Shown piece after piece: positions 1-64,000 of a stretch of DNA of 64,000 bases. Every line of letters begins with the position of its first letter. Within the stretch, counting starts at the first letter, position 1. The DNA lies in contig JAUHYW010000009.1 of NCBI GenBank assembly GCA_030426085.1, forward strand, positions 1-64,000. The letters run 5' to 3'. The translations under genes and the position numbers were made by a program. This stretch comes from a bacterium. Lineage in GTDB: Bacteria; Myxococcota_A; Bradymonadia; UBA7976; UBA1532. Below the pieces are notes generated by a model. The model had not been told where the DNA came from. It saw only the letters and a program-made list of their open reading frames with translations, and made no database searches.

Positions 1-9
1 GGGCCTCGC

Positions 10-2904
10 ATGACCACCGCTTTGACCAGCGCCCTGCTCGTGGCGCTGCTGGGCAGCCCCGACGCCCGGGCGCTGCTGATCGCATGGGACCAGGAGCTCG
101 CCGCCGGGCTGAGCGCCGAGCAGGTCGCCGGGGCGCTCGCCGAGCAGGCGCCGGGCGCCGCGGCGGGGGATCCGCTCGACCCGATCGCGATCGAAGCGGC
201 GGCCATCCAAGCCTGGATCGGGCGCCGCACGGGGCATCCGGCGCGGGCGTTCGGGGCGCTGTCGACGCTGGCCGTGGCCCACGACACGCCCCGACCCGAG
301 GCCGACGTGCCGGCCCTCGCGGCGACGTGCCGGGCGATGCAGCTCGCCGCGCTGGACGGACGGCCGCTCGATCACCCGGACGCATGCGCGCCGCTGCTGG
401 ATGTCTTCGCGCGGGGCCTGGGCGACGGGCACCCCCGCGCGGTCGCCGAGCGGGTGCGCCTGGCCGAGCTGCACTGGAGCCGGGCCGAGCGGGTCGCCGC
501 CCTGACGCACATCGAGGCGGCCCTGGCGCACTGGGCTCCGCCGGCGTGGCCGGAGGCCGTGCGCGACGCCGGCCCGGCGTGGGTCCGGGCCCTCTGGCGC
601 CGGGGCACGATCCTGCGGGCGCTGGCTCGCCCGGAGGAGGCAGCCGACGCGCTGGATCTGGCCCGGGAGGTGGGCGACGCAGTGGGGCACGCTCGCGCGG
701 CAGACTGGCTTCGCCTACGGACGCAGGTGATGGGCGCGCTCGCCGAGGCCCGCGAGTGGGGGCGGCTGGAAAACGCGCTGGTCGAGCTGGCATCTGAGTT
801 TCGCCGACAGGGAGCACGGCTGCGGCGGGTGCCGAAAGAGGAGACCCTTCGGCTTCGCTATTGGGACCAGACCGCCGCCGTCCGAGGCATAGCGGGCGCC
901 GGCATACAGATCTTCCGCGCGTTCTGGCACATCCCCGACCCCGACTCGGCCAAAACCCTCGAGCTCGTCGACCAGTGGAATCTCACGGTGCCTGGAGAGT
1001 GGTCGGATGGGGACCCGCTGTTGTCCGAGTCCACGACCTGGCGAGCCCGCCTGCTGACCCGGGCCTACGGGGGCGACGCGGACCCGCGTTCGACGGCGAG
1101 AGACCGGAAGCGCGACCTTGAGCGCGAGCAGCTTCACACCGCAGCCCACGCGGTCCACCTGCTCGATCGCATCCCCGCGAACGATGACTACCGGCGTCCC
1201 ACGGAGCCAGACCCGGAAGCCAGAAGCGAGCAGCTCCGCGAGGCGGCCGCCATGGCCTATCTGGCGCTGGCCGTTCAAGCGCACCGCGGCGGCTCGAACT
1301 GGTCGTGGCTTACCTTGTCGACCCTCGCGGAGAGCAGCCAAGCCCGGGGCTGGCCGGGCGTGGCCATCGCGTGGGCCAAGGCCGCTGTCGACGCTGCCGA
1401 GCGCGTGCGGCAGGACGCAGCGGAGTTGGGGGTCGAAGCCGACGATATGTTCCTCCGCGCGCGCGCGCCGCTCTACGAAGCGCTGGCCGGGCTGCTCGTC
1501 GAACACGACCGGCTGTACGAGGCAGACGCGGCCCTGCGCGCGCTGAGCCGGATCGGGGTCGCCGGGCTCACCCGCGCGACGGCGCCTACAGGCGACCCGA
1601 CGTCCTACTCGGAGCCGGAGCAGGCGTGGCGCGACGCCCGGCGCGAGGCCGTCGAGGCGCTTCGGGTGCGGCGCAAGCCCCAGAGCGCTTTGTCTTTCGC
1701 CGAAGCCCTGATCGACGCCGACGTGGCGCTCGCCGCGCACGACCCGTCGCCGGCAGAGGTGCCGGAAGACGACCTGGTCGACCGCATGAAGGAGCTGAGT
1801 ACGGAGGATCTGGGCGCCGCGCTGCTGCAAGTGATCCCGACCCCCGACGTGACCTGGCTCGTGCTGACCACGCCCACCGGGCGCCGGGTCATCCCCAGCC
1901 CCATCGGCCGGGCGGCCCTGAACCGCCGGGCCTTCGACTTCTACCGCGCGCTGCGCGCCCGCGACCCCGCGGCCGATGACCTCGCGGCGGCGCTCTACGC
2001 CGACCTGCTGGCCTTGGTGGACCCGCACCTCGACGGCATCGGGACGCTGATGGTGGCCCCCGGCGGCGCGCTGCGCTACGTACCCTTCGCCGCCCTGCGC
2101 ACGCCGAAAGGCGAGTACGCCATCCAGAAGCGGGCCATCGTGCGGGCCGTGCCGCGGCTCAGCGCCGACGTCTTCGACCGCCCCCCGCTGCCCGACGCGC
2201 GGCGGATTCTGGCCTTCGGCGCGGCGTCCCCCGGCGGCGGCCTGAGCCCGCTGCCCTCGGTCCCATTCGAACTCGACGGCATCGTGCGCGACGGCCCGTA
2301 CGACCCCATCGGCGCGCTGCCGGGGCGGGTCTCGCTCGACGGGGCGTTCACCCCGGCCGACCTGCGCGCGGCGCTGGCCGAGGCCGGCGGGCCCCCGGGC
2401 GGGGGCCCGCCGACGCACGCCACGCTGGTGCACATCGCGAGTCACTTCGTCTTCCACCCCGGCTCGCCGGCCGAGTCCTTCCTGACGCTCGGCGGCGGGC
2501 ATCGGCTGGACATGCGGCGCCTCGCCGGCCCCGACTACCCGTTCGAGGGGGTCGAGCTGCTGACCCTGTCGGCCTGCGAGACCGCGGTGGGCACCTTCGC
2601 CCCGGGCCAGCCGATCGACAGCTTCGCGGCGCTGGCGATGGAGAAGGGCGCCCGGGCGGTGCTCGCCTCGCTGTGGCCGGTCTCCGACGACTCCACCGCG
2701 GCGCTGATGCGGGCGTTCTACGCAAACCTCGCCCTGCCCGACGTGAGCATGGCCGAGGCGCTGCGCCGGGCGCAGCTCGCCGTACTCGGCCGGCCGGGCG
2801 TCGGCGGCCCCGACCGCAAGATCGGCCTGCCCGACGCGGCCCCGGCCCGCGACCCCCACCCCTACACCTGGGCCCCCTTCGTGCTGACCGGCGACTGGCG
2901 CTGA
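10..2904 (+). CDS. CHAT-domain (caspase-like) protein with helical repeat N-terminus
   Basis: The last third looks like a CHAT protease domain. His812 lies in a HIASHF motif and Cys856 in LSACETAVG, the two usual catalytic residues of the family. The downstream pieces GARAVLASLWPVSD and the end motif PYTWAPFVLTGDWR are also typical. Residues 1 to about 560 are Ala/Leu/Arg-rich and helical, like the TPR-type repeats that normally precede CHAT domains and act as the sensing part. CHAT proteins are cysteine peptidases that cleave partner proteins in signalling or defence. No signal peptide is clear, so a cytoplasmic place is likely. The ATG is only nine bases from the window edge and no stop codon precedes it in frame, so the true start may lie upstream. 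The substrate is unknown; the next gene (uvrA) is unrelated. Confidence 0.8.
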   Translation: MTTALTSALLVALLGSPDARALLIAWDQELAAGLSAEQVAGALAEQAPGAAAGDPLDPIAIEAAAIQAWIGRRTGHPARAFGALSTLAVAHDTPRPEADVPALAATCRAMQLAALDGRPLDHPDACAPLLDVFARGLGDGHPRAVAERVRLAELHWSRAERVAALTHIEAALAHWAPPAWPEAVRDAGPAWVRALWRRGTILRALARPEEAADALDLAREVGDAVGHARAADWLRLRTQVMGALAEAREWGRLENALVELASEFRRQGARLRRVPKEETLRLRYWDQTAAVRGIAGAGIQIFRAFWHIPDPDSAKTLELVDQWNLTVPGEWSDGDPLLSESTTWRARLLTRAYGGDADPRSTARDRKRDLEREQLHTAAHAVHLLDRIPANDDYRRPTEPDPEARSEQLREAAAMAYLALAVQAHRGGSNWSWLTLSTLAESSQARGWPGVAIAWAKAAVDAAERVRQDAAELGVEADDMFLRARAPLYEALAGLLVEHDRLYEADAALRALSRIGVAGLTRATAPTGDPTSYSEPEQAWRDARREAVEALRVRRKPQSALSFAEALIDADVALAAHDPSPAEVPEDDLVDRMKELSTEDLGAALLQVIPTPDVTWLVLTTPTGRRVIPSPIGRAALNRRAFDFYRALRARDPAADDLAAALYADLLALVDPHLDGIGTLMVAPGGALRYVPFAALRTPKGEYAIQKRAIVRAVPRLSADVFDRPPLPDARRILAFGAASPGGGLSPLPSVPFELDGIVRDGPYDPIGALPGRVSLDGAFTPADLRAALAEAGGPPGGGPPTHATLVHIASHFVFHPGSPAESFLTLGGGHRLDMRRLAGPDYPFEGVELLTLSACETAVGTFAPGQPIDSFAALAMEKGARAVLASLWPVSDDSTAALMRAFYANLALPDVSMAEALRRAQLAVLGRPGVGGPDRKIGLPDAAPARDPHPYTWAPFVLTGDWR

Positions 2905-2997
2905 GCCGCGATCCGCCCGACCGACGACTGTCCACCCACCGCATCCGGCCCTCTGCGACCGACCTCCTGACATCTCGGCCGGCCCCCCAAAGATCGC

Positions 2998-3027
2998 TTG
3001 CAACGCCGCCCGAGGCCGCTGCATCTT
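2998..3027 (+). promoter_or_regulatory. Candidate sigma-70-type promoter of uvrA
   Basis: TTGCAA (2998-3003) is followed after 18 bases by CATCTT (3022-3027), 48 bases before the uvrA start. The -35 hexamer is the same as in the lepA and tetR promoters of this window, which supports the call; the -10 is weak. No LexA-type palindrome is visible near it. Confidence 0.45.
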
Positions 3028-3074
3028 ACGCCCCGCCGAATCGAAAGCTGAACACGCGTCCAGAGGTCCCCCCG

Positions 3075-5981
3075 ATGTCCGACGCCCCGCCGCCCATCTC
3101 TCCCGCCGTCGTGCCGCCGCCCGCCGGCATGGTCACCGAGCTCGACCACCTCGCCGTGCGCGGGGCCCGGGAGCACAACCTCAAGGGCGTCGACCTCGCG
3201 ATCCCCAAGAAGAAGCTGGTCGTCTTCACCGGGGTCTCGGGCAGCGGCAAGTCGTCGCTGGCGTTCGACACGCTCTTCGCCGAGGGTCAGCGGCGGTACG
3301 TCGAGAGCCTGTCGGCCTACGCCCGGCAGTTCCTCGGGCAGATGGAGAAGCCGCGCTACGAGTCCATCCGCGGGCTGTCGCCGACCATCAGCATCGAGCA
3401 GAAGACGGTCAGCAAGAACCCCCGCTCGACGGTGGGCACGATCACCGAGATCCACGACTACCTGCGGGTGCTCTACGCCCGGGTCGGCGAGCAGCGGTGC
3501 TATCGCTGTGAGCGGCCGGTCGAGCCCCAGAGCGCGCAGCAGATCGTCGAGTCGATCCTGGGCCTGCCCGCGCGCACGAAGTACCTGCTGCTCGCGCCGC
3601 TCATCTCGAACCGCAAGGGCGAGCACAAAGACCTGATCGAAGAGGTGCGCCGGGCGGGCTTCTCCCGCCTGCGCATCAACGGCGAGGTGGTCAGCCTCGA
3701 GGACGACGTCGCGCTCGACAAGAAGAAGCGCAACAGCGTCGAGGTGGTCGTCGACCGGCTCATCGCCAAGGACGGCATCGGGCCCCGGGTGACCGACTCG
3801 GTCGAGACCGCCCTGAAGCGGGGCGAGGGCAAGCTCATCGTGGCGGTGCTCGGCGACGCGGCGCACGACAAGCTGTACAGCGAGCACCGCTACTGCTCGT
3901 ACTGCGACATCAGCTTCCCCGAGCTGTCGCCGCAGTCGTTCTCGTTCAACAGCCCGCTGGGCATGTGCCACGGCTGCAACGGCCTGGGCACCGCGCTGCG
4001 CATCGACCCCGAGCGGGTGGTGCCCGATCCGTCGCTGTCGGTCGAGGGCGGCGCGGTCAAGGGCTTCAACCTGGCCACCGCCCGCTGGTTCAAGCGGGTG
4101 CTCGAGACGGTCGCCCGGGAGCACGGCATCGACCTCGCCCTGCCGTTCGGCGAGCTGCCCCGGGCCCACCGGGACGTCATCCTGCACGGCACCGGCAAGC
4201 GGCAGTACGACGTGCGCTTCCGCCGGGGCAAGCGCACGGTGAAGTACCCCTGCGAGTGGGAGGGCATCGTGCCCCGCATGGAGCGGCTGTGGCGGGAGAC
4301 CGAGTCCGAAGACAGCCGCATGCGCTACGCGCAGTACTTCACCGACGCCGAGTGCAGCGACTGCGGCGGGGCCCGGCTGCGGCCCGAGTCGCGGGCGGTG
4401 TTCATCGGCGGGCGCAGCATCGTCGACCTGACCGGCATGACCATCGCCGACGCCCACGCCCTGCTCGATGGCCTCGACCTGGGCGGCAACCGGGCGCTCA
4501 TCGCCGGTGAGCTGCTCAAAGAGATCGTCGGCCGGCTGAGCTTCCTGGTGAACGTGGGGCTGACCTACCTCAGCCTCGACCGCCCGGGGCCCACGCTCAG
4601 CGGCGGCGAGGGGCAGCGCATCCGGCTGGCGAGCCAGATGGGCAGCGAGCTGACCGGGGTGCTGTACATCCTCGACGAGCCCAGCATCGGGCTGCACGCC
4701 CGGGACAACCGGCGGCTCATCGGCACCCTCGAGCACCTGCGCGACCTGGGGAACTCGGTCATCGTCGTCGAGCACGACGCCGAGATGATGGAGAGCGCCG
4801 ACTGGATCGTGGACTTCGGCCCCGGCGCGGGCATCCACGGGGGCGAGGTGGTCGTCAGCGGGCCGCCGGAGGCGGTCAAGGCCCACGAGGCGAGCCTCAC
4901 CGGAGCCTATATGGCCGGGCGCAAGGTCATCCCGATGCCCGAGACCCGGCGGCCGTTCGACCCGGAGAAGGTGCTGCGCATCGAGGGCGCGGCGGCCAAC
5001 AACCTGAAGTCGGTCACCGCCGAGATCCCGGTCGGCCTGTTCACCTGCGTGACCGGGGTCAGCGGCGCGGGCAAGAGCACGCTGATCAACGACATCCTCT
5101 ACCCGTCGGCGGCCCGGGAGCTGAACGGGGCCCGCACGCTGTCCAAGGCCCACGAGCGCATCGTCGGGCTGGACCACTTCGACAAGGTCATCGACATCGA
5201 CCAGACGCCCATCGGGCGCACCCCGCGCAGCAACCCGGCGACCTACACCAAGGTGTGGGACGACATCCGCAAGGTCTTCGCCGGCACCCGCGAGGCCAAG
5301 GCCTACGGCTACAAGCCGGGGCGGTTCAGCTTCAACGTCAAGGGCGGCCGCTGCGAGACCTGCCAGGGCGCGGGGGTGACCAAGGTCGAGATGCACTTCC
5401 TCGCCGACATGTACGTGCCGTGCGAGGCGTGCGGCGGCAAGCGGTTCAACGACGCGACGCTGCGGGTGAAGTACCTCGACCGGACCATCAGCGCGGTGCT
5501 CGAGCTGAGCGTGGACGAGGCGGCCGAGGTCTTCGCCAACCACACGCGCATCAAGCGCATCCTCCAGACCTTGCAGGACGTGGGGCTGGGCTACGTGAAG
5601 CTGGGGCAGCCGTCGACGACGCTGTCCGGCGGCGAGGCGCAGCGCATCAAGCTCAGCCGCGAGCTGGCCCGGCGCAGCACCGGGCGCACGCTGTACATCC
5701 TCGACGAGCCGAGCACCGGGCTGCACTTCGAGGACGTGCGCAAGCTGCTCAAGGTGATGCAGCGGCTGGCGGGCAAGGGCAACACCATCGTGATGATCGA
5801 GCACAACCTCGACATCATCCGCACCGCCGACTGGATCATCGACCTGGGCCCCGAGGGCGGCGACGGCGGGGGCACCATCGTCGCCGCGGGCACCCCGGAG
5901 GACGTGGCCGAGGTCGAGGCGAGCTACACCGGGCGCTTCCTGCGGCCGATGGTCGGCACCCGGGCCCGCGCGGCGAGCTGA
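3075..5981 (+). CDS. uvrA: Excinuclease ABC subunit A
   Basis: This is UvrA, the damage-sensing ATPase of nucleotide excision repair, which loads UvrB onto damaged DNA. The 968-residue length fits the family (about 940). Two ABC modules are visible. The first has Walker A GVSGSGKSS near residue 53 and signature LSGGEGQRIRLA; the second has Walker A GVSGAGKST and signature LSGGEAQRIKL. Zinc-binding Cys pairs are present (CYRCERP, CSYC with CHGC, and CETC with CEAC). The start at 3075 was chosen because the conserved core (VRGAREHNLKGVDL) begins about 25 residues later; longer in-frame readings run into the CHAT gene and do not look like protein. A candidate promoter lies at 2998-3027. All key motifs look intact. 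Confidence 0.98.
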   Translation: MSDAPPPISPAVVPPPAGMVTELDHLAVRGAREHNLKGVDLAIPKKKLVVFTGVSGSGKSSLAFDTLFAEGQRRYVESLSAYARQFLGQMEKPRYESIRGLSPTISIEQKTVSKNPRSTVGTITEIHDYLRVLYARVGEQRCYRCERPVEPQSAQQIVESILGLPARTKYLLLAPLISNRKGEHKDLIEEVRRAGFSRLRINGEVVSLEDDVALDKKKRNSVEVVVDRLIAKDGIGPRVTDSVETALKRGEGKLIVAVLGDAAHDKLYSEHRYCSYCDISFPELSPQSFSFNSPLGMCHGCNGLGTALRIDPERVVPDPSLSVEGGAVKGFNLATARWFKRVLETVAREHGIDLALPFGELPRAHRDVILHGTGKRQYDVRFRRGKRTVKYPCEWEGIVPRMERLWRETESEDSRMRYAQYFTDAECSDCGGARLRPESRAVFIGGRSIVDLTGMTIADAHALLDGLDLGGNRALIAGELLKEIVGRLSFLVNVGLTYLSLDRPGPTLSGGEGQRIRLASQMGSELTGVLYILDEPSIGLHARDNRRLIGTLEHLRDLGNSVIVVEHDAEMMESADWIVDFGPGAGIHGGEVVVSGPPEAVKAHEASLTGAYMAGRKVIPMPETRRPFDPEKVLRIEGAAANNLKSVTAEIPVGLFTCVTGVSGAGKSTLINDILYPSAARELNGARTLSKAHERIVGLDHFDKVIDIDQTPIGRTPRSNPATYTKVWDDIRKVFAGTREAKAYGYKPGRFSFNVKGGRCETCQGAGVTKVEMHFLADMYVPCEACGGKRFNDATLRVKYLDRTISAVLELSVDEAAEVFANHTRIKRILQTLQDVGLGYVKLGQPSTTLSGGEAQRIKLSRELARRSTGRTLYILDEPSTGLHFEDVRKLLKVMQRLAGKGNTIVMIEHNLDIIRTADWIIDLGPEGGDGGGTIVAAGTPEDVAEVEASYTGRFLRPMVGTRARAAS

Positions 5982-6100
5982 CGGTCCACCGCACGCGCCG
6001 ACCGGGCGATGTGATCGCAGTGATCTGCCTTTTCCCGGCGCGACATGTGATGCTTCGAAGAGCGAGCGCCTCTGACGAGGGGCGAACGCGAGGAGGACGC

Positions 6101-7828
6101 ATGATCGCTCCGCTCACCGGGCCATCGAACCGCACCCGGCTGCCGGTGCTCCTGCTGGCGACGCTGCTCGTCGCCTGCGCACCCGAGGCCCCGCCGGCCG
6201 CCGAGCCCGATCCAGGCCCGGCCCCGGGCACCCTGGAGCCGGAGCCGGCCGACGATCCACCGCCGGCGGCCGACGACCCCGACGAGACCCCGCCGAAGCC
6301 GGTGCTCGAGCCGGAGGCCGAGCCCGACCCCGAGCCGGATGAGCCCGCGGCCGCCTGCCCGACCCCACCCCGCATGCGCCGGCTCAACCGCCGGGAGTAC
6401 CTGGCCACCATCGCCGACCTCTTCCCCGGCGTGCCCCTGCCCCGCCTCGACGTCGCCCCCGATCCGCGGGACGTCTTCGACAACGACGCCGACGCGCTGG
6501 CCCCCTCGGCGCTGCTCGTCGACCAGTACGCCCAGGCCGCGCTCGACATCTCGGCCGGCATCGAGCAGCACATCGACCTGCTCGTGCAGTGCGACCACGC
6601 CGATCCGTGGTGCCCCCGGGACTTCATCGACACCTTCGGCCGCCGGATCTACCGCCGCCCGATCGACGACGCCGAGCACGAGTTCCTGCTGGGCCTCTAC
6701 TTCGACTGGGGCGAAGGCGACTTCGTGCTCGGCATCCAGGCGATGGTGCAGGCGATGCTGCAATCGCCGACCTTCCTCTACCGCATCGAAGACGCCGGCC
6801 CGTGCCACGCGCTGACCCCCTACGAGACCGCCACCCGGCTGAGCTACGCGCTGTGGGGCACGATGCCCGACGACGCGCTGCTCGACGCCGCCCGGGACGG
6901 CGACCTCGACACCGGCCCCGGGCTGCGCCACGCGGTCGTGCGCATGGCCGAGGACCCCCGCTTCGAAGAGCGGTGGGTCGACTTCTTCCGCCAGTGGATG
7001 GATCTCGACCGGCTCGAGCGGGCGGCCAAGGCCCCCGAGGACGGCTTCGACGAGGCCGCCCGCAGCAGCTACCGGGCCGAGATGGAGGACTTCGCCCGCC
7101 AGCTCCTGCACCGCGAGGGCACCCTGACCGATCTGCTCACCAGCCGGGTGGCCCGGGTCGACGCCCGCATGGCCGCGCTCTACGGCGTCGACCCGCCGCC
7201 GGCCGGCGAGACGGCGGTCGTCGAGCTGCCCCGGGGCCGGGAGGGCTTCCTCAACCGGGGGGCCTTCCTCGCCGCCCGGGCCCACCCGTTCGAGACGTCG
7301 CCCATCCTGCGGGGCGTCTTCGTGCTCGAGCGCCTGCTGTGCATCGAGCTGGGCGAGCAGCCGGCCGACTCGCTGGGCGACGAGGCCCCCCGCGAGGCCG
7401 AGGGCCGCCCGCTGACCACCCGCGAGCGCACCGAGGCCATCACCGGGCGCCAGCCATGCAGCGGGTGCCATTCACTCATCAACCCCATCGGCTTCGCCTT
7501 CGAGCACTTCGATACGCTCGGCCGCACGCGCTACACCGATCTCGGCCAGCGCATCGACCCCCGCGGGCACCTGCCCGACGGGCGCCCGTTCGGCGAGTCG
7601 GTCGAGCTCGCCGAGCTGCTCGCCGCCGACGAGGCCGTCGCCGAGTGCTTCGCCCGACACTGGCTGCGCTATCTGCTCGGCGACGCCGACGCGGCCCGGG
7701 ACCCCGAGCTGATCGCGGCGGCCACCGCCCGCGACGCCTTCGGACGCATCGAGCTGTCCCGCATGGTGTGGTCGATCGTCCTGCACCCCCGCTTCGCCCG
7801 CAACCTGACCTCGGAGGCCGACCGATGA
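6101..7828 (+). CDS. DUF1592/DUF1588 lipoprotein with one CxxCH motif
   Basis: A 575-residue exported lipoprotein: the signal peptide ends in a lipobox (LVAC, Cys near residue 26), followed by a Pro/Glu/Asp-rich linker to about residue 85. It then carries the planctomycete-type cytochrome-associated domains in their usual order: a DUF1587-like start (RRLNRREYLATIADLFPG), DUF1595 (RRIYRRPIDDAEHEFLLGLY), DUF1592 (SPTFLYRIE, LSYALWGTMPDDALLDAA), DUF1588 (FLNRGAFLAARAHPFETSPI, then CSGCHSLINPIGFAFEHFD) and a DUF1585-like C-terminus. CSGCH could bind one c-type haem. A strong Shine-Dalgarno AGGAGG (6091-6096) sets the start. It overlaps the next gene by four bases (ATGA). Such pairs occur in Planctomycetota and Myxococcota; the substrate is unknown. 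Confidence 0.9.
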   Translation: MIAPLTGPSNRTRLPVLLLATLLVACAPEAPPAAEPDPGPAPGTLEPEPADDPPPAADDPDETPPKPVLEPEAEPDPEPDEPAAACPTPPRMRRLNRREYLATIADLFPGVPLPRLDVAPDPRDVFDNDADALAPSALLVDQYAQAALDISAGIEQHIDLLVQCDHADPWCPRDFIDTFGRRIYRRPIDDAEHEFLLGLYFDWGEGDFVLGIQAMVQAMLQSPTFLYRIEDAGPCHALTPYETATRLSYALWGTMPDDALLDAARDGDLDTGPGLRHAVVRMAEDPRFEERWVDFFRQWMDLDRLERAAKAPEDGFDEAARSSYRAEMEDFARQLLHREGTLTDLLTSRVARVDARMAALYGVDPPPAGETAVVELPRGREGFLNRGAFLAARAHPFETSPILRGVFVLERLLCIELGEQPADSLGDEAPREAEGRPLTTRERTEAITGRQPCSGCHSLINPIGFAFEHFDTLGRTRYTDLGQRIDPRGHLPDGRPFGESVELAELLAADEAVAECFARHWLRYLLGDADAARDPELIAAATARDAFGRIELSRMVWSIVLHPRFARNLTSEADR

Positions 7829-9396
7829 GCCGCCGCACCCGACGCTTCGTAATGGACCGCCGCCAGGCGCTGCGGGCGATGGGGCTGGCCGGGGCCGGCG
7901 CGATGGGCTGCGGCCTGGCCCTGCCCCGCCTCGCCGCCGCCCAGGCCGGCCGCTCGCCCCGGCGGGTCGTCTTCGTGCTCGCCGAGCTGGGCTGGGTCGC
8001 CGACACCCTGCGCATGCGCCCGCCCGACGCGCCGCCCGAGTTCGGGCGCTACGCCGGGCCGTGGTTCGCCGATCCGGTGGCCATGGGCCTGCCCGACGAG
8101 GACGCCTACACCCTCGACCTCGCCGGCATGGGCCACGGCGACCTCAGCCCGGCGCTCGCGCCGCTGGCCGGGCACAGCGGGCGGCTGACCGTGCTCGACG
8201 GCCTGGGCCTGCACTCGGCCGGGGCCGGCAGCGTGGTCGACGCCCACCGCATCGGTCACGCGGTGGCCATCAGCGGCGGCGCCGGCGGCTTCGACCGGCG
8301 CAACAACGGCCTGCCCTCGCTCGACCAGCGCATGGCCACCCGCCTGCGGGTGCTCGAGCCCCGGCTCACCGACCTCGCCGCGCTCTCGTTCACCGTGCTG
8401 CCCGAGATGGGGCGCTTCGGGCAGGTGGGGCCCAACTACGACTTCCGCTTCCTCGACAACGGCGTCGGCGGCGGGGTGCCGGTGCCCGGCGAGACCCGGG
8501 TCGACGCGGCCCTCGCCCGCCTCGCCCCGGGCACCGTGGCCCCCCGCTACGGCCGGCTCAAGGCGATGCGCACCGACGTGCTCGACGCGCTGTCGTTCGA
8601 ATACACCCGCATCGCGGGGCGGGTCGGCGCCGAGGATCGGGCCCGGCTCGAGCTGCACCGCGACCTGCTGCGCGATCTCGCCGCCCGGGACGCCGCGCTC
8701 GGCGACTCGGTGTGCGCGGTGCCCGAGGGCGTGGGTCAACCGAACGCGGGCGACGCCGCTGCCCGCTACGAGGCCACCAGCCGCAGCTTCGCCGATCTCA
8801 TCGCGATGGCCTTCAGCTGCGACATCGCCCGGGTGGCCTCGATCCAGTTCGCCGATCCGCCGACGACGCTGTTCGGCGCCGGCGGCGACCTGGACAGCGG
8901 CTACGCCCACCCCGCCGGCCCCGACTACCAGCGCAACGGCGTCGGCGGCGACCGGGCTGCGGCGGTCGAGGTGATGACCCGCCACATGCAGTGGCACGCT
9001 CAGCAGATCGCGCTGCTCGCCGACCGGCTGGCGGCGATGCCCGAGGGCGACGGCACCGTGCTCGATCACACCGCCATCGTCTGGGTCAACGAGATGACTC
9101 ATGGCAACCACGAGTTCGACCAGTGGCCGGTGGTCATGGTGGGCGACCTGGGCGGCGCCTTCCGGGCCGGGCGCTACATCCGCTTCGCCCAGGACACCCC
9201 GACGGTCTTCGGCCGCGACCGCCAGTTCTGCGGCGTGCCCCACACCCGCCTGCTCGAGTCGCTGTGGGCCGGCATGGAGCTGGGCCCCATCGAGTTCGCC
9301 GCCCGCACGGTGCCCGGCGTCGTGCGGACCGGCCCGTTCGAAGGCATGCGGCGGGACGTCGTGCTGGGCGGCACGCTCGACGCGCTGATGGCCTGA
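7825..9396 (+). CDS. DUF1552 secreted protein
   Basis: A 523-residue protein of the DUF1552 family, nearly always encoded beside DUF1592/1588 proteins as here. The N-terminus is basic and then hydrophobic (SRRTRRFVMDRRQALRAMG, then a Gly/Ala-rich stretch ending at AAAQA), resembling a Tat-like export signal. Family features include the early RRVVFVLAELGW stretch, the DRRNNGLPSLDQRMA region, SFADLIAMAFSCDIARVASIQF and, near the end, TAIVWVNEMTHGNHEFDQWP. The ATG at 7825 overlaps the stop of the previous gene; a second ATG at 7852 (MDRRQALR) could also serve. Biochemical activity is not known for this family. Confidence 0.88.
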   Translation: MSRRTRRFVMDRRQALRAMGLAGAGAMGCGLALPRLAAAQAGRSPRRVVFVLAELGWVADTLRMRPPDAPPEFGRYAGPWFADPVAMGLPDEDAYTLDLAGMGHGDLSPALAPLAGHSGRLTVLDGLGLHSAGAGSVVDAHRIGHAVAISGGAGGFDRRNNGLPSLDQRMATRLRVLEPRLTDLAALSFTVLPEMGRFGQVGPNYDFRFLDNGVGGGVPVPGETRVDAALARLAPGTVAPRYGRLKAMRTDVLDALSFEYTRIAGRVGAEDRARLELHRDLLRDLAARDAALGDSVCAVPEGVGQPNAGDAAARYEATSRSFADLIAMAFSCDIARVASIQFADPPTTLFGAGGDLDSGYAHPAGPDYQRNGVGGDRAAAVEVMTRHMQWHAQQIALLADRLAAMPEGDGTVLDHTAIVWVNEMTHGNHEFDQWPVVMVGDLGGAFRAGRYIRFAQDTPTVFGRDRQFCGVPHTRLLESLWAGMELGPIEFAARTVPGVVRTGPFEGMRRDVVLGGTLDALMA

Positions 9397-9436
9397 GCGC
9401 TGGCCCCGGCGCGGGGAGCGGGGCTATCCTGGCGCC

Positions 9437-10729
9437 ATGAAACGCTATCTGCCGCTGGTGCTCTGCGCCCTCGCCGCGTGTGACGCCGCCGAGACCCCCG
9501 CCACGCCCGATGCCATGCCCGACGGCGCCGACGCCGCGATGGGATCACCCGATGCCTCGCCCCGAGACACGGCGCCGCCCATGGATGGCAGCCCATCGGA
9601 CGCCCTGGCATCGGACATCCTGCCACCGGATGCCCGAGCGCCGGATGGCATGCCGCCCGCAGACATGACGCCGGGTGACATGGCCCCCGGTGACATGGCC
9701 CCCGAGACTACGCCCGACGGCCTGCCCCCCGACGCCGCCCCCGACGGCGGGCCGCCCGCCGCCGAGGCCACCCTCGTCGGCGACTGCGACCCCGGCGTCG
9801 ACCGCCCCGGCGCCCGCTGCGAGCGGGTGCGGGTCGAGGTCGACGGGCTGCCCCCGATCGACGCCGTCCTGCGCATCAGCGAGGCCGACCCCGCGCGGGG
9901 CGCGGTCGTCTTCGGATCGGGCACCGGCGGCGGCGCGTGGGTCCTCGACGGCATGGTCGGCTCCGATCTGGCCCGGCTCGCGGACGACCTCGTCGCCGAC
10001 GGCCTCACCGTCATCGAGCGGGCGTGGTCCGGCGGCGACCCCGGCGGCTGGTTCGGCGGCGGCGCGGGCGGCCTCACGCTGCACGCCGACCGCTACGCCG
10101 CCCTCGCCCGCTGGATCCGCGATCGCTACGTGCCCCGGGGCGGCGCGCTGTGCGTGACCGGCAACTCCGGCGGATCGGTCGAGCTGGGCTACGCCCTCTT
10201 CCGCGGTCTGGGCCGCATCGCGGCGGTCGTCGTGCCCACCAGCGGCCCGGCCAACGACCTGCGCGACGCCTGCTGGGGCGAGGTCGACCGGCCGGACTAC
10301 TTCGCGCAGTGCGAGGCGTGGTGGAGCGCGCAGGTGGCCGCCGGCGCGACGACCTGCGCAGCCGGCGGGCGCCGCTGCGCGTTCGGCGGCGGCGCCCGCA
10401 ACCTGATCGACGCGGCCTTCGGCGAGGGCGTCGACCCGTGCAACCCGCAAGGCGGCGCCCGCGACGGCCCGTCCGACGAGGCGCTGGCCCTGCTGGCCGA
10501 CGACGCGCCCCGGGTGCCCGGCCAGCGCGCCCGCCCGGTGATCCGGGTGCTGCTGGGCGACGGGGATTGCAGCGGCGTGGTGCCCGAGGGCGCGTTCTGG
10601 GCCGAGCGGCTGGCCGCGGCCGGGCTGGACGCGTCGTGGGCGCTGCTGCCCGAGACCCGGCACAACGTGCTGAGCTTCCCCGACGGCGCGGCGGCGCTGC
10701 GGGCGATCCTCGAGGCGCACTGCCGCTGA
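9437..10729 (+). CDS. Lipoprotein with alpha/beta-hydrolase-like domain
   Basis: A 430-residue predicted lipoprotein. The signal peptide ends at the lipobox LAAC (Cys15). A low-complexity Asp/Pro/Ala/Met linker of about 95 residues follows, as in many myxobacterial surface lipoproteins. From about residue 115 it resembles an alpha/beta hydrolase: GAVVFGSGTGGGAWVLDG, then a nucleophile elbow CVTGNSGGSVELGYALF (candidate Ser in GNSGG), a Cys-containing insert (CWGEVDRPDYF, CNPQGG), and a late His in LLPETRHNVLSFPDG that could complete the triad with an Asp in VLLGDGDCSG. Substrate and enzyme class are unknown. It lies 40 bases after the DUF1552 gene and may be cotranscribed. Confidence 0.7.
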   Translation: MKRYLPLVLCALAACDAAETPATPDAMPDGADAAMGSPDASPRDTAPPMDGSPSDALASDILPPDARAPDGMPPADMTPGDMAPGDMAPETTPDGLPPDAAPDGGPPAAEATLVGDCDPGVDRPGARCERVRVEVDGLPPIDAVLRISEADPARGAVVFGSGTGGGAWVLDGMVGSDLARLADDLVADGLTVIERAWSGGDPGGWFGGGAGGLTLHADRYAALARWIRDRYVPRGGALCVTGNSGGSVELGYALFRGLGRIAAVVVPTSGPANDLRDACWGEVDRPDYFAQCEAWWSAQVAAGATTCAAGGRRCAFGGGARNLIDAAFGEGVDPCNPQGGARDGPSDEALALLADDAPRVPGQRARPVIRVLLGDGDCSGVVPEGAFWAERLAAAGLDASWALLPETRHNVLSFPDGAAALRAILEAHCR

Positions 10730-10852
10730 GGTGGGGTGCCCCGGGCGGCCGGGTATTACAGAGCCATGACAGACGGGCCCCCGCCCTGGCGAGGCGCGGT
10801 GAGGGCCACTACGATGCCCCCCTGACAGGCGCGCCGACGCTCGGGAGGGACG

Positions 10853-12949
10853 ATGGCTCGACTGGACGAGAAGCGCCGCGGGGCGATCCTGGAGTGCCTG
10901 ATCGCGCTGGGGTTCGGGGCGCCGGACGCCGAACACCTGCTGTGGGCCCCGAGCGCGCTGCGCGATCTGCGCGCGCGGATACCGAGCGCAGCGCGCCCGC
11001 GAGATCGGCTTGTGGCTGCGCTCATCGAGCTGGACCAGCTCCCCGCCACCGACGGTCGCGACCCGCTCATGGCCTTCCTGCGGCACGCGTTCTCGCTGCG
11101 GCCGCCCGAAGATCCGACCGTGAAGCGCCTCGCCGAGCTGATCCGAGCGGTCGACCGGCGCCGTGACCTGGCCCTGATCCGCCGGCTGGGGCCACATAGG
11201 CTGCGGGGCAAGGAGCTGACAGTCCAGCTCGAGCGGCAGGGTGATCAGGTCCAGGTGAGCTGGCATGTCGGCGGACGCACGCTGGGGCTCGCGCCGCGAC
11301 GCTACCCGGCCCGTCACCTCGACGAGCCCCCGCCCGAGGCGCTGATGTACGCGCTCTTCCCCCCACTGGCCGACGGCCGCCCGCCCGAGCCGGAGCCGGT
11401 CATGCTGGCGCTCGGCCCTTCGCCATCGCCGCTGGGCTATCACGCCCGCCTCCGAATCTGCGCCGACGACCCGGCCTGGGCCCGACTGCCCTGGCGCGAG
11501 CTGCGCTGGCACGGCGAGCGCCTGGTGGACGGGCAGTCCCCGTGGACGATCGAGCTCGTCGGGCAGGTCGAGCCGGCCTTCGACGTCGCCTTGGCCCGGG
11601 TCCCGGACGTCGTCGTGCTCGACGCCGACGACGGCGCGCTGACCGCCGACGGCGTCCGCCAGTCGCTGGTGATCGCCAGCCGGACCTACGCCCGGCCGAA
11701 CCACGTCGTCGGGACGGAGCGCCTCGACGCGCTGCCCCGCCTGCTGGGCTCGCGCCGCCGGGCGGTGGTCGTGGCCGCCCTCGACGCCGACCAGCGCGCG
11801 CGCCTGGGCGGGCTGCTGCGGGTCGACGCGTCGGCCCGGCACGCCCCCGCCGCGCTGTGCCTCGTCGGTGGCCCGACCACCCCGCCCGCGGCGCTGCTGG
11901 CCCGCGCCCCGGTCGTCGTGCGCGTCCCCGACGCGGACGCGGCCAAGGCGTGGCTCCGGCGGGTGCTGCTCGAAGACACCGACCCGGTCATCGCGGCCCA
12001 CGACGGCGACCGCCTCGACTCGACACGCCGCGAGGCCCACCCGATCTGCACCGCCTACGCCGGCTGGCGCCCAGGTCGGGTGCGCCGGGACGAGCCGCCG
12101 CCGCCGGGGCTGGTGCTCGATCGCATCGCCCAGCGCAACCGGGTGATGGATCGCTTGCGGCTGCTGATGGGACCCGAAGCGCACCATCACATGGTCGTCT
12201 TCGTGGCGTCGGGGCCGCGGGAGAACTGCATCCACCTGCTGAGCGAACAGCTCGAAGAGCACATCGCCAAGCTGCGCCCTTCGCTGCATCTCGAGGTGTG
12301 GCGGCCGACGCTGCCTCGGGCCGGCACCTATGACATCCACGCGGCGAGCGCCTTCCACACCGCGGCCGTCGCGCAATGCATGCAGGCCGATGTGGGCCAT
12401 GCGACCGCCGGTCTGGCCCGGCACCTGACCCACGGCCACCTGCGGGGGACCGAGCGCATCGTCTGGCTCGACTGGGGTGCCTTCGGGTACGATGCGCCGT
12501 GCCAGCGGCGGCTCAAACCCAGCGAGCTGAGAGCCTGGCTCGACTGGCACGTCCAGTTCGCCGACAGCGCCCGGGCGGCCGGGGTGCGCGTCGCCGCCTT
12601 CATCGCGTGCGAGACGAAGACGTCGAGAGCCATCGATGCCATCAAGGCTGAAGTCACAGCCGCGGTGCTCAAGACCGATCTGACCAGCATCGACTTCGCC
12701 ACGCTCGGCCCGCTCAACGCGGTTGGGATTGACGAGTTGAGGACCTACCTCAACAGCCCCGAAGACAGCCGGGTGCAGCCGGAGCAGGTCGGCAGGCTCA
12801 CCCGCGCCCTACACGACGCGGTGCCCGACGGCCACTTCGAGCGACTCGTCGAACAGCTCGAGCTCGGTCTGCGCATCGGCTGGCAGGATCTCTTGACCCG
12901 CTTGGAGCAATCTGCGTCCGACGACGATGACGACGAGGAGTTCGAGTGA
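10853..12949 (+). CDS. EAD/VMAP-like adaptor of a putative ternary conflict system
   Basis: A 698-residue cytoplasmic protein without known enzymatic motifs. Residues 1-95 form a small helical domain (RGAILECLIALGF, LVAALIELDQLPA, DPLMAFLRHAF) like the effector-associated domains (EADs) of multi-gene conflict systems. Residues about 165-330 contain WARLPWRELRWHGERL and flanking strands reminiscent of the VMAP-C domain. From about residue 425 there is a Rossmann-like region (RNRVMDRLRLLMG, HHMVVFVASGPRENC) that looks like an inactive STAND module because no Walker A is present. It ends in an acidic tail. It overlaps the MoxR gene by four bases (GTGA), and the trio VMAP, MoxR, vWA is the published hallmark of vWA-MoxR-VMAP systems. 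The coding call is firm; the family assignment is inference from motif likeness and neighbourhood. Confidence 0.6.
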   Translation: MARLDEKRRGAILECLIALGFGAPDAEHLLWAPSALRDLRARIPSAARPRDRLVAALIELDQLPATDGRDPLMAFLRHAFSLRPPEDPTVKRLAELIRAVDRRRDLALIRRLGPHRLRGKELTVQLERQGDQVQVSWHVGGRTLGLAPRRYPARHLDEPPPEALMYALFPPLADGRPPEPEPVMLALGPSPSPLGYHARLRICADDPAWARLPWRELRWHGERLVDGQSPWTIELVGQVEPAFDVALARVPDVVVLDADDGALTADGVRQSLVIASRTYARPNHVVGTERLDALPRLLGSRRRAVVVAALDADQRARLGGLLRVDASARHAPAALCLVGGPTTPPAALLARAPVVVRVPDADAAKAWLRRVLLEDTDPVIAAHDGDRLDSTRREAHPICTAYAGWRPGRVRRDEPPPPGLVLDRIAQRNRVMDRLRLLMGPEAHHHMVVFVASGPRENCIHLLSEQLEEHIAKLRPSLHLEVWRPTLPRAGTYDIHAASAFHTAAVAQCMQADVGHATAGLARHLTHGHLRGTERIVWLDWGAFGYDAPCQRRLKPSELRAWLDWHVQFADSARAAGVRVAAFIACETKTSRAIDAIKAEVTAAVLKTDLTSIDFATLGPLNAVGIDELRTYLNSPEDSRVQPEQVGRLTRALHDAVPDGHFERLVEQLELGLRIGWQDLLTRLEQSASDDDDDEEFE

Positions 12950-13848
12950 CCCCCCGCATCCCCCTCGACGGGCGGCCGAAGCCGCCCCGCTTCCGCGACT
13001 TGCAGGCCTCGGCCGACGCCTACCAGCCGCCCGATGGCCTGCTCGACGCCGCCGACGTCGCCGTGGCCCTCGGCGCGCCGCTGCTCGTCACCGGCGAGCC
13101 GGGCACCGGCAAGACCCAGGCGGCGTATTACCTCGCCCGGGTCTACGAGGTGCCCCCGGCGCGCGTCTTTCGCATGGACGTGCGCTCGTCGAGCACCGCC
13201 GAAGACCTGACTGCCCGGCTGGACACCATCGCCTACTTCCACGCGGCCCACGACCCGCTCAACCAGAAGCAGGGGGTCGTGCTCGACAAGAAGCGGTTCT
13301 ACGTCAAGGGCCCGCTGTACCACGCCTATCGCGAGGCCGACGGGGCCAGCGTGGTGCTCGTCGACGAGATCGACAAGGCGCCCCGGGACTTCCCCAACGA
13401 CCTGCTCGATACGCTGGACCAGCACCGGTTCATGATCCGCGAGACCCAGGACGAGGTGCGATTGGACGATGGCATCTCGCCGCCGCTGGTGGTCATCACG
13501 AGCAACACCGAGCGCCGCTTGCCCGATCCCTTCCTGCGGCGGTGCATCTACCATCACATCGAGTTCGATCAGGCGCTGGTCGAGCGGGTGGTGCAGGCCC
13601 ACGCCGATGACTTGCAGGCCGACGGCGCGCTGGTGGACGCGGCGATCGGGCGGTTCCTGGAGCTGCGCGACGACGCGCTGGAGCTGCGCAAGCGGCCCTC
13701 GACCGGCGAGCTGCTCAACTGGCTGCACGCCCTGCACCAACAAGCGGTCGACCCCCGCGCGCTGGCCGACGCGCCGCCCAGCGCGCTGCCGTGCCTGTCG
13801 GCGCTGGTGAAGAGCCACGACGATCTGGACCGGCTGCGGCGGGCGTGA
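12946..13848 (+). CDS. MoxR-family AAA+ ATPase
   Basis: A 300-residue AAA+ ATPase of the MoxR type. Walker A is GEPGTGKT (about 50-57), Walker B VVLVDEIDK (about 136-144), sensor 1 the Asn in VITSN (about 187) and arginine fingers lie in PDPFLRRC (about 198-199). MoxR ATPases usually work with a vWA-domain protein to remodel a target. That pairing is seen here: the next gene encodes a vWA-like protein. The start is the GTG of a GTGA overlap with the preceding gene, which points to translational coupling. It has no membrane segment. Confidence 0.93.
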   Translation: MTPRIPLDGRPKPPRFRDLQASADAYQPPDGLLDAADVAVALGAPLLVTGEPGTGKTQAAYYLARVYEVPPARVFRMDVRSSSTAEDLTARLDTIAYFHAAHDPLNQKQGVVLDKKRFYVKGPLYHAYREADGASVVLVDEIDKAPRDFPNDLLDTLDQHRFMIRETQDEVRLDDGISPPLVVITSNTERRLPDPFLRRCIYHHIEFDQALVERVVQAHADDLQADGALVDAAIGRFLELRDDALELRKRPSTGELLNWLHALHQQAVDPRALADAPPSALPCLSALVKSHDDLDRLRRA

Positions 13849-13863
13849 CCGAGCGGTGAAGCG

Positions 13864-16800
13864 ATGAGCGACAACCCGCCGCTGTTCAGGCCGACGGGCG
13901 ATGACATCACCGCGCTGTGTGCCGCGCTGCGCGGGCGGGGTCTGATCGACGGCGGCGCCGACGTCGAGCTGCGCTTGCGGGCGGCGTTCGCCCGGATGGC
14001 GCCTCGCTCGCGGGATGGCGTCGGGCGGGCGGTGTGCGCGGTGTGCCTGAAGAGCGCCGAGCGCGACGCGCGGGCGGCGTTCGTGGATGCCATCGGGCCG
14101 TGGCTGGCGACGCTCCGGCCGGCGGTGACGCCCACGGTGCAGCGGCGGCCGGCGATGCCTGCGGCCGGCCTCGGAGCCCGGGCCCCGGCCGCGCCCGAGG
14201 CCGAGCCGGCCCCACCGCCCGAGCCGGAGCCAGAGCCGACCCGTCGACCATGGGCGGCGGGCCTCGCGCTCGTGGGCCTCGTGACAGCGGCGGCGGTCTG
14301 GCAGCCCTGGAGCGGGGATCAGCCGCCGCCTTCGAGCGACGCCGGACCGACGGAGGCATCCGACGGTGGGGTGGCATCGGATATCATCGCCGACACCATC
14401 TCCGACCCTATCTCAGATGCCATCCCCGACGCGCCCCCCGCCGACGCCGCGCTGCCCGATGCCAACCCAGACGCGCCCGACCTCGGCCCGCTCGCGCCCC
14501 GGCCGACCCTGGCGTCGGCCCCCGAGACCCGCCCCGGCGCCTGGCCGACCGCCGACACCCTCGCCGCCCTCGGCGCGCTGCTCTTCGCCGCGCTGCTGCT
14601 CGGCGTCCGGGCGTGGACCCTCGAACGCCTGCGCCGCGACGACCCGATCGAGCTGCCGCCGCCCACCCACCCGCCGACGCCGCTGCCCCCGCCGCCGAAC
14701 CCGCCGCCGCGCATCCTGCCGCCCGACGCCGACACCCGGCTGGCGGCCGGCAGCGGCCGGACGACCGCCGACCCCGAGCGCCGGGCGCTCGACGTGCCGG
14801 CCTCGGTCCGGGCCACCGCCGGCCGGGCGGGCAAGATCCCGACGCTGCGCTTCCGCCCCCTGCGCCGCCCCGAGCCGCTGCACCTGTGGATCGACTGGCC
14901 CGCCCGCAGCCGCACGCCGACCCTGGCCCGCGCGGTCGACGAGCTGCGCGCCGCGCTGAAGCGGGGCGGCGTCGCGGCCACCGCGATGCACTTCACCGGG
15001 CTGCCCGACCGCCTCGTCGCCGACGGCCGCCGGCTGAGCGTCGACGGGCTCGCCGCCGATCGGAACCACACCCGGGTCGCCATCATCACCGACGGCCGCT
15101 CGCTGATGCGGGCGAGCGGTCGAGCGCACCGCCGCCTGCTCGACCGGCTGACCCGCTGGCGGGATCTGGCGGTGTTCGTCTTCGGCCGCCTCGACCCCGA
15201 GGCGCTGGCCGAGCACCTCGGGCGCTGCGTCGAGGTGCACCCCGGCGCGTCGCTCCTGGAGTGGCTGGTCCAGATCGAGCCGACCCCGCCGCCGGTGGTC
15301 GACCCCCGCGAGATGCAGATCTGGGCCGGCGCCTGCGCGCTGGCGCCATGCGGGGCCACCGATGACGACGCATTCGAACTGCGTCGGGCGCTCGATCTGC
15401 GGGGCGCGCCGCCGACGGCCATCGAGGCCCTGCGGAGCGACGCGGGTGGCGGGCTGGAGTGGGGGCCGGAGGCGCGGGCAGAGCGTATCGGGTGGCTGTC
15501 GACGCACGCGCCCGAGATGCGAGGCGCGGCTCTGCGCTGGTGGGGGGCCCGCTTCGACGCCACCCGCAGCCAAGGCGGGACGCGCGATCGTCGATGGGAG
15601 ACCGAGGCCGCCGTCATCGGGCTGTGGGCGCCGGGCCACGATGAGCCGACCGCAGCGCAGGTGGAGGCGCACGCGGCGACGCTGGAGCGCCTCGCTGATC
15701 CGCGGGTGCGGGCGCTGATCGGGCACCTCGCCCCGGCCGACAACCCACCGCATGAGCATGCCATCCGACTGCCATGGCGCCGGCAGGACATCCCCGACCC
15801 CGAGACGAGGCGTCGCCTGCGCCGGCTGGGCCTCGCCGCGGCGGTCGGCGGGCTGCCCGAGGACGAGTACGAGCGTCCGCCGCGCAGCCACGCCCTGCTG
15901 GGGCTCGCCTTCGGCCTGCTCGCCGCCGTCGGGCTCGGCCTGCTCGTCGCGCCCCGGGCCGAGACGACGGTCGACGCGCCCTGCGTGCAGATCGAAACCG
16001 CGAGCGACGGCTTGTCGGCCGAGGTCTGGCGCTGCGGGACGGCGGTCGCCGCGCGGCCCACCCACCCGAGCTGGCCGCAGCGCAGCGCGGTGGGGCTGTT
16101 CATCCCATCCGAAGAGCTACCCGCGGCCGAGCTGGCGCTGGCCCTGCTCGATTCGGGCGCGGCGGATGCCATCTGGTGGGGCGCGCTGCCATCCGCCGAC
16201 GCCGCCGACCAGCGCATCGCCGTCGTCCGCGGCGTCGATGCCTGCCCCGCGCAGGCCACCGCCTGCGTGCGCGCCGATGGCGTGCGCGGCCTCGCCGCCG
16301 CGCTGGGCGACGCGCCGATGCCATTGGCCGAGGTCTGGCCCGCGGTCGAGCGGGGCGAGGGCTGGCTGCTCGGTGGGGCCGACGTGGTCGACGCGGGCCC
16401 CGACGCGGCGCCGGACGCGGCCCTGCCCGAGCCCGACGCCGCGTCCCGCAGACCGGACGCCGCCCCCGACGCGGCGCCCGACGGCGGCTCACCCTTCTTG
16501 CGCCTGTCGAGCGTCGAGGTGATCGACGCCGGCCCTGAAGCCTTCGCCATTCGGGTCACCCACCCCGAGGCGACGCCGCTGCGGCCGCAGGCCATCTACC
16601 GCAACGGCATGCTGCTGGTCACGCTCCCCGGCGCTCGCTGGCCGTTCGAGCGGGAGCATCTCCCCAGGACGGATCCCGACATCGCCGCGGTCGAGGCCAG
16701 CAACGACCATCACGTCTATGTCCGCCCGCGCATCCCGCCGCTGACGCTCATTCCTCGCCTGCACGCCGATGCCACCGGCGTGACCATCGCCCTAGACCGG

Positions 16801-17754
16801 GTGAGCCTCCGCCCGACCGTGGATGGTGACCCGCCGGACACAGCGCCCTCGCGGTCTGCCGATGCAGGCCCACCCCCCGACGCCAACCGCCGACCACCCC
16901 GCGACCTCACCGGTACCCATCATCCGCGTATGGTACGAATCCCGGCCGGCACATACACCATCGGCAGTCCTCCAAACGAAGCAGGCCGCTTCTCAGATGA
17001 CATGCCTCGCCGCCGGGTGACGCTGACCCTCACCTATCTGATCGCCGAGACCGAGGTGACCCAAGCGCAGTACCAGCGTGTCATGGACCGTGCTCCCTCG
17101 TACTTCCGAGGCACATCCGAGGACGCTCGCCGCCCGGTAGAGTCGGTGAGTTGGCTGGATGCGGTGACATACTGCAACCGTCTGTCGGCGTTGGAGGGAC
17201 GAAGCCCGGCCTATACCATCGAGGACGAGGGCGTGCGGTGGGTCCCAGAGACCGACGGTTACCGCCTGCCGACGGAAGCCGAGTGGGAGGTCGCTGCGCG
17301 GGCGGGTACAACGACAGCAACATATGCCGGGGACCTCGACATCCTCGGCAGGCGCAACGCCCCCGTGCTGGACGCGATCGCGTGGTACGGGGGCAACAGC
17401 GGCTCAGCACATCGAAGGGCGGTGAACTCCGCTGGTTGGAACGAGAAGCAACACCCCCACGATGGGGCGTCGACACACCCCGTGAGGACCAAGAATCCGA
17501 ATAGGTTGGGTCTCTACGACATGCTGGGCAATGTCCATGAATGGACATGGGACCCCTGGGCCGACCCTCCACCGATGGCTGAGGCGGACCCGATGGGTCC
17601 AGCGCATGGCGACTGGCGCGTCATCAGGGGTGGGGCCTTCGTCGGAATCGCCCACCGGGTACGCGCCTCTGTTCGTGACAGATGGGCACCCAAGGGTCGG
17701 CACAGGAATCTCGGATTCCGACCCGTCCGCTCAGCCCCCCGAACTCGGCCGTAG
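13864..17754 (+). CDS. Three-TM protein with vWA-like and FGE-sulfatase domains
   Basis: A 1296-residue membrane protein. Residues 1-90 are a helical domain; TM1 is about 130-148, TM2 about 231-252 and TM3 about 676-696. Between TM2 and TM3 lies a vWA-like domain (about 335-450: LHLWIDWPARSRTPTL, then RVAIITDGRSLMR) resembling the SAV_2336-type proteins; its metal site is degenerate because DxSxS is not kept. After TM3 come a small domain, an Asp/Pro/Ala linker, a beta-rich AMIN-like stretch (about 880-985) and an FGE-sulfatase domain (about 1017-1290: RIPAGTYTIGSP, YLIAETEVTQAQY, YRLPTEAEWEVAARAG, LGNVHEWTWD, LGFRPVR). Asp/Pro linkers after TM1 and TM3 suggest these parts, including the FGE domain, face the periplasm and the vWA part the cytoplasm. 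The gene starts 15 bases after moxR. Cys residues of true formylglycine enzymes are missing. Base composition drifts to lower GC in the last 850 bases. Confidence 0.8.
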   Translation: MSDNPPLFRPTGDDITALCAALRGRGLIDGGADVELRLRAAFARMAPRSRDGVGRAVCAVCLKSAERDARAAFVDAIGPWLATLRPAVTPTVQRRPAMPAAGLGARAPAAPEAEPAPPPEPEPEPTRRPWAAGLALVGLVTAAAVWQPWSGDQPPPSSDAGPTEASDGGVASDIIADTISDPISDAIPDAPPADAALPDANPDAPDLGPLAPRPTLASAPETRPGAWPTADTLAALGALLFAALLLGVRAWTLERLRRDDPIELPPPTHPPTPLPPPPNPPPRILPPDADTRLAAGSGRTTADPERRALDVPASVRATAGRAGKIPTLRFRPLRRPEPLHLWIDWPARSRTPTLARAVDELRAALKRGGVAATAMHFTGLPDRLVADGRRLSVDGLAADRNHTRVAIITDGRSLMRASGRAHRRLLDRLTRWRDLAVFVFGRLDPEALAEHLGRCVEVHPGASLLEWLVQIEPTPPPVVDPREMQIWAGACALAPCGATDDDAFELRRALDLRGAPPTAIEALRSDAGGGLEWGPEARAERIGWLSTHAPEMRGAALRWWGARFDATRSQGGTRDRRWETEAAVIGLWAPGHDEPTAAQVEAHAATLERLADPRVRALIGHLAPADNPPHEHAIRLPWRRQDIPDPETRRRLRRLGLAAAVGGLPEDEYERPPRSHALLGLAFGLLAAVGLGLLVAPRAETTVDAPCVQIETASDGLSAEVWRCGTAVAARPTHPSWPQRSAVGLFIPSEELPAAELALALLDSGAADAIWWGALPSADAADQRIAVVRGVDACPAQATACVRADGVRGLAAALGDAPMPLAEVWPAVERGEGWLLGGADVVDAGPDAAPDAALPEPDAASRRPDAAPDAAPDGGSPFLRLSSVEVIDAGPEAFAIRVTHPEATPLRPQAIYRNGMLLVTLPGARWPFEREHLPRTDPDIAAVEASNDHHVYVRPRIPPLTLIPRLHADATGVTIALDRVSLRPTVDGDPPDTAPSRSADAGPPPDANRRPPRDLTGTHHPRMVRIPAGTYTIGSPPNEAGRFSDDMPRRRVTLTLTYLIAETEVTQAQYQRVMDRAPSYFRGTSEDARRPVESVSWLDAVTYCNRLSALEGRSPAYTIEDEGVRWVPETDGYRLPTEAEWEVAARAGTTTATYAGDLDILGRRNAPVLDAIAWYGGNSGSAHRRAVNSAGWNEKQHPHDGASTHPVRTKNPNRLGLYDMLGNVHEWTWDPWADPPPMAEADPMGPAHGDWRVIRGGAFVGIAHRVRASVRDRWAPKGRHRNLGFRPVRSAPRTRP
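17377..17405 (+). repeat. Left arm of a perfect 29-bp inverted repeat (FGE core)
   Basis: These 29 bases, inside the FGE domain (encoding IAWYGGNSGS), recur exactly in inverted orientation at 19801-19829. They are the longest identical core of two FGE gene ends that resemble each other over several hundred bases and flank the AAA/nuclease gene. They reflect duplication or gene conversion and could support recombination. Confidence 0.9.
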
Positions 17755-17829
17755 GACTGGGCAGCTCCGGGGAGGTGCCTCTATCACACCGGCCCTGTCT
17801 TCGGCATCCCGCCGTCGGCCGGGCAGCAC

Positions 17830-19389
17830 CTACCCTCGCAGCACCGTGATGGCCCGCCCTCCGGGGCTCGTCGCCTGCCCCAGCCCGACCCGGCTCGCGA
17901 TCGGCGCCCGCCCCGACCGCCGATCGAAGATCACCAGCGCCCCCGAGTCGAGCCCCAGCCGGGCCAGATAGCCATCCAACTGCGTCAACCCACCCTCCAG
18001 CGGATCGGGTTTCTTGTCATGCCACACCTTCAGCTCCAGCCCCTCGCGCTGCCATGACCCATCCGGCAGCGGCCAGCGCACCAGCAGATCGATGGCACCC
18101 CGTCCGATGCCATACTCCCGATCGACAAACCCGCCGCCGTTGACCACCCGCTGCAAGAACGCCATCAGCACGAGCTGCGGCGCGACCTCGTGATAGTCCA
18201 ACTGCGCCGCGACCGCCTCGCCGTGCTGGATCCACCACGCCCCGAACGCCTCCAGCAGCGCCCGCATGTCCAGCCGGCCGTCGGGCGCGGTGAAGCCCTT
18301 CGGCCCGGGCAGGCGCTCCTGCTCGACGGCCACCGCCAGCTCGCGGGCGATGACCTCGCGGTAGATGGGGTTGGCCACCCGGAGCTGTGGATCGGCCACC
18401 ACCAGCCCCAGGTCGCAGGTGTACTCGAAGTCCTCGCGGTAGGTGGGGCTGGCCGCGCTGGCGCCGGCCAACAGCGGCTCGATGATGCGCCGCACCCGCG
18501 GCTCGCGCAGGCGGGCGAGCAGGCTGTCGATGTGGGTGGCCCGCGCGCGGACGAGGCGCCCCGCCGCCGCGTCGACCCGAGCCGGGCCGACCTCGGCGGC
18601 GTCGGCGTGGTGCTCGGCGAGGTCACGGCCGAGGGCGTTGACCAGCCACGGCTGGCCGCCGGTGAGGCGGGCCACGGCGTCGATGGCGGCGTCGGCGTAG
18701 GTCGGGCCGCCGTCGGCCGTGTGCTGGGCGTACAGCGCGGCGACTTCATCGCGGGTGAAGTCGGCGAGCCGCAGCGAGCGGGTCTTGATGTTGAACGGGC
18801 TGCTGGAGCCCAGGTGCTGCGGGTCTCCGCCGGCGGCCGCCTTGTAGTCGCGGACGTCGCGCAGCCCGCAGAGGGCGACCGACCACGGGGCGTGGTCCGG
18901 GCGGTCGGCGTAGAAGTCGCGGAGTTGGGACAGCACCGTGATCAGCGCGTCGCCGGTCAGGACGTCGACCTCGTCGAAGAAGAGGGCCAGCGGGCGGGCC
19001 GCGCGCTGGCACCACGCCGAGAGGCCGGCCGACAGCAAGAAGCGCTCGTGCGCCTCGGGCCACGCGGCGGGGGGCTGGCAGTCGGGGGGCAGGTGCAGGC
19101 GGGCGCGGGTGCGCATGGCGTGCAGGAGGGCGGCTTGTACGCCGGGCAGATCGTCCTGGCGGATGCGGGCGGCCTCGCACGAGAAGTAGAGGGCGGCGAC
19201 GTCGCCCGCGGCGGTGAGCTGCGTGGCCAGGGCCCGGAGGGTGGTGGTCTTGCCGGTCTGGCGGGGGGCGTGGAGGGCGAAGTACGCGCCCTGGGCGACG
19301 AGGTCGGGGACCTCGGGCAGCCGAGGCGCGGGCGGGATCATGTAGTGGAAGCGGGGGTCGCAGGGGCCGGCGACGTTGAAGAACTTCAT
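17830..19389 (-). CDS. AAA-like ATPase with C-terminal PD-(D/E)XK nuclease domain
   Basis: A 519-residue protein. The N-terminal half is a AAA-like ATPase: Walker A APRQTGKTT (41-49) and Walker B PLALFFDEVDVL (Asp139, Glu140). A helical part follows (TGGQPWLVNALGRDLAEHH). The last 100 residues hold a PD-(D/E)XK nuclease signature: Asp434 in GRGAIDLLVRW and Glu452-x-Lys454 in LELKVWHDKK. Proteins of this kind are widespread beside defence and conflict genes, but no defined function is established. The start at 19389 begins just before the conserved MKFFNVAGP; no good Shine-Dalgarno is seen. It lies 62 bases after the FGE gene and is likely the last gene of a three-gene - strand operon. It meets the vWA-FGE gene tail to tail (75 bases). 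Confidence 0.85.
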   Translation of the reverse strand: MKFFNVAGPCDPRFHYMIPPAPRLPEVPDLVAQGAYFALHAPRQTGKTTTLRALATQLTAAGDVAALYFSCEAARIRQDDLPGVQAALLHAMRTRARLHLPPDCQPPAAWPEAHERFLLSAGLSAWCQRAARPLALFFDEVDVLTGDALITVLSQLRDFYADRPDHAPWSVALCGLRDVRDYKAAAGGDPQHLGSSSPFNIKTRSLRLADFTRDEVAALYAQHTADGGPTYADAAIDAVARLTGGQPWLVNALGRDLAEHHADAAEVGPARVDAAAGRLVRARATHIDSLLARLREPRVRRIIEPLLAGASAASPTYREDFEYTCDLGLVVADPQLRVANPIYREVIARELAVAVEQERLPGPKGFTAPDGRLDMRALLEAFGAWWIQHGEAVAAQLDYHEVAPQLVLMAFLQRVVNGGGFVDREYGIGRGAIDLLVRWPLPDGSWQREGLELKVWHDKKPDPLEGGLTQLDGYLARLGLDSGALVIFDRRSGRAPIASRVGLGQATSPGGRAITVLRG

Positions 19390-19451
19390 GGGGGGCAATC
19401 TACGACGGGCGGCGGCGGGGCGAAAGGCTGGTCGGCGGTTGAACCCGGGTC

Positions 19452-20582
19452 CTACGGCCGAACTCGGGGGGTGGAGCGCACGGGCCGGAACCCGAGGACC
19501 CAGTACCGGCCGCCGGGGGACCACCAGATGCGGAAGGCGGCGCGCACCCTGTGGGCATTGTCGTCGAACGACCCACCCCGGATGACACGCCAGCCGCCGC
19601 GGGCGGGGCCCGACGGGTCGGCCTCGGCCGTCGGCGGGGTCGACGCGTACCAGTCCCAGGTCCACTCGTAGACGTTGCCCAGCATGTCGTACAGGCCCCA
19701 TGCGTTCGGCCGTTTGCCCTTCACCGGGTGGGTCGACGCCTGCGTGTGCGGGTGCTGCTTGCCCTCCCAGCCGCTGGAGTCCAGCGCCTTGGGGTGCGCC
19801 GAGCCGCTGTTGCCCCCGTACCACGCGATGGCGTCCAGGATGGGCGCGTTGCGCTGGCCCAGGATGTCCAGGTCGCCGACGTAGGTCGCCGTCGTCGCGC
19901 CCGCCCGCGCCGCCACCTCCCACTCGGCCTCCGTCGGCAGGCGATAGCCGCCGGCCTCCGGGTCCTCCCAGCGCACGTCCGTCCCCTTGATGACATAGGC
20001 TTCTTTCAGCCCTTCCAGCTCCGAGAGTCGGTTGCAGTACGTCGCCGTGTCCAGCCAGCTCACCTGCTCCACCGGGCGCCGGGCGTCCTCGGGAGTGCCC
20101 TGGAAATATGAGGGGTTGCGGCCCATCACCGCCGCATACTGCGCCTGTGTCACCGGCGTCTCGGCGATCAGGTAGCCCCGGGTCAGCGTCACTTCGCGGC
20201 GAGGCATGTCCCATGACAGCCTGCCGGCCTCGCCCTCGGGGCTGCCGATGACATGCACGCCGGGCGCCACGGCGATCAAGGCCGGCCGGTGCTCGGATTC
20301 GGGGATGACTTCGGGCGCTGGCGCGCTCGATGGCTCCTCCCGCTCAGCCGACCACCCCGGGATGACAGGCAGAGCCGGCGCCTCCTCGACCGGCGCCGAC
20401 ACCTCGACCCGCCGCGCCCCGACCAGCCCCGCCACCGCCAGCCCGCACCCGATCCCCGCGCCCAGCAGCGGATACCCGGCCCCGATCACCGCCGCCGGCG
20501 CCAGCCCGATCCCCAAGCCGAGCAGCGGCCCGCCGACGGGGTGCAGGCGATCCAGCGGGTGATCCGGGGCGTCGTCAGCCAT
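19452..20582 (-). CDS. Membrane-anchored FGE-sulfatase-domain protein
   Basis: A 376-residue protein. Two hydrophobic Gly/Ala-rich segments (about 17-36 and 38-56) form an N-terminal membrane hairpin or anchor, followed by a Pro/Glu linker and an FGE-sulfatase domain from about residue 100 (YLIAETPVTQAQY, NPSYFQGTPEDARRPVEQVS, YRLPTEAEWEVAARAG, LGNVYEWTWDWY, WRVIRGGSF, LGFRPVR). It is a close paralogue of the FGE domain of the convergent vWA gene: the stretch from YRLPTEAEW to GGNSGSAH is nearly identical, whereas the last 40 residues differ most. The two cysteines needed for formylglycine formation are absent, so a binding or recognition role is more likely than catalysis. It sits 48 bases after the ClpV-like gene. 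Confidence 0.85.
   Translation of the reverse strand: MADDAPDHPLDRLHPVGGPLLGLGIGLAPAAVIGAGYPLLGAGIGCGLAVAGLVGARRVEVSAPVEEAPALPVIPGWSAEREEPSSAPAPEVIPESEHRPALIAVAPGVHVIGSPEGEAGRLSWDMPRREVTLTRGYLIAETPVTQAQYAAVMGRNPSYFQGTPEDARRPVEQVSWLDTATYCNRLSELEGLKEAYVIKGTDVRWEDPEAGGYRLPTEAEWEVAARAGATTATYVGDLDILGQRNAPILDAIAWYGGNSGSAHPKALDSSGWEGKQHPHTQASTHPVKGKRPNAWGLYDMLGNVYEWTWDWYASTPPTAEADPSGPARGGWRVIRGGSFDDNAHRVRAAFRIWWSPGGRYWVLGFRPVRSTPRVRP
19801..19829 (-). repeat. Right arm of the 29-bp inverted repeat
   Basis: Exact reverse complement of 17377-17405, inside the second FGE domain. The flanking bases on both sides differ between the two copies, so the identity stops exactly at 29 bases, within a longer stretch of high similarity. 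Confidence 0.9.
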
Positions 20583-20630
20583 CGCCGACCACCGTAGATC
20601 CCCGCCCCGCGCCCGACAATAGCCCGACCA

Positions 20631-23162
20631 TTACAGCTCGACCACCGGCTGGCGCAGCGTATCCCCCGCGTCCTCGCCCTGCGCCTCGACCACGAAGCCG
20701 CCGGTATCGCACCCGATCGCCAGATCGCCCGCCGCGCCCGCCAGCACCCGGGCCGCGATGGCTGGCAGGATCGCGCCCTCGATCCGCTGACCGACCGCGC
20801 GGGCCCCGGCGTCGCCCGTGCCCGCGTCGGCCAGCGCCTCGACCACGGCCCGATCCCAGCGCAGCGCGCACCCGTGGCGAGCGGCGAAGCGGCGGGCGAT
20901 CCGCTGCAAGCCCAGCTCGGCGACGCGGGCGAGGTGGGGCGGCGCCAGCGGGTGATAGGGCACGACCGTCATCCGCCCCAGGAAGGCCGCCGGGAAGTCA
21001 CCCCGCAGCGCCCCGTGGATGGCATCCGGCGCGCCGCCCCGGGCGATGACATCGGCCCCCGCGTTGCTCGTCGCCAGGATCACCGCGTGGCGGAAGTCGA
21101 CCGGCACGCCTTGGCCGTCCTCGAGGGTGCCTTTGTCGAACACTTGATAGAACAGCTCGATGACATCCCGGTGGGCCTTCTCGATCTCGTCGAGCAGCAC
21201 GACGCTGTACGGCCGCCGACGCACCGCCTCGGTCAGCACCCCACCCCGGCCGTAGCCCACGTAGCCCGGCGGCGCGCCGCGCAGGCCGCTGACCGAGTGG
21301 GGCTCCTGGTACTCGCTGAGGTTGATCGTGATCGGCGGCCCGCCGAAGAGCGCGTCGGCCAGCGCGTGGGCGGTCTCGGTCTTGCCCACCCCGCTCGGGC
21401 CGGCCAACAGAAACACCCCCAGCGGTCGATCGGGGTCTTCGAGGCCGGCCCCGGCGATGTGCAGGCGGCGCACGATGGCCTCGAGCGCCGGGTCCTGGCC
21501 GACCACCCGCCGCTTCAGCCGGCCGGCCAGATCGGACAGCGCCGCGCGGGCGTCGGGGCGCAGCTCGCCCGCGGGGATGCCGGTCCAGTCGTGCACGATG
21601 GCCGCGATCGTCGGGGCGTCGACCTCGAGCGGGACCATCGGCGCGTCGCCCTGCAACAAGGCCAGGCTCTCCCGATCGCGCAGCAGCGCCCGGCGGGCCT
21701 TCTCGTCGCCTTCGCCCGCCGCGAGGGCCGTCGACTGGTCGATGATCCGCGCGGCCAGCGCCCGCTCGGCCTGCCAGCGGTCGCTCAGCTCGGCGTGGGC
21801 CGTGCGGGCCGCCTCCAGCGCGGGGATCAGCTCGCCGAGGCGGGCGCGGTGGGCGCCGAGGGTCGCGTGCTCCCGCTCGACGCGCTCGATCTCGGCGTCG
21901 AGGCGCTCCACCCTGCGGGCGGCCTGCTCGACCGCGGCGGGGGTGGCCCGCTGGCCGAGGGCGACCCGGGCGCAGGCGGTGTCGAGCACGGCGATGGCCT
22001 TGTCGGGCAGCTTGCGGTCGGGCACGTAGCGCGCCGAGAGGCGGACGGCGGCGACGATGGCCCCGTCGAGCACGCTGACGCCGTGGTGGGCTTCGAGGGT
22101 CGGGGCGATGGCCCGCAGCATGTCGACGGCGACGGGCAGCGGGGGCTCGTCGACCCGCACCGGCTGGAAGCGGCGGGTCAGGGCGGCGTCGGGCTCGATG
22201 TGCTGCTTGTACTCGGCCCAGGTGGTGGCGGCGACGGTGCGCAGGGCGCCCCGGGCCAGGGCCGGCTTGAGCAGGTTGGCCGCGTCGCCCCGGCCCTCGG
22301 CGCCGCCGGCTCCGATGAGGGCGTGGGCCTCGTCGATGAAGAGCACGACCGGCGCGTCGCGGGCCTCGGCGATGCAGGCCTCGAGGCGCTGCTCGAACTC
22401 GCCTTGCAGGCTGGCGCCGGCTTGCAGGGCGGCGAGGTCGAGCGCCCGGAGCTGCACCCCGCGCAGGTTGGGCGGCACGTCGTCGGCGGCGATGCGCCGG
22501 GCGAGGCCCTCGACCACCGCCGTCTTGCCGACCCCGGCCTCGCCGATCAGGATCGGGTTGTTCTGGCGGCGGCGGGCGAGGATGTCGATGACCCGCCGGA
22601 TCTCGCGGTCCCGGCCGATGATCGGGTCGATGGCGCCAGCGCGGGCCTGGGCGGTGAGGTCGACGGCGTAGCGGTCGAGGGCGGCGGTGCCCCGGGGCGC
22701 CTCGGGCGGGGCGGGCCCGTCGCCGCGGGGCAGCGCGCGGCGCAGGGCGTCGAGGTCGACCCCGGCGAGGAGCGGCGCGGCGCGCACGATCCGGCTGCGC
22801 ACGTCGGGCAGGTCGAGGGCGACGAGCAGGATGACCCCGCCCGAGATGCGCCCGGCGTCGAGGTCGAGGCTGGCGACGAGCCACGCTTCGCGCAGGACGC
22901 GGTGCACGAGGCGGCCGACGGTCGGGCGCCCCGGGGCGCGTCCGTCGTCCTCGGGCGCCCGGCGCAGGGCCCGGGCGGCGCGGGCGGCGTCGAGGCCGAA
23001 GCGGGCGAGCGGCGGGTCGAGGCCCCGGGGGTGCTCGGCGAGGGCGGCGAGCAGGTCTTCGATGGTGAGCGCGCGGCCCTGCGCCGAGGCGGCCGCGGCG
23101 TCGAGGGCCGCCGCCGATGGGGCGTCGAGGCGGGCGATCAGGCTGTCGAGGGGGTCGCGCAC
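20631..23162 (-). CDS. ClpV/TssH-like Hsp100 AAA+ unfoldase
   Basis: An 843-residue double-ring Hsp100 ATPase. NBD1 has Walker A GEAGVGKTAVVEG and Walker B VVLFIDEAHAL; NBD2 has GPSGVGKTETAHAL and VVLLDEIEKAH. Phrases such as GDAANLLKPALARGALRTVA, ATTWAEYKQHIEPDAALTRR and LFYQVFDKGTLEDGQG are characteristic of ClpV (TssH), the sheath-recycling ATPase of type VI secretion, rather than ClpB. The GTG start at 23162 is supported by AAGGTGAT upstream; the longer in-frame reading is Pro/Arg-rich and not protein-like. The N-terminal domain is present but diverged and slightly short (843 against about 870). No other type VI genes are in the window. It heads an apparent operon with the FGE and AAA/nuclease genes, so a role in unfolding a partner of that module is possible. 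Confidence 0.85.
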   Translation of the reverse strand: MRDPLDSLIARLDAPSAAALDAAAASAQGRALTIEDLLAALAEHPRGLDPPLARFGLDAARAARALRRAPEDDGRAPGRPTVGRLVHRVLREAWLVASLDLDAGRISGGVILLVALDLPDVRSRIVRAAPLLAGVDLDALRRALPRGDGPAPPEAPRGTAALDRYAVDLTAQARAGAIDPIIGRDREIRRVIDILARRRQNNPILIGEAGVGKTAVVEGLARRIAADDVPPNLRGVQLRALDLAALQAGASLQGEFEQRLEACIAEARDAPVVLFIDEAHALIGAGGAEGRGDAANLLKPALARGALRTVAATTWAEYKQHIEPDAALTRRFQPVRVDEPPLPVAVDMLRAIAPTLEAHHGVSVLDGAIVAAVRLSARYVPDRKLPDKAIAVLDTACARVALGQRATPAAVEQAARRVERLDAEIERVEREHATLGAHRARLGELIPALEAARTAHAELSDRWQAERALAARIIDQSTALAAGEGDEKARRALLRDRESLALLQGDAPMVPLEVDAPTIAAIVHDWTGIPAGELRPDARAALSDLAGRLKRRVVGQDPALEAIVRRLHIAGAGLEDPDRPLGVFLLAGPSGVGKTETAHALADALFGGPPITINLSEYQEPHSVSGLRGAPPGYVGYGRGGVLTEAVRRRPYSVVLLDEIEKAHRDVIELFYQVFDKGTLEDGQGVPVDFRHAVILATSNAGADVIARGGAPDAIHGALRGDFPAAFLGRMTVVPYHPLAPPHLARVAELGLQRIARRFAARHGCALRWDRAVVEALADAGTGDAGARAVGQRIEGAILPAIAARVLAGAAGDLAIGCDTGGFVVEAQGEDAGDTLRQPVVEL

Positions 23163-23695
23163 CGGATCACCTTGGCCGGTGGCGGGCGGGCGGTCAACGG
23201 CGGGCGGGGTCGGCGTGGGCGATCCCGATCCGATGGACCGAGGCGCGCCGAGACAGAGGCGCTTTGCGATCTGCAAATCGCCCTCGTACGCGGTCGCGGT
23301 CGCCTTCTCCGCCGGGGCGATCGGCGCTGCCGCCCGTCGGCACGTCGTCCGCGCTCGCCCGCTCGACGCCGGACCGCTCCCGGGCGCGTCGTGCGGCCGC
23401 GTCACCGGGCCCGGCCCCGCTGGCGGCCCGCCGCGCACCCGGGGGCTGGGGCCCGGACCGGTTCCGGCCCCGTCATGCAGCCTCGAAGGCGCGCCTGCAC
23501 CGGGGGGCGCCCCTCACTCGACCACCGTCCGTCACGCCCTCCACCGGGGCGTCCCCGACTCGGCAGGCGCGAGGCACGCCCGGGCGCGGTACGGGCCCGA
23601 GTCTCCGGTCGCGAGGCACGCCCGGGCGCGGTGCGGGCCCGAGTCTCCGGTCGCCGATCGTGCCCGCCGCCGGCGCGGGGACCCCGGGCCGGGTC
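23163..23695. other. Gene-free GC-rich stretch upstream of the ClpV-like gene
   Basis: I see no convincing gene in these 533 bases; open readings are Pro/Arg/Gly-rich and match no family. It holds a short palindrome (TTTGC-GATCT-GCAAA, 23263-23277), about 100 bases before the ClpV-like start, which could be an operator, and a 2 x 42-base tandem repeat (23569-23652). Any promoter of the ClpV operon should lie here, but no clear -35/-10 pair is visible. Confidence 0.6.
23569..23652. repeat. Two-copy 42-bp tandem repeat
   Basis: Unit 23569-23610 begins GCGAGGCACGCCCGGGCGCG; unit 23611-23652 is the same except for one base (TACGGG against TGCGGG). It is intergenic, just after the stop of the HEPN-like gene. 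No function is evident. Confidence 0.9.
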
Positions 23696-24061
23696 TCAGC
23701 CGGCGACGCGGTCGGCGCACCACCCGATGATCAGCTCGGCGTCGTGCGCCGGGGTGAGCTTCTCGGGCAGCGGCGCGGTGAAGCCGCCCGGGGGCACCTT
23801 GCGGGCGGCGAGGCGCCAGGCGGCCTCGCGCACGGCGGCCGGGCGCTGGGGGTCGTCGGCCAGGGCGTTGAGGTGGTGCATGAACGAGGTGCGGTAGGCG
23901 GCGGCGTCGCCCGCGCCGGTGGCCAGCCACGCCTTGAGCGCCATGCCCGCCGCCCGCCGGGCGCAGACCCGGCCCCGGCCGGCGTTCCCGGTCGCCCACG
24001 CGTCACGGGCCGCGGCCAACTCGGTGGCGGCGTTCTCCAGCCAGGGGGTGTCGTCGGTCAC
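23696..24061 (-). CDS. Small helical HEPN-like protein
   Basis: A 121-residue, all-alpha protein with a GTG start preceded by GGAGG. The segment GRGRVCARRAAGMALKAWLA resembles the second helix of HEPN/minimal-nucleotidyltransferase-associated domains. RTSFMHH fits an R-x4-H pattern, the catalytic motif of RNase-type HEPN domains, though its place in the fold is not certain. The C-terminal part (EAAWRLAARKVPPGGF, AELIIGWCADRV) is Trp/Ala-rich and not recognised. It is 25 bases after trmL at the end of the lepA-pyr operon. Function is unknown; the HEPN call is tentative. Confidence 0.65.
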   Translation of the reverse strand: MTDDTPWLENAATELAAARDAWATGNAGRGRVCARRAAGMALKAWLATGAGDAAAYRTSFMHHLNALADDPQRPAAVREAAWRLAARKVPPGGFTAPLPEKLTPAHDAELIIGWCADRVAG

Positions 24062-24086
24062 GGGGCCTCCGGGGGTCGGGGCCGGC

Positions 24087-24536
24087 TCAGGTGAGCAGGC
24101 CGGCTTGTCGGCGCGCTTCGTAGAGCGTGATCGCCGCGCATTGGGCGAGGTTGAGGCTGCGCACATGGGTCGTCACCATCGGGATGCGCAGGCGCCGCTC
24201 GGCGGGGAAGGCGTCGAGCAGTTCGGCCGGTAGACCCACCGACTCGCAGCCGAAGACCAGGGCGTCGCCCTCGGCGAAGTCGGCGTCGACGTAGCTTTGC
24301 TCGGCGTGCGCGGTGAAGAGCCAGAGCCGATCGTCGGTGAGCGCCGCGCGCCAGTCATCGACGACGGTCACGTCGATCCACGGCCAGTAGTCGAGCCCGG
24401 CGCGCTTGAGGTAGCGGTCTTCGAGGCTGAACCCGAGCGGCTCGACCAGCCACAGCGGGGTGCCGGTGGCGGCGCACAGGCGGCCGATGCTGCCGGTGTT
24501 GCCCGGGATCTCGGGGTGCACCAGCACGATGCGCAT
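24087..24536 (-). CDS. trmL: tRNA (cytidine(34)-2'-O)-methyltransferase
   Basis: TrmL (YibK) belongs to the SPOUT methyltransferases and methylates the 2'-O of the wobble base of tRNA-Leu using S-adenosylmethionine. At 149 residues it has the minimal family length, without an extra RNA-binding domain. Motifs seen: HPEIPGNTGSIGRLCAATG near the start, LVFGCESVGLP in the middle, and the knotted C-terminus IPMVTTHVRSLNLAQCAAI. It lies 17 bases after the FG-GAP lipoprotein gene and is likely cotranscribed with it. Confidence 0.93.
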   Translation of the reverse strand: MRIVLVHPEIPGNTGSIGRLCAATGTPLWLVEPLGFSLEDRYLKRAGLDYWPWIDVTVVDDWRAALTDDRLWLFTAHAEQSYVDADFAEGDALVFGCESVGLPAELLDAFPAERRLRIPMVTTHVRSLNLAQCAAITLYEARRQAGLLT

Positions 24537-24553
24537 CGGGGTGTCCTCCCGGC

Positions 24554-25780
24554 TCAGCGGGCGCGCAGCGGGGTCGCCCGGGTGACCGGGCGCGCCGGCA
24601 CGTAGAGCGTGTACCCGTCGGGGCCCTCGCCGATGGCGGTGTTGATGACCGGCTCGAGATCAGCCAGCGGGCGGGTGATCCACTGCCCGTCGACCCGGGC
24701 GAAGTGGGTGACCCGCTTGTTGCCCTGGGCCGCGATCTCGGTGACGCCGTCGCCGTCGAGGTCGACCTCGGTCAGCGCGAAGAACGTGAACTCGTCCGGG
24801 GACTGCCCGATGGTCTCGACCTGGGGCGCGCCGTCGACCAGCCGCACCCGCTTGACGCGGGCGGTGGCCTTCTTGCCGTAGTCCGCCTCCCAGCCGTCGA
24901 CGACGAACAGCGCGGGCGGCTCGCCGCCGGGGGCGCCGTACATCAGCGTCTTGACCCCCCGGTCGGTGGGCACGGGGATCTCGCCGGCCGCAGTGCGGAT
25001 GCGCAGGTCGCCGGGCAGGCCCCGGGCGTCGCCGTAGACCCGGCCGATGACGGCCTCGGGGCCCGGCTCGCCGTCGAGGTCGGCGTACAGCCAGCTCGAC
25101 GCCATGCGGATCGGGGCGCCGGGGGTCGCGGTCCCGTCCTTCTCGATGGGGCGGGGCTCGACCATGTACTTGCTGGCGTAGCGGGCGAACGCCAGCTCGG
25201 GGGCGCCGTCGCGGTCGACGTCGGCCACTTGCAGGTGGGCCGCCTCGTTGCGCTCGCCGGCCTCGCGCCACAGCTCGGTGCGGGCGCCGGTCTTCGGGTC
25301 GAGAGCGTCGATGACCAGCGGGGCCTGCAAGAAGCCGCGGCCGACGCCCCACGCGACGAAGAGCTTGGGGCCGTCGCCCAGGTCGCCCCAGGCCACCCGG
25401 TGGGCGACGCCGGGGCCCTGGACGCGCCACAGCAGCACGCCCCGGCCGGGCGCGGTGGGGCGCACGGCCCACAGGTGGTCGGCGTCGGCGCCGATCAGGT
25501 GGTCGACGCCGTCGGCGAGCGGGGCGACGAAGACCCGGTCGCTGGGGGGCAGCGGGGCGTCGGTCCCCTGCCCGGCGGGCGGCGTGGCCTTCGGGGTCGC
25601 GGGCCGGGCGGTCGCGGACTTCGTCGTCGGGCCGCCGGCCGCGCCGCCGGTCGCCTCCGCGGCCCCGGGGGCCTTGGCCGGTTCGGTCGCGGGGGCCTCA
25701 GCGGTCGGCGCCTCGGGATCGGCGCCGCGGGTGCAGGCGAGGGCCGCGAGGGCCACGGCGGCGGCGAGGATCGGCTTCAT
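24554..25780 (-). CDS. FG-GAP/VCBS-repeat lipoprotein
   Basis: A 408-residue predicted lipoprotein. The signal sequence ends at ALAC (Cys16), followed by an Ala/Pro/Thr/Glu-rich linker up to about residue 75. The rest looks like a beta-propeller with FG-GAP/VCBS-type blades, marked by Asp-rich calcium loops such as [17 protein letters not shown] and [17 protein letters not shown]. Such proteins bind ligands at the cell surface; the partner is unknown. Its ATG overlaps the carA stop (ATGA), so it is translationally coupled to the pyrimidine genes, which is odd for a surface protein and probably only reflects operon packing. Confidence 0.8.
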
Positions 25781-26925
25781 CGGTGGGCCTCCATCATCGA
25801 CGCGAAGCGGCCGAACAGCGGGTCGGCGTCGTGCGGCCCGGGGCTGGCCTCGGGGTGATGCTGGACCGTGATCAGCTCGGCCGCCCGGTGGCGCAGGCCC
25901 TCGACCGTGCCGTCGTTGAGGTTGACGTGGCTCACCTCGACCCCGGCGTCGAGCCGGCTGGGGTCGACCGCGAAGCCGTGGTTCTGGCTGGTGATCTCGA
26001 CCCGCCCGGTCTCCAGCTCCTTGACCGGCTGGTTGGCCCCGCGGTGGCCGAACTTGAGCTTGAACGTGCTGCCGCCCAGCGCCAGCGCGGCGATCTGGTG
26101 GCCGAGGCAGATGCCGAAGACGGGGCGCTTGCCGATGAGATCGGCGATCGCGTCGGCGGCGTAGTCCACCGCGGCCGGATCGCCGGGCCCGTTGCTGAGG
26201 AAGACACCCTCCGGATCCATGGCCAGCACGTCGGCTGCGGGCGTCTGCGCCGGCACCACCGTCACGTCGCAGCCGTGGTCGACGAGCAGCCGCAGGATGT
26301 TGAACTTGGCCCCGAAGTCGTAGGCCACGACCCGATACGGGCGCTTCGGCCGCGGGGGCTCGGGGCGCAGCTCGGCCTCACCGCCCAGCCGGAACAGGCC
26401 TTCGGTCCAGCGGTAGGGCGCCGCGCAGGTGACCTCGGCGACCAGGTCGCGGCCGATCATCGGCGGCTCGCGGTCGAGCCGGGCGATCAGCGCGCCCCGG
26501 GCCGGCCGCCCGCTGATGATGGCGCCCCGCATGGCGCCCTTCTCGCGGATGCGGCGCACCAGCGCCCGGGTGTCGACCCCCGAGATGCCCACCACCCCGC
26601 TCTCGGCCAGCCAGCTCTCCAGCGACTGCTCCGAGCGCCAGTTGGACGGCGCGGGGCACGGCTCGCGCACGATGAAGCCCGCCGGCTGCACCGCGCCGCT
26701 CTCCACGTCGGCCGGGTTGACCCCGTAGTTGCCGATGTGGGGGTAGGTCATCGTGACCATCTGGGCCTTGTAGCTGGGGTCGGTCAGGATCTCCTGATAG
26801 CCGGTCATCGAGGTGTTGAAGACGACCTCACCGGCGGTCTCGCCGCGGGCGCCGAAGGCGTGGCCTTCGAAGAGGGTGCCGTCTTCGAGGAGGAGCGCGG
26901 CGGGCTCGCGGGTCAGGACGCTCAT
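25777..26925 (-). CDS. carA: Carbamoyl-phosphate synthase small subunit
   Basis: CarA is the glutamine amidotransferase subunit that releases ammonia for carbamoyl phosphate, feeding pyrimidine and arginine synthesis together with CarB (not in the window). The 382-residue length is normal. The N-terminal domain has the usual [11 protein letters not shown] and [11 protein letters not shown], and the class I amidotransferase domain has the nucleophile Cys in FGICLGHQ and the His of [11 protein letters not shown]. The start at 26925 is preceded by GGAG. The gap to pyrC' is 37 bases. Confidence 0.97.
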
Positions 26926-26962
26926 CGTCTGCGGACTCCGATCTCAGGGGCGCGAGGAGGCT

Positions 26963-28258
26963 TCAGAGGGCGGGGCGGCCGCCGACGAGGGTGAGCTGCA
27001 CTCGCCCCGGCAGAGCCTGGCCCAGAAACGGCGTGTTGCGGGCCCGGCTCTCCAGCGTGTCGTGGTCGACCCGGACCTTGGCCCGGGGGTCGAAGACCAC
27101 CAGATCGGCGGCGGCGCCGGGCGCGATGCGGCCCCCGTGCACCCCGTCGGCGCGGCGCAGCGCGCGCAGCGGGCCCGGCGAGAGCAGCTCGAGGGCCCGC
27201 ACGAGGGTGATCACCTGCTCGTCGACCAGCCGCAGGACGAGGCCCAGCGTGGTCTGCAAGGCGATCATGCCCGGCGCGGCCCGCCCGAACGGCTCGTCCT
27301 TCTCGACCGGGCTCTGGGGCATGTGGCCGCTGGTGATCGCGTCGATCGTGCCGTCGGCCAGCCCGGCGCGCAGGGCGTCCCGATCGTCGGCGCTGCGCAG
27401 CGGCGGGCGCAGGTGCAGGTTCGGGGACCAGTCGGCGGCGACGGCGGCGTCGGTCAGGTGCAGGTGGGCGGCGGCGACGGCGCAGGTGACCGGCAGGCCG
27501 GCGTCCTTGGCCATGCGCACCGCCTCGACCGCGCCCCGGGTGCTGATCGGGCCGATGTGGATCGGGGCCCCGGTCTGGCGGGCGAGCGCAAACGCCCGCA
27601 GCGCGCAGACGTCCTCGGCGGCGGCGGGCACGCCCTTGAGGCCCAGCCGGGTCGCCTCGGGGCCCTCGTGCATCACGCCGCCCCGGGCCAGCCGGGTGTC
27701 CTCGCAGTACTCGAAGACCGGCGCGCCGACCGCCCGGGCGTACTCCATGCCCCGCCGCAGCAGGCCGGCGTCGGCCACCGAGCGGTCGCCGTCGCCGAAG
27801 GCCACCGCCCCGGCTTCGCGCAGGTCGTACATCTCGGTGAGCCGGCGCCCCTCGCGGCCCACCGTCAGCGCGGCGACCGGCCAGATGCGGACCGCCGCGA
27901 CCTCGCCGCCCCGGCGCACGAGGTACTCGGTGACCGCCCGGGTGTCGTTGATCGGGGCGGTGTCGGGCCGGGCGCAGATCGCGGTGAAGCCGCCCCGGGC
28001 GGCGGCCCGGCCGGCGGACGCCAGCGTCTCTTTGTGCTCGAAACCGGGCTCGCCGAGGTGGGCGTGCAGGTCGACGAAGCCGGGGGCCACGATGGCGCCG
28101 TGGGCGTCGTAGACCCTGCCCCCGGGGCCCGGCGACCCCTGGCCGGGGTGCACCGCGGCGACCCGCCCGTCGACGACCTCGACCGTCGCGACCTCGTCCC
28201 GCCCCGACACCGGGCAGATCACCCGCCCGTTGCAGATCAGCAGCCGCTCGCCGCTCAC
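26963..28258 (-). CDS. pyrC': Dihydroorotase-like protein (probably non-catalytic PyrC')
   Basis: A 431-residue class I dihydroorotase homologue. The first HxH is kept (His65, His67 in [10 protein letters not shown]), but several positions usually needed for metal and substrate are changed. HxHLREP has become HAHLGEP (Arg to Gly69). The His of H(A/C)ED is Tyr184 (FEYCED). The His of HxxHxST is Pro237 (HIGPIST). The Asp of TDHAPH is Gly311 (ITSGHMPQ). It therefore resembles the inactive PyrC' that, in pyrB-pyrC' operons of Pseudomonas and others, serves as a scaffold for aspartate transcarbamoylase. The order pyrR-pyrB-pyrC' matches that arrangement. The GTG start overlaps the pyrB stop (GTGA). 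A true dihydroorotase should lie elsewhere in the genome. Confidence 0.85.
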
Positions 28259-29175
28259 CCGGCCCCTCCCGCGCAGTGGTAGAGCACCGCCATGCGCACC
28301 GCGATGCCGTTGTGCACCTGCTCGAGGATGATCGACTGCGGCCCGTCGGCCACCCGGGGGTCGAGCTCGACGCCGCGGTTGATCGGGCCGGGGTGCATCA
28401 CGAGGCAGTCGGGCTTCGCCCGGCGCAGGCCGTCCGGGTCGAGGCCGTAGGCCCGGGCGTACTCCCGGTCGCTGGGGAACAGCTCCTCTTCGAGGCGCTC
28501 CTTCTGGATGCGCAGCATCATCACGACGTCGGCCCCGTCGAGCGCCTCGGCCCGGTCGAAGGTCGCCGCGCAGCCGAGGGCCTCGACCCCGGGCGGGATC
28601 ATCGTCGGCGGGCCGCAGACGATCACGTCCGCCCCGAGCTTGCTCAGCCCGACGATGCCCGAGCGGGCGACCCGGCTGTGGGCGATGTCGCCGATGATCG
28701 CCACCCGCAGCCCCTCGATGCGCTTCTTGTGCTGGCGGATCGAGAGCAGATCGAGCAGGCCCTGAGTCGGGTGCTCGTGGGCCCCGTCACCGGCGTTGAC
28801 GATGGACGCCTCGATGTGGCGGGCGAGCAGGTGCGGGGCGCCGGCGTCCTGGTGGCGCAGCACGATGATGTCGGGGGCGTAGGCCGCGATGTTGCGGGCG
28901 GTATCGAGCAAGGTCTCGCCCTTGACCACGCTGCTCGAGCCGCCGCTGATGTTGAGCGTGTCGGCCGACAGCCGCTTGGCCGCCAGCTCGAACGAGGTGC
29001 GGGTGCGGGTCGAGGGCTCCATGAAGAGGTTGACCACCGTGCGGCCGCGCAGGGTGGGCACCTTCTTGATCGGGCGGCGGCTGATGTCGCCGAAGGTCTC
29101 CGCCAGATCGAGGAGCTGCCCGATCGTCGCCGCGTCGAGCGACGCCAGCTCGAGCAGGTGGCGACGGGTCCGCAT
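28255..29175 (-). CDS. pyrB: Aspartate carbamoyltransferase catalytic subunit
   Basis: PyrB joins carbamoyl phosphate and aspartate, the first committed step of pyrimidine synthesis. The 306-residue length is typical. Active-site motifs look intact: [13 protein letters not shown] for carbamoyl phosphate, the Lys in [31 protein letters not shown] and RIQKERL. Start and stop overlap the neighbours by one base (pyrR) and four bases (pyrC'), so the three are tightly coupled. No pyrI regulatory-chain gene is adjacent, in line with the PyrB-PyrC' type of complex. Confidence 0.97.
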
Positions 29176-29756
29176 CAGTCGGCCTCCCCCGGGCTCTCGG
29201 GCGCCCCGTAGAGCAGCACCTGATCCTCGCCGTCGATCTCGGCGAGCCGCACGTCGATGGTCTCGTCCCGGGCGGTGTCGACCGCGGCCCCCACCAGATC
29301 GGCGTGCAGCGGCAGCTCGCGGTGGCCCCGGTCGACCAGCACCGCCAGCCGGATGCAGCGGGGGCGGCCGTAATCCATCAGCGCGTCGAGCGCGGCCCGG
29401 GTCGTGCGGCCGGTGTAGAGCACGTCGTCGACCAGCACGACGTGGCGCCCTTGCACCTCGAACGGCAGCACGGTGGGGCGCACGACGGGCAGGTCGAGCC
29501 CTTCGAAGACGTCGTCCCGATACAGGGTGATGTCCAGCTCGCCGACCGGCGGCTTCACCCCCTCGGCGGCGGCCACGACGGCTTGCAGGCGGCGGGCGAG
29601 CGGCACGCCCCGGGTGCGGACGCCGACGAGCACCAGCGACTCGAGGTCGTCGACCCCTTCGACGAGCTGATGCCCGATGCGGCGCACCGCCCGCCGCACG
29701 TCGCGGGCGTCGAGCACCGTGCGCCGCACGGAGCGGCCTTCACTGCGCCGGGGCAT
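29175..29756 (-). CDS. pyrR: PyrR bifunctional regulator / uracil phosphoribosyltransferase-like
   Basis: PyrR is a phosphoribosyltransferase-fold protein that in many bacteria binds pyr mRNA to control attenuation and has weak uracil phosphoribosyltransferase activity. The PRPP-binding loop [18 protein letters not shown] is present, as are [20 protein letters not shown] and, near the N-terminus, RRIGHQL. Three starts are possible: GTG 29771, ATG 29756 and GTG 29729. I chose the ATG because GGAGAGG sits four bases before it; GTG 29729 (with GAAGG) would avoid the 17-base overlap with lepB. No PyrR-type anti-terminator was recognised in the operon, so its regulatory target is open. Confidence 0.92.
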
Positions 29757-30849
29757 CGGCCTCTCCGACACCTGGCCCGGCGCTGCTCTCCGGCTCGGCG
29801 TGCACCCCCTGGAAGAGCCGGCTCCAGCGGATCTTCTCCCACGGGCGGCTGAACGACTTCGTGCCGTCCCAGCTCATCCAGATGAACATCGCCTTGCCCT
29901 TGATCGAGCCGTAGGGCACGAAGCCCCACAGCCGGGAGTCGGCCGAGTTGCCCCGGTTGTCGCCCATCACGAAGACGTGGCCCTCGGGCACCACCCACGG
30001 CATGCGCGGGGCCCGGCTGGGGTCTTCCTGGCCCCCGCGGCAGGCGCGGAAGTCGGGCACCCCGTTCCAGTCGCTGGCCGGGTTCGGCGGGGCGCCCTGC
30101 CCGGGGCGGGGCACGCCATAATGCAGCGTGGAGAAGTTCTGCCCGGGGAAGCTGGCCAGGTACTCGGTCAGCACGCCGGCGGCGGCGTACATCCCGGTCT
30201 GGTCGGGCCCGTAGCGGTCGAGCGCGGTGAACTGGCCCAGCGGCTTCTCGCTGGCCTGCTCGCCGTTGACCCAGACGAAGCCTTGCAGCGGGTCGACGAA
30301 GACCTCGTCCCCCGGCACCCCGACCACCCGCTTGATGTAGTCCTGGGTCTCGTTGCAAGGGTAGACGAAGACGACCACGTCGCCCCGCTCGGGGGCCGAC
30401 CACTCGATCATCATCTCGTCGACGAAGGGCAGCCGCACCCCGTACGAGAGCTTGTTGACGAAGAGGAAGTCGCCGACGGCCAGCGTCGGGATCATCGATC
30501 CGCTGGGGATGGTGAACGCCTCGATGATGAAGGCCCGCAAGAGCAGCGCGATGACGATGGCGAAGCCGATCGACTCCAGGTACTCCCGGGTCGGGCTCTT
30601 GCGGACGTGGCCCAGGCGGGCGTCGACCACCTTCGAGACGTCGGCCTCGGCCGCCTGCACCCGCTCGACGTAGTCGTCGGCCGCCATCGGCCGGGCGACG
30701 GCCGCCTGCAAGGCCTCGATCGCCGCCTTCACCTCGGCCCGGTGGGCCTCGGCGACCTTGGGCCCGTACTGCTTGAGCAGCCGCCGGGCCTGCTTGATCG
30801 CCACCCGGGCCTGCTTGCGCGCCTTGCCCGGACGGGGCCGATCGCTCAT
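29740..30849 (-). CDS. lepB: Signal peptidase I
   Basis: LepB cleaves signal peptides from exported proteins at the outer face of the inner membrane. Box B IPSGSMIPTL holds the nucleophile Ser118, and DYIKRVVGVPGD holds the general-base Lys173; MGDNRGNSADSRLWG is the conserved box E. One membrane helix (about 93-112) precedes the catalytic domain. The protein is long (369 residues): 90 extra N-terminal residues form a charged helical, coiled-coil-like extension on the cytoplasmic side. It lies 17 bases after lepA, the common lepA-lepB order. Confidence 0.97.
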   Translation of the reverse strand: MSDRPRPGKARKQARVAIKQARRLLKQYGPKVAEAHRAEVKAAIEALQAAVARPMAADDYVERVQAAEADVSKVVDARLGHVRKSPTREYLESIGFAIVIALLLRAFIIEAFTIPSGSMIPTLAVGDFLFVNKLSYGVRLPFVDEMMIEWSAPERGDVVVFVYPCNETQDYIKRVVGVPGDEVFVDPLQGFVWVNGEQASEKPLGQFTALDRYGPDQTGMYAAAGVLTEYLASFPGQNFSTLHYGVPRPGQGAPPNPASDWNGVPDFRACRGGQEDPSRAPRMPWVVPEGHVFVMGDNRGNSADSRLWGFVPYGSIKGKAMFIWMSWDGTKSFSRPWEKIRWSRLFQGVHAEPESSAGPGVGEADAPAQ

Positions 30850-30866
30850 CGCCTCGCCTCTCGGAG

Positions 30867-32663
<1,797 letters not shown>

Positions 32664-32734
32664 CGTGCAGCCAGCGTCGCCCGGCCGGGCGACTTCGGCG
32701 CGGGGGGCGCCCCGCGTGGTCGAAATTTCGGCGC

Positions 32735-32763
32735 ATCATAGGGACGGCGCCCCCCCATTGCAA
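32735..32763 (-). promoter_or_regulatory. Promoter of the lepA-lepB-pyr operon
   Basis: On the - strand TTGCAA (32763-32758) and TATGAT (32740-32735) are separated by exactly 17 bases, a near-consensus sigma-70 promoter. It leaves a leader of about 65 bases before lepA. It stands out in a very GC-rich background and is the best promoter in the window. Confidence 0.75.
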
Positions 32764-32825
32764 CCGGGGCCCGCCCCGTCGCGGCCCTTCCGAGGGGCGG
32801 GCCGGGCGAGAAGCGGGCTGCGCGG

Positions 32826-32854
32826 TTGACTCCGGGGGGCCGCCGATCGATGAA
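32826..32854 (+). promoter_or_regulatory. Candidate promoter of the calcium-repeat lipoprotein gene
   Basis: TTGACT (32826-32831) matches the -35 consensus at five of six bases; 17 bases on, GATGAA (32849-32854) is a weak -10. It lies 30 bases before the start codon at 32885 and is divergent from the lepA promoter. Confidence 0.35.
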
Positions 32855-32884
32855 TGCAGGGCACCCGTCGCCCGCGGAGATCCG

Positions 32885-33511
32885 ATGCCCCGCCCGCAGC
32901 CTGCCCGCCCCTCCCCGATCCCGCTCGTCGGCGCGCTGCTCGTATGCGCGCTGCTGCTCGCCTGCGGCGGCCCGCAGAAGGGCGCCGATCAGGTGCCCGA
33001 CCGCAAGGGCGGCCAGGCGTTCGACCTCGACGGCGACGGGGTGCCCGACGCCTGGACCTTCAGCGCGAAGGTCGCCGGGCGCACCGTCGTGCGGCGCAAG
33101 GAGTTCGACCTGGACTTCGACGGCAAGGTGGACGTGTGGCGCTTCTTCGACGCCCGGGAAGAGGTGCAGCGGGAGCAGATGGACATGGACCGCGACGGCA
33201 AGCCCGACGTGACGAGCGTCTACGCCGGCGGCGCGCTGGTGCGCAAGGAGCTGGACCTGGAGGGCGACGCGCGACCGGACGTCTTCAAGTATTACGAGGG
33301 CGGGGTGCTCGTCCGGCTCGAGGGCGACGGCGACGGCGACGGGCGGGTCGACTACTGGGAGTATTACAAGGACGGCCGCCTGACCCGCACCGGCTCGGAC
33401 GAGGACGGCGACGGGCGGCCCGACCCCGACAAGTGGATCGAAGAGACGCCGCCCGAGACGACGCCGACGGCGCCCGAGGAGTCCATCCCGGTCGACGAGC
33501 GGGTCCGCTGA
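32885..33511 (+). CDS. Lipoprotein with DxDGDGxxD-type calcium repeats
   Basis: A 208-residue lipoprotein; the signal peptide ends in LLAC (Cys27). The mature part consists of tandem units of about 20-25 residues, each with an Asp-rich loop followed by an aromatic strand (FDLDGDGVPDAWTF, LDFDGKVDVWRFF, MDRDGKPDVTSVY, GDGDGDGRVDYWEYY, DEDGDGRPDPDKW). Such repeats bind calcium and are common in myxobacterial surface proteins. GGAG precedes the ATG. Function is unknown; it stands alone, convergent with the transport operon. Confidence 0.85.
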   Translation: MPRPQPARPSPIPLVGALLVCALLLACGGPQKGADQVPDRKGGQAFDLDGDGVPDAWTFSAKVAGRTVVRRKEFDLDFDGKVDVWRFFDAREEVQREQMDMDRDGKPDVTSVYAGGALVRKELDLEGDARPDVFKYYEGGVLVRLEGDGDGDGRVDYWEYYKDGRLTRTGSDEDGDGRPDPDKWIEETPPETTPTAPEESIPVDERVR

Positions 33512-33535
33512 GAGCCCGCCGACAGTCGACCCGGA

Positions 33536-34774
33536 TCAGAGCGCCAGGCGCACGTCGGTGAACACCAGCACCGGGTACAGCCCGAACTCGCTGCCGACCT
33601 CCGGCGCGAAGCCCTCGCCCACGCTCAGCCGCTCGCCGACCGGCACCAGCGCGCCCAGACCCAGGCTGACCTCCTGGGCGAAGTCCCAGCCCAGCCCGGG
33701 GCCGACGAGGGCCGAGCCGTCGGTGAGGCTCTGCAGCCAGCTCACGCTCAGGTTCACCAGCGGGTGCAGTTCGAACGAGGCCAGCGCGCCGGCGTAGAAT
33801 TCGCCGAGCAGGTACACCTCGCCGTTGGCGTAGGGCGCCGTCTCGCGCAGCGCGAGGAAGTCGTCGGGGTCGTCGGCCCCGGCGCCGTTGTAATGCAGCT
33901 CACCCATCAGCCGGATGCCGGTCTGGAAGTGATAGTCCAGCCCGGCGGTCACCCGGACCGGGCTGTCTTCGAACGCGTCGAGGTCGAACCGGGCCGATCC
34001 GTCGACGTACCACCCCGCCCCGCCCAGGTCGCCGGCGACCGAGAGCCCCACGGTGGGCGCGGCGTAGGTCATCCCGGCCAGCGCGGCGGCGTCGAAGCCG
34101 TCGAAGGCACCCTGCCATCGGGCGAGCAGCATGCCTCTCTTCAGGTCGTCGCCGTGGGCGACCGCCACCAGCCCGATCTCGTGGAACTCGTTCAGCGGGG
34201 CGATGACATGCACCCCGTCGATGCCGCCCTTGAACTCGCTGTCGATGGAGGCCGGACCCAGCGCGGCGAAGAGATCGGCCGCGTTGAACAGCCGGGCCTG
34301 CCCGAAGCCGATGGCCTGCCGGCCCACCCGCACCTCGAAGGCGGGGTGCAGGAAGCGGATCACCGCCCGATCGAGGTTGTGGTTGAGCGTCCAGTCGTCG
34401 TCGGTGTGCAGGGCCGGGTCGAGGTCCCACCGGCGCAGCGGGTTCTGGGCGGCGGTCAGCAGGCCCTCGGTGGCGAAGCTGCCGAAGATCGGGATGAGGT
34501 CGTAGTGCACGCTCGCCGACCACGCGTCGCCGGCCCAGGCGTCGAGCACGATCCGGAAGCGCTCGACCACCGCCGCCTGGTCCTCGTCGGCGCCGGGCAG
34601 CGGGTCGGGCTCGAACACGAGCAGGGTGTAGGTCCGCGCGTGGGTGATGGCGTCGAGGCCGGCGCTCTCCCCTTGCAGCTCGAGCGCGTCCGCCGACGAT
34701 GTCGGGCATGCCACGATCGATGCCATCAGACACAGCGCCGGCCACCCCGAGGGGCGGGGGCTACCGGCGCTCAT
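33536..34774 (-). CDS. Outer-membrane beta-barrel protein of the ABC transport operon
   Basis: A 412-residue protein with an N-terminal signal sequence (ends near SSADA) and many amphipathic strands with aromatic girdles (WSASVHYDLIPIFG, HNLDRAVIRFLHPAFEVRVG, FTDVRLAL at the end). The closing hydrophobic C-terminus fits an outer-membrane barrel; RQAIGFGQARLFNAADLF resembles porin or alginate-export-type barrels. It is the last gene of the TetR operon and overlaps the ATPase gene by 14 bases, suggesting it is the outer-membrane partner of that transporter. The substrate is not known. Confidence 0.75.
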   Translation of the reverse strand: MSAGSPRPSGWPALCLMASIVACPTSSADALELQGESAGLDAITHARTYTLLVFEPDPLPGADEDQAAVVERFRIVLDAWAGDAWSASVHYDLIPIFGSFATEGLLTAAQNPLRRWDLDPALHTDDDWTLNHNLDRAVIRFLHPAFEVRVGRQAIGFGQARLFNAADLFAALGPASIDSEFKGGIDGVHVIAPLNEFHEIGLVAVAHGDDLKRGMLLARWQGAFDGFDAAALAGMTYAAPTVGLSVAGDLGGAGWYVDGSARFDLDAFEDSPVRVTAGLDYHFQTGIRLMGELHYNGAGADDPDDFLALRETAPYANGEVYLLGEFYAGALASFELHPLVNLSVSWLQSLTDGSALVGPGLGWDFAQEVSLGLGALVPVGERLSVGEGFAPEVGSEFGLYPVLVFTDVRLAL

Positions 34775-35459
34775 CGGATTCGATGCGCCCGTCCCGCAGC
34801 CGCACGAGCCGGGTGGCCCGCTCCATCACCTTGGGATCATGGGTCGAGAAGATGAAGGTGGTGCCCCGCTCCCGGTTGAGGGTCCACATCGTATCGAGCA
34901 GCGCGTCGCCGGTGGCGGTGTCGAGGTTGGCGGTGGGCTCGTCGGCGAGCACCAGCGCCGGCCCGGCGGCGATGGCCCGGGCCACCGCGACCCGCTGCTG
35001 CTGGCCCCCGGACAGCTCGGCCGGGCGCCGGTCGAGCATGTCGCCGAGCCCCACCGCTTCGAGCACCTCGGTGGCCGCCTTGCGCCGCATATCGGCCGCG
35101 CGGCCCTGCAGCAGCATCACGTACTCGACGTTCTCGATCACCGTCAGCACCGGGATGAGGTTGTAGGCCTGGAAGACGAAGCCGATGGCGTCCCGCCGCA
35201 GCTCGGCCCGCTGGGCGGCCGACATCTCGTCGACCCGCTTCTGGTTGACCTGCACCCGCCCCGAGGTGGGGCGGTCGAGCGCGCCGATCAGGTTGAGCAG
35301 GGTGGTCTTGCCCGAGCCCGAGGGCCCGGCGATGGCCATGAACTCGCCCTTCTGCACGGTGAGGTCGACGCCGTCGAGGGCCCGCACGGCGCCGGCCCGG
35401 GTCTCGTAGTGACGGTGGGCGTCGGCGACGGAGACGACCACCGGAGTCGGAGTGACCAT
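34761..35459 (-). CDS. ABC transporter ATPase, LolD/MacB type
   Basis: A 232-residue ATPase subunit with Walker A GPSGSGKTTLLN, Q-loop region GFVFQAYNLIPVLT, signature LSGGQQQRVAVARAI, Walker B ALVLADEPTANLD and switch His in FIFSTHD. This composition is typical of the LolD/MacB/FtsE clade, which powers FtsX-type permeases that work across the periplasm rather than classical import. It follows the second permease gene by 63 bases and should serve both. Confidence 0.93.
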   Translation of the reverse strand: MVTPTPVVVSVADAHRHYETRAGAVRALDGVDLTVQKGEFMAIAGPSGSGKTTLLNLIGALDRPTSGRVQVNQKRVDEMSAAQRAELRRDAIGFVFQAYNLIPVLTVIENVEYVMLLQGRAADMRRKAATEVLEAVGLGDMLDRRPAELSGGQQQRVAVARAIAAGPALVLADEPTANLDTATGDALLDTMWTLNRERGTTFIFSTHDPKVMERATRLVRLRDGRIESDERR

Positions 35460-35522
35460 GTCATTGCCTCCCGGGTACGCGGAGAGATGGAATGAAGAGG
35501 TTCGGGTGTGACATCGGGGATC

Positions 35523-36731
35523 TCATCGACGCATGGCCTCCACCGGCTCGACCCGGGCCGCCCGCCACGCGCTGATGCCGGCGACGAGCACCGTCAGGCC
35601 GGTGAAGACCGCCCCCAGCCAGATGGGATCGAGCGGGTCGAGCACGGGGTAGAGCGGCTCGGTGAAGGTGACCCCGTACTGGCTGGTGCCGCTCATGTCG
35701 ATGCCGGCCCCGGCGAAGTAGACCACCAGCCCCACACCGACGAGCGCGCCGGGGACCGAGCCGACGACGCCGATGAAGCCCGCTTCGGCCAGGATGAGGC
35801 CGCCCAGCCGCCCGGGGGTGGTGCCGATGGCGCGCAGCACGCCGAACTCGTGCCACCGCTCGGCGAGCGACATGGCCAGCGTGTTGATGATGCCGAACGC
35901 GATGATGAAGAAGATGATGCCGATGAAGAGGCCCATGTAGACCCCTTGCAGCTCGACCACCTGGGCCAGCATGCGATTGACGACGTGCCACGACACGACC
36001 TCGATGCCATCGGCCTGCAAGGGGGCGATGATGCGATCGACGACCGCCTGCTGGTCGGTGGGCACGCCGAGGTCGAGCGCGATCTCGTGGGCCGCGCCGC
36101 CGACGCCCATCATGCGCCGGGCGAGGCCGATGTCGACGATGGCCGATTGCTTGTCGATGCCTTGGTCGCCGGTCGACAGGAACCCGACGATGCGCAGCCC
36201 CTCGGCCCGGGCCTCGCCGGTGTGGATGTCGGCCATCGTCAGCACCATGCGGGTGTCGAGCTCGAGGTCCATCTTCTCGGCCAACTCGATGCCCAACATG
36301 ATCTCGCCGGGGCCTTCGATGTAGCGGCCACGGGCCAGCCGCTCGGTCCAGTTGGTGACCTTCTGCTCGGCGACGGGGTCGATCCCGATGACCCGGACCC
36401 CCTGCGAGCGGTCGCCGATGGCCACCAGCCCGTTGCCGAAGGTGCGCGGCGCGGCGCTCACCCCGTCCAACGCCCGGGCGGCGTCGAGCAGGGGGCCGGG
36501 CTCTTCGAGCACCAGCCGCTCGTCGAATGTCTTGCGGTAGTCTTCGAGGTGGATCTGGGCGTCGCCGCTCATCGAGGCGGTGGCCACCCCCACCATGCGC
36601 CCGAACATGCCGTCGACGAGGCCCTGGGTGAAGACGAGCGCCGCCACCCCCAGGCCGATGGCCGCCGCGGTGATGAGCGTGCGGCGGCGGTTGCGCCAGA
36701 TGTTCCGCCAGGCCAGCTTCAGAGTCATCAT
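35523..36731 (-). CDS. FtsX/LolC-type ABC permease (second)
   Basis: A 402-residue MacB/LolC-like permease: an N-terminal membrane helix (about 18-40), a periplasmic domain of about 200 residues and three C-terminal helices with the FtsX signature region (LAMSLAERWHEFGVLRAIGT, then VGVGLVVYFAGAGIDM). It starts MMTLKLAWRNIWRNRRRTL, the usual inside amphipathic start. It is 12 bases after the first permease gene; the pair probably forms a heterodimer driven by the adjacent ATPase. Confidence 0.92.
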   Translation of the reverse strand: MMTLKLAWRNIWRNRRRTLITAAAIGLGVAALVFTQGLVDGMFGRMVGVATASMSGDAQIHLEDYRKTFDERLVLEEPGPLLDAARALDGVSAAPRTFGNGLVAIGDRSQGVRVIGIDPVAEQKVTNWTERLARGRYIEGPGEIMLGIELAEKMDLELDTRMVLTMADIHTGEARAEGLRIVGFLSTGDQGIDKQSAIVDIGLARRMMGVGGAAHEIALDLGVPTDQQAVVDRIIAPLQADGIEVVSWHVVNRMLAQVVELQGVYMGLFIGIIFFIIAFGIINTLAMSLAERWHEFGVLRAIGTTPGRLGGLILAEAGFIGVVGSVPGALVGVGLVVYFAGAGIDMSGTSQYGVTFTEPLYPVLDPLDPIWLGAVFTGLTVLVAGISAWRAARVEPVEAMRR

Positions 36732-36743
36732 ACCGGGCCTCCT

Positions 36744-37967
36744 TCAGCCTTCGCGGATGGCATGGACCGGGTCCAGCTTCGCCGCCCGCCGAGCGGGCCA
36801 CAGGCCAGCGAGGGTGCCGGCCACGAAGATGATCGCCGGGTAGATGAGCGATCCCAGCGGGGTGTTGATGGGTGTCATCCGGTCGATGAGGACCCCACCC
36901 ATCTCGACCGGCTCGCTGCCCACCGGGATGCCGACGTCGCTCAGGGCCAGGATGACACCGACCCCGCCGAGGGTGCCCGCGATGACCCCGACGAGCGACA
37001 TCCAGGCCGACTCGGCGGCGATGACCGCCACCAGCCGCCGGGGCGCGGTGCCGATGGCCAGCATGATGCCCAGCTCACGGGTGCGCTCGAAGACCGCCAT
37101 CAGCATCGAGTTGAGGATGCCGAGCACCACCACGAACAGGATGATGCCCAGGAAGATGTCACCCCCGACCCGGTCGGCGGTGATGGTCTGCTCGAGGCCC
37201 GGCGCGACGACCATCCACGGGGCGAGCTCGAGGCCCTCGCCCACGGCGAAGGCGCCGGTGAACGCCTGCACCCGGTCGATGTCGTGCACCTTGCCGTGCA
37301 GGCTGTGCACCCGCTGCCCCAGTTCGAAGAGGGCCTGGGCGTCGCCCAGCCGGATGAAGGCCAGCCCGGCGTCGAGGGTGGCGTCGCCCGACTCCATGAT
37401 GCCCACCAGGGTGAACAGCTCGGCGGCGATCGAGCCGTCGGCGGCCTGCCCCAGGTAGGTCACCTCGTCGCCCAGGTCGGCCCGCAGCCGGCGGGCGGCG
37501 CCGATGCCGAGCACGATGGGCAGCGCCTCGGGGTCGTCGGGGGCGCCGAGCCAGGTGCCCTGCTTCACCGCGTTGGGCACGGTGAAGAGCGCCTTCTCGG
37601 CCTCGGGCACCACCGCGGTCACCATGGCCCCCACCGTGCGGTCGCCGACGCTGAGCAGGCCCGCGCCGTTGACCCGGGGGGTGACCCCGACGACCTCCGG
37701 CCGGGCCTCGAGGCGCTCGATGAGCGGGGCCGGATCGTCGATGGTCTCATAGAGCGACGGGGTCTCGCGGTAGCCGTCGGCCGCGACCTGGAACTGCCCG
37801 CTCCAGGTGCCCGTGGCCAGCTCGATGAGCTGGGCGTAGGAGCCTTCCCGCAGGCCGATGCTGAAGACGACGAGCAGCGTACTCGTGGCGATCATGCCGA
37901 TGGTCAGCAAGGTGCGACCGGGCCTGCGGCGCAGGTTGCGCAGCCCGATCACGAACGTGATCCACAT
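36744..37967 (-). CDS. FtsX/LolC-type ABC permease (first)
   Basis: A 407-residue paralogue of the next permease, with the same plan: N-terminal helix after MWITFVIGLRNLRRRPGRTL, a large periplasmic domain, and a C-terminal FtsX domain (MLMAVFERTRELGIMLAIGT, then SAWMSLVGVIAGTLGGVG). FtsX-type pairs move lipids, lipoproteins or drugs, or transmit force across the membrane. The LolA-like gene just upstream (66-base gap) points to lipid or lipoprotein handling here. Confidence 0.92.
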   Translation of the reverse strand: MWITFVIGLRNLRRRPGRTLLTIGMIATSTLLVVFSIGLREGSYAQLIELATGTWSGQFQVAADGYRETPSLYETIDDPAPLIERLEARPEVVGVTPRVNGAGLLSVGDRTVGAMVTAVVPEAEKALFTVPNAVKQGTWLGAPDDPEALPIVLGIGAARRLRADLGDEVTYLGQAADGSIAAELFTLVGIMESGDATLDAGLAFIRLGDAQALFELGQRVHSLHGKVHDIDRVQAFTGAFAVGEGLELAPWMVVAPGLEQTITADRVGGDIFLGIILFVVVLGILNSMLMAVFERTRELGIMLAIGTAPRRLVAVIAAESAWMSLVGVIAGTLGGVGVILALSDVGIPVGSEPVEMGGVLIDRMTPINTPLGSLIYPAIIFVAGTLAGLWPARRAAKLDPVHAIREG

Positions 37968-38033
37968 GCCAGCCTCCTCGGGCGTGCCGGTTTCGGGGGC
38001 GGGCCGCCTCGGGGTCGAGGCGGCCCGGGCGCC

Positions 38034-38825
38034 TCACCGGCCTCGCTTCAGCGCGTTGAGCGAGAAGGTGTTGGGGGGCAGCGCGGCGTCGAAGTCCATG
38101 TCGTCGTAGCGGATCGTCGTGCGGTGGCCCTCTTCGAGGTGCGGCTCGAGCACCATCACCGAAGGGAAGGTGCGGCCGTCCATCTCCTTGACCTCGGAGA
38201 AGCGCATCGTGCGCGCCTTGCGCTTCTTCTCGTCGTAGAAGATCTGGCGCCGGGGCATGAAGGTGCCCTTCTCGAAGCAGCCGACGACCCGGCTCCAGGT
38301 CACCGCCGCGCTCGGCTTGGGCACGTACTCCACGCACCACTCGTCGGCCGCGGCGCCCTCGTCGATGTACCTCGCGGTGTAGTCGTCCTCCCAGCTCGAC
38401 GCCCGCACGACGTCGTCGTTGGTCAGATCGCTGCCCATCCACGATCCCATCATCATCGAGGGGGGGATGCGGACCAGCTTCTTGATCTTGGGCACGTAGT
38501 TCCACATCTCGTTGCCCTTCTTGAGCGTGGCGGTGCCTTTCTCCTTGCGGGGCGCCTCGATGCGCATGAGCGTGTCATCCATGCCACGGGTGAAGATCTG
38601 CATGGTGAGGCTGCGCTCGTAGTTGGGGGTGACGATGGTCATCGTCATGCGCCCCTTGCTGCTCGCGGAGCGATACAGCGCGTCGAACTTCTTGTTGATC
38701 TCGGAGAGCGGGGGGCGGCTGTCGCCGGGGGTCGGCGCGTCGGCCGGCGGGGGGGTCTGGGCCATGGCGAGCGGCGCGGCGAGCAGCGCGGCCATCAGCG
38801 CCAGGCGATGGGGTGATGGGATCAT
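38034..38825 (-). CDS. LolA-like outer-membrane lipoprotein-sorting protein
   Basis: A 263-residue exported protein: signal peptide cleaved near LAMAQT, then a LolA-like half-barrel of the type annotated as outer-membrane lipoprotein-sorting protein. Typical pieces are MTMTIVTPNYERSLTM, FTRGMDDTLMRIEAPRKEKG, GNEMWNYVPKIKKLVRIPPS and MMGSWMGSDLTNDD. These proteins carry a hydrophobic ligand in the periplasm and are regularly encoded beside FtsX-type or RND transporters and TetR regulators. Its ATG overlaps the tetR stop (ATGA). The ligand is not known. Confidence 0.9.
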   Translation of the reverse strand: MIPSPHRLALMAALLAAPLAMAQTPPPADAPTPGDSRPPLSEINKKFDALYRSASSKGRMTMTIVTPNYERSLTMQIFTRGMDDTLMRIEAPRKEKGTATLKKGNEMWNYVPKIKKLVRIPPSMMMGSWMGSDLTNDDVVRASSWEDDYTARYIDEGAAADEWCVEYVPKPSAAVTWSRVVGCFEKGTFMPRRQIFYDEKKRKARTMRFSEVKEMDGRTFPSVMVLEPHLEEGHRTTIRYDDMDFDAALPPNTFSLNALKRGR

Positions 38826-39487
38826 GACTCATCCTCCAATGGATGCCAGGCATCGAAGAGATCGCGGGGGAACGGCAGGAACAGGCGATGGAAGTTCTCG
38901 AGGCCGATGCGGAACATGCGCTTCTGGCCGGCGGCGTCGAGGTCGTCCCACTGCGCGAACATCCACCGTTCGAAGGATTCGTTGAGGCCCATGGCCACCT
39001 GCACGAGCGCGTCGACCGGCAGGTCGTCCCGCACCGCGCCGAGGCGCTGCCCGTGGGCCAGGATCCGCCCGAGCAGGCCGAGCTGCTCGGTGATGTAGGC
39101 CCCGATGGGGCCGTCGGCCCACATCTCGCGCGGTATCTGGGAGAACGCCCGGCCGAGGCCGACCCACAGCGGGTTGTCACAGGTGAAGCGCCAGCCCTCT
39201 TCGAGCAGGTCGTGCATGTGGGCCCAGAACGCGTCGGCGTCGGCGGCGCCGAGGACCACGCTGCGGTCGAAGCCCGCCCGCCGGGTGTAGACGTCGGCCG
39301 TGGTCACGAAGAGGTCGGCCTTGTCCTCGAAATAGTAGTAGACCGCGCCCTTGGAGATGCCGGCGGCGGCGATGATCCTGTTGAGCGAGGCCCCCTCGAA
39401 GCCGTTGGCGGAGAACTCCTCGGCGGCGGCTTCGATGATGCGATGCTGCTTGTCGGCATCGAGCTTGTGAAACCGCGCCAGGGGCAT
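38822..39487 (-). CDS. TetR-family regulator of the transport operon
   Basis: A 221-residue TetR-type repressor. The N-terminal helix-turn-helix is clear (ADKQHRIIEAAAEEFSANGF, then LNRIIAAAGISKGAVYYYF). The C-terminal half is helical and ligand-binding, with a LGLLGRILAHGQRLGAVRDD-like region shared by many family members. It is the first gene of an operon for an envelope transporter, and its promoter carries a palindromic operator, so autoregulation with control of the transport genes is the natural reading. The inducing ligand cannot be predicted. Confidence 0.93.
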   Translation of the reverse strand: MPLARFHKLDADKQHRIIEAAAEEFSANGFEGASLNRIIAAAGISKGAVYYYFEDKADLFVTTADVYTRRAGFDRSVVLGAADADAFWAHMHDLLEEGWRFTCDNPLWVGLGRAFSQIPREMWADGPIGAYITEQLGLLGRILAHGQRLGAVRDDLPVDALVQVAMGLNESFERWMFAQWDDLDAAGQKRMFRIGLENFHRLFLPFPRDLFDAWHPLEDES

Positions 39488-39535
39488 GCAGGGCGTCTCC
39501 GTGGGCTGTGGGTCCGACCGGCCGTTGGACTTCCG

Positions 39536-39555
39536 TTTCGACCAGGTGGTCTGAA
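39536..39555. promoter_or_regulatory. Probable TetR operator
   Basis: An imperfect palindrome read on the - strand as TTCAGACCACCTGGTCGAAA, with core arms GACCA and TGGTC around CC. It overlaps the downstream edge of the -10 of the tetR promoter, where a bound repressor would block initiation. Palindromes of this size (arms of about 9 bases) are typical TetR-family sites. Confidence 0.65.
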
Positions 39556-39582
39556 CCTACGCCCACCCCCGAAGGATTGCAA
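39554..39582 (-). promoter_or_regulatory. Promoter of the tetR-LolA-ABC operon
   Basis: TTGCAA (39582-39577) and TAGGTT (39559-39554) on the - strand, spaced by exactly 17 bases; it sits about 67 bases before the tetR start. Confidence 0.65.
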
Positions 39583-39630
39583 GCGGCGGGGGCAGATTTC
39601 TGGTGTCAGGCCAGCCGTGGGTGCGAGGCG

Positions 39631-39708
39631 GCGGGCAGGTGTGAGCGGGCAGGTGTGTGCGCGGGCAGGTGTGTGCGCGGGCAGGTGTGTGAGCGGGCAG
39701 GTGTGTGA
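39631..39708. repeat. Tandem 16-bp repeat, about five copies
   Basis: Units of GCGGGCAGGTGTGTG(C/A) repeat head to tail (first copy 14 bases, then four of 16 bases) in the intergenic space between tetR and the SPOR gene. It lies just after the stop of the SPOR gene. It is a simple-sequence array prone to slippage; no function is evident. Confidence 0.9.
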
Positions 39709-39721
39709 GCGGGCCCCCGGC

Positions 39722-40606
39722 TCAGAGGTCGGTGACGAAGCCCCCGTCGGGCTGGCCGCTCTGGCGCTTGTAGCGCCGCTGGAAGACGCGGGCCTCGGCC
39801 ATGGAGCCGAAGCGGCCGACCCGGATGCGGAAGAAGCGGCCCTTGCCGGGGATGTCGGCGAGCACGACATGGGGCGCGAAGCCGGCCTTGCGCAGCTCGG
39901 CGACGAAGGCGTCGGCCTCGGCCTTGTCCCGGGCGGCCTTCACCTGGAGCGTGTAGCGGGCGTCGGCCGCCGGCTCGGGCGGGCGGACGGGCTCCGGCGC
40001 CGCGGTCGGCGGCGTCGCCGGCGGCGGAGGCGCGGCGTCGGGATCGTCCTCGTCGATCGGCTCGGGGTCGGCCGGGATCGGGGCGATCGTCGGGCGCGCG
40101 GCGATCGGCTCGGGCGCCGGCGACGGGGCCGCGGGCGCCGGCGGATCGACCGGAGCCTTGGGCGCGGGGGGATCGATCCGCGCGATCTCGGGGGCGGGCG
40201 CCTCGGCCTTCCCGACGGGCGCCTCGGCCTCCTCGGCGGGCGCCTCGGCCGGTGCCTCGGCCTTCGCCCCGGCGACGGGCACGACGCCCTTCGACAGTCG
40301 CATCGGCCGCCGACGGGTCACCTCGCGGCCGGGCCGCGAGCCGAGCATCGAGGGGAACTCGAAGGTGACCTCGCCGATCGCCGCCGGCCGCGCGGGCGCG
40401 GTGTCGGCCGCCTCGATCGCCTCGCTGGCCACGGTGCCGATCGCGAGCGGCGCCGGGGCCGGCGTGGGGGCCCGGCTGCGGCCGAGCATGAAGCCGGCGG
40501 CGAACAGCAGCCCCGAGAAGAGCATGGTGCCCACGGCGAGCAGCACCACCTGGCGGGGCTCGAGCCGCACTTCGATCTTGTCGCGCACCCGGTCGAGATC
40601 ACGCAT
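39722..40606 (-). CDS. SPOR-domain membrane protein
   Basis: A 294-residue single-pass inner-membrane protein: short cytoplasmic part, one helix (about 20-43, VVLLAVGTMLFSGLLFAAGF), a long Pro/Ala/Glu/Asp-rich periplasmic linker (about 75-215) and a C-terminal SPOR domain (ARYTLQVKAARDKAEADAF, GRFFRIRVGRFGSMAEA). SPOR domains bind glycan strands lacking stem peptides, so such proteins gather at division septa. No enzyme domain is present. It resembles DedD/FtsN-type proteins in plan only. Confidence 0.88.
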   Translation of the reverse strand: MRDLDRVRDKIEVRLEPRQVVLLAVGTMLFSGLLFAAGFMLGRSRAPTPAPAPLAIGTVASEAIEAADTAPARPAAIGEVTFEFPSMLGSRPGREVTRRRPMRLSKGVVPVAGAKAEAPAEAPAEEAEAPVGKAEAPAPEIARIDPPAPKAPVDPPAPAAPSPAPEPIAARPTIAPIPADPEPIDEDDPDAAPPPPATPPTAAPEPVRPPEPAADARYTLQVKAARDKAEADAFVAELRKAGFAPHVVLADIPGKGRFFRIRVGRFGSMAEARVFQRRYKRQSGQPDGGFVTDL

Positions 40607-40671
40607 GTCAGCCGCCTCCGGTCGGGGTTCCGGTGTCGTCTGCCTACATTATCCTACATCTTGCTGGGGCG

Positions 40672-41706
40672 CTAATTTTCGATCGGCGCCCGCTCGAGCG
40701 GGGGCTTGGGGCGCCCCCGGGCGAGCCACCGGCGCACGATCGCCTCGGCGGGCTTGCCCCAGAACGTGTACCACGTATTGCGGCCGTCGGTCGGTCCCCA
40801 GCCGTTCCAGAAGAAGGCGCCGTGCAGGTGCGGTTCGGCGCCCCAGATCCGGTCGAAGGCTTCGAAGCACCGCCGCTGCTCCTCGAGGTCGATCGGCCAC
40901 TCGCCGGTGTAGTCCCACGGGCTGTGGGCCGCGCCGTCGATGCTGGGGTAGCCCAGCTCGGTGAAGATCAGCGGCTTGCCCACGGTGGCCCGCCACGCCA
41001 TCAGCTCGGTGTGGATCCGGCGCCAGGCGTCGGTGAGCGCCGCGAGGTCGGGGTCGCGGCTCTCGGTGAGGCGGTAGTAGCCGGTGAGGCCGATGGCGTC
41101 GAGCCGGTCCCAGAAGGTCACCTCGCGGTAGTGGTCCCAGTTGGCGGAGTAGATCAGCCGCCCGCGGAACACCGCCCGCGCGCTGTCGATGATCCCGTGC
41201 CAGCGGGCGGTCTCGCCTTCGAGTGAGGCGAACTCGCTGCCCACGCTGAAGGCGTCGGCCTTCTCCTCGGCGGCGATCCGGGCGTAGTGCAGCACGAAGC
41301 GGCGGTAGCTGGCCCACCATCGGTCGGGGTCGGCCGGCTTCAGCGTGCCCCGCCACTGGCCGATGGCCCGCTTCTCGACCCACAGGATGGGGAACAGAAG
41401 CACCCCGAGCCCCCGCGCCCGGGCGTGGCGGATGACCCGGCGGATGTCGGCGTCGGGGGTGGTCTCGGTCGGGTGGGGCCCGATCTCGCTGGCGAGCACG
41501 TCGGGCTGGGCCCACTGCACGACGATCGAGACCGAGGGCGCGCCGGCGGCGGCGATGCGGTCGATCATCGCCTCGTAGCTGCGGTCGGGCGTGGGGCCTT
41601 CGAAGTACAGCGAGAGCGCGATGCCGTCGAGCCGGGCGGGGTCGGGCGCGGCGCGTGCGGGCCCGGCAAGCAAGCCGAGGGCGATCAGCAGCGCGAGCCC
41701 GGCCAT
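40672..41706 (-). CDS. GH113-like secreted glycoside hydrolase
   Basis: A 344-residue TIM-barrel protein with a signal peptide (MAGLALLIALGLLAGPARA). It resembles family GH113 (beta-mannanase-like) proteins: candidate acid/base Glu in FSVGSEFASLE and nucleophile Glu in LIFTELGYPSIDG, plus WWASYRRFVLHYARIA and AFFWNGWGPTD. It is probably active in the periplasm or outside the cell. The ATG at 41706 gives the clean signal peptide; a GTG at 41748 is a possible alternative. True substrate specificity cannot be read from sequence. Confidence 0.82.
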   Translation of the reverse strand: MAGLALLIALGLLAGPARAAPDPARLDGIALSLYFEGPTPDRSYEAMIDRIAAAGAPSVSIVVQWAQPDVLASEIGPHPTETTPDADIRRVIRHARARGLGVLLFPILWVEKRAIGQWRGTLKPADPDRWWASYRRFVLHYARIAAEEKADAFSVGSEFASLEGETARWHGIIDSARAVFRGRLIYSANWDHYREVTFWDRLDAIGLTGYYRLTESRDPDLAALTDAWRRIHTELMAWRATVGKPLIFTELGYPSIDGAAHSPWDYTGEWPIDLEEQRRCFEAFDRIWGAEPHLHGAFFWNGWGPTDGRNTWYTFWGKPAEAIVRRWLARGRPKPPLERAPIEN

Positions 41707-41783
41707 GGGGCGGGCGGACGCAGCGGCGATGAGGGGGGTCGGGTGCACAGGGTCGACCGGGGGTCGAGCGGGCGGGGACGCCC

Positions 41784-42632
41784 TCAGATCTCGTAGGAGG
41801 GGCCCTCGCGGGACATGAAGACCTCGAGCGGCTCGGAGACCGTCTCGGCCCGGGCCCAGCGGAGCTGGTCGTCGAGGAAGTCGTCCTCGGAGTAGGGGTC
41901 GTGGTGGAAGAAGAAGAGCTTGCGCACCTTGGCCGCCCGGGCGAGCCGCAGGGCCTCGGTGTAGGTCGAGTGACCCCAGCCGACCTTGCCGTTGCGGTAC
42001 GACTCTTCGGTGTACATCGCGTCGTAGATGAAGACGTCGGCCCCGTCGGCGAGCGCGAGCACGTTCTCGTCGAGCTCGCCGCTCTCGGGGTCGTGCTCGG
42101 TGTCGGTGCAGTAGACCAGCACCCGGCCGGCGTGCTCGATGCGGATGCCGAGGCACTCGTTGGGGTGCCGCATCGGGCGGGTCTTGATCAGGACGTCGTC
42201 CCCGATCTTCAGGCTGTCGCCGGGCTCGAGCTCGTGGAAGCTCAGCTCGCTGCCCATGATCGACAGCGGCACCGGGAAGTTGGGGTCGGTCATCTGCCCT
42301 TCGAGCACCTTCTTGAGGCTGTAGGGGCCCTTGTTCTGCCCGTGAAGCCGGAAGGTGTTGCCGGGGATGAACGCCGGCGTGAAGAAGGGGATGCCCTGGA
42401 TGTGGTCCCAGTGGGTGTGGGTCAGCACCAGATCGGCGTCGATCGGCTGGCCCTCACGCATGAGGCCCTCACCGAGGCACCGCAGGCCGGTGCCCCCGTC
42501 GAGGATGATGCGGTGATCGCTGGCTTGCACCTCGACGCAGGGCGTGTTCCCGCCATAACGGACGGTCTTCGGCCCCGGCGTAGCGATGCTGCCGCGAACC
42601 CCCCAGAAGCGAAAGCGGATCGAGCCGGTCAT
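41784..42632 (-). CDS. Metallo-beta-lactamase-fold hydrolase
   Basis: A 282-residue MBL-fold protein. Zinc ligands are visible: THTHWDHIQG (HxHxDH), the His in RPMRHPNECLG, Asp in YCTDTEHD and a late His in FFFHHDPYSEDD. The N-terminus IRFRFWGVRGSIATPG and VRYGGNTPCVEV is typical of a widespread subgroup related to cyclic-nucleotide phosphodiesterase-like and ribonuclease Z-like hydrolases; the true substrate is unknown. The ATG at 42632 fits the conserved start. A strong promoter ends just eight bases upstream, so the mRNA may be leaderless. Confidence 0.9.
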   Translation of the reverse strand: MTGSIRFRFWGVRGSIATPGPKTVRYGGNTPCVEVQASDHRIILDGGTGLRCLGEGLMREGQPIDADLVLTHTHWDHIQGIPFFTPAFIPGNTFRLHGQNKGPYSLKKVLEGQMTDPNFPVPLSIMGSELSFHELEPGDSLKIGDDVLIKTRPMRHPNECLGIRIEHAGRVLVYCTDTEHDPESGELDENVLALADGADVFIYDAMYTEESYRNGKVGWGHSTYTEALRLARAAKVRKLFFFHHDPYSEDDFLDDQLRWARAETVSEPLEVFMSREGPSYEI

Positions 42633-42639
42633 CTCGGCG

Positions 42640-42667
42640 AGTATATCCCACGCGCCGCCGAGCGCAA
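42640..42667 (-). promoter_or_regulatory. Promoter of the MBL-fold gene
   Basis: TTGCGC (42667-42662) and TATACT (42645-42640) on the - strand with 16 bases between. The -10 is near consensus and rare in this GC-rich sequence. A start point about seven bases downstream would fall at or one or two bases before the ATG at 42632. Confidence 0.65.
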
Positions 42668-42797
42668 ACCTGTGACGCAACGAATGCGTAAACCCCTGTT
42701 TTTCAGGTACTTTGCCCCTTCCCGTCGGGGCCGCTCGGCGGTAGTCTGCCCCGGGAGTGGCCACCGAGGCCCGATTTCACGGCGGGAGAACGTCCCC

Positions 42798-43988
42798 ATG
42801 AACGTCGCCTTGCACCCGGTCTACGCCCCCCCTCGACGCCGATCGGGGCCGGGGGGTGTGGCGGGGCTCGCGCTGATGCTCGCGCTCGCGGTCACCCCGG
42901 TGAACCCCGCGGGGGCCGCGCCGGCCGAGCGGGGGCCGATCGTCGATGTGCATGTGCACACCGCGCCGAGCCAGTACGGGCTGCTGGCGGACGTGCTCGC
43001 CTCGACCGGCGTCACCCGCTTCGTCAACCTGTCGGGCGGCGTGGCCGGCTTCGGGCTGGAGAAGGCGCTGGCGGCGGCCGAACCGTTCGAGGGGCGCATC
43101 GCGGTGTGCGCCAACGTGCGCTGGCGCAGCTACACCGACCCCGACTTCGCCGCCGAGCAGGTGGCGCTGCTCGAGCGCGGGGCGGCGCTGGGGGCCCGCT
43201 GCCTCAAGATCCCCAAGGCGCTGGGGCTGGGGGTGCCCGATCCCGATGACGAGAGCCGTTACATGGCGGTGGACGACGCCCGGCTGGACCCGATCTGGGC
43301 CGCGGCGGGGCGGCTGGGTTTGCCGGTCTTCATCCACACCGGTGATCCGAAGGCGTTCTTCGAGCCGCTCGGCCCGGAGAACGAGCGCATGGACGAGCTG
43401 GGGGTGCACCCGGAGTGGTCCTTCGCCGATCCGAAGTACCCCCGGCGGGCAGAGCTGCTCGCCGCCCGGGATCGGGTGGTGGCCCGCCACCGGGGCACCA
43501 CCTTCATCGGGGTGCACTTCGGCAACAACCCCGAGGATCCGGACTACGTGGCGAAGCTGCTGGCCGACAATCCCAACCTCTACGTGGATCTGGCGGCCCG
43601 GCTGCCCGAGATCGGGCGCCACGACCCATCGAAGATCCGGGCGCTGTTCGAGCGCTTCGCCGATCGCATCCTCTTCGGCACCGATCTGGGCTTCCACCGG
43701 GGCGGCATCATGCTGGGCTCGGTGGGGCGCGAGCGGCCCCGGCTGATCGACGTGTTCTGGTACTACGCGGTGCACTTCCGCTGGCTGGAGCGGGCCGATC
43801 GCAGCATGCAGCACCCGACGCCGATCCAGGGGCGGTGGCGCATCGACGGCATCGGGCTGTCGCCGGAGACGCTGGCGAAGGTCTATCGGCTCAACGCGCT
43901 GAAGCTCTTGTGGGGCGAGGACGGGCCGGGGCCGACGGACGCCGAGGCCCTGGAGTTGGCGACGGGGCTGGCGGGCTTCCTGGACTGA
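42798..43988 (+). CDS. Exported amidohydrolase_2-family metal-dependent hydrolase
   Basis: A 396-residue protein with a signal-like N-terminus (basic, then hydrophobic LALMLALAVTPVNPAGAAPA). The TIM-barrel domain has the HxH metal motif in IVDVHVHTAPSQYG, the barrel His residues in LPVFIHTGDP and FIGVHFGNNPEDPD, and the metal Asp in ILFGTDLGFHRGG. These are marks of the amidohydrolase_2 family (decarboxylases and hydrolases such as ACMSD relatives). An export signal is unusual for that family but seen in several deltaproteobacteria. It is divergent from the MBL gene and convergent with rel. Confidence 0.88.
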   Translation: MNVALHPVYAPPRRRSGPGGVAGLALMLALAVTPVNPAGAAPAERGPIVDVHVHTAPSQYGLLADVLASTGVTRFVNLSGGVAGFGLEKALAAAEPFEGRIAVCANVRWRSYTDPDFAAEQVALLERGAALGARCLKIPKALGLGVPDPDDESRYMAVDDARLDPIWAAAGRLGLPVFIHTGDPKAFFEPLGPENERMDELGVHPEWSFADPKYPRRAELLAARDRVVARHRGTTFIGVHFGNNPEDPDYVAKLLADNPNLYVDLAARLPEIGRHDPSKIRALFERFADRILFGTDLGFHRGGIMLGSVGRERPRLIDVFWYYAVHFRWLERADRSMQHPTPIQGRWRIDGIGLSPETLAKVYRLNALKLLWGEDGPGPTDAEALELATGLAGFLD

Positions 43989-44015
43989 TGCCCCGAGCGG
44001 CGCGCCCGGCGCGGC

Positions 44016-46178
44016 TCAGCTCGCGATGCGCTCCACCGACGAGACGCCCTCGATGCGCTCGATCATGTGCATCACCCGGTTGAGCTGCTCGAGGTCGTTG
44101 ACGAGCACGGTGAAGTTGTTGACCGCCCGCCGATCGGGGGTGGTCTTGCAGTTGACCTCGGTGATGTTGATGCCGGCGTTGTGGAACGACTGGCTCATGC
44201 TGGCCAGGATGCCCGGGCTGTCGCTGCTGCAGACCCGGATCTCGACCGGGCGGGCCTGGCGGCCGCCGGTGTCCCACCGCACCGGCACCCGGCGGGCGGG
44301 GTCGTAGTCCAGCACCCGGGCGCAGTCCTTGCGGTGGATGGTCACCCCGTGGCCCTGGGTGATGAAGCCGATGATGTCGTCCCCGTGCACCGGCGAGCAG
44401 CACTTGGGGAAGCGCAGGGCGAGCCCCTCGAGGCCGTCGACGATGATGCCGCCCTTGGGCCGGGGCAGCACCTTCTTGACCAGCTTCTGGAAGGCGCTCT
44501 CCCGCTTGGGCTCCGGATCGGGCTCGGTGAGCTTGTCCGCCGGCAGCAGCTCGGGCAGCAGGTACTCCGGGCGGGCCTTGCCGTAGCCGAGCGCGACGAG
44601 CATCTCCTTCTCGGTCTTGAACTTGAGGTTGTCGAGCGCCTGCTCGAGCTGGCCGGTGCGGCGCAGCTTGTTGAGGCCGATGCCGTAGCGCCGCAGCTCC
44701 TTCTCGAGCACCTCCTGGCCGATCTGGAACGCGCGGGCGTTCTCCTCCTGGCGCAAGAAGGCCCGGATCTTGGTCGCCGCCCGGCCGGACTTGACGAACT
44801 TCAGCCAGTCGGGCTTGGGCTTGCTGCCCTTCTGCCGCTGGATCTCGACGATGTCGCCGTTCTGCAGCTCGTAGCGCAGCGAGACCTGGGTCCCGTTGAC
44901 CCGGGCCCCGACGCACTCGTGGCCAAGGTCGGTGTGGATCGTGTAGGCGAAGTCGACCGGGGTGGCCCCCCGGGGGAACGCTTTGACGTCGCCCTCCGGG
45001 GTGAAGACGTAGACCTCGTTGGCGAAGAGGTCGACCTTGACCGTCTCCATGAAGTCGGTCGGATCCTTGAGGTCGCGCTGCCACTCGAGGAGCTGCCGCA
45101 GCCAGCCGAACCGGGCGTCGGCCCCCTTGCTGTGCAGCCCGTACTGGCCCTCCTTGTAGGTCCAGTGGGCGGCCACGCCGAACTCGGCGGTCTGGTGCAT
45201 GTCGCCGGTGCGGATCTGGATCTCGATGCGCTCGTTCTCGGGCCCCATCACCGCGGTGTGCAGCGACTGGTAGTTGTTGTCCTTGGGCAGCGCGATGTAG
45301 TCCTTGAACCGGCCGGGCACCGGGCGCCACAGGCTGTGCACCATGCCCAGGGCCTCGTAGCAGGTCGAGACCCGGTCGACGATGATGCGGAACGCGAGGA
45401 TGTCGAAGAGGTGGTCCAGATCGCGGCCGGAGTTCTTCATCTTCTGCCGGATCGACCACAGATGCTTGGGCCGCCCGGTGACCTGGGCCTCGATGCCGTG
45501 TTCCCGCAGCGAGCGGTCGAGGTCGGCGATCACCCGCTCGATGTACTGCTCGCGCTCGGTGCGGGTCTTCTTGATGCGCTCGGCGAGCCGCTTGTACTCG
45601 GGGCCGTGCAGGTACTTGAAGCAGAGGTCTTCGAGCTCGGTCTTGATCCAGTTGATGCCCAGCCGGTTGGCGAGTGGGGCGTAGATGTCGAGCGTCTCCC
45701 GGGCGATGCGCTTCTGCTTCTCTTCGCGCAGGTACTTGAGCGTGCGCATGTTGTGCACGCGATCGGCGAGCTTGACGAGCACCACCCGCAGGTCGCGGCT
45801 CATCGCGATGAGCATCTTGCGGAAGTTCTCCGCCTGGGCCTCTTCGGCGCTCTCGAAGTTGATCTTCTCGAGCTTGGTGAGGCTGGAGACGAGGAAGGCG
45901 ATGTCGTCGCCGAACTGCTCTTCGATCTCCTGGATGGTCGCGACGGTGTCTTCGACGGTGTCGTGCAGCAGGCCGGCGCAGATCGAGGCGGTGTCGAGCC
46001 GGAGCTGGGCGACGATGTAGCTGACCTCGAGCGGGTGGATCAGGTAGGGCTCGCCGTTGACCCGGGTCTGACCCCGGTGGGCCTGGGCGCTGAAGATGTA
46101 CGCCTTGCGGACCCGATCGACGTCGGCGTCGGGGTGATGCCGCCGCAGCTCGTCGATGAGGTCGTCCAGCCGGATCAT
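44016..46178 (-). CDS. rel: Bifunctional (p)ppGpp synthetase/hydrolase
   Basis: A 720-residue RelA/SpoT homologue that makes and breaks the stringent-response alarmone (p)ppGpp. The hydrolase HD motif is intact (LLHDTVEDT, His72, Asp73, Glu76, Asp77). The synthetase domain has RFKDYIALPKDNNYQSLHTAV and the catalytic EIQIRT. The RxKD form (RFKD) is that of bifunctional enzymes. TGS (TPEGDVKAFPRGATPVDFAY) and C-terminal zinc-finger-like (RFPKCCSPVHGDDI) and ACT domains follow. It lies 75 bases after gmk, as in the gmk-rpoZ-spoT cluster of Proteobacteria, but without rpoZ. Confidence 0.97.
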   Translation of the reverse strand: MIRLDDLIDELRRHHPDADVDRVRKAYIFSAQAHRGQTRVNGEPYLIHPLEVSYIVAQLRLDTASICAGLLHDTVEDTVATIQEIEEQFGDDIAFLVSSLTKLEKINFESAEEAQAENFRKMLIAMSRDLRVVLVKLADRVHNMRTLKYLREEKQKRIARETLDIYAPLANRLGINWIKTELEDLCFKYLHGPEYKRLAERIKKTRTEREQYIERVIADLDRSLREHGIEAQVTGRPKHLWSIRQKMKNSGRDLDHLFDILAFRIIVDRVSTCYEALGMVHSLWRPVPGRFKDYIALPKDNNYQSLHTAVMGPENERIEIQIRTGDMHQTAEFGVAAHWTYKEGQYGLHSKGADARFGWLRQLLEWQRDLKDPTDFMETVKVDLFANEVYVFTPEGDVKAFPRGATPVDFAYTIHTDLGHECVGARVNGTQVSLRYELQNGDIVEIQRQKGSKPKPDWLKFVKSGRAATKIRAFLRQEENARAFQIGQEVLEKELRRYGIGLNKLRRTGQLEQALDNLKFKTEKEMLVALGYGKARPEYLLPELLPADKLTEPDPEPKRESAFQKLVKKVLPRPKGGIIVDGLEGLALRFPKCCSPVHGDDIIGFITQGHGVTIHRKDCARVLDYDPARRVPVRWDTGGRQARPVEIRVCSSDSPGILASMSQSFHNAGINITEVNCKTTPDRRAVNNFTVLVNDLEQLNRVMHMIERIEGVSSVERIAS

Positions 46179-46253
46179 GTAGGTCTCCTGCCGTCGAGCG
46201 GGGCCGATGTTAGCGCATCTGCCGCGGGCGTGCCCACCGCCGGGCGCCACCGC

Positions 46254-46859
46254 TCACGCGGACTCCGCGCGCAAGGCCTCGAGCAGCTCGAGCCGCCCGG
46301 CGGTGCGCGTCTTCGCTGATCGGTAGATGCTCTCGAGCTCGTCGACGGCGCGCTCGACCGTGTCGTTGACCACCAGGTGGTCGAACCAGCGGGCCTCGGC
46401 CAGCTCTTCGCGGCCCCGGGCGAGCCGGCGGGCGATGTCGGCCTCGTCGTTGGTGCCCCGCTTGCGCAGGCGGTCGGCCAGCTCGGTCCACGAGGGCGGC
46501 AGCAGGAAGACCGACACCGCGTCGTCGGGGTAGGCCTCGACGATCTGGGCCGCGCCCTTGACCTCGATGTCGAACAGCAGGCCGTGGCCCGCCGCGCGGG
46601 CGTCTTCGATGGTCTGCCGGGCGGTGCCGTACAGGTTGCCCACGTACTCGGCCCACTCGACGTAGCCCCCCTCGGCGATGCGGGCCCGGAAGTCGTCGTG
46701 GTCGGTGAAGTGGTAGTGCACCCCGCCCTGCTCACCGCGGCGGGGCGCCCGGGTGGTGTGGCTCACCGAGAGCTTCAGGTCGGGGTTGCGGGCCAGCAAC
46801 GCCCGACCGACGGTGCCTTTGCCGGTGCCGCTGACCGCGGCGAGGATCAAGAGGACCAT
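46254..46859 (-). CDS. gmk: Guanylate kinase
   Basis: Gmk phosphorylates GMP to GDP. At 201 residues the length is normal. GMP-binding residues occur in HTTRAPRRGEQGGVHYHF and EWAEYVGNLYGT, and the lid and C-terminal helices are recognisable (LADRLRKRGTNDEADIARRL). The P-loop reads AAVSGTGKGTVGRALL; the usual Gmk form is GPSGAGKST, so here Gly replaces the Ser/Thr right after the Lys and the loop looks more like adenylate kinase (GKGT). It is four bases after yicC. Confidence 0.93.
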   Translation of the reverse strand: MVLLILAAVSGTGKGTVGRALLARNPDLKLSVSHTTRAPRRGEQGGVHYHFTDHDDFRARIAEGGYVEWAEYVGNLYGTARQTIEDARAAGHGLLFDIEVKGAAQIVEAYPDDAVSVFLLPPSWTELADRLRKRGTNDEADIARRLARGREELAEARWFDHLVVNDTVERAVDELESIYRSAKTRTAGRLELLEALRAESA

Positions 46860-46863
46860 CGCT

Positions 46864-47751
46864 TCACTCCACGTTCTGGATCTGCTCCCGCAGGCGCTCG
46901 AGCTCGCCCTTGAGCTCGACGACCCGGCGGGTCATCTCCACCGCCTGCACCTTGCTGCCCACGGTGTTGGTCTCGCGCAGCATCTCCTGGCAGATGAAGT
47001 CGAACCGCCGGCCGATGGCGGCCCCCTCGGACAGCAGCTCGCGGCCCTGGGCGATATGGCTGGCGAGGCGGGCCAGCTCTTCGGCGACGTCGGTCTTCTC
47101 GGCGAAGAGGGCCACCTCGTGCAGCACCCGGGCCTCGTCCACCTCGCGGCCGACGGCGGACAGCGTCTCGTGCAGGCGCCTCTCGAAGCGGGCCCGCCAG
47201 GCGGCGGCCTGCGCCGGGGCCTCGCGGGCGAGGGCCGCCCGGTGGGTCTCGATGGCGTCCAGGTGACCGTTCACCACCGCGGCGAGGCTGGCGCCCTCGC
47301 GGGCCCGCATCGCGATCAGGGCGTCCAGCGCGCCGTCGAGCCCGGCGAGCAGCGGGCCCGGGTCGTCGGCCTCGTCATCGTCGGCGACGGTCGCCAGTAC
47401 ACCCGGCCAGCCGGCGAGGGTCGCGGTGTCGCACCCGTCGGGCACGCCGAGCTTCGCGGCCATCTCCCGGTGGGCGGCGCGCACCGCCTCGGCCAGCGGC
47501 CAGTTCACCCGCACCGCCCGGGCCGGCGGGGTGTCGCCGCCGAGGGCGGTCACGGTCACGTCGAGGCGGCCCCGGTGCAGGCGCTCGGCGACCCGGGCCC
47601 GCAGCGCGGACTCGTGCATCGCGAGGGCCCGCGGCAGGCGCAAGCGCACGTCGAGGAAGCGGTGGTTGACCGCCCGCAGCTCGATGGTGTGCTCGATGCC
47701 CGAGAGGTCGACGGTGCGCCGGCCGAAGCCGGTCATGCTGCGAATGGACAT
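46864..47751 (-). CDS. yicC: YicC-family endoribonuclease-like protein
   Basis: A 295-residue YicC-type protein; members have been linked to endoribonuclease activity and stress. The hallmark N-terminus SMTGFGRRTVDLSGIEHTIE and VNHRFLDVRLRLPR are present, and the C-terminal DUF1732 part ends with the conserved GRRFDFICQEMLRETNTVGSK and the EIQNVE-like tail (REQIQNVE). It leads the yicC-gmk-rel cluster, the order seen across many Proteobacteria. Confidence 0.95.
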   Translation of the reverse strand: MSIRSMTGFGRRTVDLSGIEHTIELRAVNHRFLDVRLRLPRALAMHESALRARVAERLHRGRLDVTVTALGGDTPPARAVRVNWPLAEAVRAAHREMAAKLGVPDGCDTATLAGWPGVLATVADDDEADDPGPLLAGLDGALDALIAMRAREGASLAAVVNGHLDAIETHRAALAREAPAQAAAWRARFERRLHETLSAVGREVDEARVLHEVALFAEKTDVAEELARLASHIAQGRELLSEGAAIGRRFDFICQEMLRETNTVGSKVQAVEMTRRVVELKGELERLREQIQNVE

Positions 47752-47806
47752 GGCGGCGGATTAGCACATCCGCGCGTCGGCGAGAAGCGGGTCGGGCGCG
47801 GTGGGG

Positions 47807-48085
47807 TCAGTCGCGGGGCGCCCGGGCGGCGACGACGACCGGGGCCCGCCGGGCGCGGGCCATCTGCTCGACGGCGCCCTCGTCGAACCCGAGCTGCTCG
47901 GCGGTCTGGAGGACGACCCGGTAGGCGGCGGCCCGCGCCTGGAGCCGGGTCGCGAGCGACGGGGTGGGCAGCGCGGCGGACTCGGCCTCGAGCCGGTGGT
48001 CGGCGTCGGCGGCGGGCTCGGCCGCGGCGGTGGAGCCGAGCGCGATCAGGGCCAGCAGAGCCATCGGGAGCGACAGGCGAGCCAT
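47807..48085 (-). CDS. Small exported protein of unknown function
   Basis: A 92-residue protein with a clear signal peptide (MARLSLPMALLALIALGSTAAAEP) and a short helical mature part (LATRLQARAAAYRVVLQTAE, then VEQMARARRAPVVVAA). GGAGG nine bases before the ATG and an upstream TTGCAT-N17-TATCTT promoter support that it is a real gene. I do not recognise a family. The ATG at 48085 was chosen from the signal peptide and Shine-Dalgarno. Confidence 0.75.
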   Translation of the reverse strand: MARLSLPMALLALIALGSTAAAEPAADADHRLEAESAALPTPSLATRLQARAAAYRVVLQTAEQLGFDEGAVEQMARARRAPVVVAARAPRD

Positions 48086-48120
48086 GGGGAGACCTCCGCG
48101 GACATCGTGTGTGCAGATGT

Positions 48121-48149
48121 AAGATAGTGTAGTCAGATGGGCGATGCAA
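48121..48149 (-). promoter_or_regulatory. Promoter of the small exported-protein gene
   Basis: TTGCAT (48149-48144) and TATCTT (48126-48121) on the - strand, spaced by 17 bases, 36 bases before the ATG. The stretch is markedly AT-rich for this window. Confidence 0.6.
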
Positions 48150-48179
48150 CGGCTTTGTGCGCCCACCCGGGGGCCGGGC

Positions 48180-50753
48180 TCAGCGGACCGGCGGGTCGTC
48201 GGCGACGAAGGTGTCGAGCACCCGGGCGGCGGGCGGCGGCGGGCGCCCGGTGAAGACGAGCGCGGTGCCGGCCCCGGCGGCGAGGCGGGCCGGGCGCAGC
48301 GCGCCGGTGGGGGCCCGGGCCATCCACAGGCGTTCGCCGCGGGCGAAGTAGAGCCGATGGCTGCCGGTGTCGACGGTGCCCCGCTCGCCGAGGAGCAGCC
48401 CGTCGAGCGCCCCGGCGAGCTGGAGCGCCCGGGCGGCGGCGGCCCGATCACCGGTGGGCTCGGAGACGTGCACCACCCGGCCGTCGGCCCGGATCCCGAG
48501 CGCCGAGATGGGCGCTGTTCCCCGCACCTCGGCCCCCTCGGCCAGCGCCCCGCCGGCGAGCAGCGCCGGGCCCTGGATCAGATCGGTCCACCGCCCGTCG
48601 ACCGGCAGGCCCGCGCCGTAGCGGCCGATGTGCAGCGCGCCGTCGACGTCGGCGGCGAGGGTCATCACCCCCGGCTGCGGCGGGCGCCACGGCCGACCGT
48701 CGACCATGAACCCGTAGGGCGAGGGGTCGGTCCGCAGGCCGATGTCGATCCAGATCACCGGCGGCCCGGGCAGGCTGAGGCCGGCCGGCGGAACCCCGGT
48801 GGTGGGCCGGATCTCGGCGAGGCCGGGCACGACGTGCGGCCGCAGGCGGTCGGCTTCGAGCAGCAGCGCCCCGAGTTGGCGCCGGCCGCCGACCCGGACG
48901 CCGTCGATCCAGGTGCTCGAGACCGCCGCGGCGCCGTCGAGCCGATGGATCGGCCGCCAGCGCCCCTCCCCGGGCGCGGCGTCCTCCAGCGTGAGATCGG
49001 GTGGCCGGCGATCGGCCCGCACCAGATAGAAGAAGTCGCGGGCGTCGACCCCCAGCCAGCGGCCGAGGCGGTGGTCCATCGCCGGCACCCCCCGCGCCGG
49101 GGCCAGCCCCTCGCCCTCGGGTCGGTACAGCTCGAGGCCGATGTGGCCCGGGTTCATGTCGAGGTGCAGCGCGAAGACCACCCCGGCCCGGCGCATCGCC
49201 TCGCCGAGCCGCTCGGCGCCAATGGCTCGGCTCCAGCCGTAGATCAAGACGCCGTCTTCGGTGACGCCCAGCGCCGAGCGCGGGGTGCGGGCGGCGTCCA
49301 GATCGGCGACGAGCTTGCCCCAACGGCGGACCTGTCGGGGGTTGACGACGCCGGCCTCGATGAGCGGCGCCTGGTTCTGGCGCAGGTCGGTCCACGGCGG
49401 GGCGAGCGCCTCGGCGTCCCACAGCCCGAAGCCGGCCCGGCCGTCGGGGTCGGTCACGACCGTCGCCAGCCCCCGCACCGGGCGGATGAGCGGGCGGCGA
49501 CCTTCGATGGTGCCGAACCGGCCGTGCTCGGCCTTGAACCCACCGTTGAACGCAGCCACCAGTCGAGCCCGGTGCGCCGGCTCGATCCGGCCCGACCCCC
49601 GCACCCCGGTAGTCGAGCGCGGGTGGCGGGTCCCGGCGACGAAGTGCAGGCCCAGGCGGCGCATGTCGAAGGCAAACAGGTGCGTGCGCTCGTAGGGCCG
49701 CTCGGGATCGACCCGCACGAAGGTCTGGAGCGCGGCGGGGTCGCCGTCTTCGACCTGGGTCTCGACCGGCTGCCAGCGGCCTTCGCCGGGCAGGCCGGCC
49801 TCGCCGATGTCGATCGCGGGCGGCGGCCACCGGCGCTCGGTGGCCGCCGCCTCGATGATGGGGGTCACCGGCAGGCGGTCGGCGGCGGTGGGGAACACGC
49901 GGTGTCGCTGGCGGCGCAGCCAGTCGGTGACGCTGAAGAGGGCGTCCTCCACCGCCATGACCCGCCGGGCGCCGACGACCGCCGAGCGGCGCAGAGCGTC
50001 GGCGGCGAGGCCGAGCGGCTCCTGCTCGGGTGGGGCGCCGACGAGCAGCTCGGCCGCCTCGGGGGGCGCGATCCGCTCGGCGGTGGGCTGCACGGCGATC
50101 TCGGCGTCGTCGGTGGTCAGCGCGAAGCCCTCGGCGGTGAGCCGGCCCACGATGATCCCGGTCGGTCGGCGCAGCACGACGTCGGCCCGGCGGGGGCCGT
50201 CCCAGGTGCCGAAGGCCTGCCGGGCGTTGATGGCGGCGGCGAGGCGGGTGCTCCACGGCACGCCGTCGGGCAGCCAGCTCCGGCCGAAGTCGAGCAGGGT
50301 CACCCCGGGGATGCGCTCGCCGACGCGCACCGCGTACAGCACCCGCTCCCCGCGGGCGTCGAGCAGAAGCTCGTGGCCATCCGGCGTCCGGCTGAGGTTG
50401 CGCGGCTCGGAGAGCACGACGGGCACGCCGGTCGGAGCGAGGCGGCCGCGCAGGGTGTAGAGATCGGCGGCGCCCCGGCCGGCGGTGAACCACGCGGCGA
50501 ACGGGCGCCCCGCGCCGACGGGGCCGTCGGCGACCTCGACGATACGCAGATCGACCGGATCGACGGTCAGCCCCCGGGCCTCGAGGTGGGCGATGAGGTT
50601 GTCCCGGACGACGGGCCCGTCGAGCGGCGTGTCGGCGGCCTGACGATAGCCCGCCTCGGGGCGCTCACCGGCGCGGTGGAGCGAGACTGCGGCAGCCGCA
50701 CCGATGGCGAGGGCGAGCAACACCGCCCGCCGACCGAGCAGGGCCCGCCACAC
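48180..50753 (-). CDS. Phosphodiester glycosidase (NAGPA)-domain protein
   Basis: An 857-residue exported protein with an N-terminal hydrophobic anchor or signal (RRAVLLALAIGAAAAVSL). The central domain (about 390-590) matches the phosphodiester glycosidase family (NAGPA-like): RLVAAFNGGFKAEHGRFG, GWSRAIGAERLGEAMRRAG and ALHLDMNPGHIGLELYRP. These enzymes remove sugar phosphodiester caps, and the bacterial members are linked to exopolysaccharides. The other parts, about 390 residues before and 270 after, look beta-rich but are not recognised. The start is GTG. It lies 37 bases after the HARE/Mrr-like gene, so the two may share a transcript. Confidence 0.82.
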   Translation of the reverse strand: MWRALLGRRAVLLALAIGAAAAVSLHRAGERPEAGYRQAADTPLDGPVVRDNLIAHLEARGLTVDPVDLRIVEVADGPVGAGRPFAAWFTAGRGAADLYTLRGRLAPTGVPVVLSEPRNLSRTPDGHELLLDARGERVLYAVRVGERIPGVTLLDFGRSWLPDGVPWSTRLAAAINARQAFGTWDGPRRADVVLRRPTGIIVGRLTAEGFALTTDDAEIAVQPTAERIAPPEAAELLVGAPPEQEPLGLAADALRRSAVVGARRVMAVEDALFSVTDWLRRQRHRVFPTAADRLPVTPIIEAAATERRWPPPAIDIGEAGLPGEGRWQPVETQVEDGDPAALQTFVRVDPERPYERTHLFAFDMRRLGLHFVAGTRHPRSTTGVRGSGRIEPAHRARLVAAFNGGFKAEHGRFGTIEGRRPLIRPVRGLATVVTDPDGRAGFGLWDAEALAPPWTDLRQNQAPLIEAGVVNPRQVRRWGKLVADLDAARTPRSALGVTEDGVLIYGWSRAIGAERLGEAMRRAGVVFALHLDMNPGHIGLELYRPEGEGLAPARGVPAMDHRLGRWLGVDARDFFYLVRADRRPPDLTLEDAAPGEGRWRPIHRLDGAAAVSSTWIDGVRVGGRRQLGALLLEADRLRPHVVPGLAEIRPTTGVPPAGLSLPGPPVIWIDIGLRTDPSPYGFMVDGRPWRPPQPGVMTLAADVDGALHIGRYGAGLPVDGRWTDLIQGPALLAGGALAEGAEVRGTAPISALGIRADGRVVHVSEPTGDRAAAARALQLAGALDGLLLGERGTVDTGSHRLYFARGERLWMARAPTGALRPARLAAGAGTALVFTGRPPPPAARVLDTFVADDPPVR

Positions 50754-50790
50754 GCTCAGGTGCTCCCGCGGGCGCTCGGCGCCGCCGGGC

Positions 50791-53193
50791 TCACCCTTCG
50801 AGGCTCTCGAAGAACGCCGCGTCGAGGTGACGCATCACCGGCTGGTGGCTCGCCAGACCGATGCCGTGCTCGAAGAGCAGCCCGGCGAGGCCGGCCCCGT
50901 CGATGAGGCGGACGTGAGCCAGCCCGTCCTGCCGCGCCTCGGCCCGGGCCGAAGCGGCGAAGGTGCCCACGGTCACGACCAGCCCCGAGTCGGCCTCGAA
51001 GTTGGCCAGCGAGTCCCGCAGCCGGCGGATGGTGCCGTCCTTGATCGGGCCCCACGAGCGGCGGGCGACGACGGCGATGGCCTCGCGGCTGCCGCCGCCG
51101 AGGGGGCGGCTGACCGTCAGGGCGACGGTGCCGGTCTGGCGGTGCACGACCTTGACCCCGTGGTGGCCGAGCTGCTCGAGCAGCATCACCATCACCTGCT
51201 CGAAGCCGGCGTCGGTCAGATCACCGACCCGGGCGAGCAGGTCGCGGCGCACCAGCTCCTGCTGCTCGGCGAGGGCCTCGTGGATCTGCTTCTCGAGCGC
51301 CCGATAGCGCGCCGAGAGGCCCCACTCGGTCAGCCCCACGTCGCCGCCGTAGTGAGCCACGAACTGCGGCCGCAGCCCGGCCCGCTCCCGGTGCACGTTG
51401 TCGGCCCGCAGCGCCGCCCGCAGCCCGACCGCGCCGCTCTCGGCGGTGGCGTCGACCTGCTCGGCGAGGGCGCTCATGCTCATCGGGGAGCCGTGCCCCC
51501 GCAGCGCGGCCAAGGCCGCCGAGACGAGGGTGCTGGTGGGGCCGACCTCGGCCAGCGCCGGAGCGCGGCGCTCGCTCTCCGGCTCGACCTGCGCCTTGCG
51601 CTTCTCGCGATACGGCCGGCGGCTCTGGGCGAGCGGGACCTCCAACGGATCGGCCTTCGGCGTCGCCGGCTCCGACCCGCGGCGGGCGGCGAGCTTCGCC
51701 TTGAGCGCCGCCCGGGCACCGCCCGCCGGAGCCTCGCCGGCGTCGGCGTCCGCGGTCGGCGCTGCGGCCGGCTCGGCCGGCGCCGGTCGAGAAGCCCCGC
51801 CGCGCGCGGCCAGCCTCGCTTTGAGCGCCGCGCGGGGATCGACCGACCCGCCTCGGGTGGGGGGCGCGCTCGGCGCCTTCGCCGGGGCCTTCTCGGCCTT
51901 CGCAGGCTGCTCTGCCGTCTTCGTCGGAGCGGCGGGGGCCTCGGCGGCGTCGGCGCTCGCCCCGTGCCGCGCGGCCAGACGGGCCTTCAGGCGGGCCCGG
52001 GGATCCCCGCTCCGGGCCGGGCTCGCCGCGGGTTCGCGGGCGGCGGGGGCCTCAGCGGGCGTTTCCTCGGCGGCGGCGCTCCGACCCAGGCGCGCGGCGA
52101 GGCGGGCCTTCACCGCTGCCTTCACATCCGCCGTCTCGCTCGAGCGGCCGCGGCCGGTCGCCTCGGGCGCCGCGTCTTCCGCGCGGCCGCCCTGCCGCCG
52201 GCGACGCCTGCTCCGGGGGGCCTCCTTCTTCTCTTCGGCGGGCGCCTCGTCGCGGGCGATCCGCGTCGCCAGTCGACTCTTGAGCAGGGCCCGGGTCCCC
52301 TCGGCGGCGGGGGCGGGCTCGGCGGGGGTCGGCGCCGGGGTCGACCCGGCCGAATCGGGGGTCGCCTCGGCCGCCTTGGAGGGGCGGGTCCGCCGGAGCC
52401 GCGCCTTCAAGCGCGCCCGCGGATCATCCCCGGCGTCGGACGCCGATCGCTCGTCCTTCTCGGGGGCCTTCTGCGGCTCGGGGGCCTTCTGCGCCTCGGG
52501 GCGCTTCTGCGGCGCGGCGTCGGCCTTCGGCGACTCCTCGTCGGCCTTCGAGCCCCGGCGGCGACGGGGCTTGTCTCCGCTCCGCCCGCTGCGCTCCCCA
52601 CTGTCCCGCCGACGGCGCCGACGGCGCCCTTCGCTCGGGCGGTCGTCGCTCTCGTCGTCGCTCTTCTCGACCGTCTCGGCGGCCGACCCCTCGCTCACCG
52701 GCTGGTCGGTGACCTCGGACGCCTTGCGCCGCAGGCGCTCCCACAGCTTGCCCTTGAGGGCGTCCCGGTCGGACGCGCTGGCGCTCAGCTCGGCGGCCTC
52801 GTCGAGCGAGCGGGGCGTCTCACTGCCCGTCGGTGTCGGCTCCTCGCGGCGTCGGCGGCGGCGGCGGGGCCTCTCGTCGTCGCCCTCGGGCTTCGCCTCG
52901 GGCGCCCTCTCGGCCTTCGCTTCGGGCTTCTTCTCGGTCGGGGCCTGCGTGGACGGCGCCGGGCCCGAGCCGTCGGACACGGTGAAGATGCCCCGGCGGG
53001 CCTCGACGACGACCCCCTCGGCCACGCCGGCCACGAGCGCCGCCCGCAGATCTTCCAGGCTCGGCTCGCCCTCGAAGCGGTCGTCCTGCTCGCCCGTCCG
53101 CAAGATGCGGCGCACGTTCAACGGGCGGCCGGCGTCTTCGAGGATCCGGCGAGCGGTCTGCAACAGGCGGGCGTCGCGGGCACTGGCTGTCAT
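50791..53193 (-). CDS. HARE-HTH / Mrr-like protein with basic repeats and degenerate nuclease site
   Basis: An 800-residue, highly charged protein. Residues 5-75 form a winged helix of the HARE-HTH type (ARRILEDAGRPLNVRRILR). The middle (about 80-540) is disordered, Lys/Arg/Ala/Glu/Pro-rich, with poly-Arg runs and seven copies of a helical motif like ARLKARLAARHG (near 145, 260, 300, 378, 398, 453 and 493). A second HARE-like wing (about 553-625) leads to an Mrr-type PD-(D/E)XK domain (about 660-775: FEQVMVMLLEQLGHHGVKVV, LVVTVGTFAASARAEA, VRLIDGAGLAGLL). The catalytic GIDL and QxK positions read TVAL and VARR, so nuclease activity is probably lost. It likely binds DNA or chromatin. No partner methylase is nearby. 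Confidence 0.8.
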   Translation of the reverse strand: MTASARDARLLQTARRILEDAGRPLNVRRILRTGEQDDRFEGEPSLEDLRAALVAGVAEGVVVEARRGIFTVSDGSGPAPSTQAPTEKKPEAKAERAPEAKPEGDDERPRRRRRRREEPTPTGSETPRSLDEAAELSASASDRDALKGKLWERLRRKASEVTDQPVSEGSAAETVEKSDDESDDRPSEGRRRRRRRDSGERSGRSGDKPRRRRGSKADEESPKADAAPQKRPEAQKAPEPQKAPEKDERSASDAGDDPRARLKARLRRTRPSKAAEATPDSAGSTPAPTPAEPAPAAEGTRALLKSRLATRIARDEAPAEEKKEAPRSRRRRRQGGRAEDAAPEATGRGRSSETADVKAAVKARLAARLGRSAAAEETPAEAPAAREPAASPARSGDPRARLKARLAARHGASADAAEAPAAPTKTAEQPAKAEKAPAKAPSAPPTRGGSVDPRAALKARLAARGGASRPAPAEPAAAPTADADAGEAPAGGARAALKAKLAARRGSEPATPKADPLEVPLAQSRRPYREKRKAQVEPESERRAPALAEVGPTSTLVSAALAALRGHGSPMSMSALAEQVDATAESGAVGLRAALRADNVHRERAGLRPQFVAHYGGDVGLTEWGLSARYRALEKQIHEALAEQQELVRRDLLARVGDLTDAGFEQVMVMLLEQLGHHGVKVVHRQTGTVALTVSRPLGGGSREAIAVVARRSWGPIKDGTIRRLRDSLANFEADSGLVVTVGTFAASARAEARQDGLAHVRLIDGAGLAGLLFEHGIGLASHQPVMRHLDAAFFESLEG

Positions 53194-53384
53194 GGCGCTC
53201 TCGATGCTGTCTCTGAGTCGTCAGGGGGGGCCGCCTGCGGGTCGCCGACGGCCGCATCTGGATGGCTTCACTACCAGAGAGCTGCGGCGACCGAAAGTCA
53301 TCCGCGTCAGAAAGCCGGCGGCGGCCGCGCTTTGCGCGCGCGTCGCCGGTTGCCGCGCCCCGATCGCCGTGCGAGGATGCGCCG

Positions 53385-55037
53385 ATGATCCCCCCGCCCA
53401 CCGATCCGCCCCACCCCGCGGGCACCATCCTCGACTTCGACACCCGCGGCGGCCGGCTCGAGGTGACCCTCGGCGCCCGCCGGGTCGACGCCGGCCCGGT
53501 CGACCCGGCGCTCGAGACCACGCTGATCTCGGGCCTGGAGGCAGTGCTAGGCAGCCGGGCGGTGGTCGGGGGTCAGCACCGCCTGGCGCTCGACGAGGCC
53601 GGCACCCGCCGCCTGGGCGTGCGCCACCGCGCCGAGGGGCTCGAGCTGAGCCTGCTCGACGTGCACGATCGACCGGTCGTGCCCCCCCAGCCGCTGGCGC
53701 TCGCCGGCTTCGCCCGGGCGGTCCAGGCCTTCGTCGGCCGCAGCGCGCCGAACCACGACCGCGGGGCCGACCTGCGGGCGCTGGTGGGCTGGGCCGAGGC
53801 GCTCGACGGCGATGAGGAGCCCCCCCCGGCCGCTCCCCCGCCCGCCCGGCTGGACGCCGCCCGCCCCGCGCGGATCATCCCCGCCGCGCGCCTGCCGGTG
53901 GGCACGCTCTATCACCTGGCCTACCGCCGGGCGTGGCGCCACGAGGCCCCGGGGCTGGTCGAGATGGCCGCCGATCCCGAGCGGGTGGCCGTGTTCGACG
54001 CCCGCGGTCTCCAGATCCTCGATCGGGTGAACGGCGCTGTGCGCTTCGATCACCCCGGCCTGCGCTGGCTGGACGGGCCGACCCCGATGCGAGGGGCGGT
54101 GGACGCGCAGGAGCGGCCGATCCGGCTCGACGCGCGGGGGGCGATCCGCTGGCGGGGTGCGCCGCCCGAAGGCGAGGCGCCGTTGCAAGCGCTGCACCCG
54201 GGCGAGCCGGCGATCCTCGCGGTCACCGCCGGGCGGGAGGTCTACGGCCTCGATCCGGCCGACGGGCGGGCGCGCTGGCGCTACACGACCCATTACGGCG
54301 AGGTGCTCGGCGCCACAGTCCGCGGCGGGCTGGCGTGGCTGACGGCCGAGGACGGCTTCGTGCACGGGCTCGACCTCGAAGACGGGCAGCGGCGCTTCGC
54401 GGTCAACCCCGCCGGAGGCCTCGACGGCCGGCCCCGCCTCACGCCGGGCGGCCTGCTCGTGGGGCTCGACGCGCCCGATGGCTCGGGCTCCCGGCTGGCC
54501 TGCCTCGATCCGCTCACCGGCCGAACCCGGTGGTCGACAGCGCTGCCGGGGCACCTCAGCCGGCCGCCGGTCGCCGCCGACGACGCGGTGCTGACGGTGC
54601 TGGAGCACGGACCGGGGCCGATGCTCGCGGTGCTCGACGGCGCGCAGGGCACGATCCGCTGGCATCGGCGGTTGGACGGCCCCGACGTGCCGGTGGTCCG
54701 GCCGCTGGGCGAGCTGCTGGTGGTCAAGCACGTCGACGGATCGGCCGCCGCCCTCGACCGAAGCGACGGCGCCCTGCGCTGGTGGCTGGCGAGCGACGAC
54801 CCCGAGCTCACGCTGCGGGTCAACCCGCCCCCGGTGCCCTGCCGGGGGCTGCTGCTGGTGCCGGGCACCACGATCCGCGCGGTCGACCCGGCCGACGGGC
54901 GGGTGGTGCACCGGGTGGACTGCGACGAGCTGGTGCCCGAGCGGCTGCACGTCTGGCCCGACGGTGATCTGGCCATCGCCGAGCACGACGCCGTCGCCCG
55001 CTACCTGCTCGGGGGGCACCTCGCGCTGGTGGGCTGA
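53385..55037 (+). CDS. PQQ-like beta-propeller protein
   Basis: A 550-residue protein whose last 350 residues form PQQ-type propeller blades, with recurring WxxxL/G and Asp-Gly turns (YGLDPADGRARWRYTTHYGE, HGLDLEDGQRRFAVNPAGG, ACLDPLTGRTRWSTALPGH, ALDRSDGALRWWLASDD). The N-terminal 180 residues are a separate, unrecognised domain; no signal peptide is clear, so it may be cytoplasmic. The ATG at 53385 follows GAGG by eight bases. These propellers serve as scaffolds; no dehydrogenase residues are seen. It is divergent from the HARE/Mrr-like gene (191-base gap). Confidence 0.82.
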   Translation: MIPPPTDPPHPAGTILDFDTRGGRLEVTLGARRVDAGPVDPALETTLISGLEAVLGSRAVVGGQHRLALDEAGTRRLGVRHRAEGLELSLLDVHDRPVVPPQPLALAGFARAVQAFVGRSAPNHDRGADLRALVGWAEALDGDEEPPPAAPPPARLDAARPARIIPAARLPVGTLYHLAYRRAWRHEAPGLVEMAADPERVAVFDARGLQILDRVNGAVRFDHPGLRWLDGPTPMRGAVDAQERPIRLDARGAIRWRGAPPEGEAPLQALHPGEPAILAVTAGREVYGLDPADGRARWRYTTHYGEVLGATVRGGLAWLTAEDGFVHGLDLEDGQRRFAVNPAGGLDGRPRLTPGGLLVGLDAPDGSGSRLACLDPLTGRTRWSTALPGHLSRPPVAADDAVLTVLEHGPGPMLAVLDGAQGTIRWHRRLDGPDVPVVRPLGELLVVKHVDGSAAALDRSDGALRWWLASDDPELTLRVNPPPVPCRGLLLVPGTTIRAVDPADGRVVHRVDCDELVPERLHVWPDGDLAIAEHDAVARYLLGGHLALVG

Positions 55038-55052
55038 GCTGCCCGCCGCCGA

Positions 55053-55790
55053 TCAGACGCCTAGGAAGAGCCGCTTGCCGAAGGCCACCGAGAGGTCGGC
55101 TTCGAAGATCTTCCGGGCGGCGCTCTCGATGTCGTAGTTGACCCGGTGGTACTCGAAGCGGCGCGCGTCGGTGTCGTACACCGCGCAGCACGCCCGGGTG
55201 TCGTAGTCCCGCGGCTGCCCCACGCTGCCGACGGTGATGATGTACTTGCGGTCGTCTTCGAGGCCGAAGCGGGTGTTGAGCACCTCTTCGGCCGAGCGCT
55301 CGTCGTAGCTGAAGCTCTTGCACAGGTGGGAGTGCCCGATGAACGTCACCGGGGCCTGCCGGGCGTGGGCGGTGACCACGTCCCGCATCTGATCGAGCAC
55401 GAAGATGTACTCGAACTCCTCGAGGGCCAGCGGCGAGCCGTGGCAGAAGGCGATCCCGTGCTCGTCGAGGCGCGCGGCGTAGTTCAAGGAGCGCAGCCAC
55501 TCCATGTTGTGCGGCGAGAGCTGGCGCGCGTGCCAGTCGAGCGCCTCCCGAGCGGCGGCCCGGTAGTAGCTGTAGTCCATGCGCCCGCACACCGCCGCGT
55601 CGTGGTTGCCGAGCACCGTCACGTCGGCGTGCTTGCGCACCAGATCGCAGCACTCGTTGGGCTGCGCCCCGTAGCCCACCACGTCCCCCAGGCAGGCCAG
55701 GTAGTCGACCGGGTGGCTGTCGTAGACCGACAGCGCCGCTTCGAGCGCCTCGAGGTTCGCGTGAATGTCCGAAATGATCCCGATCCGCAT
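55053..55790 (-). CDS. Calcineurin-like metallophosphoesterase
   Basis: A 245-residue phosphoesterase of the YfcE/MPP type. All metal motifs are in place: ISDIHANLEALEAAL (D-x-H), CLGDVVGYGAQP (GDxxG), LGNHDAAV (GNHD), the His of FCHGSPL and FIGHSHLCKSF (GHSH). It should hydrolyse phosphodiesters or phosphoproteins in the cytoplasm; the substrate is open. ATG 55790 (MRIGIISDIH) is favoured by AAGG upstream and by the family start; an ATG at 55811 would add seven residues. Confidence 0.92.
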   Translation of the reverse strand: MRIGIISDIHANLEALEAALSVYDSHPVDYLACLGDVVGYGAQPNECCDLVRKHADVTVLGNHDAAVCGRMDYSYYRAAAREALDWHARQLSPHNMEWLRSLNYAARLDEHGIAFCHGSPLALEEFEYIFVLDQMRDVVTAHARQAPVTFIGHSHLCKSFSYDERSAEEVLNTRFGLEDDRKYIITVGSVGQPRDYDTRACCAVYDTDARRFEYHRVNYDIESAARKIFEADLSVAFGKRLFLGV

Positions 55791-56035
55791 GCGCCGCCTT
55801 CTGTCTCGCATCCGCCGGCCGTGCCCCCCTCCCGAGCCACGGTCGATCAGCAGTCTAGCAGATCCCGGCGCAAGTACACCTGCTGCGCCGAACGAGGGGC
55901 CGCGGCTCTCCCCGGTCCCTGCTCGCAGCATCCGGGGTAGGCGCCCCTGCTGCGCCGAGGCTTTCCCCGCGCCTGCCCGCAGGGCTCCACCCGATCGGGC
56001 GCCGCCGAGCGATGCCGGACGCCCGAGCCGATGCG

Positions 56036-58564
56036 CTACCGCACGCCGCGGTCGCGCCCGCCGACGGCGGGGCTCGGCGTCCGGGTGTCGGGCGCGGGCA
56101 GGTCCGACAGGGCCTCTTCGAGCCGCTGGGCGAAGCCCGGCGTGACCGGCCCCGCATCCGCCAGCCGCCCGGCGTGCTCCAGACAGCGCCGGACCCGGGG
56201 GGAGCGGCGGGCGCCGGCGTCGAAGACGGTCTCCCGCACCGCCGGAGTGAGCCGGGCGAGGACCTGCGCCGCTCGCTCGAGCCCCCCACCCTCCAGCGGC
56301 AGCCCGGCCACGATGTGGCGCACGTCGGCCCCGTAGCCGGCCAGGGCCACCGCCAGGGGCCGCCAGCCGCCGTCCCGGGCGTCGAGGAGCTGATCCACCA
56401 GCGCCAGGATCGCCTCCGGCCGGCGAGCCTCGGCCATGAACAGGGTCACCGCCCGCCGCAGGGGGGCCGACGGGCTGCGCAGCGCCCCCGCGAGGTGCCC
56501 CGCCAGCGCGTCGGCCTGGGGCAGCCCCAGGGGCAGCACCCGGATCAGCTCGGTGGGCTTCATCTCGAGCAGCGCCGCCGCCACCGGGGCCGCGAAGCCC
56601 GGCTCGCCCCGCTGGAGCAGGACCGCCGCCGCCGACGCCCGCTGGCCGGCCTCATCCAGCAGGCCCACCAGCGCGCTGTCGATCAGATCGGTCAGCGGCT
56701 CGGTCTGATCGTCCGGCGCCTCGGGGATCGGCTCGAGCGGCCCCGGCTCGTCGATGGACTCCAGCTCGATGGCGTCGTCCAGGTCCAGCTCGATGGGCTC
56801 CTCCGACGCGTCGGCCGCCTCCGCGGCGTGGCGGGCGGCCTCCATCGCGCTCAGCGCCAGCCCCCGCAGGCCGGCGTCCACCGCCAGCCCCAGCCCCTCG
56901 GCCCGGGTGAGCAGGCGCTCCCAGTTCTCGTAGTTGTCGATGGGGTCGAGGTCGTTGCCCTTGAGCGACGTGCTCAGGTTCAGCTCGGCGAAGCCGCTCA
57001 GCGCCCGGCTCACCAGCGAGCGGGGATCGCCGGCCAGCCCCATCTCGATCGCCCGCGGCTCGAGGTGGGCCGGGGGCATCAGCCCGAAGTCCACCGCCGC
57101 CGTCAGGACCCGGCGCACGATGGCCTCGAACCACACCCGGGGGAAGCTCTGGATCTCGTACAGGTAGGCCTCGCGCTCGGGCTCGGTCCAGAAGCCGATG
57201 ATGCTCAGCGCCAGGTGGGCCTCGGAGATCGAACGGCAGCCGGCGAAGGCGTCCTCCCGGAAGTTGTGCCGGAGCTGGCCCACCCGGTCGACCGCGCCTG
57301 TCGCCACCGCCTCCCGAGCCGCCGCCGGCGAGCCGCCCCGGCGCTCCACCTGGAGCCGGGCCGCCGCGACGTTGCGCGCGAGCGGCGGGTCGAACACCCG
57401 CCGGCCGACCAGGGCGCCCTCGCCGTCGATGGCTTCGATGATCACCGCGAAGCGCCGGGCCAGCACGTCGAGCGCCTCGCCCTCACCCACCGGATCGATC
57501 GGCCAGCACACCAGCCCGTCCGGATCGGCCGGCACCAGGGTCAGGCTCATCGCCGGGCCATGCGGCGTGCGGTGGAGCTGAAACCGCAGCTCGGCCTCGT
57601 CGGTCAGCAGGCGATCGGCGTGATCGGCGCTCGGCACCCGGAAGAGCGCCAGCACATCGCCGTCGTCCACCACCAACCGCGTGCCGCGACCCTCGGGCAG
57701 CCGGGCTCGGGGCGTCACCATCCGGCTGACCCGGGTCGGCTCGTGCTCCACGGCGCCGTCCGGCTCGCGCCCCTCAGCGCCGTCGAGCGACCACGCGTCG
57801 TGCCAGCGCCCGGCCGCGTCCTCGGGCGGGCGCTCTTCGGAGTCGGCGGGCTCGTGGTGCATCAAGGCGGCGATGAGGCCCTGGGGCTCGGCGGCCGCCT
57901 CCTCGGCCTCCGCCGGCTCCCGCTCGGCGATCGGCTCGACCTCCATGGTCATGTCCTCGCTGCCCACGGCCCCGACGGCGCCCGCCGTCGCCGGCAGGCT
58001 GTCGAGTGGGCTGCCGGGCGAGGTGGCCATCACGCCCGGATCGGAAGCGTCGGGATCGGCCGTCGGGCGCGCACCCGGCTCGGACTCGGCGGCGCCTTCA
58101 CCCGGCTCGGGGCGCTTGGAGACCCGGGTCACCTCCCCCACCAGCCCCCGCAGCCCGGAGACGCCGGCAACCAGCGTCGGCTCGCGGGCGTAGGGCGGCG
58201 GACGCTCGCCGGGGTCGTCGGCCACCGCAGAGATCAGCGCCGCGCGGGCCTGCTGGGCCCGATGCATGCGCCGGGGGGGCACCACGAGCAGGAGCTGCCC
58301 CGCCTCGGGGCGATGCACGACGATCGGCTCCTTGATCACGTAGACCGCGCTGCACGACGGACACTGGTTGCGGTTCAGCCCGGCGAAGCCGGCGTCGAGC
58401 AGGGCGTGCAGATGCCCCGGGTCGTGCCCGGCGTCGATCGCCGCCCACCACTGCCCGCCGAACCACGTCCCGCAGCCGGCGCACCAGATCGTCGTCGTGA
58501 CCGACCGGGAGCGCCCGGCCGCCCCGGTGAAGTGCCCCCGACTCGTGCCTGCGCCCTCACCCAT
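56036..58564 (-). CDS. CpXC-domain protein with long helical C-terminal region
   Basis: An 842-residue protein. The N-terminal CpXC domain has two Cys pairs likely to bind zinc (WCAGCGTWFGGQWW and NRNQCPSCSAVYV). An acidic, Pro/Glu-rich linker follows (about 110-230). The C-terminal two thirds are helical with HEAT-like character (SAAAVLLQRGEPGFAAPVAA, ALRSPSAPLRRAVTLFMAE). CpXC proteins are common in deltaproteobacteria and have no defined function. The start at 58564 is favoured by GAGGAAGG just upstream; an ATG at 58588 would lie nearer to a possible -10 (TATACC) and give a nearly leaderless message. Confidence 0.82.
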   Translation of the reverse strand: MGEGAGTSRGHFTGAAGRSRSVTTTIWCAGCGTWFGGQWWAAIDAGHDPGHLHALLDAGFAGLNRNQCPSCSAVYVIKEPIVVHRPEAGQLLLVVPPRRMHRAQQARAALISAVADDPGERPPPYAREPTLVAGVSGLRGLVGEVTRVSKRPEPGEGAAESEPGARPTADPDASDPGVMATSPGSPLDSLPATAGAVGAVGSEDMTMEVEPIAEREPAEAEEAAAEPQGLIAALMHHEPADSEERPPEDAAGRWHDAWSLDGAEGREPDGAVEHEPTRVSRMVTPRARLPEGRGTRLVVDDGDVLALFRVPSADHADRLLTDEAELRFQLHRTPHGPAMSLTLVPADPDGLVCWPIDPVGEGEALDVLARRFAVIIEAIDGEGALVGRRVFDPPLARNVAAARLQVERRGGSPAAAREAVATGAVDRVGQLRHNFREDAFAGCRSISEAHLALSIIGFWTEPEREAYLYEIQSFPRVWFEAIVRRVLTAAVDFGLMPPAHLEPRAIEMGLAGDPRSLVSRALSGFAELNLSTSLKGNDLDPIDNYENWERLLTRAEGLGLAVDAGLRGLALSAMEAARHAAEAADASEEPIELDLDDAIELESIDEPGPLEPIPEAPDDQTEPLTDLIDSALVGLLDEAGQRASAAAVLLQRGEPGFAAPVAAALLEMKPTELIRVLPLGLPQADALAGHLAGALRSPSAPLRRAVTLFMAEARRPEAILALVDQLLDARDGGWRPLAVALAGYGADVRHIVAGLPLEGGGLERAAQVLARLTPAVRETVFDAGARRSPRVRRCLEHAGRLADAGPVTPGFAQRLEEALSDLPAPDTRTPSPAVGGRDRGVR

Positions 58565-58715
58565 GCGCCTTCCTCGACTGTCCGACATGCCGCCGACGGC
58601 GGTATAGCACGTCGCGCCGCGGGCCGTCATCCACGCCGCGCCGCCCGGCCGCGCGACCCTCGGACGGCGCCGCGGGCCTTGCGCCGGCGCGCCCGGCGGG
58701 CCATGCTCCCGGGGC

Positions 58716-59129
58716 GTGACCGAGCAAAATCACCCGCGCCGGATTTTTGTGTTGACCCGCCACCGCAGTCTGAGAGATAACGCCCATCCGTCAGCGACGG
58801 CCTGGCTCGCAGGGCTCGCCCTGCTGCTGTTCGCGCTGCCGGCTGCTGCCACGACTGCCATGGGCGTACCGCTGCCCAAAGGCACGACGGCGCAGGGCGA
58901 GGACCGCTACCAGTCCCCGGCCGACTACCCTTCGACGATTCGCTCGATCGAGAGGGCCCTGGCCAGAAAAGGGGTGAAGGTCCGGTTCGAGCGGGTGATC
59001 GATCTCCCCGAGGTCATCGCCGCCCACGCTCCATCCCCGTCGGGTTCGACGGCTTGGAGTGGGATCAACGTCAGCCGCTATGGCGGCCACACGTGGATCT
59101 TTGTCATTCGGCGCGTTCGTTCGCCCTGA
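58716..59129 (+). CDS. Small exported protein, myxobacterial type of unknown function
   Basis: A 137-residue reading with a signal-like segment (AWLAGLALLLFALPAAATTA) followed by an 88-residue domain that starts GVPLPKGTTAQGEDRYQSP and has late pieces AAHAPSPSGSTAW and GINVSRYGGHTWIFVI. I recall similar small secreted domains in myxobacteria but cannot name a family. The start is uncertain: GTG 58716 or GTG 58749. A TTGACC-N18-GATAAC pair (58752-58781) lies inside the 5' end and may be a promoter for the downstream tRNAs. The TGA ends one base before tRNA-Gln. Confidence 0.6.
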   Translation: MTEQNHPRRIFVLTRHRSLRDNAHPSATAWLAGLALLLFALPAAATTAMGVPLPKGTTAQGEDRYQSPADYPSTIRSIERALARKGVKVRFERVIDLPEVIAAHAPSPSGSTAWSGINVSRYGGHTWIFVIRRVRSP

Positions 59130-59203
59130 TCGGGGATCGTCTAATGGTAGGACTGCAGGTTCTGGTCCTGTCTATCTAGGTTCGAATCCTAGTCCCCGAG
59201 CCA
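59130..59203 (+). tRNA. tRNA-Gln(CUG)
   Basis: A cloverleaf folds: acceptor TCGGGGA/TCCCCGA, anticodon stem GCAGG/CCTGT with loop TTCTGGT (anticodon CTG), T-arm CTAGG-TTCGAAT-CCTAG. CCA is encoded (59201-59203). The 5' end directly follows the stop codon of the gene upstream. Confidence 0.95.
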
Positions 59204-59226
59204 TCGACGGCGAGCGACCGCGTCGT

Positions 59227-59298
59227 GGCCCGTTCGTCTAGCGGTTAGGACGCCGGCCTCTCACGCCGGTAACACGGGTTCGAGTCCCGTACGGGTCA
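59227..59298 (+). tRNA. tRNA-Glu(CUC)
   Basis: Acceptor GGCCCGT/ACGGGTC, anticodon stem CCGGC/GCCGG with loop CTCTCAC (anticodon CTC), T-arm ACGGG-TTCGAGT-CCCGT, discriminator A at 59298. CCA is not encoded (CTA follows). It is 23 bases after tRNA-Gln and probably cotranscribed. Confidence 0.95.
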
Positions 59299-59300
59299 CT

Positions 59301-59338
59301 ACGGCCTCCTCGCACATGCGGGGAGGCCGTTTTCTTTT
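59301..59338 (+). terminator. Rho-independent terminator after tRNA-Glu
   Basis: A 13-bp hairpin (ACGGCCTCCTCGC, loop ACAT, GCGGGGAGGCCGT; one G-T pair) followed by TTTTCTTT. It is the only textbook intrinsic terminator I see in the window. Confidence 0.9.
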
Positions 59339-59484
59339 CGAAGCGCCCTGCCCTGGCTTCACAGCCATCGCCGACCGCACGCCACACGACCGGCGTGGCC
59401 GGCCCCGTCTTCGTCGAGCGGCTGCCGATTGGCGAGTTGGGATGGCGAGTTGGGATGGAAGGCGACCGGATCGGGCGTCTGCGC

Positions 59485-60144
59485 TCAGCCGGCTCGAGCC
59501 GGCGTCTCCCCCGGGGTGAGGTGCACCTCGTCGGCCGAGTACAGGTGCCCCATGCGCACCCGCTTCGTCTCGAGGTAGTGCACGTTGACCGGGTTGACCC
59601 CGGTGACCAGCGGGATGCGGTCGGCGACCGCCACCCCCGCGTCACGCAGCCCGTCCACCTTGAGCGGGTTGTTGGTGATCAGCGCCACCGAGCGCACGCC
59701 GAGCCCTTCGAGCATCTCCACCGCCGCGCCGTAGCGCCGCAGATCGTCCTCGAAGCCCAGCAACCGGTTGGCGTCGACCGTGTCGACCCCCTGCTCTTGC
59801 AGGTGATAGGCCCGGATCTTGTTGCCGAGGCCGATGCCCCGGCCCTCCTGCCGCATGTAGAGCACCACCCCCCGCCCCTCGCGCTGGATCAGCGCCAGGG
59901 CCGAGTCGAGCTGCGGCTTGCAGTCGCACTTGAGCGAGCCGAGGACCTCGCTGGTCAGGCACTCCGAGTGCACCCGGACCGGCACCGCCTCGGCGCCGTC
60001 GAGTTCACCGACCGAGATCGCGAGGTGCTCCTTGTCCCCCTCGCGGAAGACCCGGACGTCGAAGACGCCGTGGCAGGTGGGCAGGCGGGTGCACGCATAA
60101 AACGGCCCCGATTCCGGAGGCGCCACGGTCCGATTCCTGGTCAT
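59485..60144 (-). CDS. ribA: GTP cyclohydrolase II
   Basis: RibA opens GTP in the first step of riboflavin synthesis. The 219-residue protein has the three zinc cysteines in SECLTSEVLGSLKCDC, the GTP-binding MRQEGRGIGLGNKIRAYHLQ, and the late NNPLKVDGL region. It is a stand-alone cyclohydrolase II without a RibB (DHBP synthase) domain. No FMN riboswitch is recognisable upstream, but a candidate promoter with a palindrome between its hexamers lies at 60178-60206. No other rib genes are in the window. Confidence 0.96.
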   Translation of the reverse strand: MTRNRTVAPPESGPFYACTRLPTCHGVFDVRVFREGDKEHLAISVGELDGAEAVPVRVHSECLTSEVLGSLKCDCKPQLDSALALIQREGRGVVLYMRQEGRGIGLGNKIRAYHLQEQGVDTVDANRLLGFEDDLRRYGAAVEMLEGLGVRSVALITNNPLKVDGLRDAGVAVADRIPLVTGVNPVNVHYLETKRVRMGHLYSADEVHLTPGETPARAG

Positions 60145-60177
60145 CTGAGACTCCCTCTCCCGGTCGACCGGCCGCCG

Positions 60178-60206
60178 ACCCTAGCCATCCCGCCTCGCGG
60201 GATCAA
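60178..60206 (-). promoter_or_regulatory. Candidate ribA promoter with internal palindrome
   Basis: TTGATC (60206-60201) and TAGGGT (60183-60178) on the - strand are 17 bases apart. Between them lies a perfect inverted repeat ATCCCGC-CTC-GCGGGAT (60187-60203), placed where a repressor would block RNA polymerase. The -10 is weak, like TAGGTT of the tetR promoter. Confidence 0.45.
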
Positions 60207-60258
60207 GCAGCGCGCCCACGATGCGGGGCAGCGGTTGGATACGTGCCATCCGTTCGGG

Positions 60259-60287
60259 TTGCAGACGCAATTCTTGCTCGATCATAC
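60259..60287 (+). promoter_or_regulatory. Candidate promoter of the lipoprotein gene at 60309
   Basis: TTGCAG (60259-60264) with TCATAC (60282-60287) 17 bases later, in an AT-rich patch just 21 bases before the ATG. A one-base shift gives CATACA as the -10. Confidence 0.45.
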
Positions 60288-60308
60288 ATGTAGGTGTAGA
60301 ACGCACAC

Positions 60309-61052
60309 ATGAGCATTCGCCCCCGGCGTCGGCTGATCCCACTCCTCGCGCTCGCGGTGAGCGGTCTGGTGGGCTGCGCCGGGCTGTCCCGACCATCCGA
60401 TCTGCGACCCGCCTCGCACCCGCTGCTCGAAGGCGTCGCGCCCCGCACCCGGCTGCTGCCGCTCGCCCACCGGGCGCCGCCCCGCCGCAGCCGGCCGAAG
60501 TCGGTGGCCGTCGAGCCGCAGCGGGAGGCCGCCCCTCCGACGCCCGTGGGGCCCAAGAGCCCGCCGACCCCCGCGATTGACAGCCCGTCGGGCGCCGAGC
60601 CCGCCCGCGCAGCGATCGTTCAGCGCCTCGCCGAGCTGGAAGGTCAAGCCCGGATCGGAGAGCGCCCGGCCACCGACATGGCGCTGCTCGGGGCGGCCCT
60701 GGAGGATCTCCCGGGCGTGCGGGCCCCCGGCGCGTCGCTGTCCTCGGCCCGACGCAACAGCCGTCGGGTGAAGCGGCCCGCGCCCGGTGATCTGGCGTTC
60801 TTCCACGGGGCCGGCGGCGCCGCCGAGCTGGGGATCGTACGCGGTCTGCGATCGGACGGGGCGATCGAGGCGGTCGCGGTCACCCGGGGCGCCGTGCGGG
60901 CCATCGTCGTTCACCCGGGGCATCCCCACGCCCGGCGACGGTCGGGGCGGATCGTGAACACCTTCCTGCGGGCCCGGCGGCGGGGCGACGAGGCGTCGGC
61001 GGTCTACCTGGCGGGGCAGCTCCTCATCGACTTCCGGACGCTGATCGACTGA
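60309..61052 (+). CDS. Lipoprotein with degenerate NlpC/P60- or CHAP-like domain
   Basis: A 247-residue lipoprotein: signal peptide with lipobox LVGC (Cys23), a Pro/Arg-rich linker and a C-terminal domain with PAPGDLAFFHGAGGAAELGIV and AIEAVAVTRGAVRAIVVHPG. The PGDLAFF...GIV pattern is that of NlpC/P60 and CHAP cell-wall hydrolases. But the catalytic Cys segment before it is not seen and the His before GIV is replaced (AELGIV), so it is likely inactive or only distantly related. Its 3' end overlaps the convergent zinc-finger gene by 29 bases. Confidence 0.7.
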   Translation: MSIRPRRRLIPLLALAVSGLVGCAGLSRPSDLRPASHPLLEGVAPRTRLLPLAHRAPPRRSRPKSVAVEPQREAAPPTPVGPKSPPTPAIDSPSGAEPARAAIVQRLAELEGQARIGERPATDMALLGAALEDLPGVRAPGASLSSARRNSRRVKRPAPGDLAFFHGAGGAAELGIVRGLRSDGAIEAVAVTRGAVRAIVVHPGHPHARRRSGRIVNTFLRARRRGDEASAVYLAGQLLIDFRTLID

Positions 61053-61998
61053 GCGCCGCCTGCCACGCCCGACGCAGCGGGCGCTCGGAGCGCAGGCTGA
61101 TCTGGCGCTGCACCAGCTCGGGGTTCGCCTGCCGGGCGGCCTCGAGGTGGCGCAGGCCGTCGGCGTCGAGCCGCCCACCGGCCCGGATGAAGTGCGCCTT
61201 GGCCAGGTTGTAGTGCACGATCGGGTCGTGCGCGTCGCCGACGAGGCACGCCTCGAGGGTCGGGATCGACTCCTGCGGCCGCCCCCCGAGCAACGCCGGC
61301 AGGGTCGCCAGCGCGATCCGGGCCGCCCGCTCCAGCGGAGACGACCCCGCGGCCAGGATGGTCTGCAAGCGCTCGGTCGCCGCGGCCTCCCGCCCGGCCT
61401 TCACATGGGCCAGCGCTTGATAGTAGGTCGCCGGCAGCGCCATCTCGGGGTTGAGCTGGCCCACCGCGCCCATGCCGGCCACGAGCTGGTCGAGCCGGTC
61501 GTCGTCGACCGTCGGGGGCCGGAAGCGGCGGGCGATCTCCACCAGATCGACCCCGGCCACCTCATCGGCGTCGTGCCAGTCGCGCAGCTCGTCGACCAGG
61601 TCGACCCCCCGCCGCCGCTCGGCCCGGGGGTCGTCGATCGGCTGCCGGGCCGCCGCGATACCGTCCCCGTAGTCGAACAGGAACTCCGCCTTGAGGATCT
61701 CGTAGAGCACCCGCCCCAGCCCGGCCAGATCGGCATCCCGCAGGCGATCGGCGAGCCCCTGGTAGTCGGGGATGTCACCGGGCAGGCAGTCCTCGGCTTC
61801 GTCGAGTTCGAACGCCTCGTCGACGGCCCACTCGTGCAGCACGAGCTGCTCGCGCAGGGACTGGTAGAACCGGGCGCAGCTGGCGCATCGCTGAAAGTGG
61901 GCGCTGATCTGGGCCACGCGGATGGCGTCCAACTCGCCGTCGAGCAGCCGCACGAGGTCGGCCGAGACGTGGGCGCAGGTCAGCGCGGTGGCTTTCAA
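61024..61998 (-). CDS. Zinc-finger (anti-sigma-like) protein with TPR-like C-terminus
   Basis: A 324-residue protein. The N-terminus has a zf-HC2-type zinc finger as in anti-sigma factors (TCAHVSADLVRLLDGEL, then HFQRCASCARFY, pattern H-x3-C-x2-C). No membrane helix is visible, so it would be a soluble regulator. The rest is helical and TPR-like (ALPATYYQALAHVKAGREAA, HDPIVHYNLAKAHFIRAGG). The start is taken as TTG 61998 because GGGGAAG lies just before it; a longer GTG start (62058) lacks one. It is encoded 106 bases after the sigma factor gene on the same strand and may control it. Confidence 0.72.
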   Translation of the reverse strand: MKATALTCAHVSADLVRLLDGELDAIRVAQISAHFQRCASCARFYQSLREQLVLHEWAVDEAFELDEAEDCLPGDIPDYQGLADRLRDADLAGLGRVLYEILKAEFLFDYGDGIAAARQPIDDPRAERRRGVDLVDELRDWHDADEVAGVDLVEIARRFRPPTVDDDRLDQLVAGMGAVGQLNPEMALPATYYQALAHVKAGREAAATERLQTILAAGSSPLERAARIALATLPALLGGRPQESIPTLEACLVGDAHDPIVHYNLAKAHFIRAGGRLDADGLRHLEAARQANPELVQRQISLRSERPLRRAWQAALSRSASGSR

Positions 61999-62104
61999 TG
62001 GGCTTCCCCTGACGATCCGAGGGGAGCCTATCAGATCCGGCGGCCGGCGCGGGGGCACATCGCGCCGGCCGCCGGCCGGGGGATGCGCAGACGGCGGAGC
62101 GCGG

Positions 62105-63094
62105 TCAGACGGCGGCGCTCGCCGCCTCGGCCGGCACGCACGGGGTGGCGGCGGTGTGCAGGTGATGATGCCGGCCGAGGCACGCCGCGCAGACGCCGTC
62201 GCCCATCTCGGTGGTCCAGCGCAGCATGTTGAGCCGCAGGGCGCGGTGCTTCTGCATCTCGGAGAAGCCCATATGCCCTTCGAGGCCGGGGATCGTGCGC
62301 AGCATGGGCATGAGCTGCCGGTCGCGCTTCAGCCGGGCCCGGCGCACCACGTTGCCCACGTCGGTGCGCTTGAGCCCCAGGCTCTCGGCCACCGCGTCGT
62401 AGCCCAGGCCCTCGATCTCGACCAGCACCAGCGCGGCCCGCTCCACGTCGGGCAGGCCGTTGACCACCCCCAGCACCGCCTCGCGCAGCCGGCGGGCCAG
62501 ATCGACCCGCTCCCGGCGCACGATGCGCTGCTCGGGGTCGTCCCGGCGGGTGCCCAGCGTCCAGTGAGCGGCGTCCGGCTCGGCCACCCGATCGTCCATC
62601 GTCTCCCGATACTCGGGCCGCTTGCGGCGCAGGAAGTCGATGGTGCGGTGATCGGCGATGGACACCAGCAGCGCATAGCGCAGCGTGTGCCGCTCCCGCC
62701 GGGCGCCGCGGATGAGTGTGTGCACCGCCTCGGCAGTCGCCGAGACCAGATCGGCCACCTCGGCCGAGTCCGGATCCTGCCCCGAGGCGGCCAGTCGACG
62801 CCGGATGCGGGAGGCGAAGCGGCGGTGCAGGCACTCGAAGGTGAACGCGGCGAGCGGGCGGGCGCGGTAGCCGAGGTCGAGGCTGCCGTTGAGCACCGCC
62901 TCGAAGCAGCCGATCGTGTTGGTGTCGGCGCCCTGGATGTGCTCTTCGACGAGGCTGAGGACCGCGCGGCGGCGGGCCACCCGCTCGGGGTCGGTCGAGC
63001 CGCGGGCCATGCCCTGGCGCAGCCGGCTGCGGAAGCGCACGAGGGCCGGGTTGACGGTCAGCGGGCGGGCGGTGCGGGCGAGGCGGTCGCTCAT
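62105..63094 (-). CDS. ECF-like RNA polymerase sigma factor
   Basis: A 329-residue sigma-70-family protein. A region-2-like part covers about 80-165 (FECLHRRFASRIRRRL, LVSIADHRTIDFLRRKRPE), and region 4 covers about 195-265 (GLPDVERAALVLVEIEGLGY, then AVAESLGLKRTDVGNVVRRA). It is longer than a typical ECF factor (about 190): it has about 75 extra N-terminal residues and a C-terminal tail with CAACLGRHHHLH, a Cys/His cluster that may bind metal. The ATG overlaps the stop of the upstream gene (ATGA). It probably works with the zinc-finger protein encoded downstream. Confidence 0.82.
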   Translation of the reverse strand: MSDRLARTARPLTVNPALVRFRSRLRQGMARGSTDPERVARRRAVLSLVEEHIQGADTNTIGCFEAVLNGSLDLGYRARPLAAFTFECLHRRFASRIRRRLAASGQDPDSAEVADLVSATAEAVHTLIRGARRERHTLRYALLVSIADHRTIDFLRRKRPEYRETMDDRVAEPDAAHWTLGTRRDDPEQRIVRRERVDLARRLREAVLGVVNGLPDVERAALVLVEIEGLGYDAVAESLGLKRTDVGNVVRRARLKRDRQLMPMLRTIPGLEGHMGFSEMQKHRALRLNMLRWTTEMGDGVCAACLGRHHHLHTAATPCVPAEAASAAV

Positions 63095-63684
63095 CGGTCC
63101 CCCTCCCGGCGGACCCGGACGAGCAGCAGCAGCGGGAGCAGCGCGAACCACCAGCCGGTTTCGGCGTGGTCCGCCGCCTGGCTGCACCCGGCGCTGGTCT
63201 GCATCTGGGGGTCGATGGACTTGTAGTGCCCGTCCATCGAGGGCAGCCCGCTGGCGCTCTTCGAGGACTGCTCGCCGCCGCCCCCGCCGCTGTCGTCGTC
63301 TTCGACTTCGAGTTGATCGTCGCCCTTGTCGTCCATCTCGCGCCGCCCGGGCTCTTCGAGCTCGAGGTCGCCTTCCTCGCCGGGGCGCGGGGTGTCGATC
63401 ATGCGGGGGGCGGGCAGGATGAAGGTGTCGATGCCTTCGTGGCTGGCGCAGAACTCCTCGGCGGTGAGGACCGGGTCGCCCTTCTCAGAGTGCGCGTCGT
63501 CGCCCTCGTCGAGCCCGTCGACGACCCGGACGAGGCCCACGGCGTCGGTGGAGATCTCGACCCCGGCCTTGTCGGCGCCCTCGACCCGGGGCTCGCCGCT
63601 GCACACGATGCGGGCCTCCGGCGCGGCCTCTGCTGCCGCGGTGACGCATCCGAGAACGACTGCGAGTCGAATCAGCCCCTTCAT
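63091..63684 (-). CDS. Exported acidic protein with MYXO-CTERM-like tail
   Basis: A 197-residue protein. Signal peptide MKGLIRLAVVLGCVTAAAEA, then a mostly acidic, low-complexity mature part (EEGDLELEEPGRREMDDKGD, a poly-Gly run) with two Cys in the first half. The end has the pattern of a MYXO-CTERM sorting tail: Cys (SAGCSQA), a hydrophobic helix (GWWFALLPLLLLV) and a basic tip (RVRREGDR). Such tails anchor or sort proteins at the surface in Myxococcota. GGAGGGG precedes the ATG. Its stop overlaps the sigma-factor start, tying a surface protein to the regulator. Function is unknown. Confidence 0.8.
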   Translation of the reverse strand: MKGLIRLAVVLGCVTAAAEAAPEARIVCSGEPRVEGADKAGVEISTDAVGLVRVVDGLDEGDDAHSEKGDPVLTAEEFCASHEGIDTFILPAPRMIDTPRPGEEGDLELEEPGRREMDDKGDDQLEVEDDDSGGGGGEQSSKSASGLPSMDGHYKSIDPQMQTSAGCSQAADHAETGWWFALLPLLLLVRVRREGDR

Positions 63685-63804
63685 TTCCCCTCCGTCGCGT
63701 GCGAGCGGCGATCGGCGCCGCGCGGGAGGGGGCGATGCAAGAACGGTACCAGTGCGACGGGAGTGTGTCAGCGAACCTCGGACTGCCACAAGCCACCGAA
63801 ATAA

Positions 63805-64000
63805 CTATGAAATCCCGGTATTCCCCAGGTCGGTGTCGGGGCGTTCGTTCTCGAACGCCCGCCGGAGCCAGGCGCCCGAGCGGGGCCCGCGACCGATCAG
63901 GCGGATGCGCCGACCGTCGCCGGCGGGCTCGATGCACAGCCAGACCGCGTCCCCCGGGATGGCCTCCGGCAGCCGCCCGGGCCACTCGACGTAGGCCACC
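63805..64000 (-). CDS. tsaE: 3' end of a probable tsaE gene, cut by the window edge
   Basis: Sixty-four C-terminal residues of a protein whose start lies beyond the window. AYVEWPGRLPEAIPGDAVWL and DGRRIRLIGRG resemble the end of TsaE, the ATPase of the tRNA threonylcarbamoyladenosine (t6A) complex, where a VEWPER motif precedes the last strands. The P-loop part is not in the window, so the call rests on this tail only. Confidence 0.6.
   Translation of the reverse strand, partial: VAYVEWPGRLPEAIPGDAVWLCIEPAGDGRRIRLIGRGPRSGAWLRRAFENERPDTDLGNTGIS

What the first reader, a model, noticed from the sequence alone, without database searches (positions are those of the whole stretch)
13864..17754. 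vWA-like and FGE domains on opposite sides of a three-helix membrane protein
Hydrophobic segments at residues about 130-148, 231-252 and 676-696 place the degenerate vWA domain (next to cytoplasmic MoxR) and the FGE domain on opposite sides. Asp/Pro linkers follow TM1 and TM3. Classical ternary systems are largely cytoplasmic, so a version with an outward recognition domain and an AMIN-like stretch would be an outside-in signalling form.
Basis: inference. Interest (0 to 1): 0.7.

Follow-up and report, generated by a model that had tools for sequence, protein, structure and literature searches.

The report
Three-helix membrane receptor, MoxR ternary system
A bacterial protein that crosses the inner membrane three times keeps its ATPase-partner (vWA-like) domain inside the cell and a lectin-like recognition domain outside; it belongs to a small family in which at least one relative varies that recognition domain with a mutating reverse transcriptase, so it looks like the outward-facing sensor of a known kind of bacterial immune system.

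Summary
The 1296-aa protein (13864-17754, +) has three membrane helices, at about residues 127-146, 232-253 and 677-699 (0 of 200 shuffles give three). All 12 family members examined keep them, and the positive-inside rule (142 K/R inside, 59 outside; 12 of 12 proteins) puts the vWA-like domain in the cytoplasm and the FGE domain outside. The vWA call holds: the model resembles NorD, the vWA partner of a MoxR ATPase, but the MIDAS serines are lost throughout the family. The AMIN-like stretch found no support. Membrane-bound iSTAND MoxR-vWA systems with FGE ("FGS") domains are already published, so the form is not new. New here: the FGE domain is of the DGR variable-protein type (best solved relative: TvpA). 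A distant relative (Nitrosomonas-like) has the same architecture in a complete DGR, with 24 of 24 template/variable differences at template adenines. Several relatives show DGR-like variable-region pairs without a detected template. Most loci also encode a partner FGE protein, often with a two-helix hairpin that would face inward. The window's own pair has no template or RT and no sign of recent diversification. Best reading: outward receptor of an iSTAND-type ternary defence system.

The parts
10853..12949 (+). Third component, 698 aa: all-helical N-terminal domain (weakly EAD8/EAD5-like), CHAT-like middle with catalytic residues apparently lost, C-terminal AAA/STAND-like domain without Walker A (iSTAND-like)
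   Evidence: EAD8 E 0.022, below cut-off; relatives: CHAT 2.5e-8 in L078 and 2.6e-6 in L132, iSTAND 0.046 (sub-threshold) in L132; TIR/SEFIR-fused versions at the same place in L057, L075, L079, L081; model matches AAA/STAND folds incl. Apaf-1; no GxxxxGK
12946..13848 (+). MoxR-type AAA+ ATPase, 300 aa, Walker A GEPGTGKT and Walker B VVLVDE intact
   Evidence: Pfam AAA_5 5.9e-14; motifs; 44 of 58 related genomes have a homologue, the closest ones beside a homologue of the finding's protein
13864..14118 (+). N-terminal helical domain (residues about 1-85), CoxE-like
   Evidence: hhalign of family alignment A6 with a MoxR-linked CoxE-type vWA protein, P 9.7e-5
14242..14301 (+). TM1 (residues 127-146)
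14311..14538 (+). Asp/Pro-rich loop between TM1 and TM2, predicted outside
14557..14622 (+). TM2 (residues 232-253)
14851..15273 (+). Degenerate vWA-like domain (about residues 330-470), predicted cytoplasmic
   Evidence: model pLDDT about 58-93 by block, and Foldseek hits to NorD and other vWA domains; MIDAS comparison; hhalign to a CoxE-type vWA protein P 0.0022
15301..15873 (+). Helical region after the vWA (about residues 480-670), resembling the published vWA-L linker
   Evidence: predicted helices; vWA-L described in PMC8195603
15892..15960 (+). TM3 (residues 677-699)
15961..16923 (+). Outer segment between TM3 and FGE, with Asp/Pro/Ala linker; the suggested AMIN-like stretch lies here and is unsupported
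16924..17730 (+). FGE/C-type-lectin-fold domain, DGR variable-protein type, lacking the two catalytic cysteines
   Evidence: Pfam 3.4e-45; best PDB sequence hit TvpA 1.8e-29; best fold hit TvpA 5.2e-9; one Cys, at 1104, none in the C-terminal motif
17626..17720 (+). Stretch homologous to the DGR variable region (RGG..GFR)
   Evidence: positions mutable in the L130 template differ 11 of 17 between the window's two FGE genes, against 3 of 24 neighbouring positions, p 8e-4; but no recent codon-position signature
19452..20582 (-). Convergent partner: weak two-helix hairpin followed by an FGE domain, predicted to face inward
   Evidence: Pfam FGE 7.8e-44; inverted 72-78% DNA match to 16959-17757; similar hairpins in FGE partners of L074, L075, L078, L081, and in L133
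17830..19400 (-). AAA ATPase with a C-terminal nuclease-like part, lying between the two FGE genes; start approximate. Probably unrelated or inserted
   Evidence: Pfam AAA_22/AAA_35; position; nuclease-like part by inspection only

Best explanation
The protein is the vWA component of an iSTAND-type MoxR-vWA ternary conflict system, built as a membrane receptor. Shown by computation: three helices, with N-terminus and degenerate vWA inside and FGE/C-type-lectin domain outside; MoxR and third component encoded just upstream; the three-helix layout in all 12 family members examined; the FGE domain is of DGR variable-protein type, and in the L130 relative a complete DGR diversifies it. Inferred: the FGE domain binds a ligand at the cell surface or in the periplasm (phage particle, neighbour cell or envelope damage). 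Binding is passed through TM3 and the helical vWA-L region to the vWA domain, whose lost MIDAS suggests a structural rather than metal-dependent contact. The MoxR ring then remodels the complex and frees the third component, whose N-terminal module is the output: TIR or CHAT in relatives, an EAD-like adaptor here. A convergent FGE protein with a two-helix hairpin probably gives a second, inward sensor. In the window itself diversification is probably no longer active, or depends on parts missing from the assembly.
For: Topology. vWA fold with NorD, a MoxR partner, as best vWA match. CoxE-like N-terminal domain: as described for iSTAND vWA components. Operon with intact MoxR. Third component with TIR, CHAT or adaptor in relatives; STAND/AAA-like fold. 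DGR: TvpA hit; L130 DGR with bAvd and RT, VR1 10 of 10 and VR2 14 of 14 differences at template adenines (chance 3e-6 and 2e-8). VR pairs in L074, L075, L078, L081, L018: 8 of 90 differences at third codon positions (sum). Paired inward/outward targets also published.
Against: No experiment. The iSTAND match of the third component is sub-threshold (14.5 against 24 bits, in a relative). The vWA model has low overall confidence (pLDDT 53.7, pTM 0.30), and profile comparison of the vWA region is weak (P 0.0022, probability 13%). No template or RT near the window's genes, and its FGE pair differs at all codon positions. Defence role and direction of signalling are analogy. TM1 is marginal by energy (0.0 kcal/mol).
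Confidence: 0.6

Rival explanations
1. Inside-out: the cytoplasmic third component or MoxR senses the invader (as Kaur et al. propose) and the FGE domain is the effector, acting in the periplasm or on the envelope.
For: Kaur et al. place the C-terminal vWA-linked domains as effectors, and the iSTAND proteins are predicted to be the invader-sensing component. L079 ends right after TM3 without FGE, so the core can exist without it.
Against: DGR diversification of FGE fits binding of changing ligands better than an effector; the third component bears TIR or CHAT effector-type domains; no catalytic cysteines.
Confidence: 0.2
2. Kin recognition or cell-cell adhesion receptor rather than phage defence: the outward variable FGE domain recognises neighbour cells, with a MoxR-driven response.
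For: Doré et al. raise this alternative; family found mostly in genomes of the window's phylum among those searched; outward position.
Against: TIR and CHAT outputs, EAD-like adaptors and an inward-facing partner sensor are typical of cell-death defence.
Confidence: 0.15
3. Housekeeping MoxR-vWA chaperone for an envelope protein or metalloenzyme (NorQD/CoxDE-like), with FGE as a docking module.
For: Best vWA structural match is NorD; the N-terminal domain is CoxE-like.
Against: Patchy distribution (8 of 379 phylum genomes), TIR-fused partners and DGR link; no metalloenzyme partner seen in the operon.
Confidence: 0.05

Closest known systems
[quoted passage not shown] 2020, PMC7159879)
   Same: MoxR, vWA with CoxE-like helical N-terminal domain, TM segments, C-terminal FGS/FGE domain, third component with TIR, caspase-like or EAD-like N-terminus
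   Different: Here the vWA MIDAS is degenerate and a fixed three-helix layout puts FGE outside; the iSTAND domain is too divergent to reach the Pfam cut-off
MoxR-linked DGR targets of Thiohalocapsa PB-PSB1, DGR 9 (Doré et al. 2024, PMC10907252)
   Same: DGR target next to MoxR with an unassigned N-terminal extension, multi-TM targets, one CLec domain periplasmic and one cytoplasmic
   Different: The extension is resolved here as CoxE-like domain plus degenerate vWA plus helical linker; the window's locus lacks RT and template. Direct homology to DGR 9 was not tested
TvpA, Treponema denticola DGR variable protein (PDB 2y3c)
   Same: Closest solved relative of the FGE domain by sequence (1.8e-29) and fold (5.2e-9)
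   Different: Not fused to a membrane vWA protein
NorD/CoxE-type vWA partners of MoxR ATPases
   Same: vWA fold, helical N-terminal domain, neighbouring MoxR gene
   Different: MIDAS motif kept in the CoxE-type comparison protein L062; no FGE domain and no membrane helices in that protein

Membership tests
iSTAND MoxR-vWA ternary system | MoxR AAA+ ATPase beside the vWA gene | tested here: met
   12946-13848, Walker A and B intact
iSTAND MoxR-vWA ternary system | vWA component, with CoxE-like helical N-terminal domain | tested here: met
   Fold match to NorD and vWA domains, N-terminal hhalign P 9.7e-5; vWA degenerate; overall model confidence is low
iSTAND MoxR-vWA ternary system | Third component with inactive STAND domain | tested here: inconclusive
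   AAA/STAND-like fold, no Walker A; Pfam iSTAND only E 0.046 in relative L132
iSTAND MoxR-vWA ternary system | Variable C-terminal domain such as FGS/FGE, TM segments in a subset | tested here: met
   Pfam FGE; three TM helices
VMAP ternary system | VMAP third component | tested here: not met
   No VMAP family hit on the third components
DGR target (window gene itself) | C-type-lectin-fold domain with C-terminal variable region | tested here: met
DGR target (window gene itself) | Template repeat and RT in cis or elsewhere in the genome | tested here: not met
   No template for the window's region found in the assembly; RTs only on other contigs; assembly about 95% complete
DGR target (window gene itself) | Adenine-directed substitutions | tested here: not met
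   Differences of the window pair fall on all codon positions; met in relative L130
Formylglycine-generating enzyme | Catalytic cysteine pair in the C-terminal motif | tested here: not met
   One Cys, at 1104, outside the motif
Anti-phage defence | Protection from phage | not testable with these tools
   No assay; no PADLOC hit for the finding's protein

The most novel reading that the evidence does not exclude
A conserved class of transmembrane immune receptor in which a MoxR-vWA chaperone couple works as a signal transducer across the membrane: an outward DGR-type lectin sensor on a three-helix vWA protein, paired with an inward two-helix lectin sensor made from the same diversifying cassette, firing a TIR/CHAT/adaptor-iSTAND output.
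Probability: 0.4. Interest if true: 0.75.

Novelty: new member of a known kind. Interest (0 to 1): 0.5.

Why it matters
It gives a concrete, conserved topology for the membrane-bound branch of ternary conflict systems, offers an identity (degenerate vWA module) for the kind of N-terminal extension left unassigned in MoxR-linked DGR targets, and suggests that cells display a hypervariable lectin domain outside while reading it out with a cytoplasmic AAA+ machine. That is directly testable and bears on whether bacteria have surface receptors with somatic diversification.

Tried and rejected
Template repeat for the window's variable region: none in the own genome by DNA search, alone or in a pooled query with eight other regions. 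AMIN domain: none. Pfam/NCBIfam/PADLOC names for the vWA region: none. Active FGE enzyme: rejected for lack of cysteines. VMAP system: no VMAP hit on the third components. The RT-linked FGE genes of the own genome at C70 and C73 as donors for the window: their variable regions do not match the window's closely. First shuffle test invalid through a variable-name clash, redone. EAD partner search in the own genome: one weak hit (5e-4) in a 553-aa ORF on C11, not conclusive.

Full report
OBSERVATION. The 1296-aa ORF at 13864-17754 (+) is open and follows a MoxR gene by 15 bases. None of 200 shuffled versions had three. The energy coefficients were entered from memory of the published scale, so the values are approximate.

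FAMILY. MoxR homologues in related genomes led to loci with the same architecture, and a profile of the vWA region extended the set: 8 of 379 genomes of the phylum, matches in the gammaproteobacterium Candidatus Methylumidiphilus, and weak matches in two other genomes of that class. Record titles of relatives place the window's host among uncultured Myxococcota (inference). Twelve members, the window protein included, were examined: all have three membrane helices in the same order. K/R counts beside the helices total 142 on the predicted inner side and 59 on the outer side, in the same direction in all twelve (p 2.4e-4). Asp/Pro/Ala linkers like those after TM1 and TM3 are associated with exported or membrane proteins in loci of this and related genomes. 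Hence: N-terminus in, loop out, vWA in, FGE out.

DOMAINS. The N-terminal 85 residues align with the helical N-terminus of a CoxE-type, MoxR-linked vWA protein (P 9.7e-5). The region 330-470 is modelled as an alpha/beta domain, mostly at local pLDDT 70-93, although the whole model is poor (53.7); its Foldseek matches include NorD of the NorQD complex and several vWA domains. In ten members the motif-I Asp is invariant and TDG is kept in nine, while the MIDAS serines are lost. A helical region follows, like the published vWA-L. The FGE domain has TvpA, a DGR variable protein, as its best solved relative by sequence and fold, and lacks the catalytic cysteines. In two members, L079 and L056, the protein ends right after TM3 (L056 lies at a contig end).

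NEIGHBOURS. MoxR has intact Walker motifs. The third component (10853-12949) has relatives with N-terminal TIR/SEFIR (L057, L075, L079, L081), with CHAT (L078, L132) and with an MGS domain (L080). Its C-terminal half resembles AAA/STAND folds and lacks a Walker A; a sub-threshold iSTAND match appears in L132. By inspection of the alignment, the CHAT His and Cys are kept in L078 and L056 and lost in the window protein, whose N-terminus is weakly EAD8/EAD5-like.

DIVERSIFICATION. In L074, L075, L078, L081 and L057 the last 130 or so bases of the vWA-FGE gene recur, inverted, in a convergent FGE gene. In four of these (all but L057), together with the RT-bearing locus L018 of the own genome, 8 of 90 differences are at third codon positions, as expected for a template rich in AAY codons. 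In L130 (a large contig of another genome, Nitrosomonas-like from an AmoC-like gene nearby; inference) the DGR is complete: MoxR, vWA-FGE target, bAvd (3.3e-14), RT and a second FGE target with a signal-peptide-like start; the template overlaps the 3' end of the RT gene, and all 24 differences to the two variable regions are at template adenines. For the other loci no template was found in the assemblies, although RTs exist elsewhere in those genomes. In the window the two FGE genes are 72-78% alike; positions mutable in L130 differ more often than their neighbours (11 of 17 against 3 of 24, p 8e-4), but third positions differ as much as others. This points to an old relationship without recent template-driven change. 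GC3 drops from about 0.92 to about 0.72 from residue 961 on, so the FGE module may have been acquired separately; some relatives show a drop as well.

PARTNER. The FGE partner proteins of the window, L074, L075, L078 and L081, and the FGE protein of L133, have two close hydrophobic segments before the FGE domain, which would keep FGE in the cytoplasm; energies are marginal for some, the window's included. L130's partner has a signal-peptide-like start instead, and two FGE neighbours in L057 show no such hairpin. Doré et al. describe a MoxR-linked locus with one periplasmic and one cytoplasmic CLec target.

MECHANISM AND NOVELTY. Shown: topology (by computation), domain relationships, operon, DGR in a relative. 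Inferred: ligand binding outside, transmission by TM3 and the vWA region, MoxR remodelling, activation of the third component. Kaur et al. already report iSTAND systems with TM segments, FGS domains and TIR, caspase-like or EAD-bearing third components; this is therefore best taken as a member of that kind with a clearly defined outward topology, not a new kind, with the caveat that the iSTAND domain itself is only weakly supported. Most novel open reading: a two-sided, diversifying receptor pair read out by a MoxR-vWA couple.

Noticed in passing
19452-20582 (-): Convergent FGE protein with an N-terminal two-helix hairpin, inverted DNA match to the finding's gene; probable inward-facing partner sensor.
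   Followed up: yes
17830-19400 (-), start approximate: AAA ATPase with nuclease-like C-terminus between the two FGE genes, where relatives L057, L074 and L078 have a small HTH gene.
   Followed up: partly
L018 6383-8806 (own genome, contig C70): Two FGE genes with 91% identical inverted 3' ends flank a short RT gene and another ORF between them; no template found; looks like a damaged DGR.
   Followed up: partly
L019 2113-4647 and 4786-5721 (own genome, contig C73): TIR-kinase-TM-FGE gene next to an RT gene; its variable region is 89-91% identical to an FGE gene on contig C173.
   Followed up: partly
L080 6185-8566 (-): Third component with an N-terminal MGS (PurH-like) domain in place of TIR: a possible nucleotide-related effector or sensor.
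   Followed up: no
own genome: 85 FGE-domain matches in a 10.1-Mb genome, many in long ORFs.
   Followed up: no
L074, L075, L078, L081 (VR pairs): VR pairs with a DGR codon signature but no detectable template anywhere in the assembly; either the template is missing from the assemblies or the cassette was lost.
   Followed up: partly
16744-17754: GC3 drops from about 0.92 to about 0.72 in the FGE module of the finding's gene, suggesting module exchange.
   Followed up: partly
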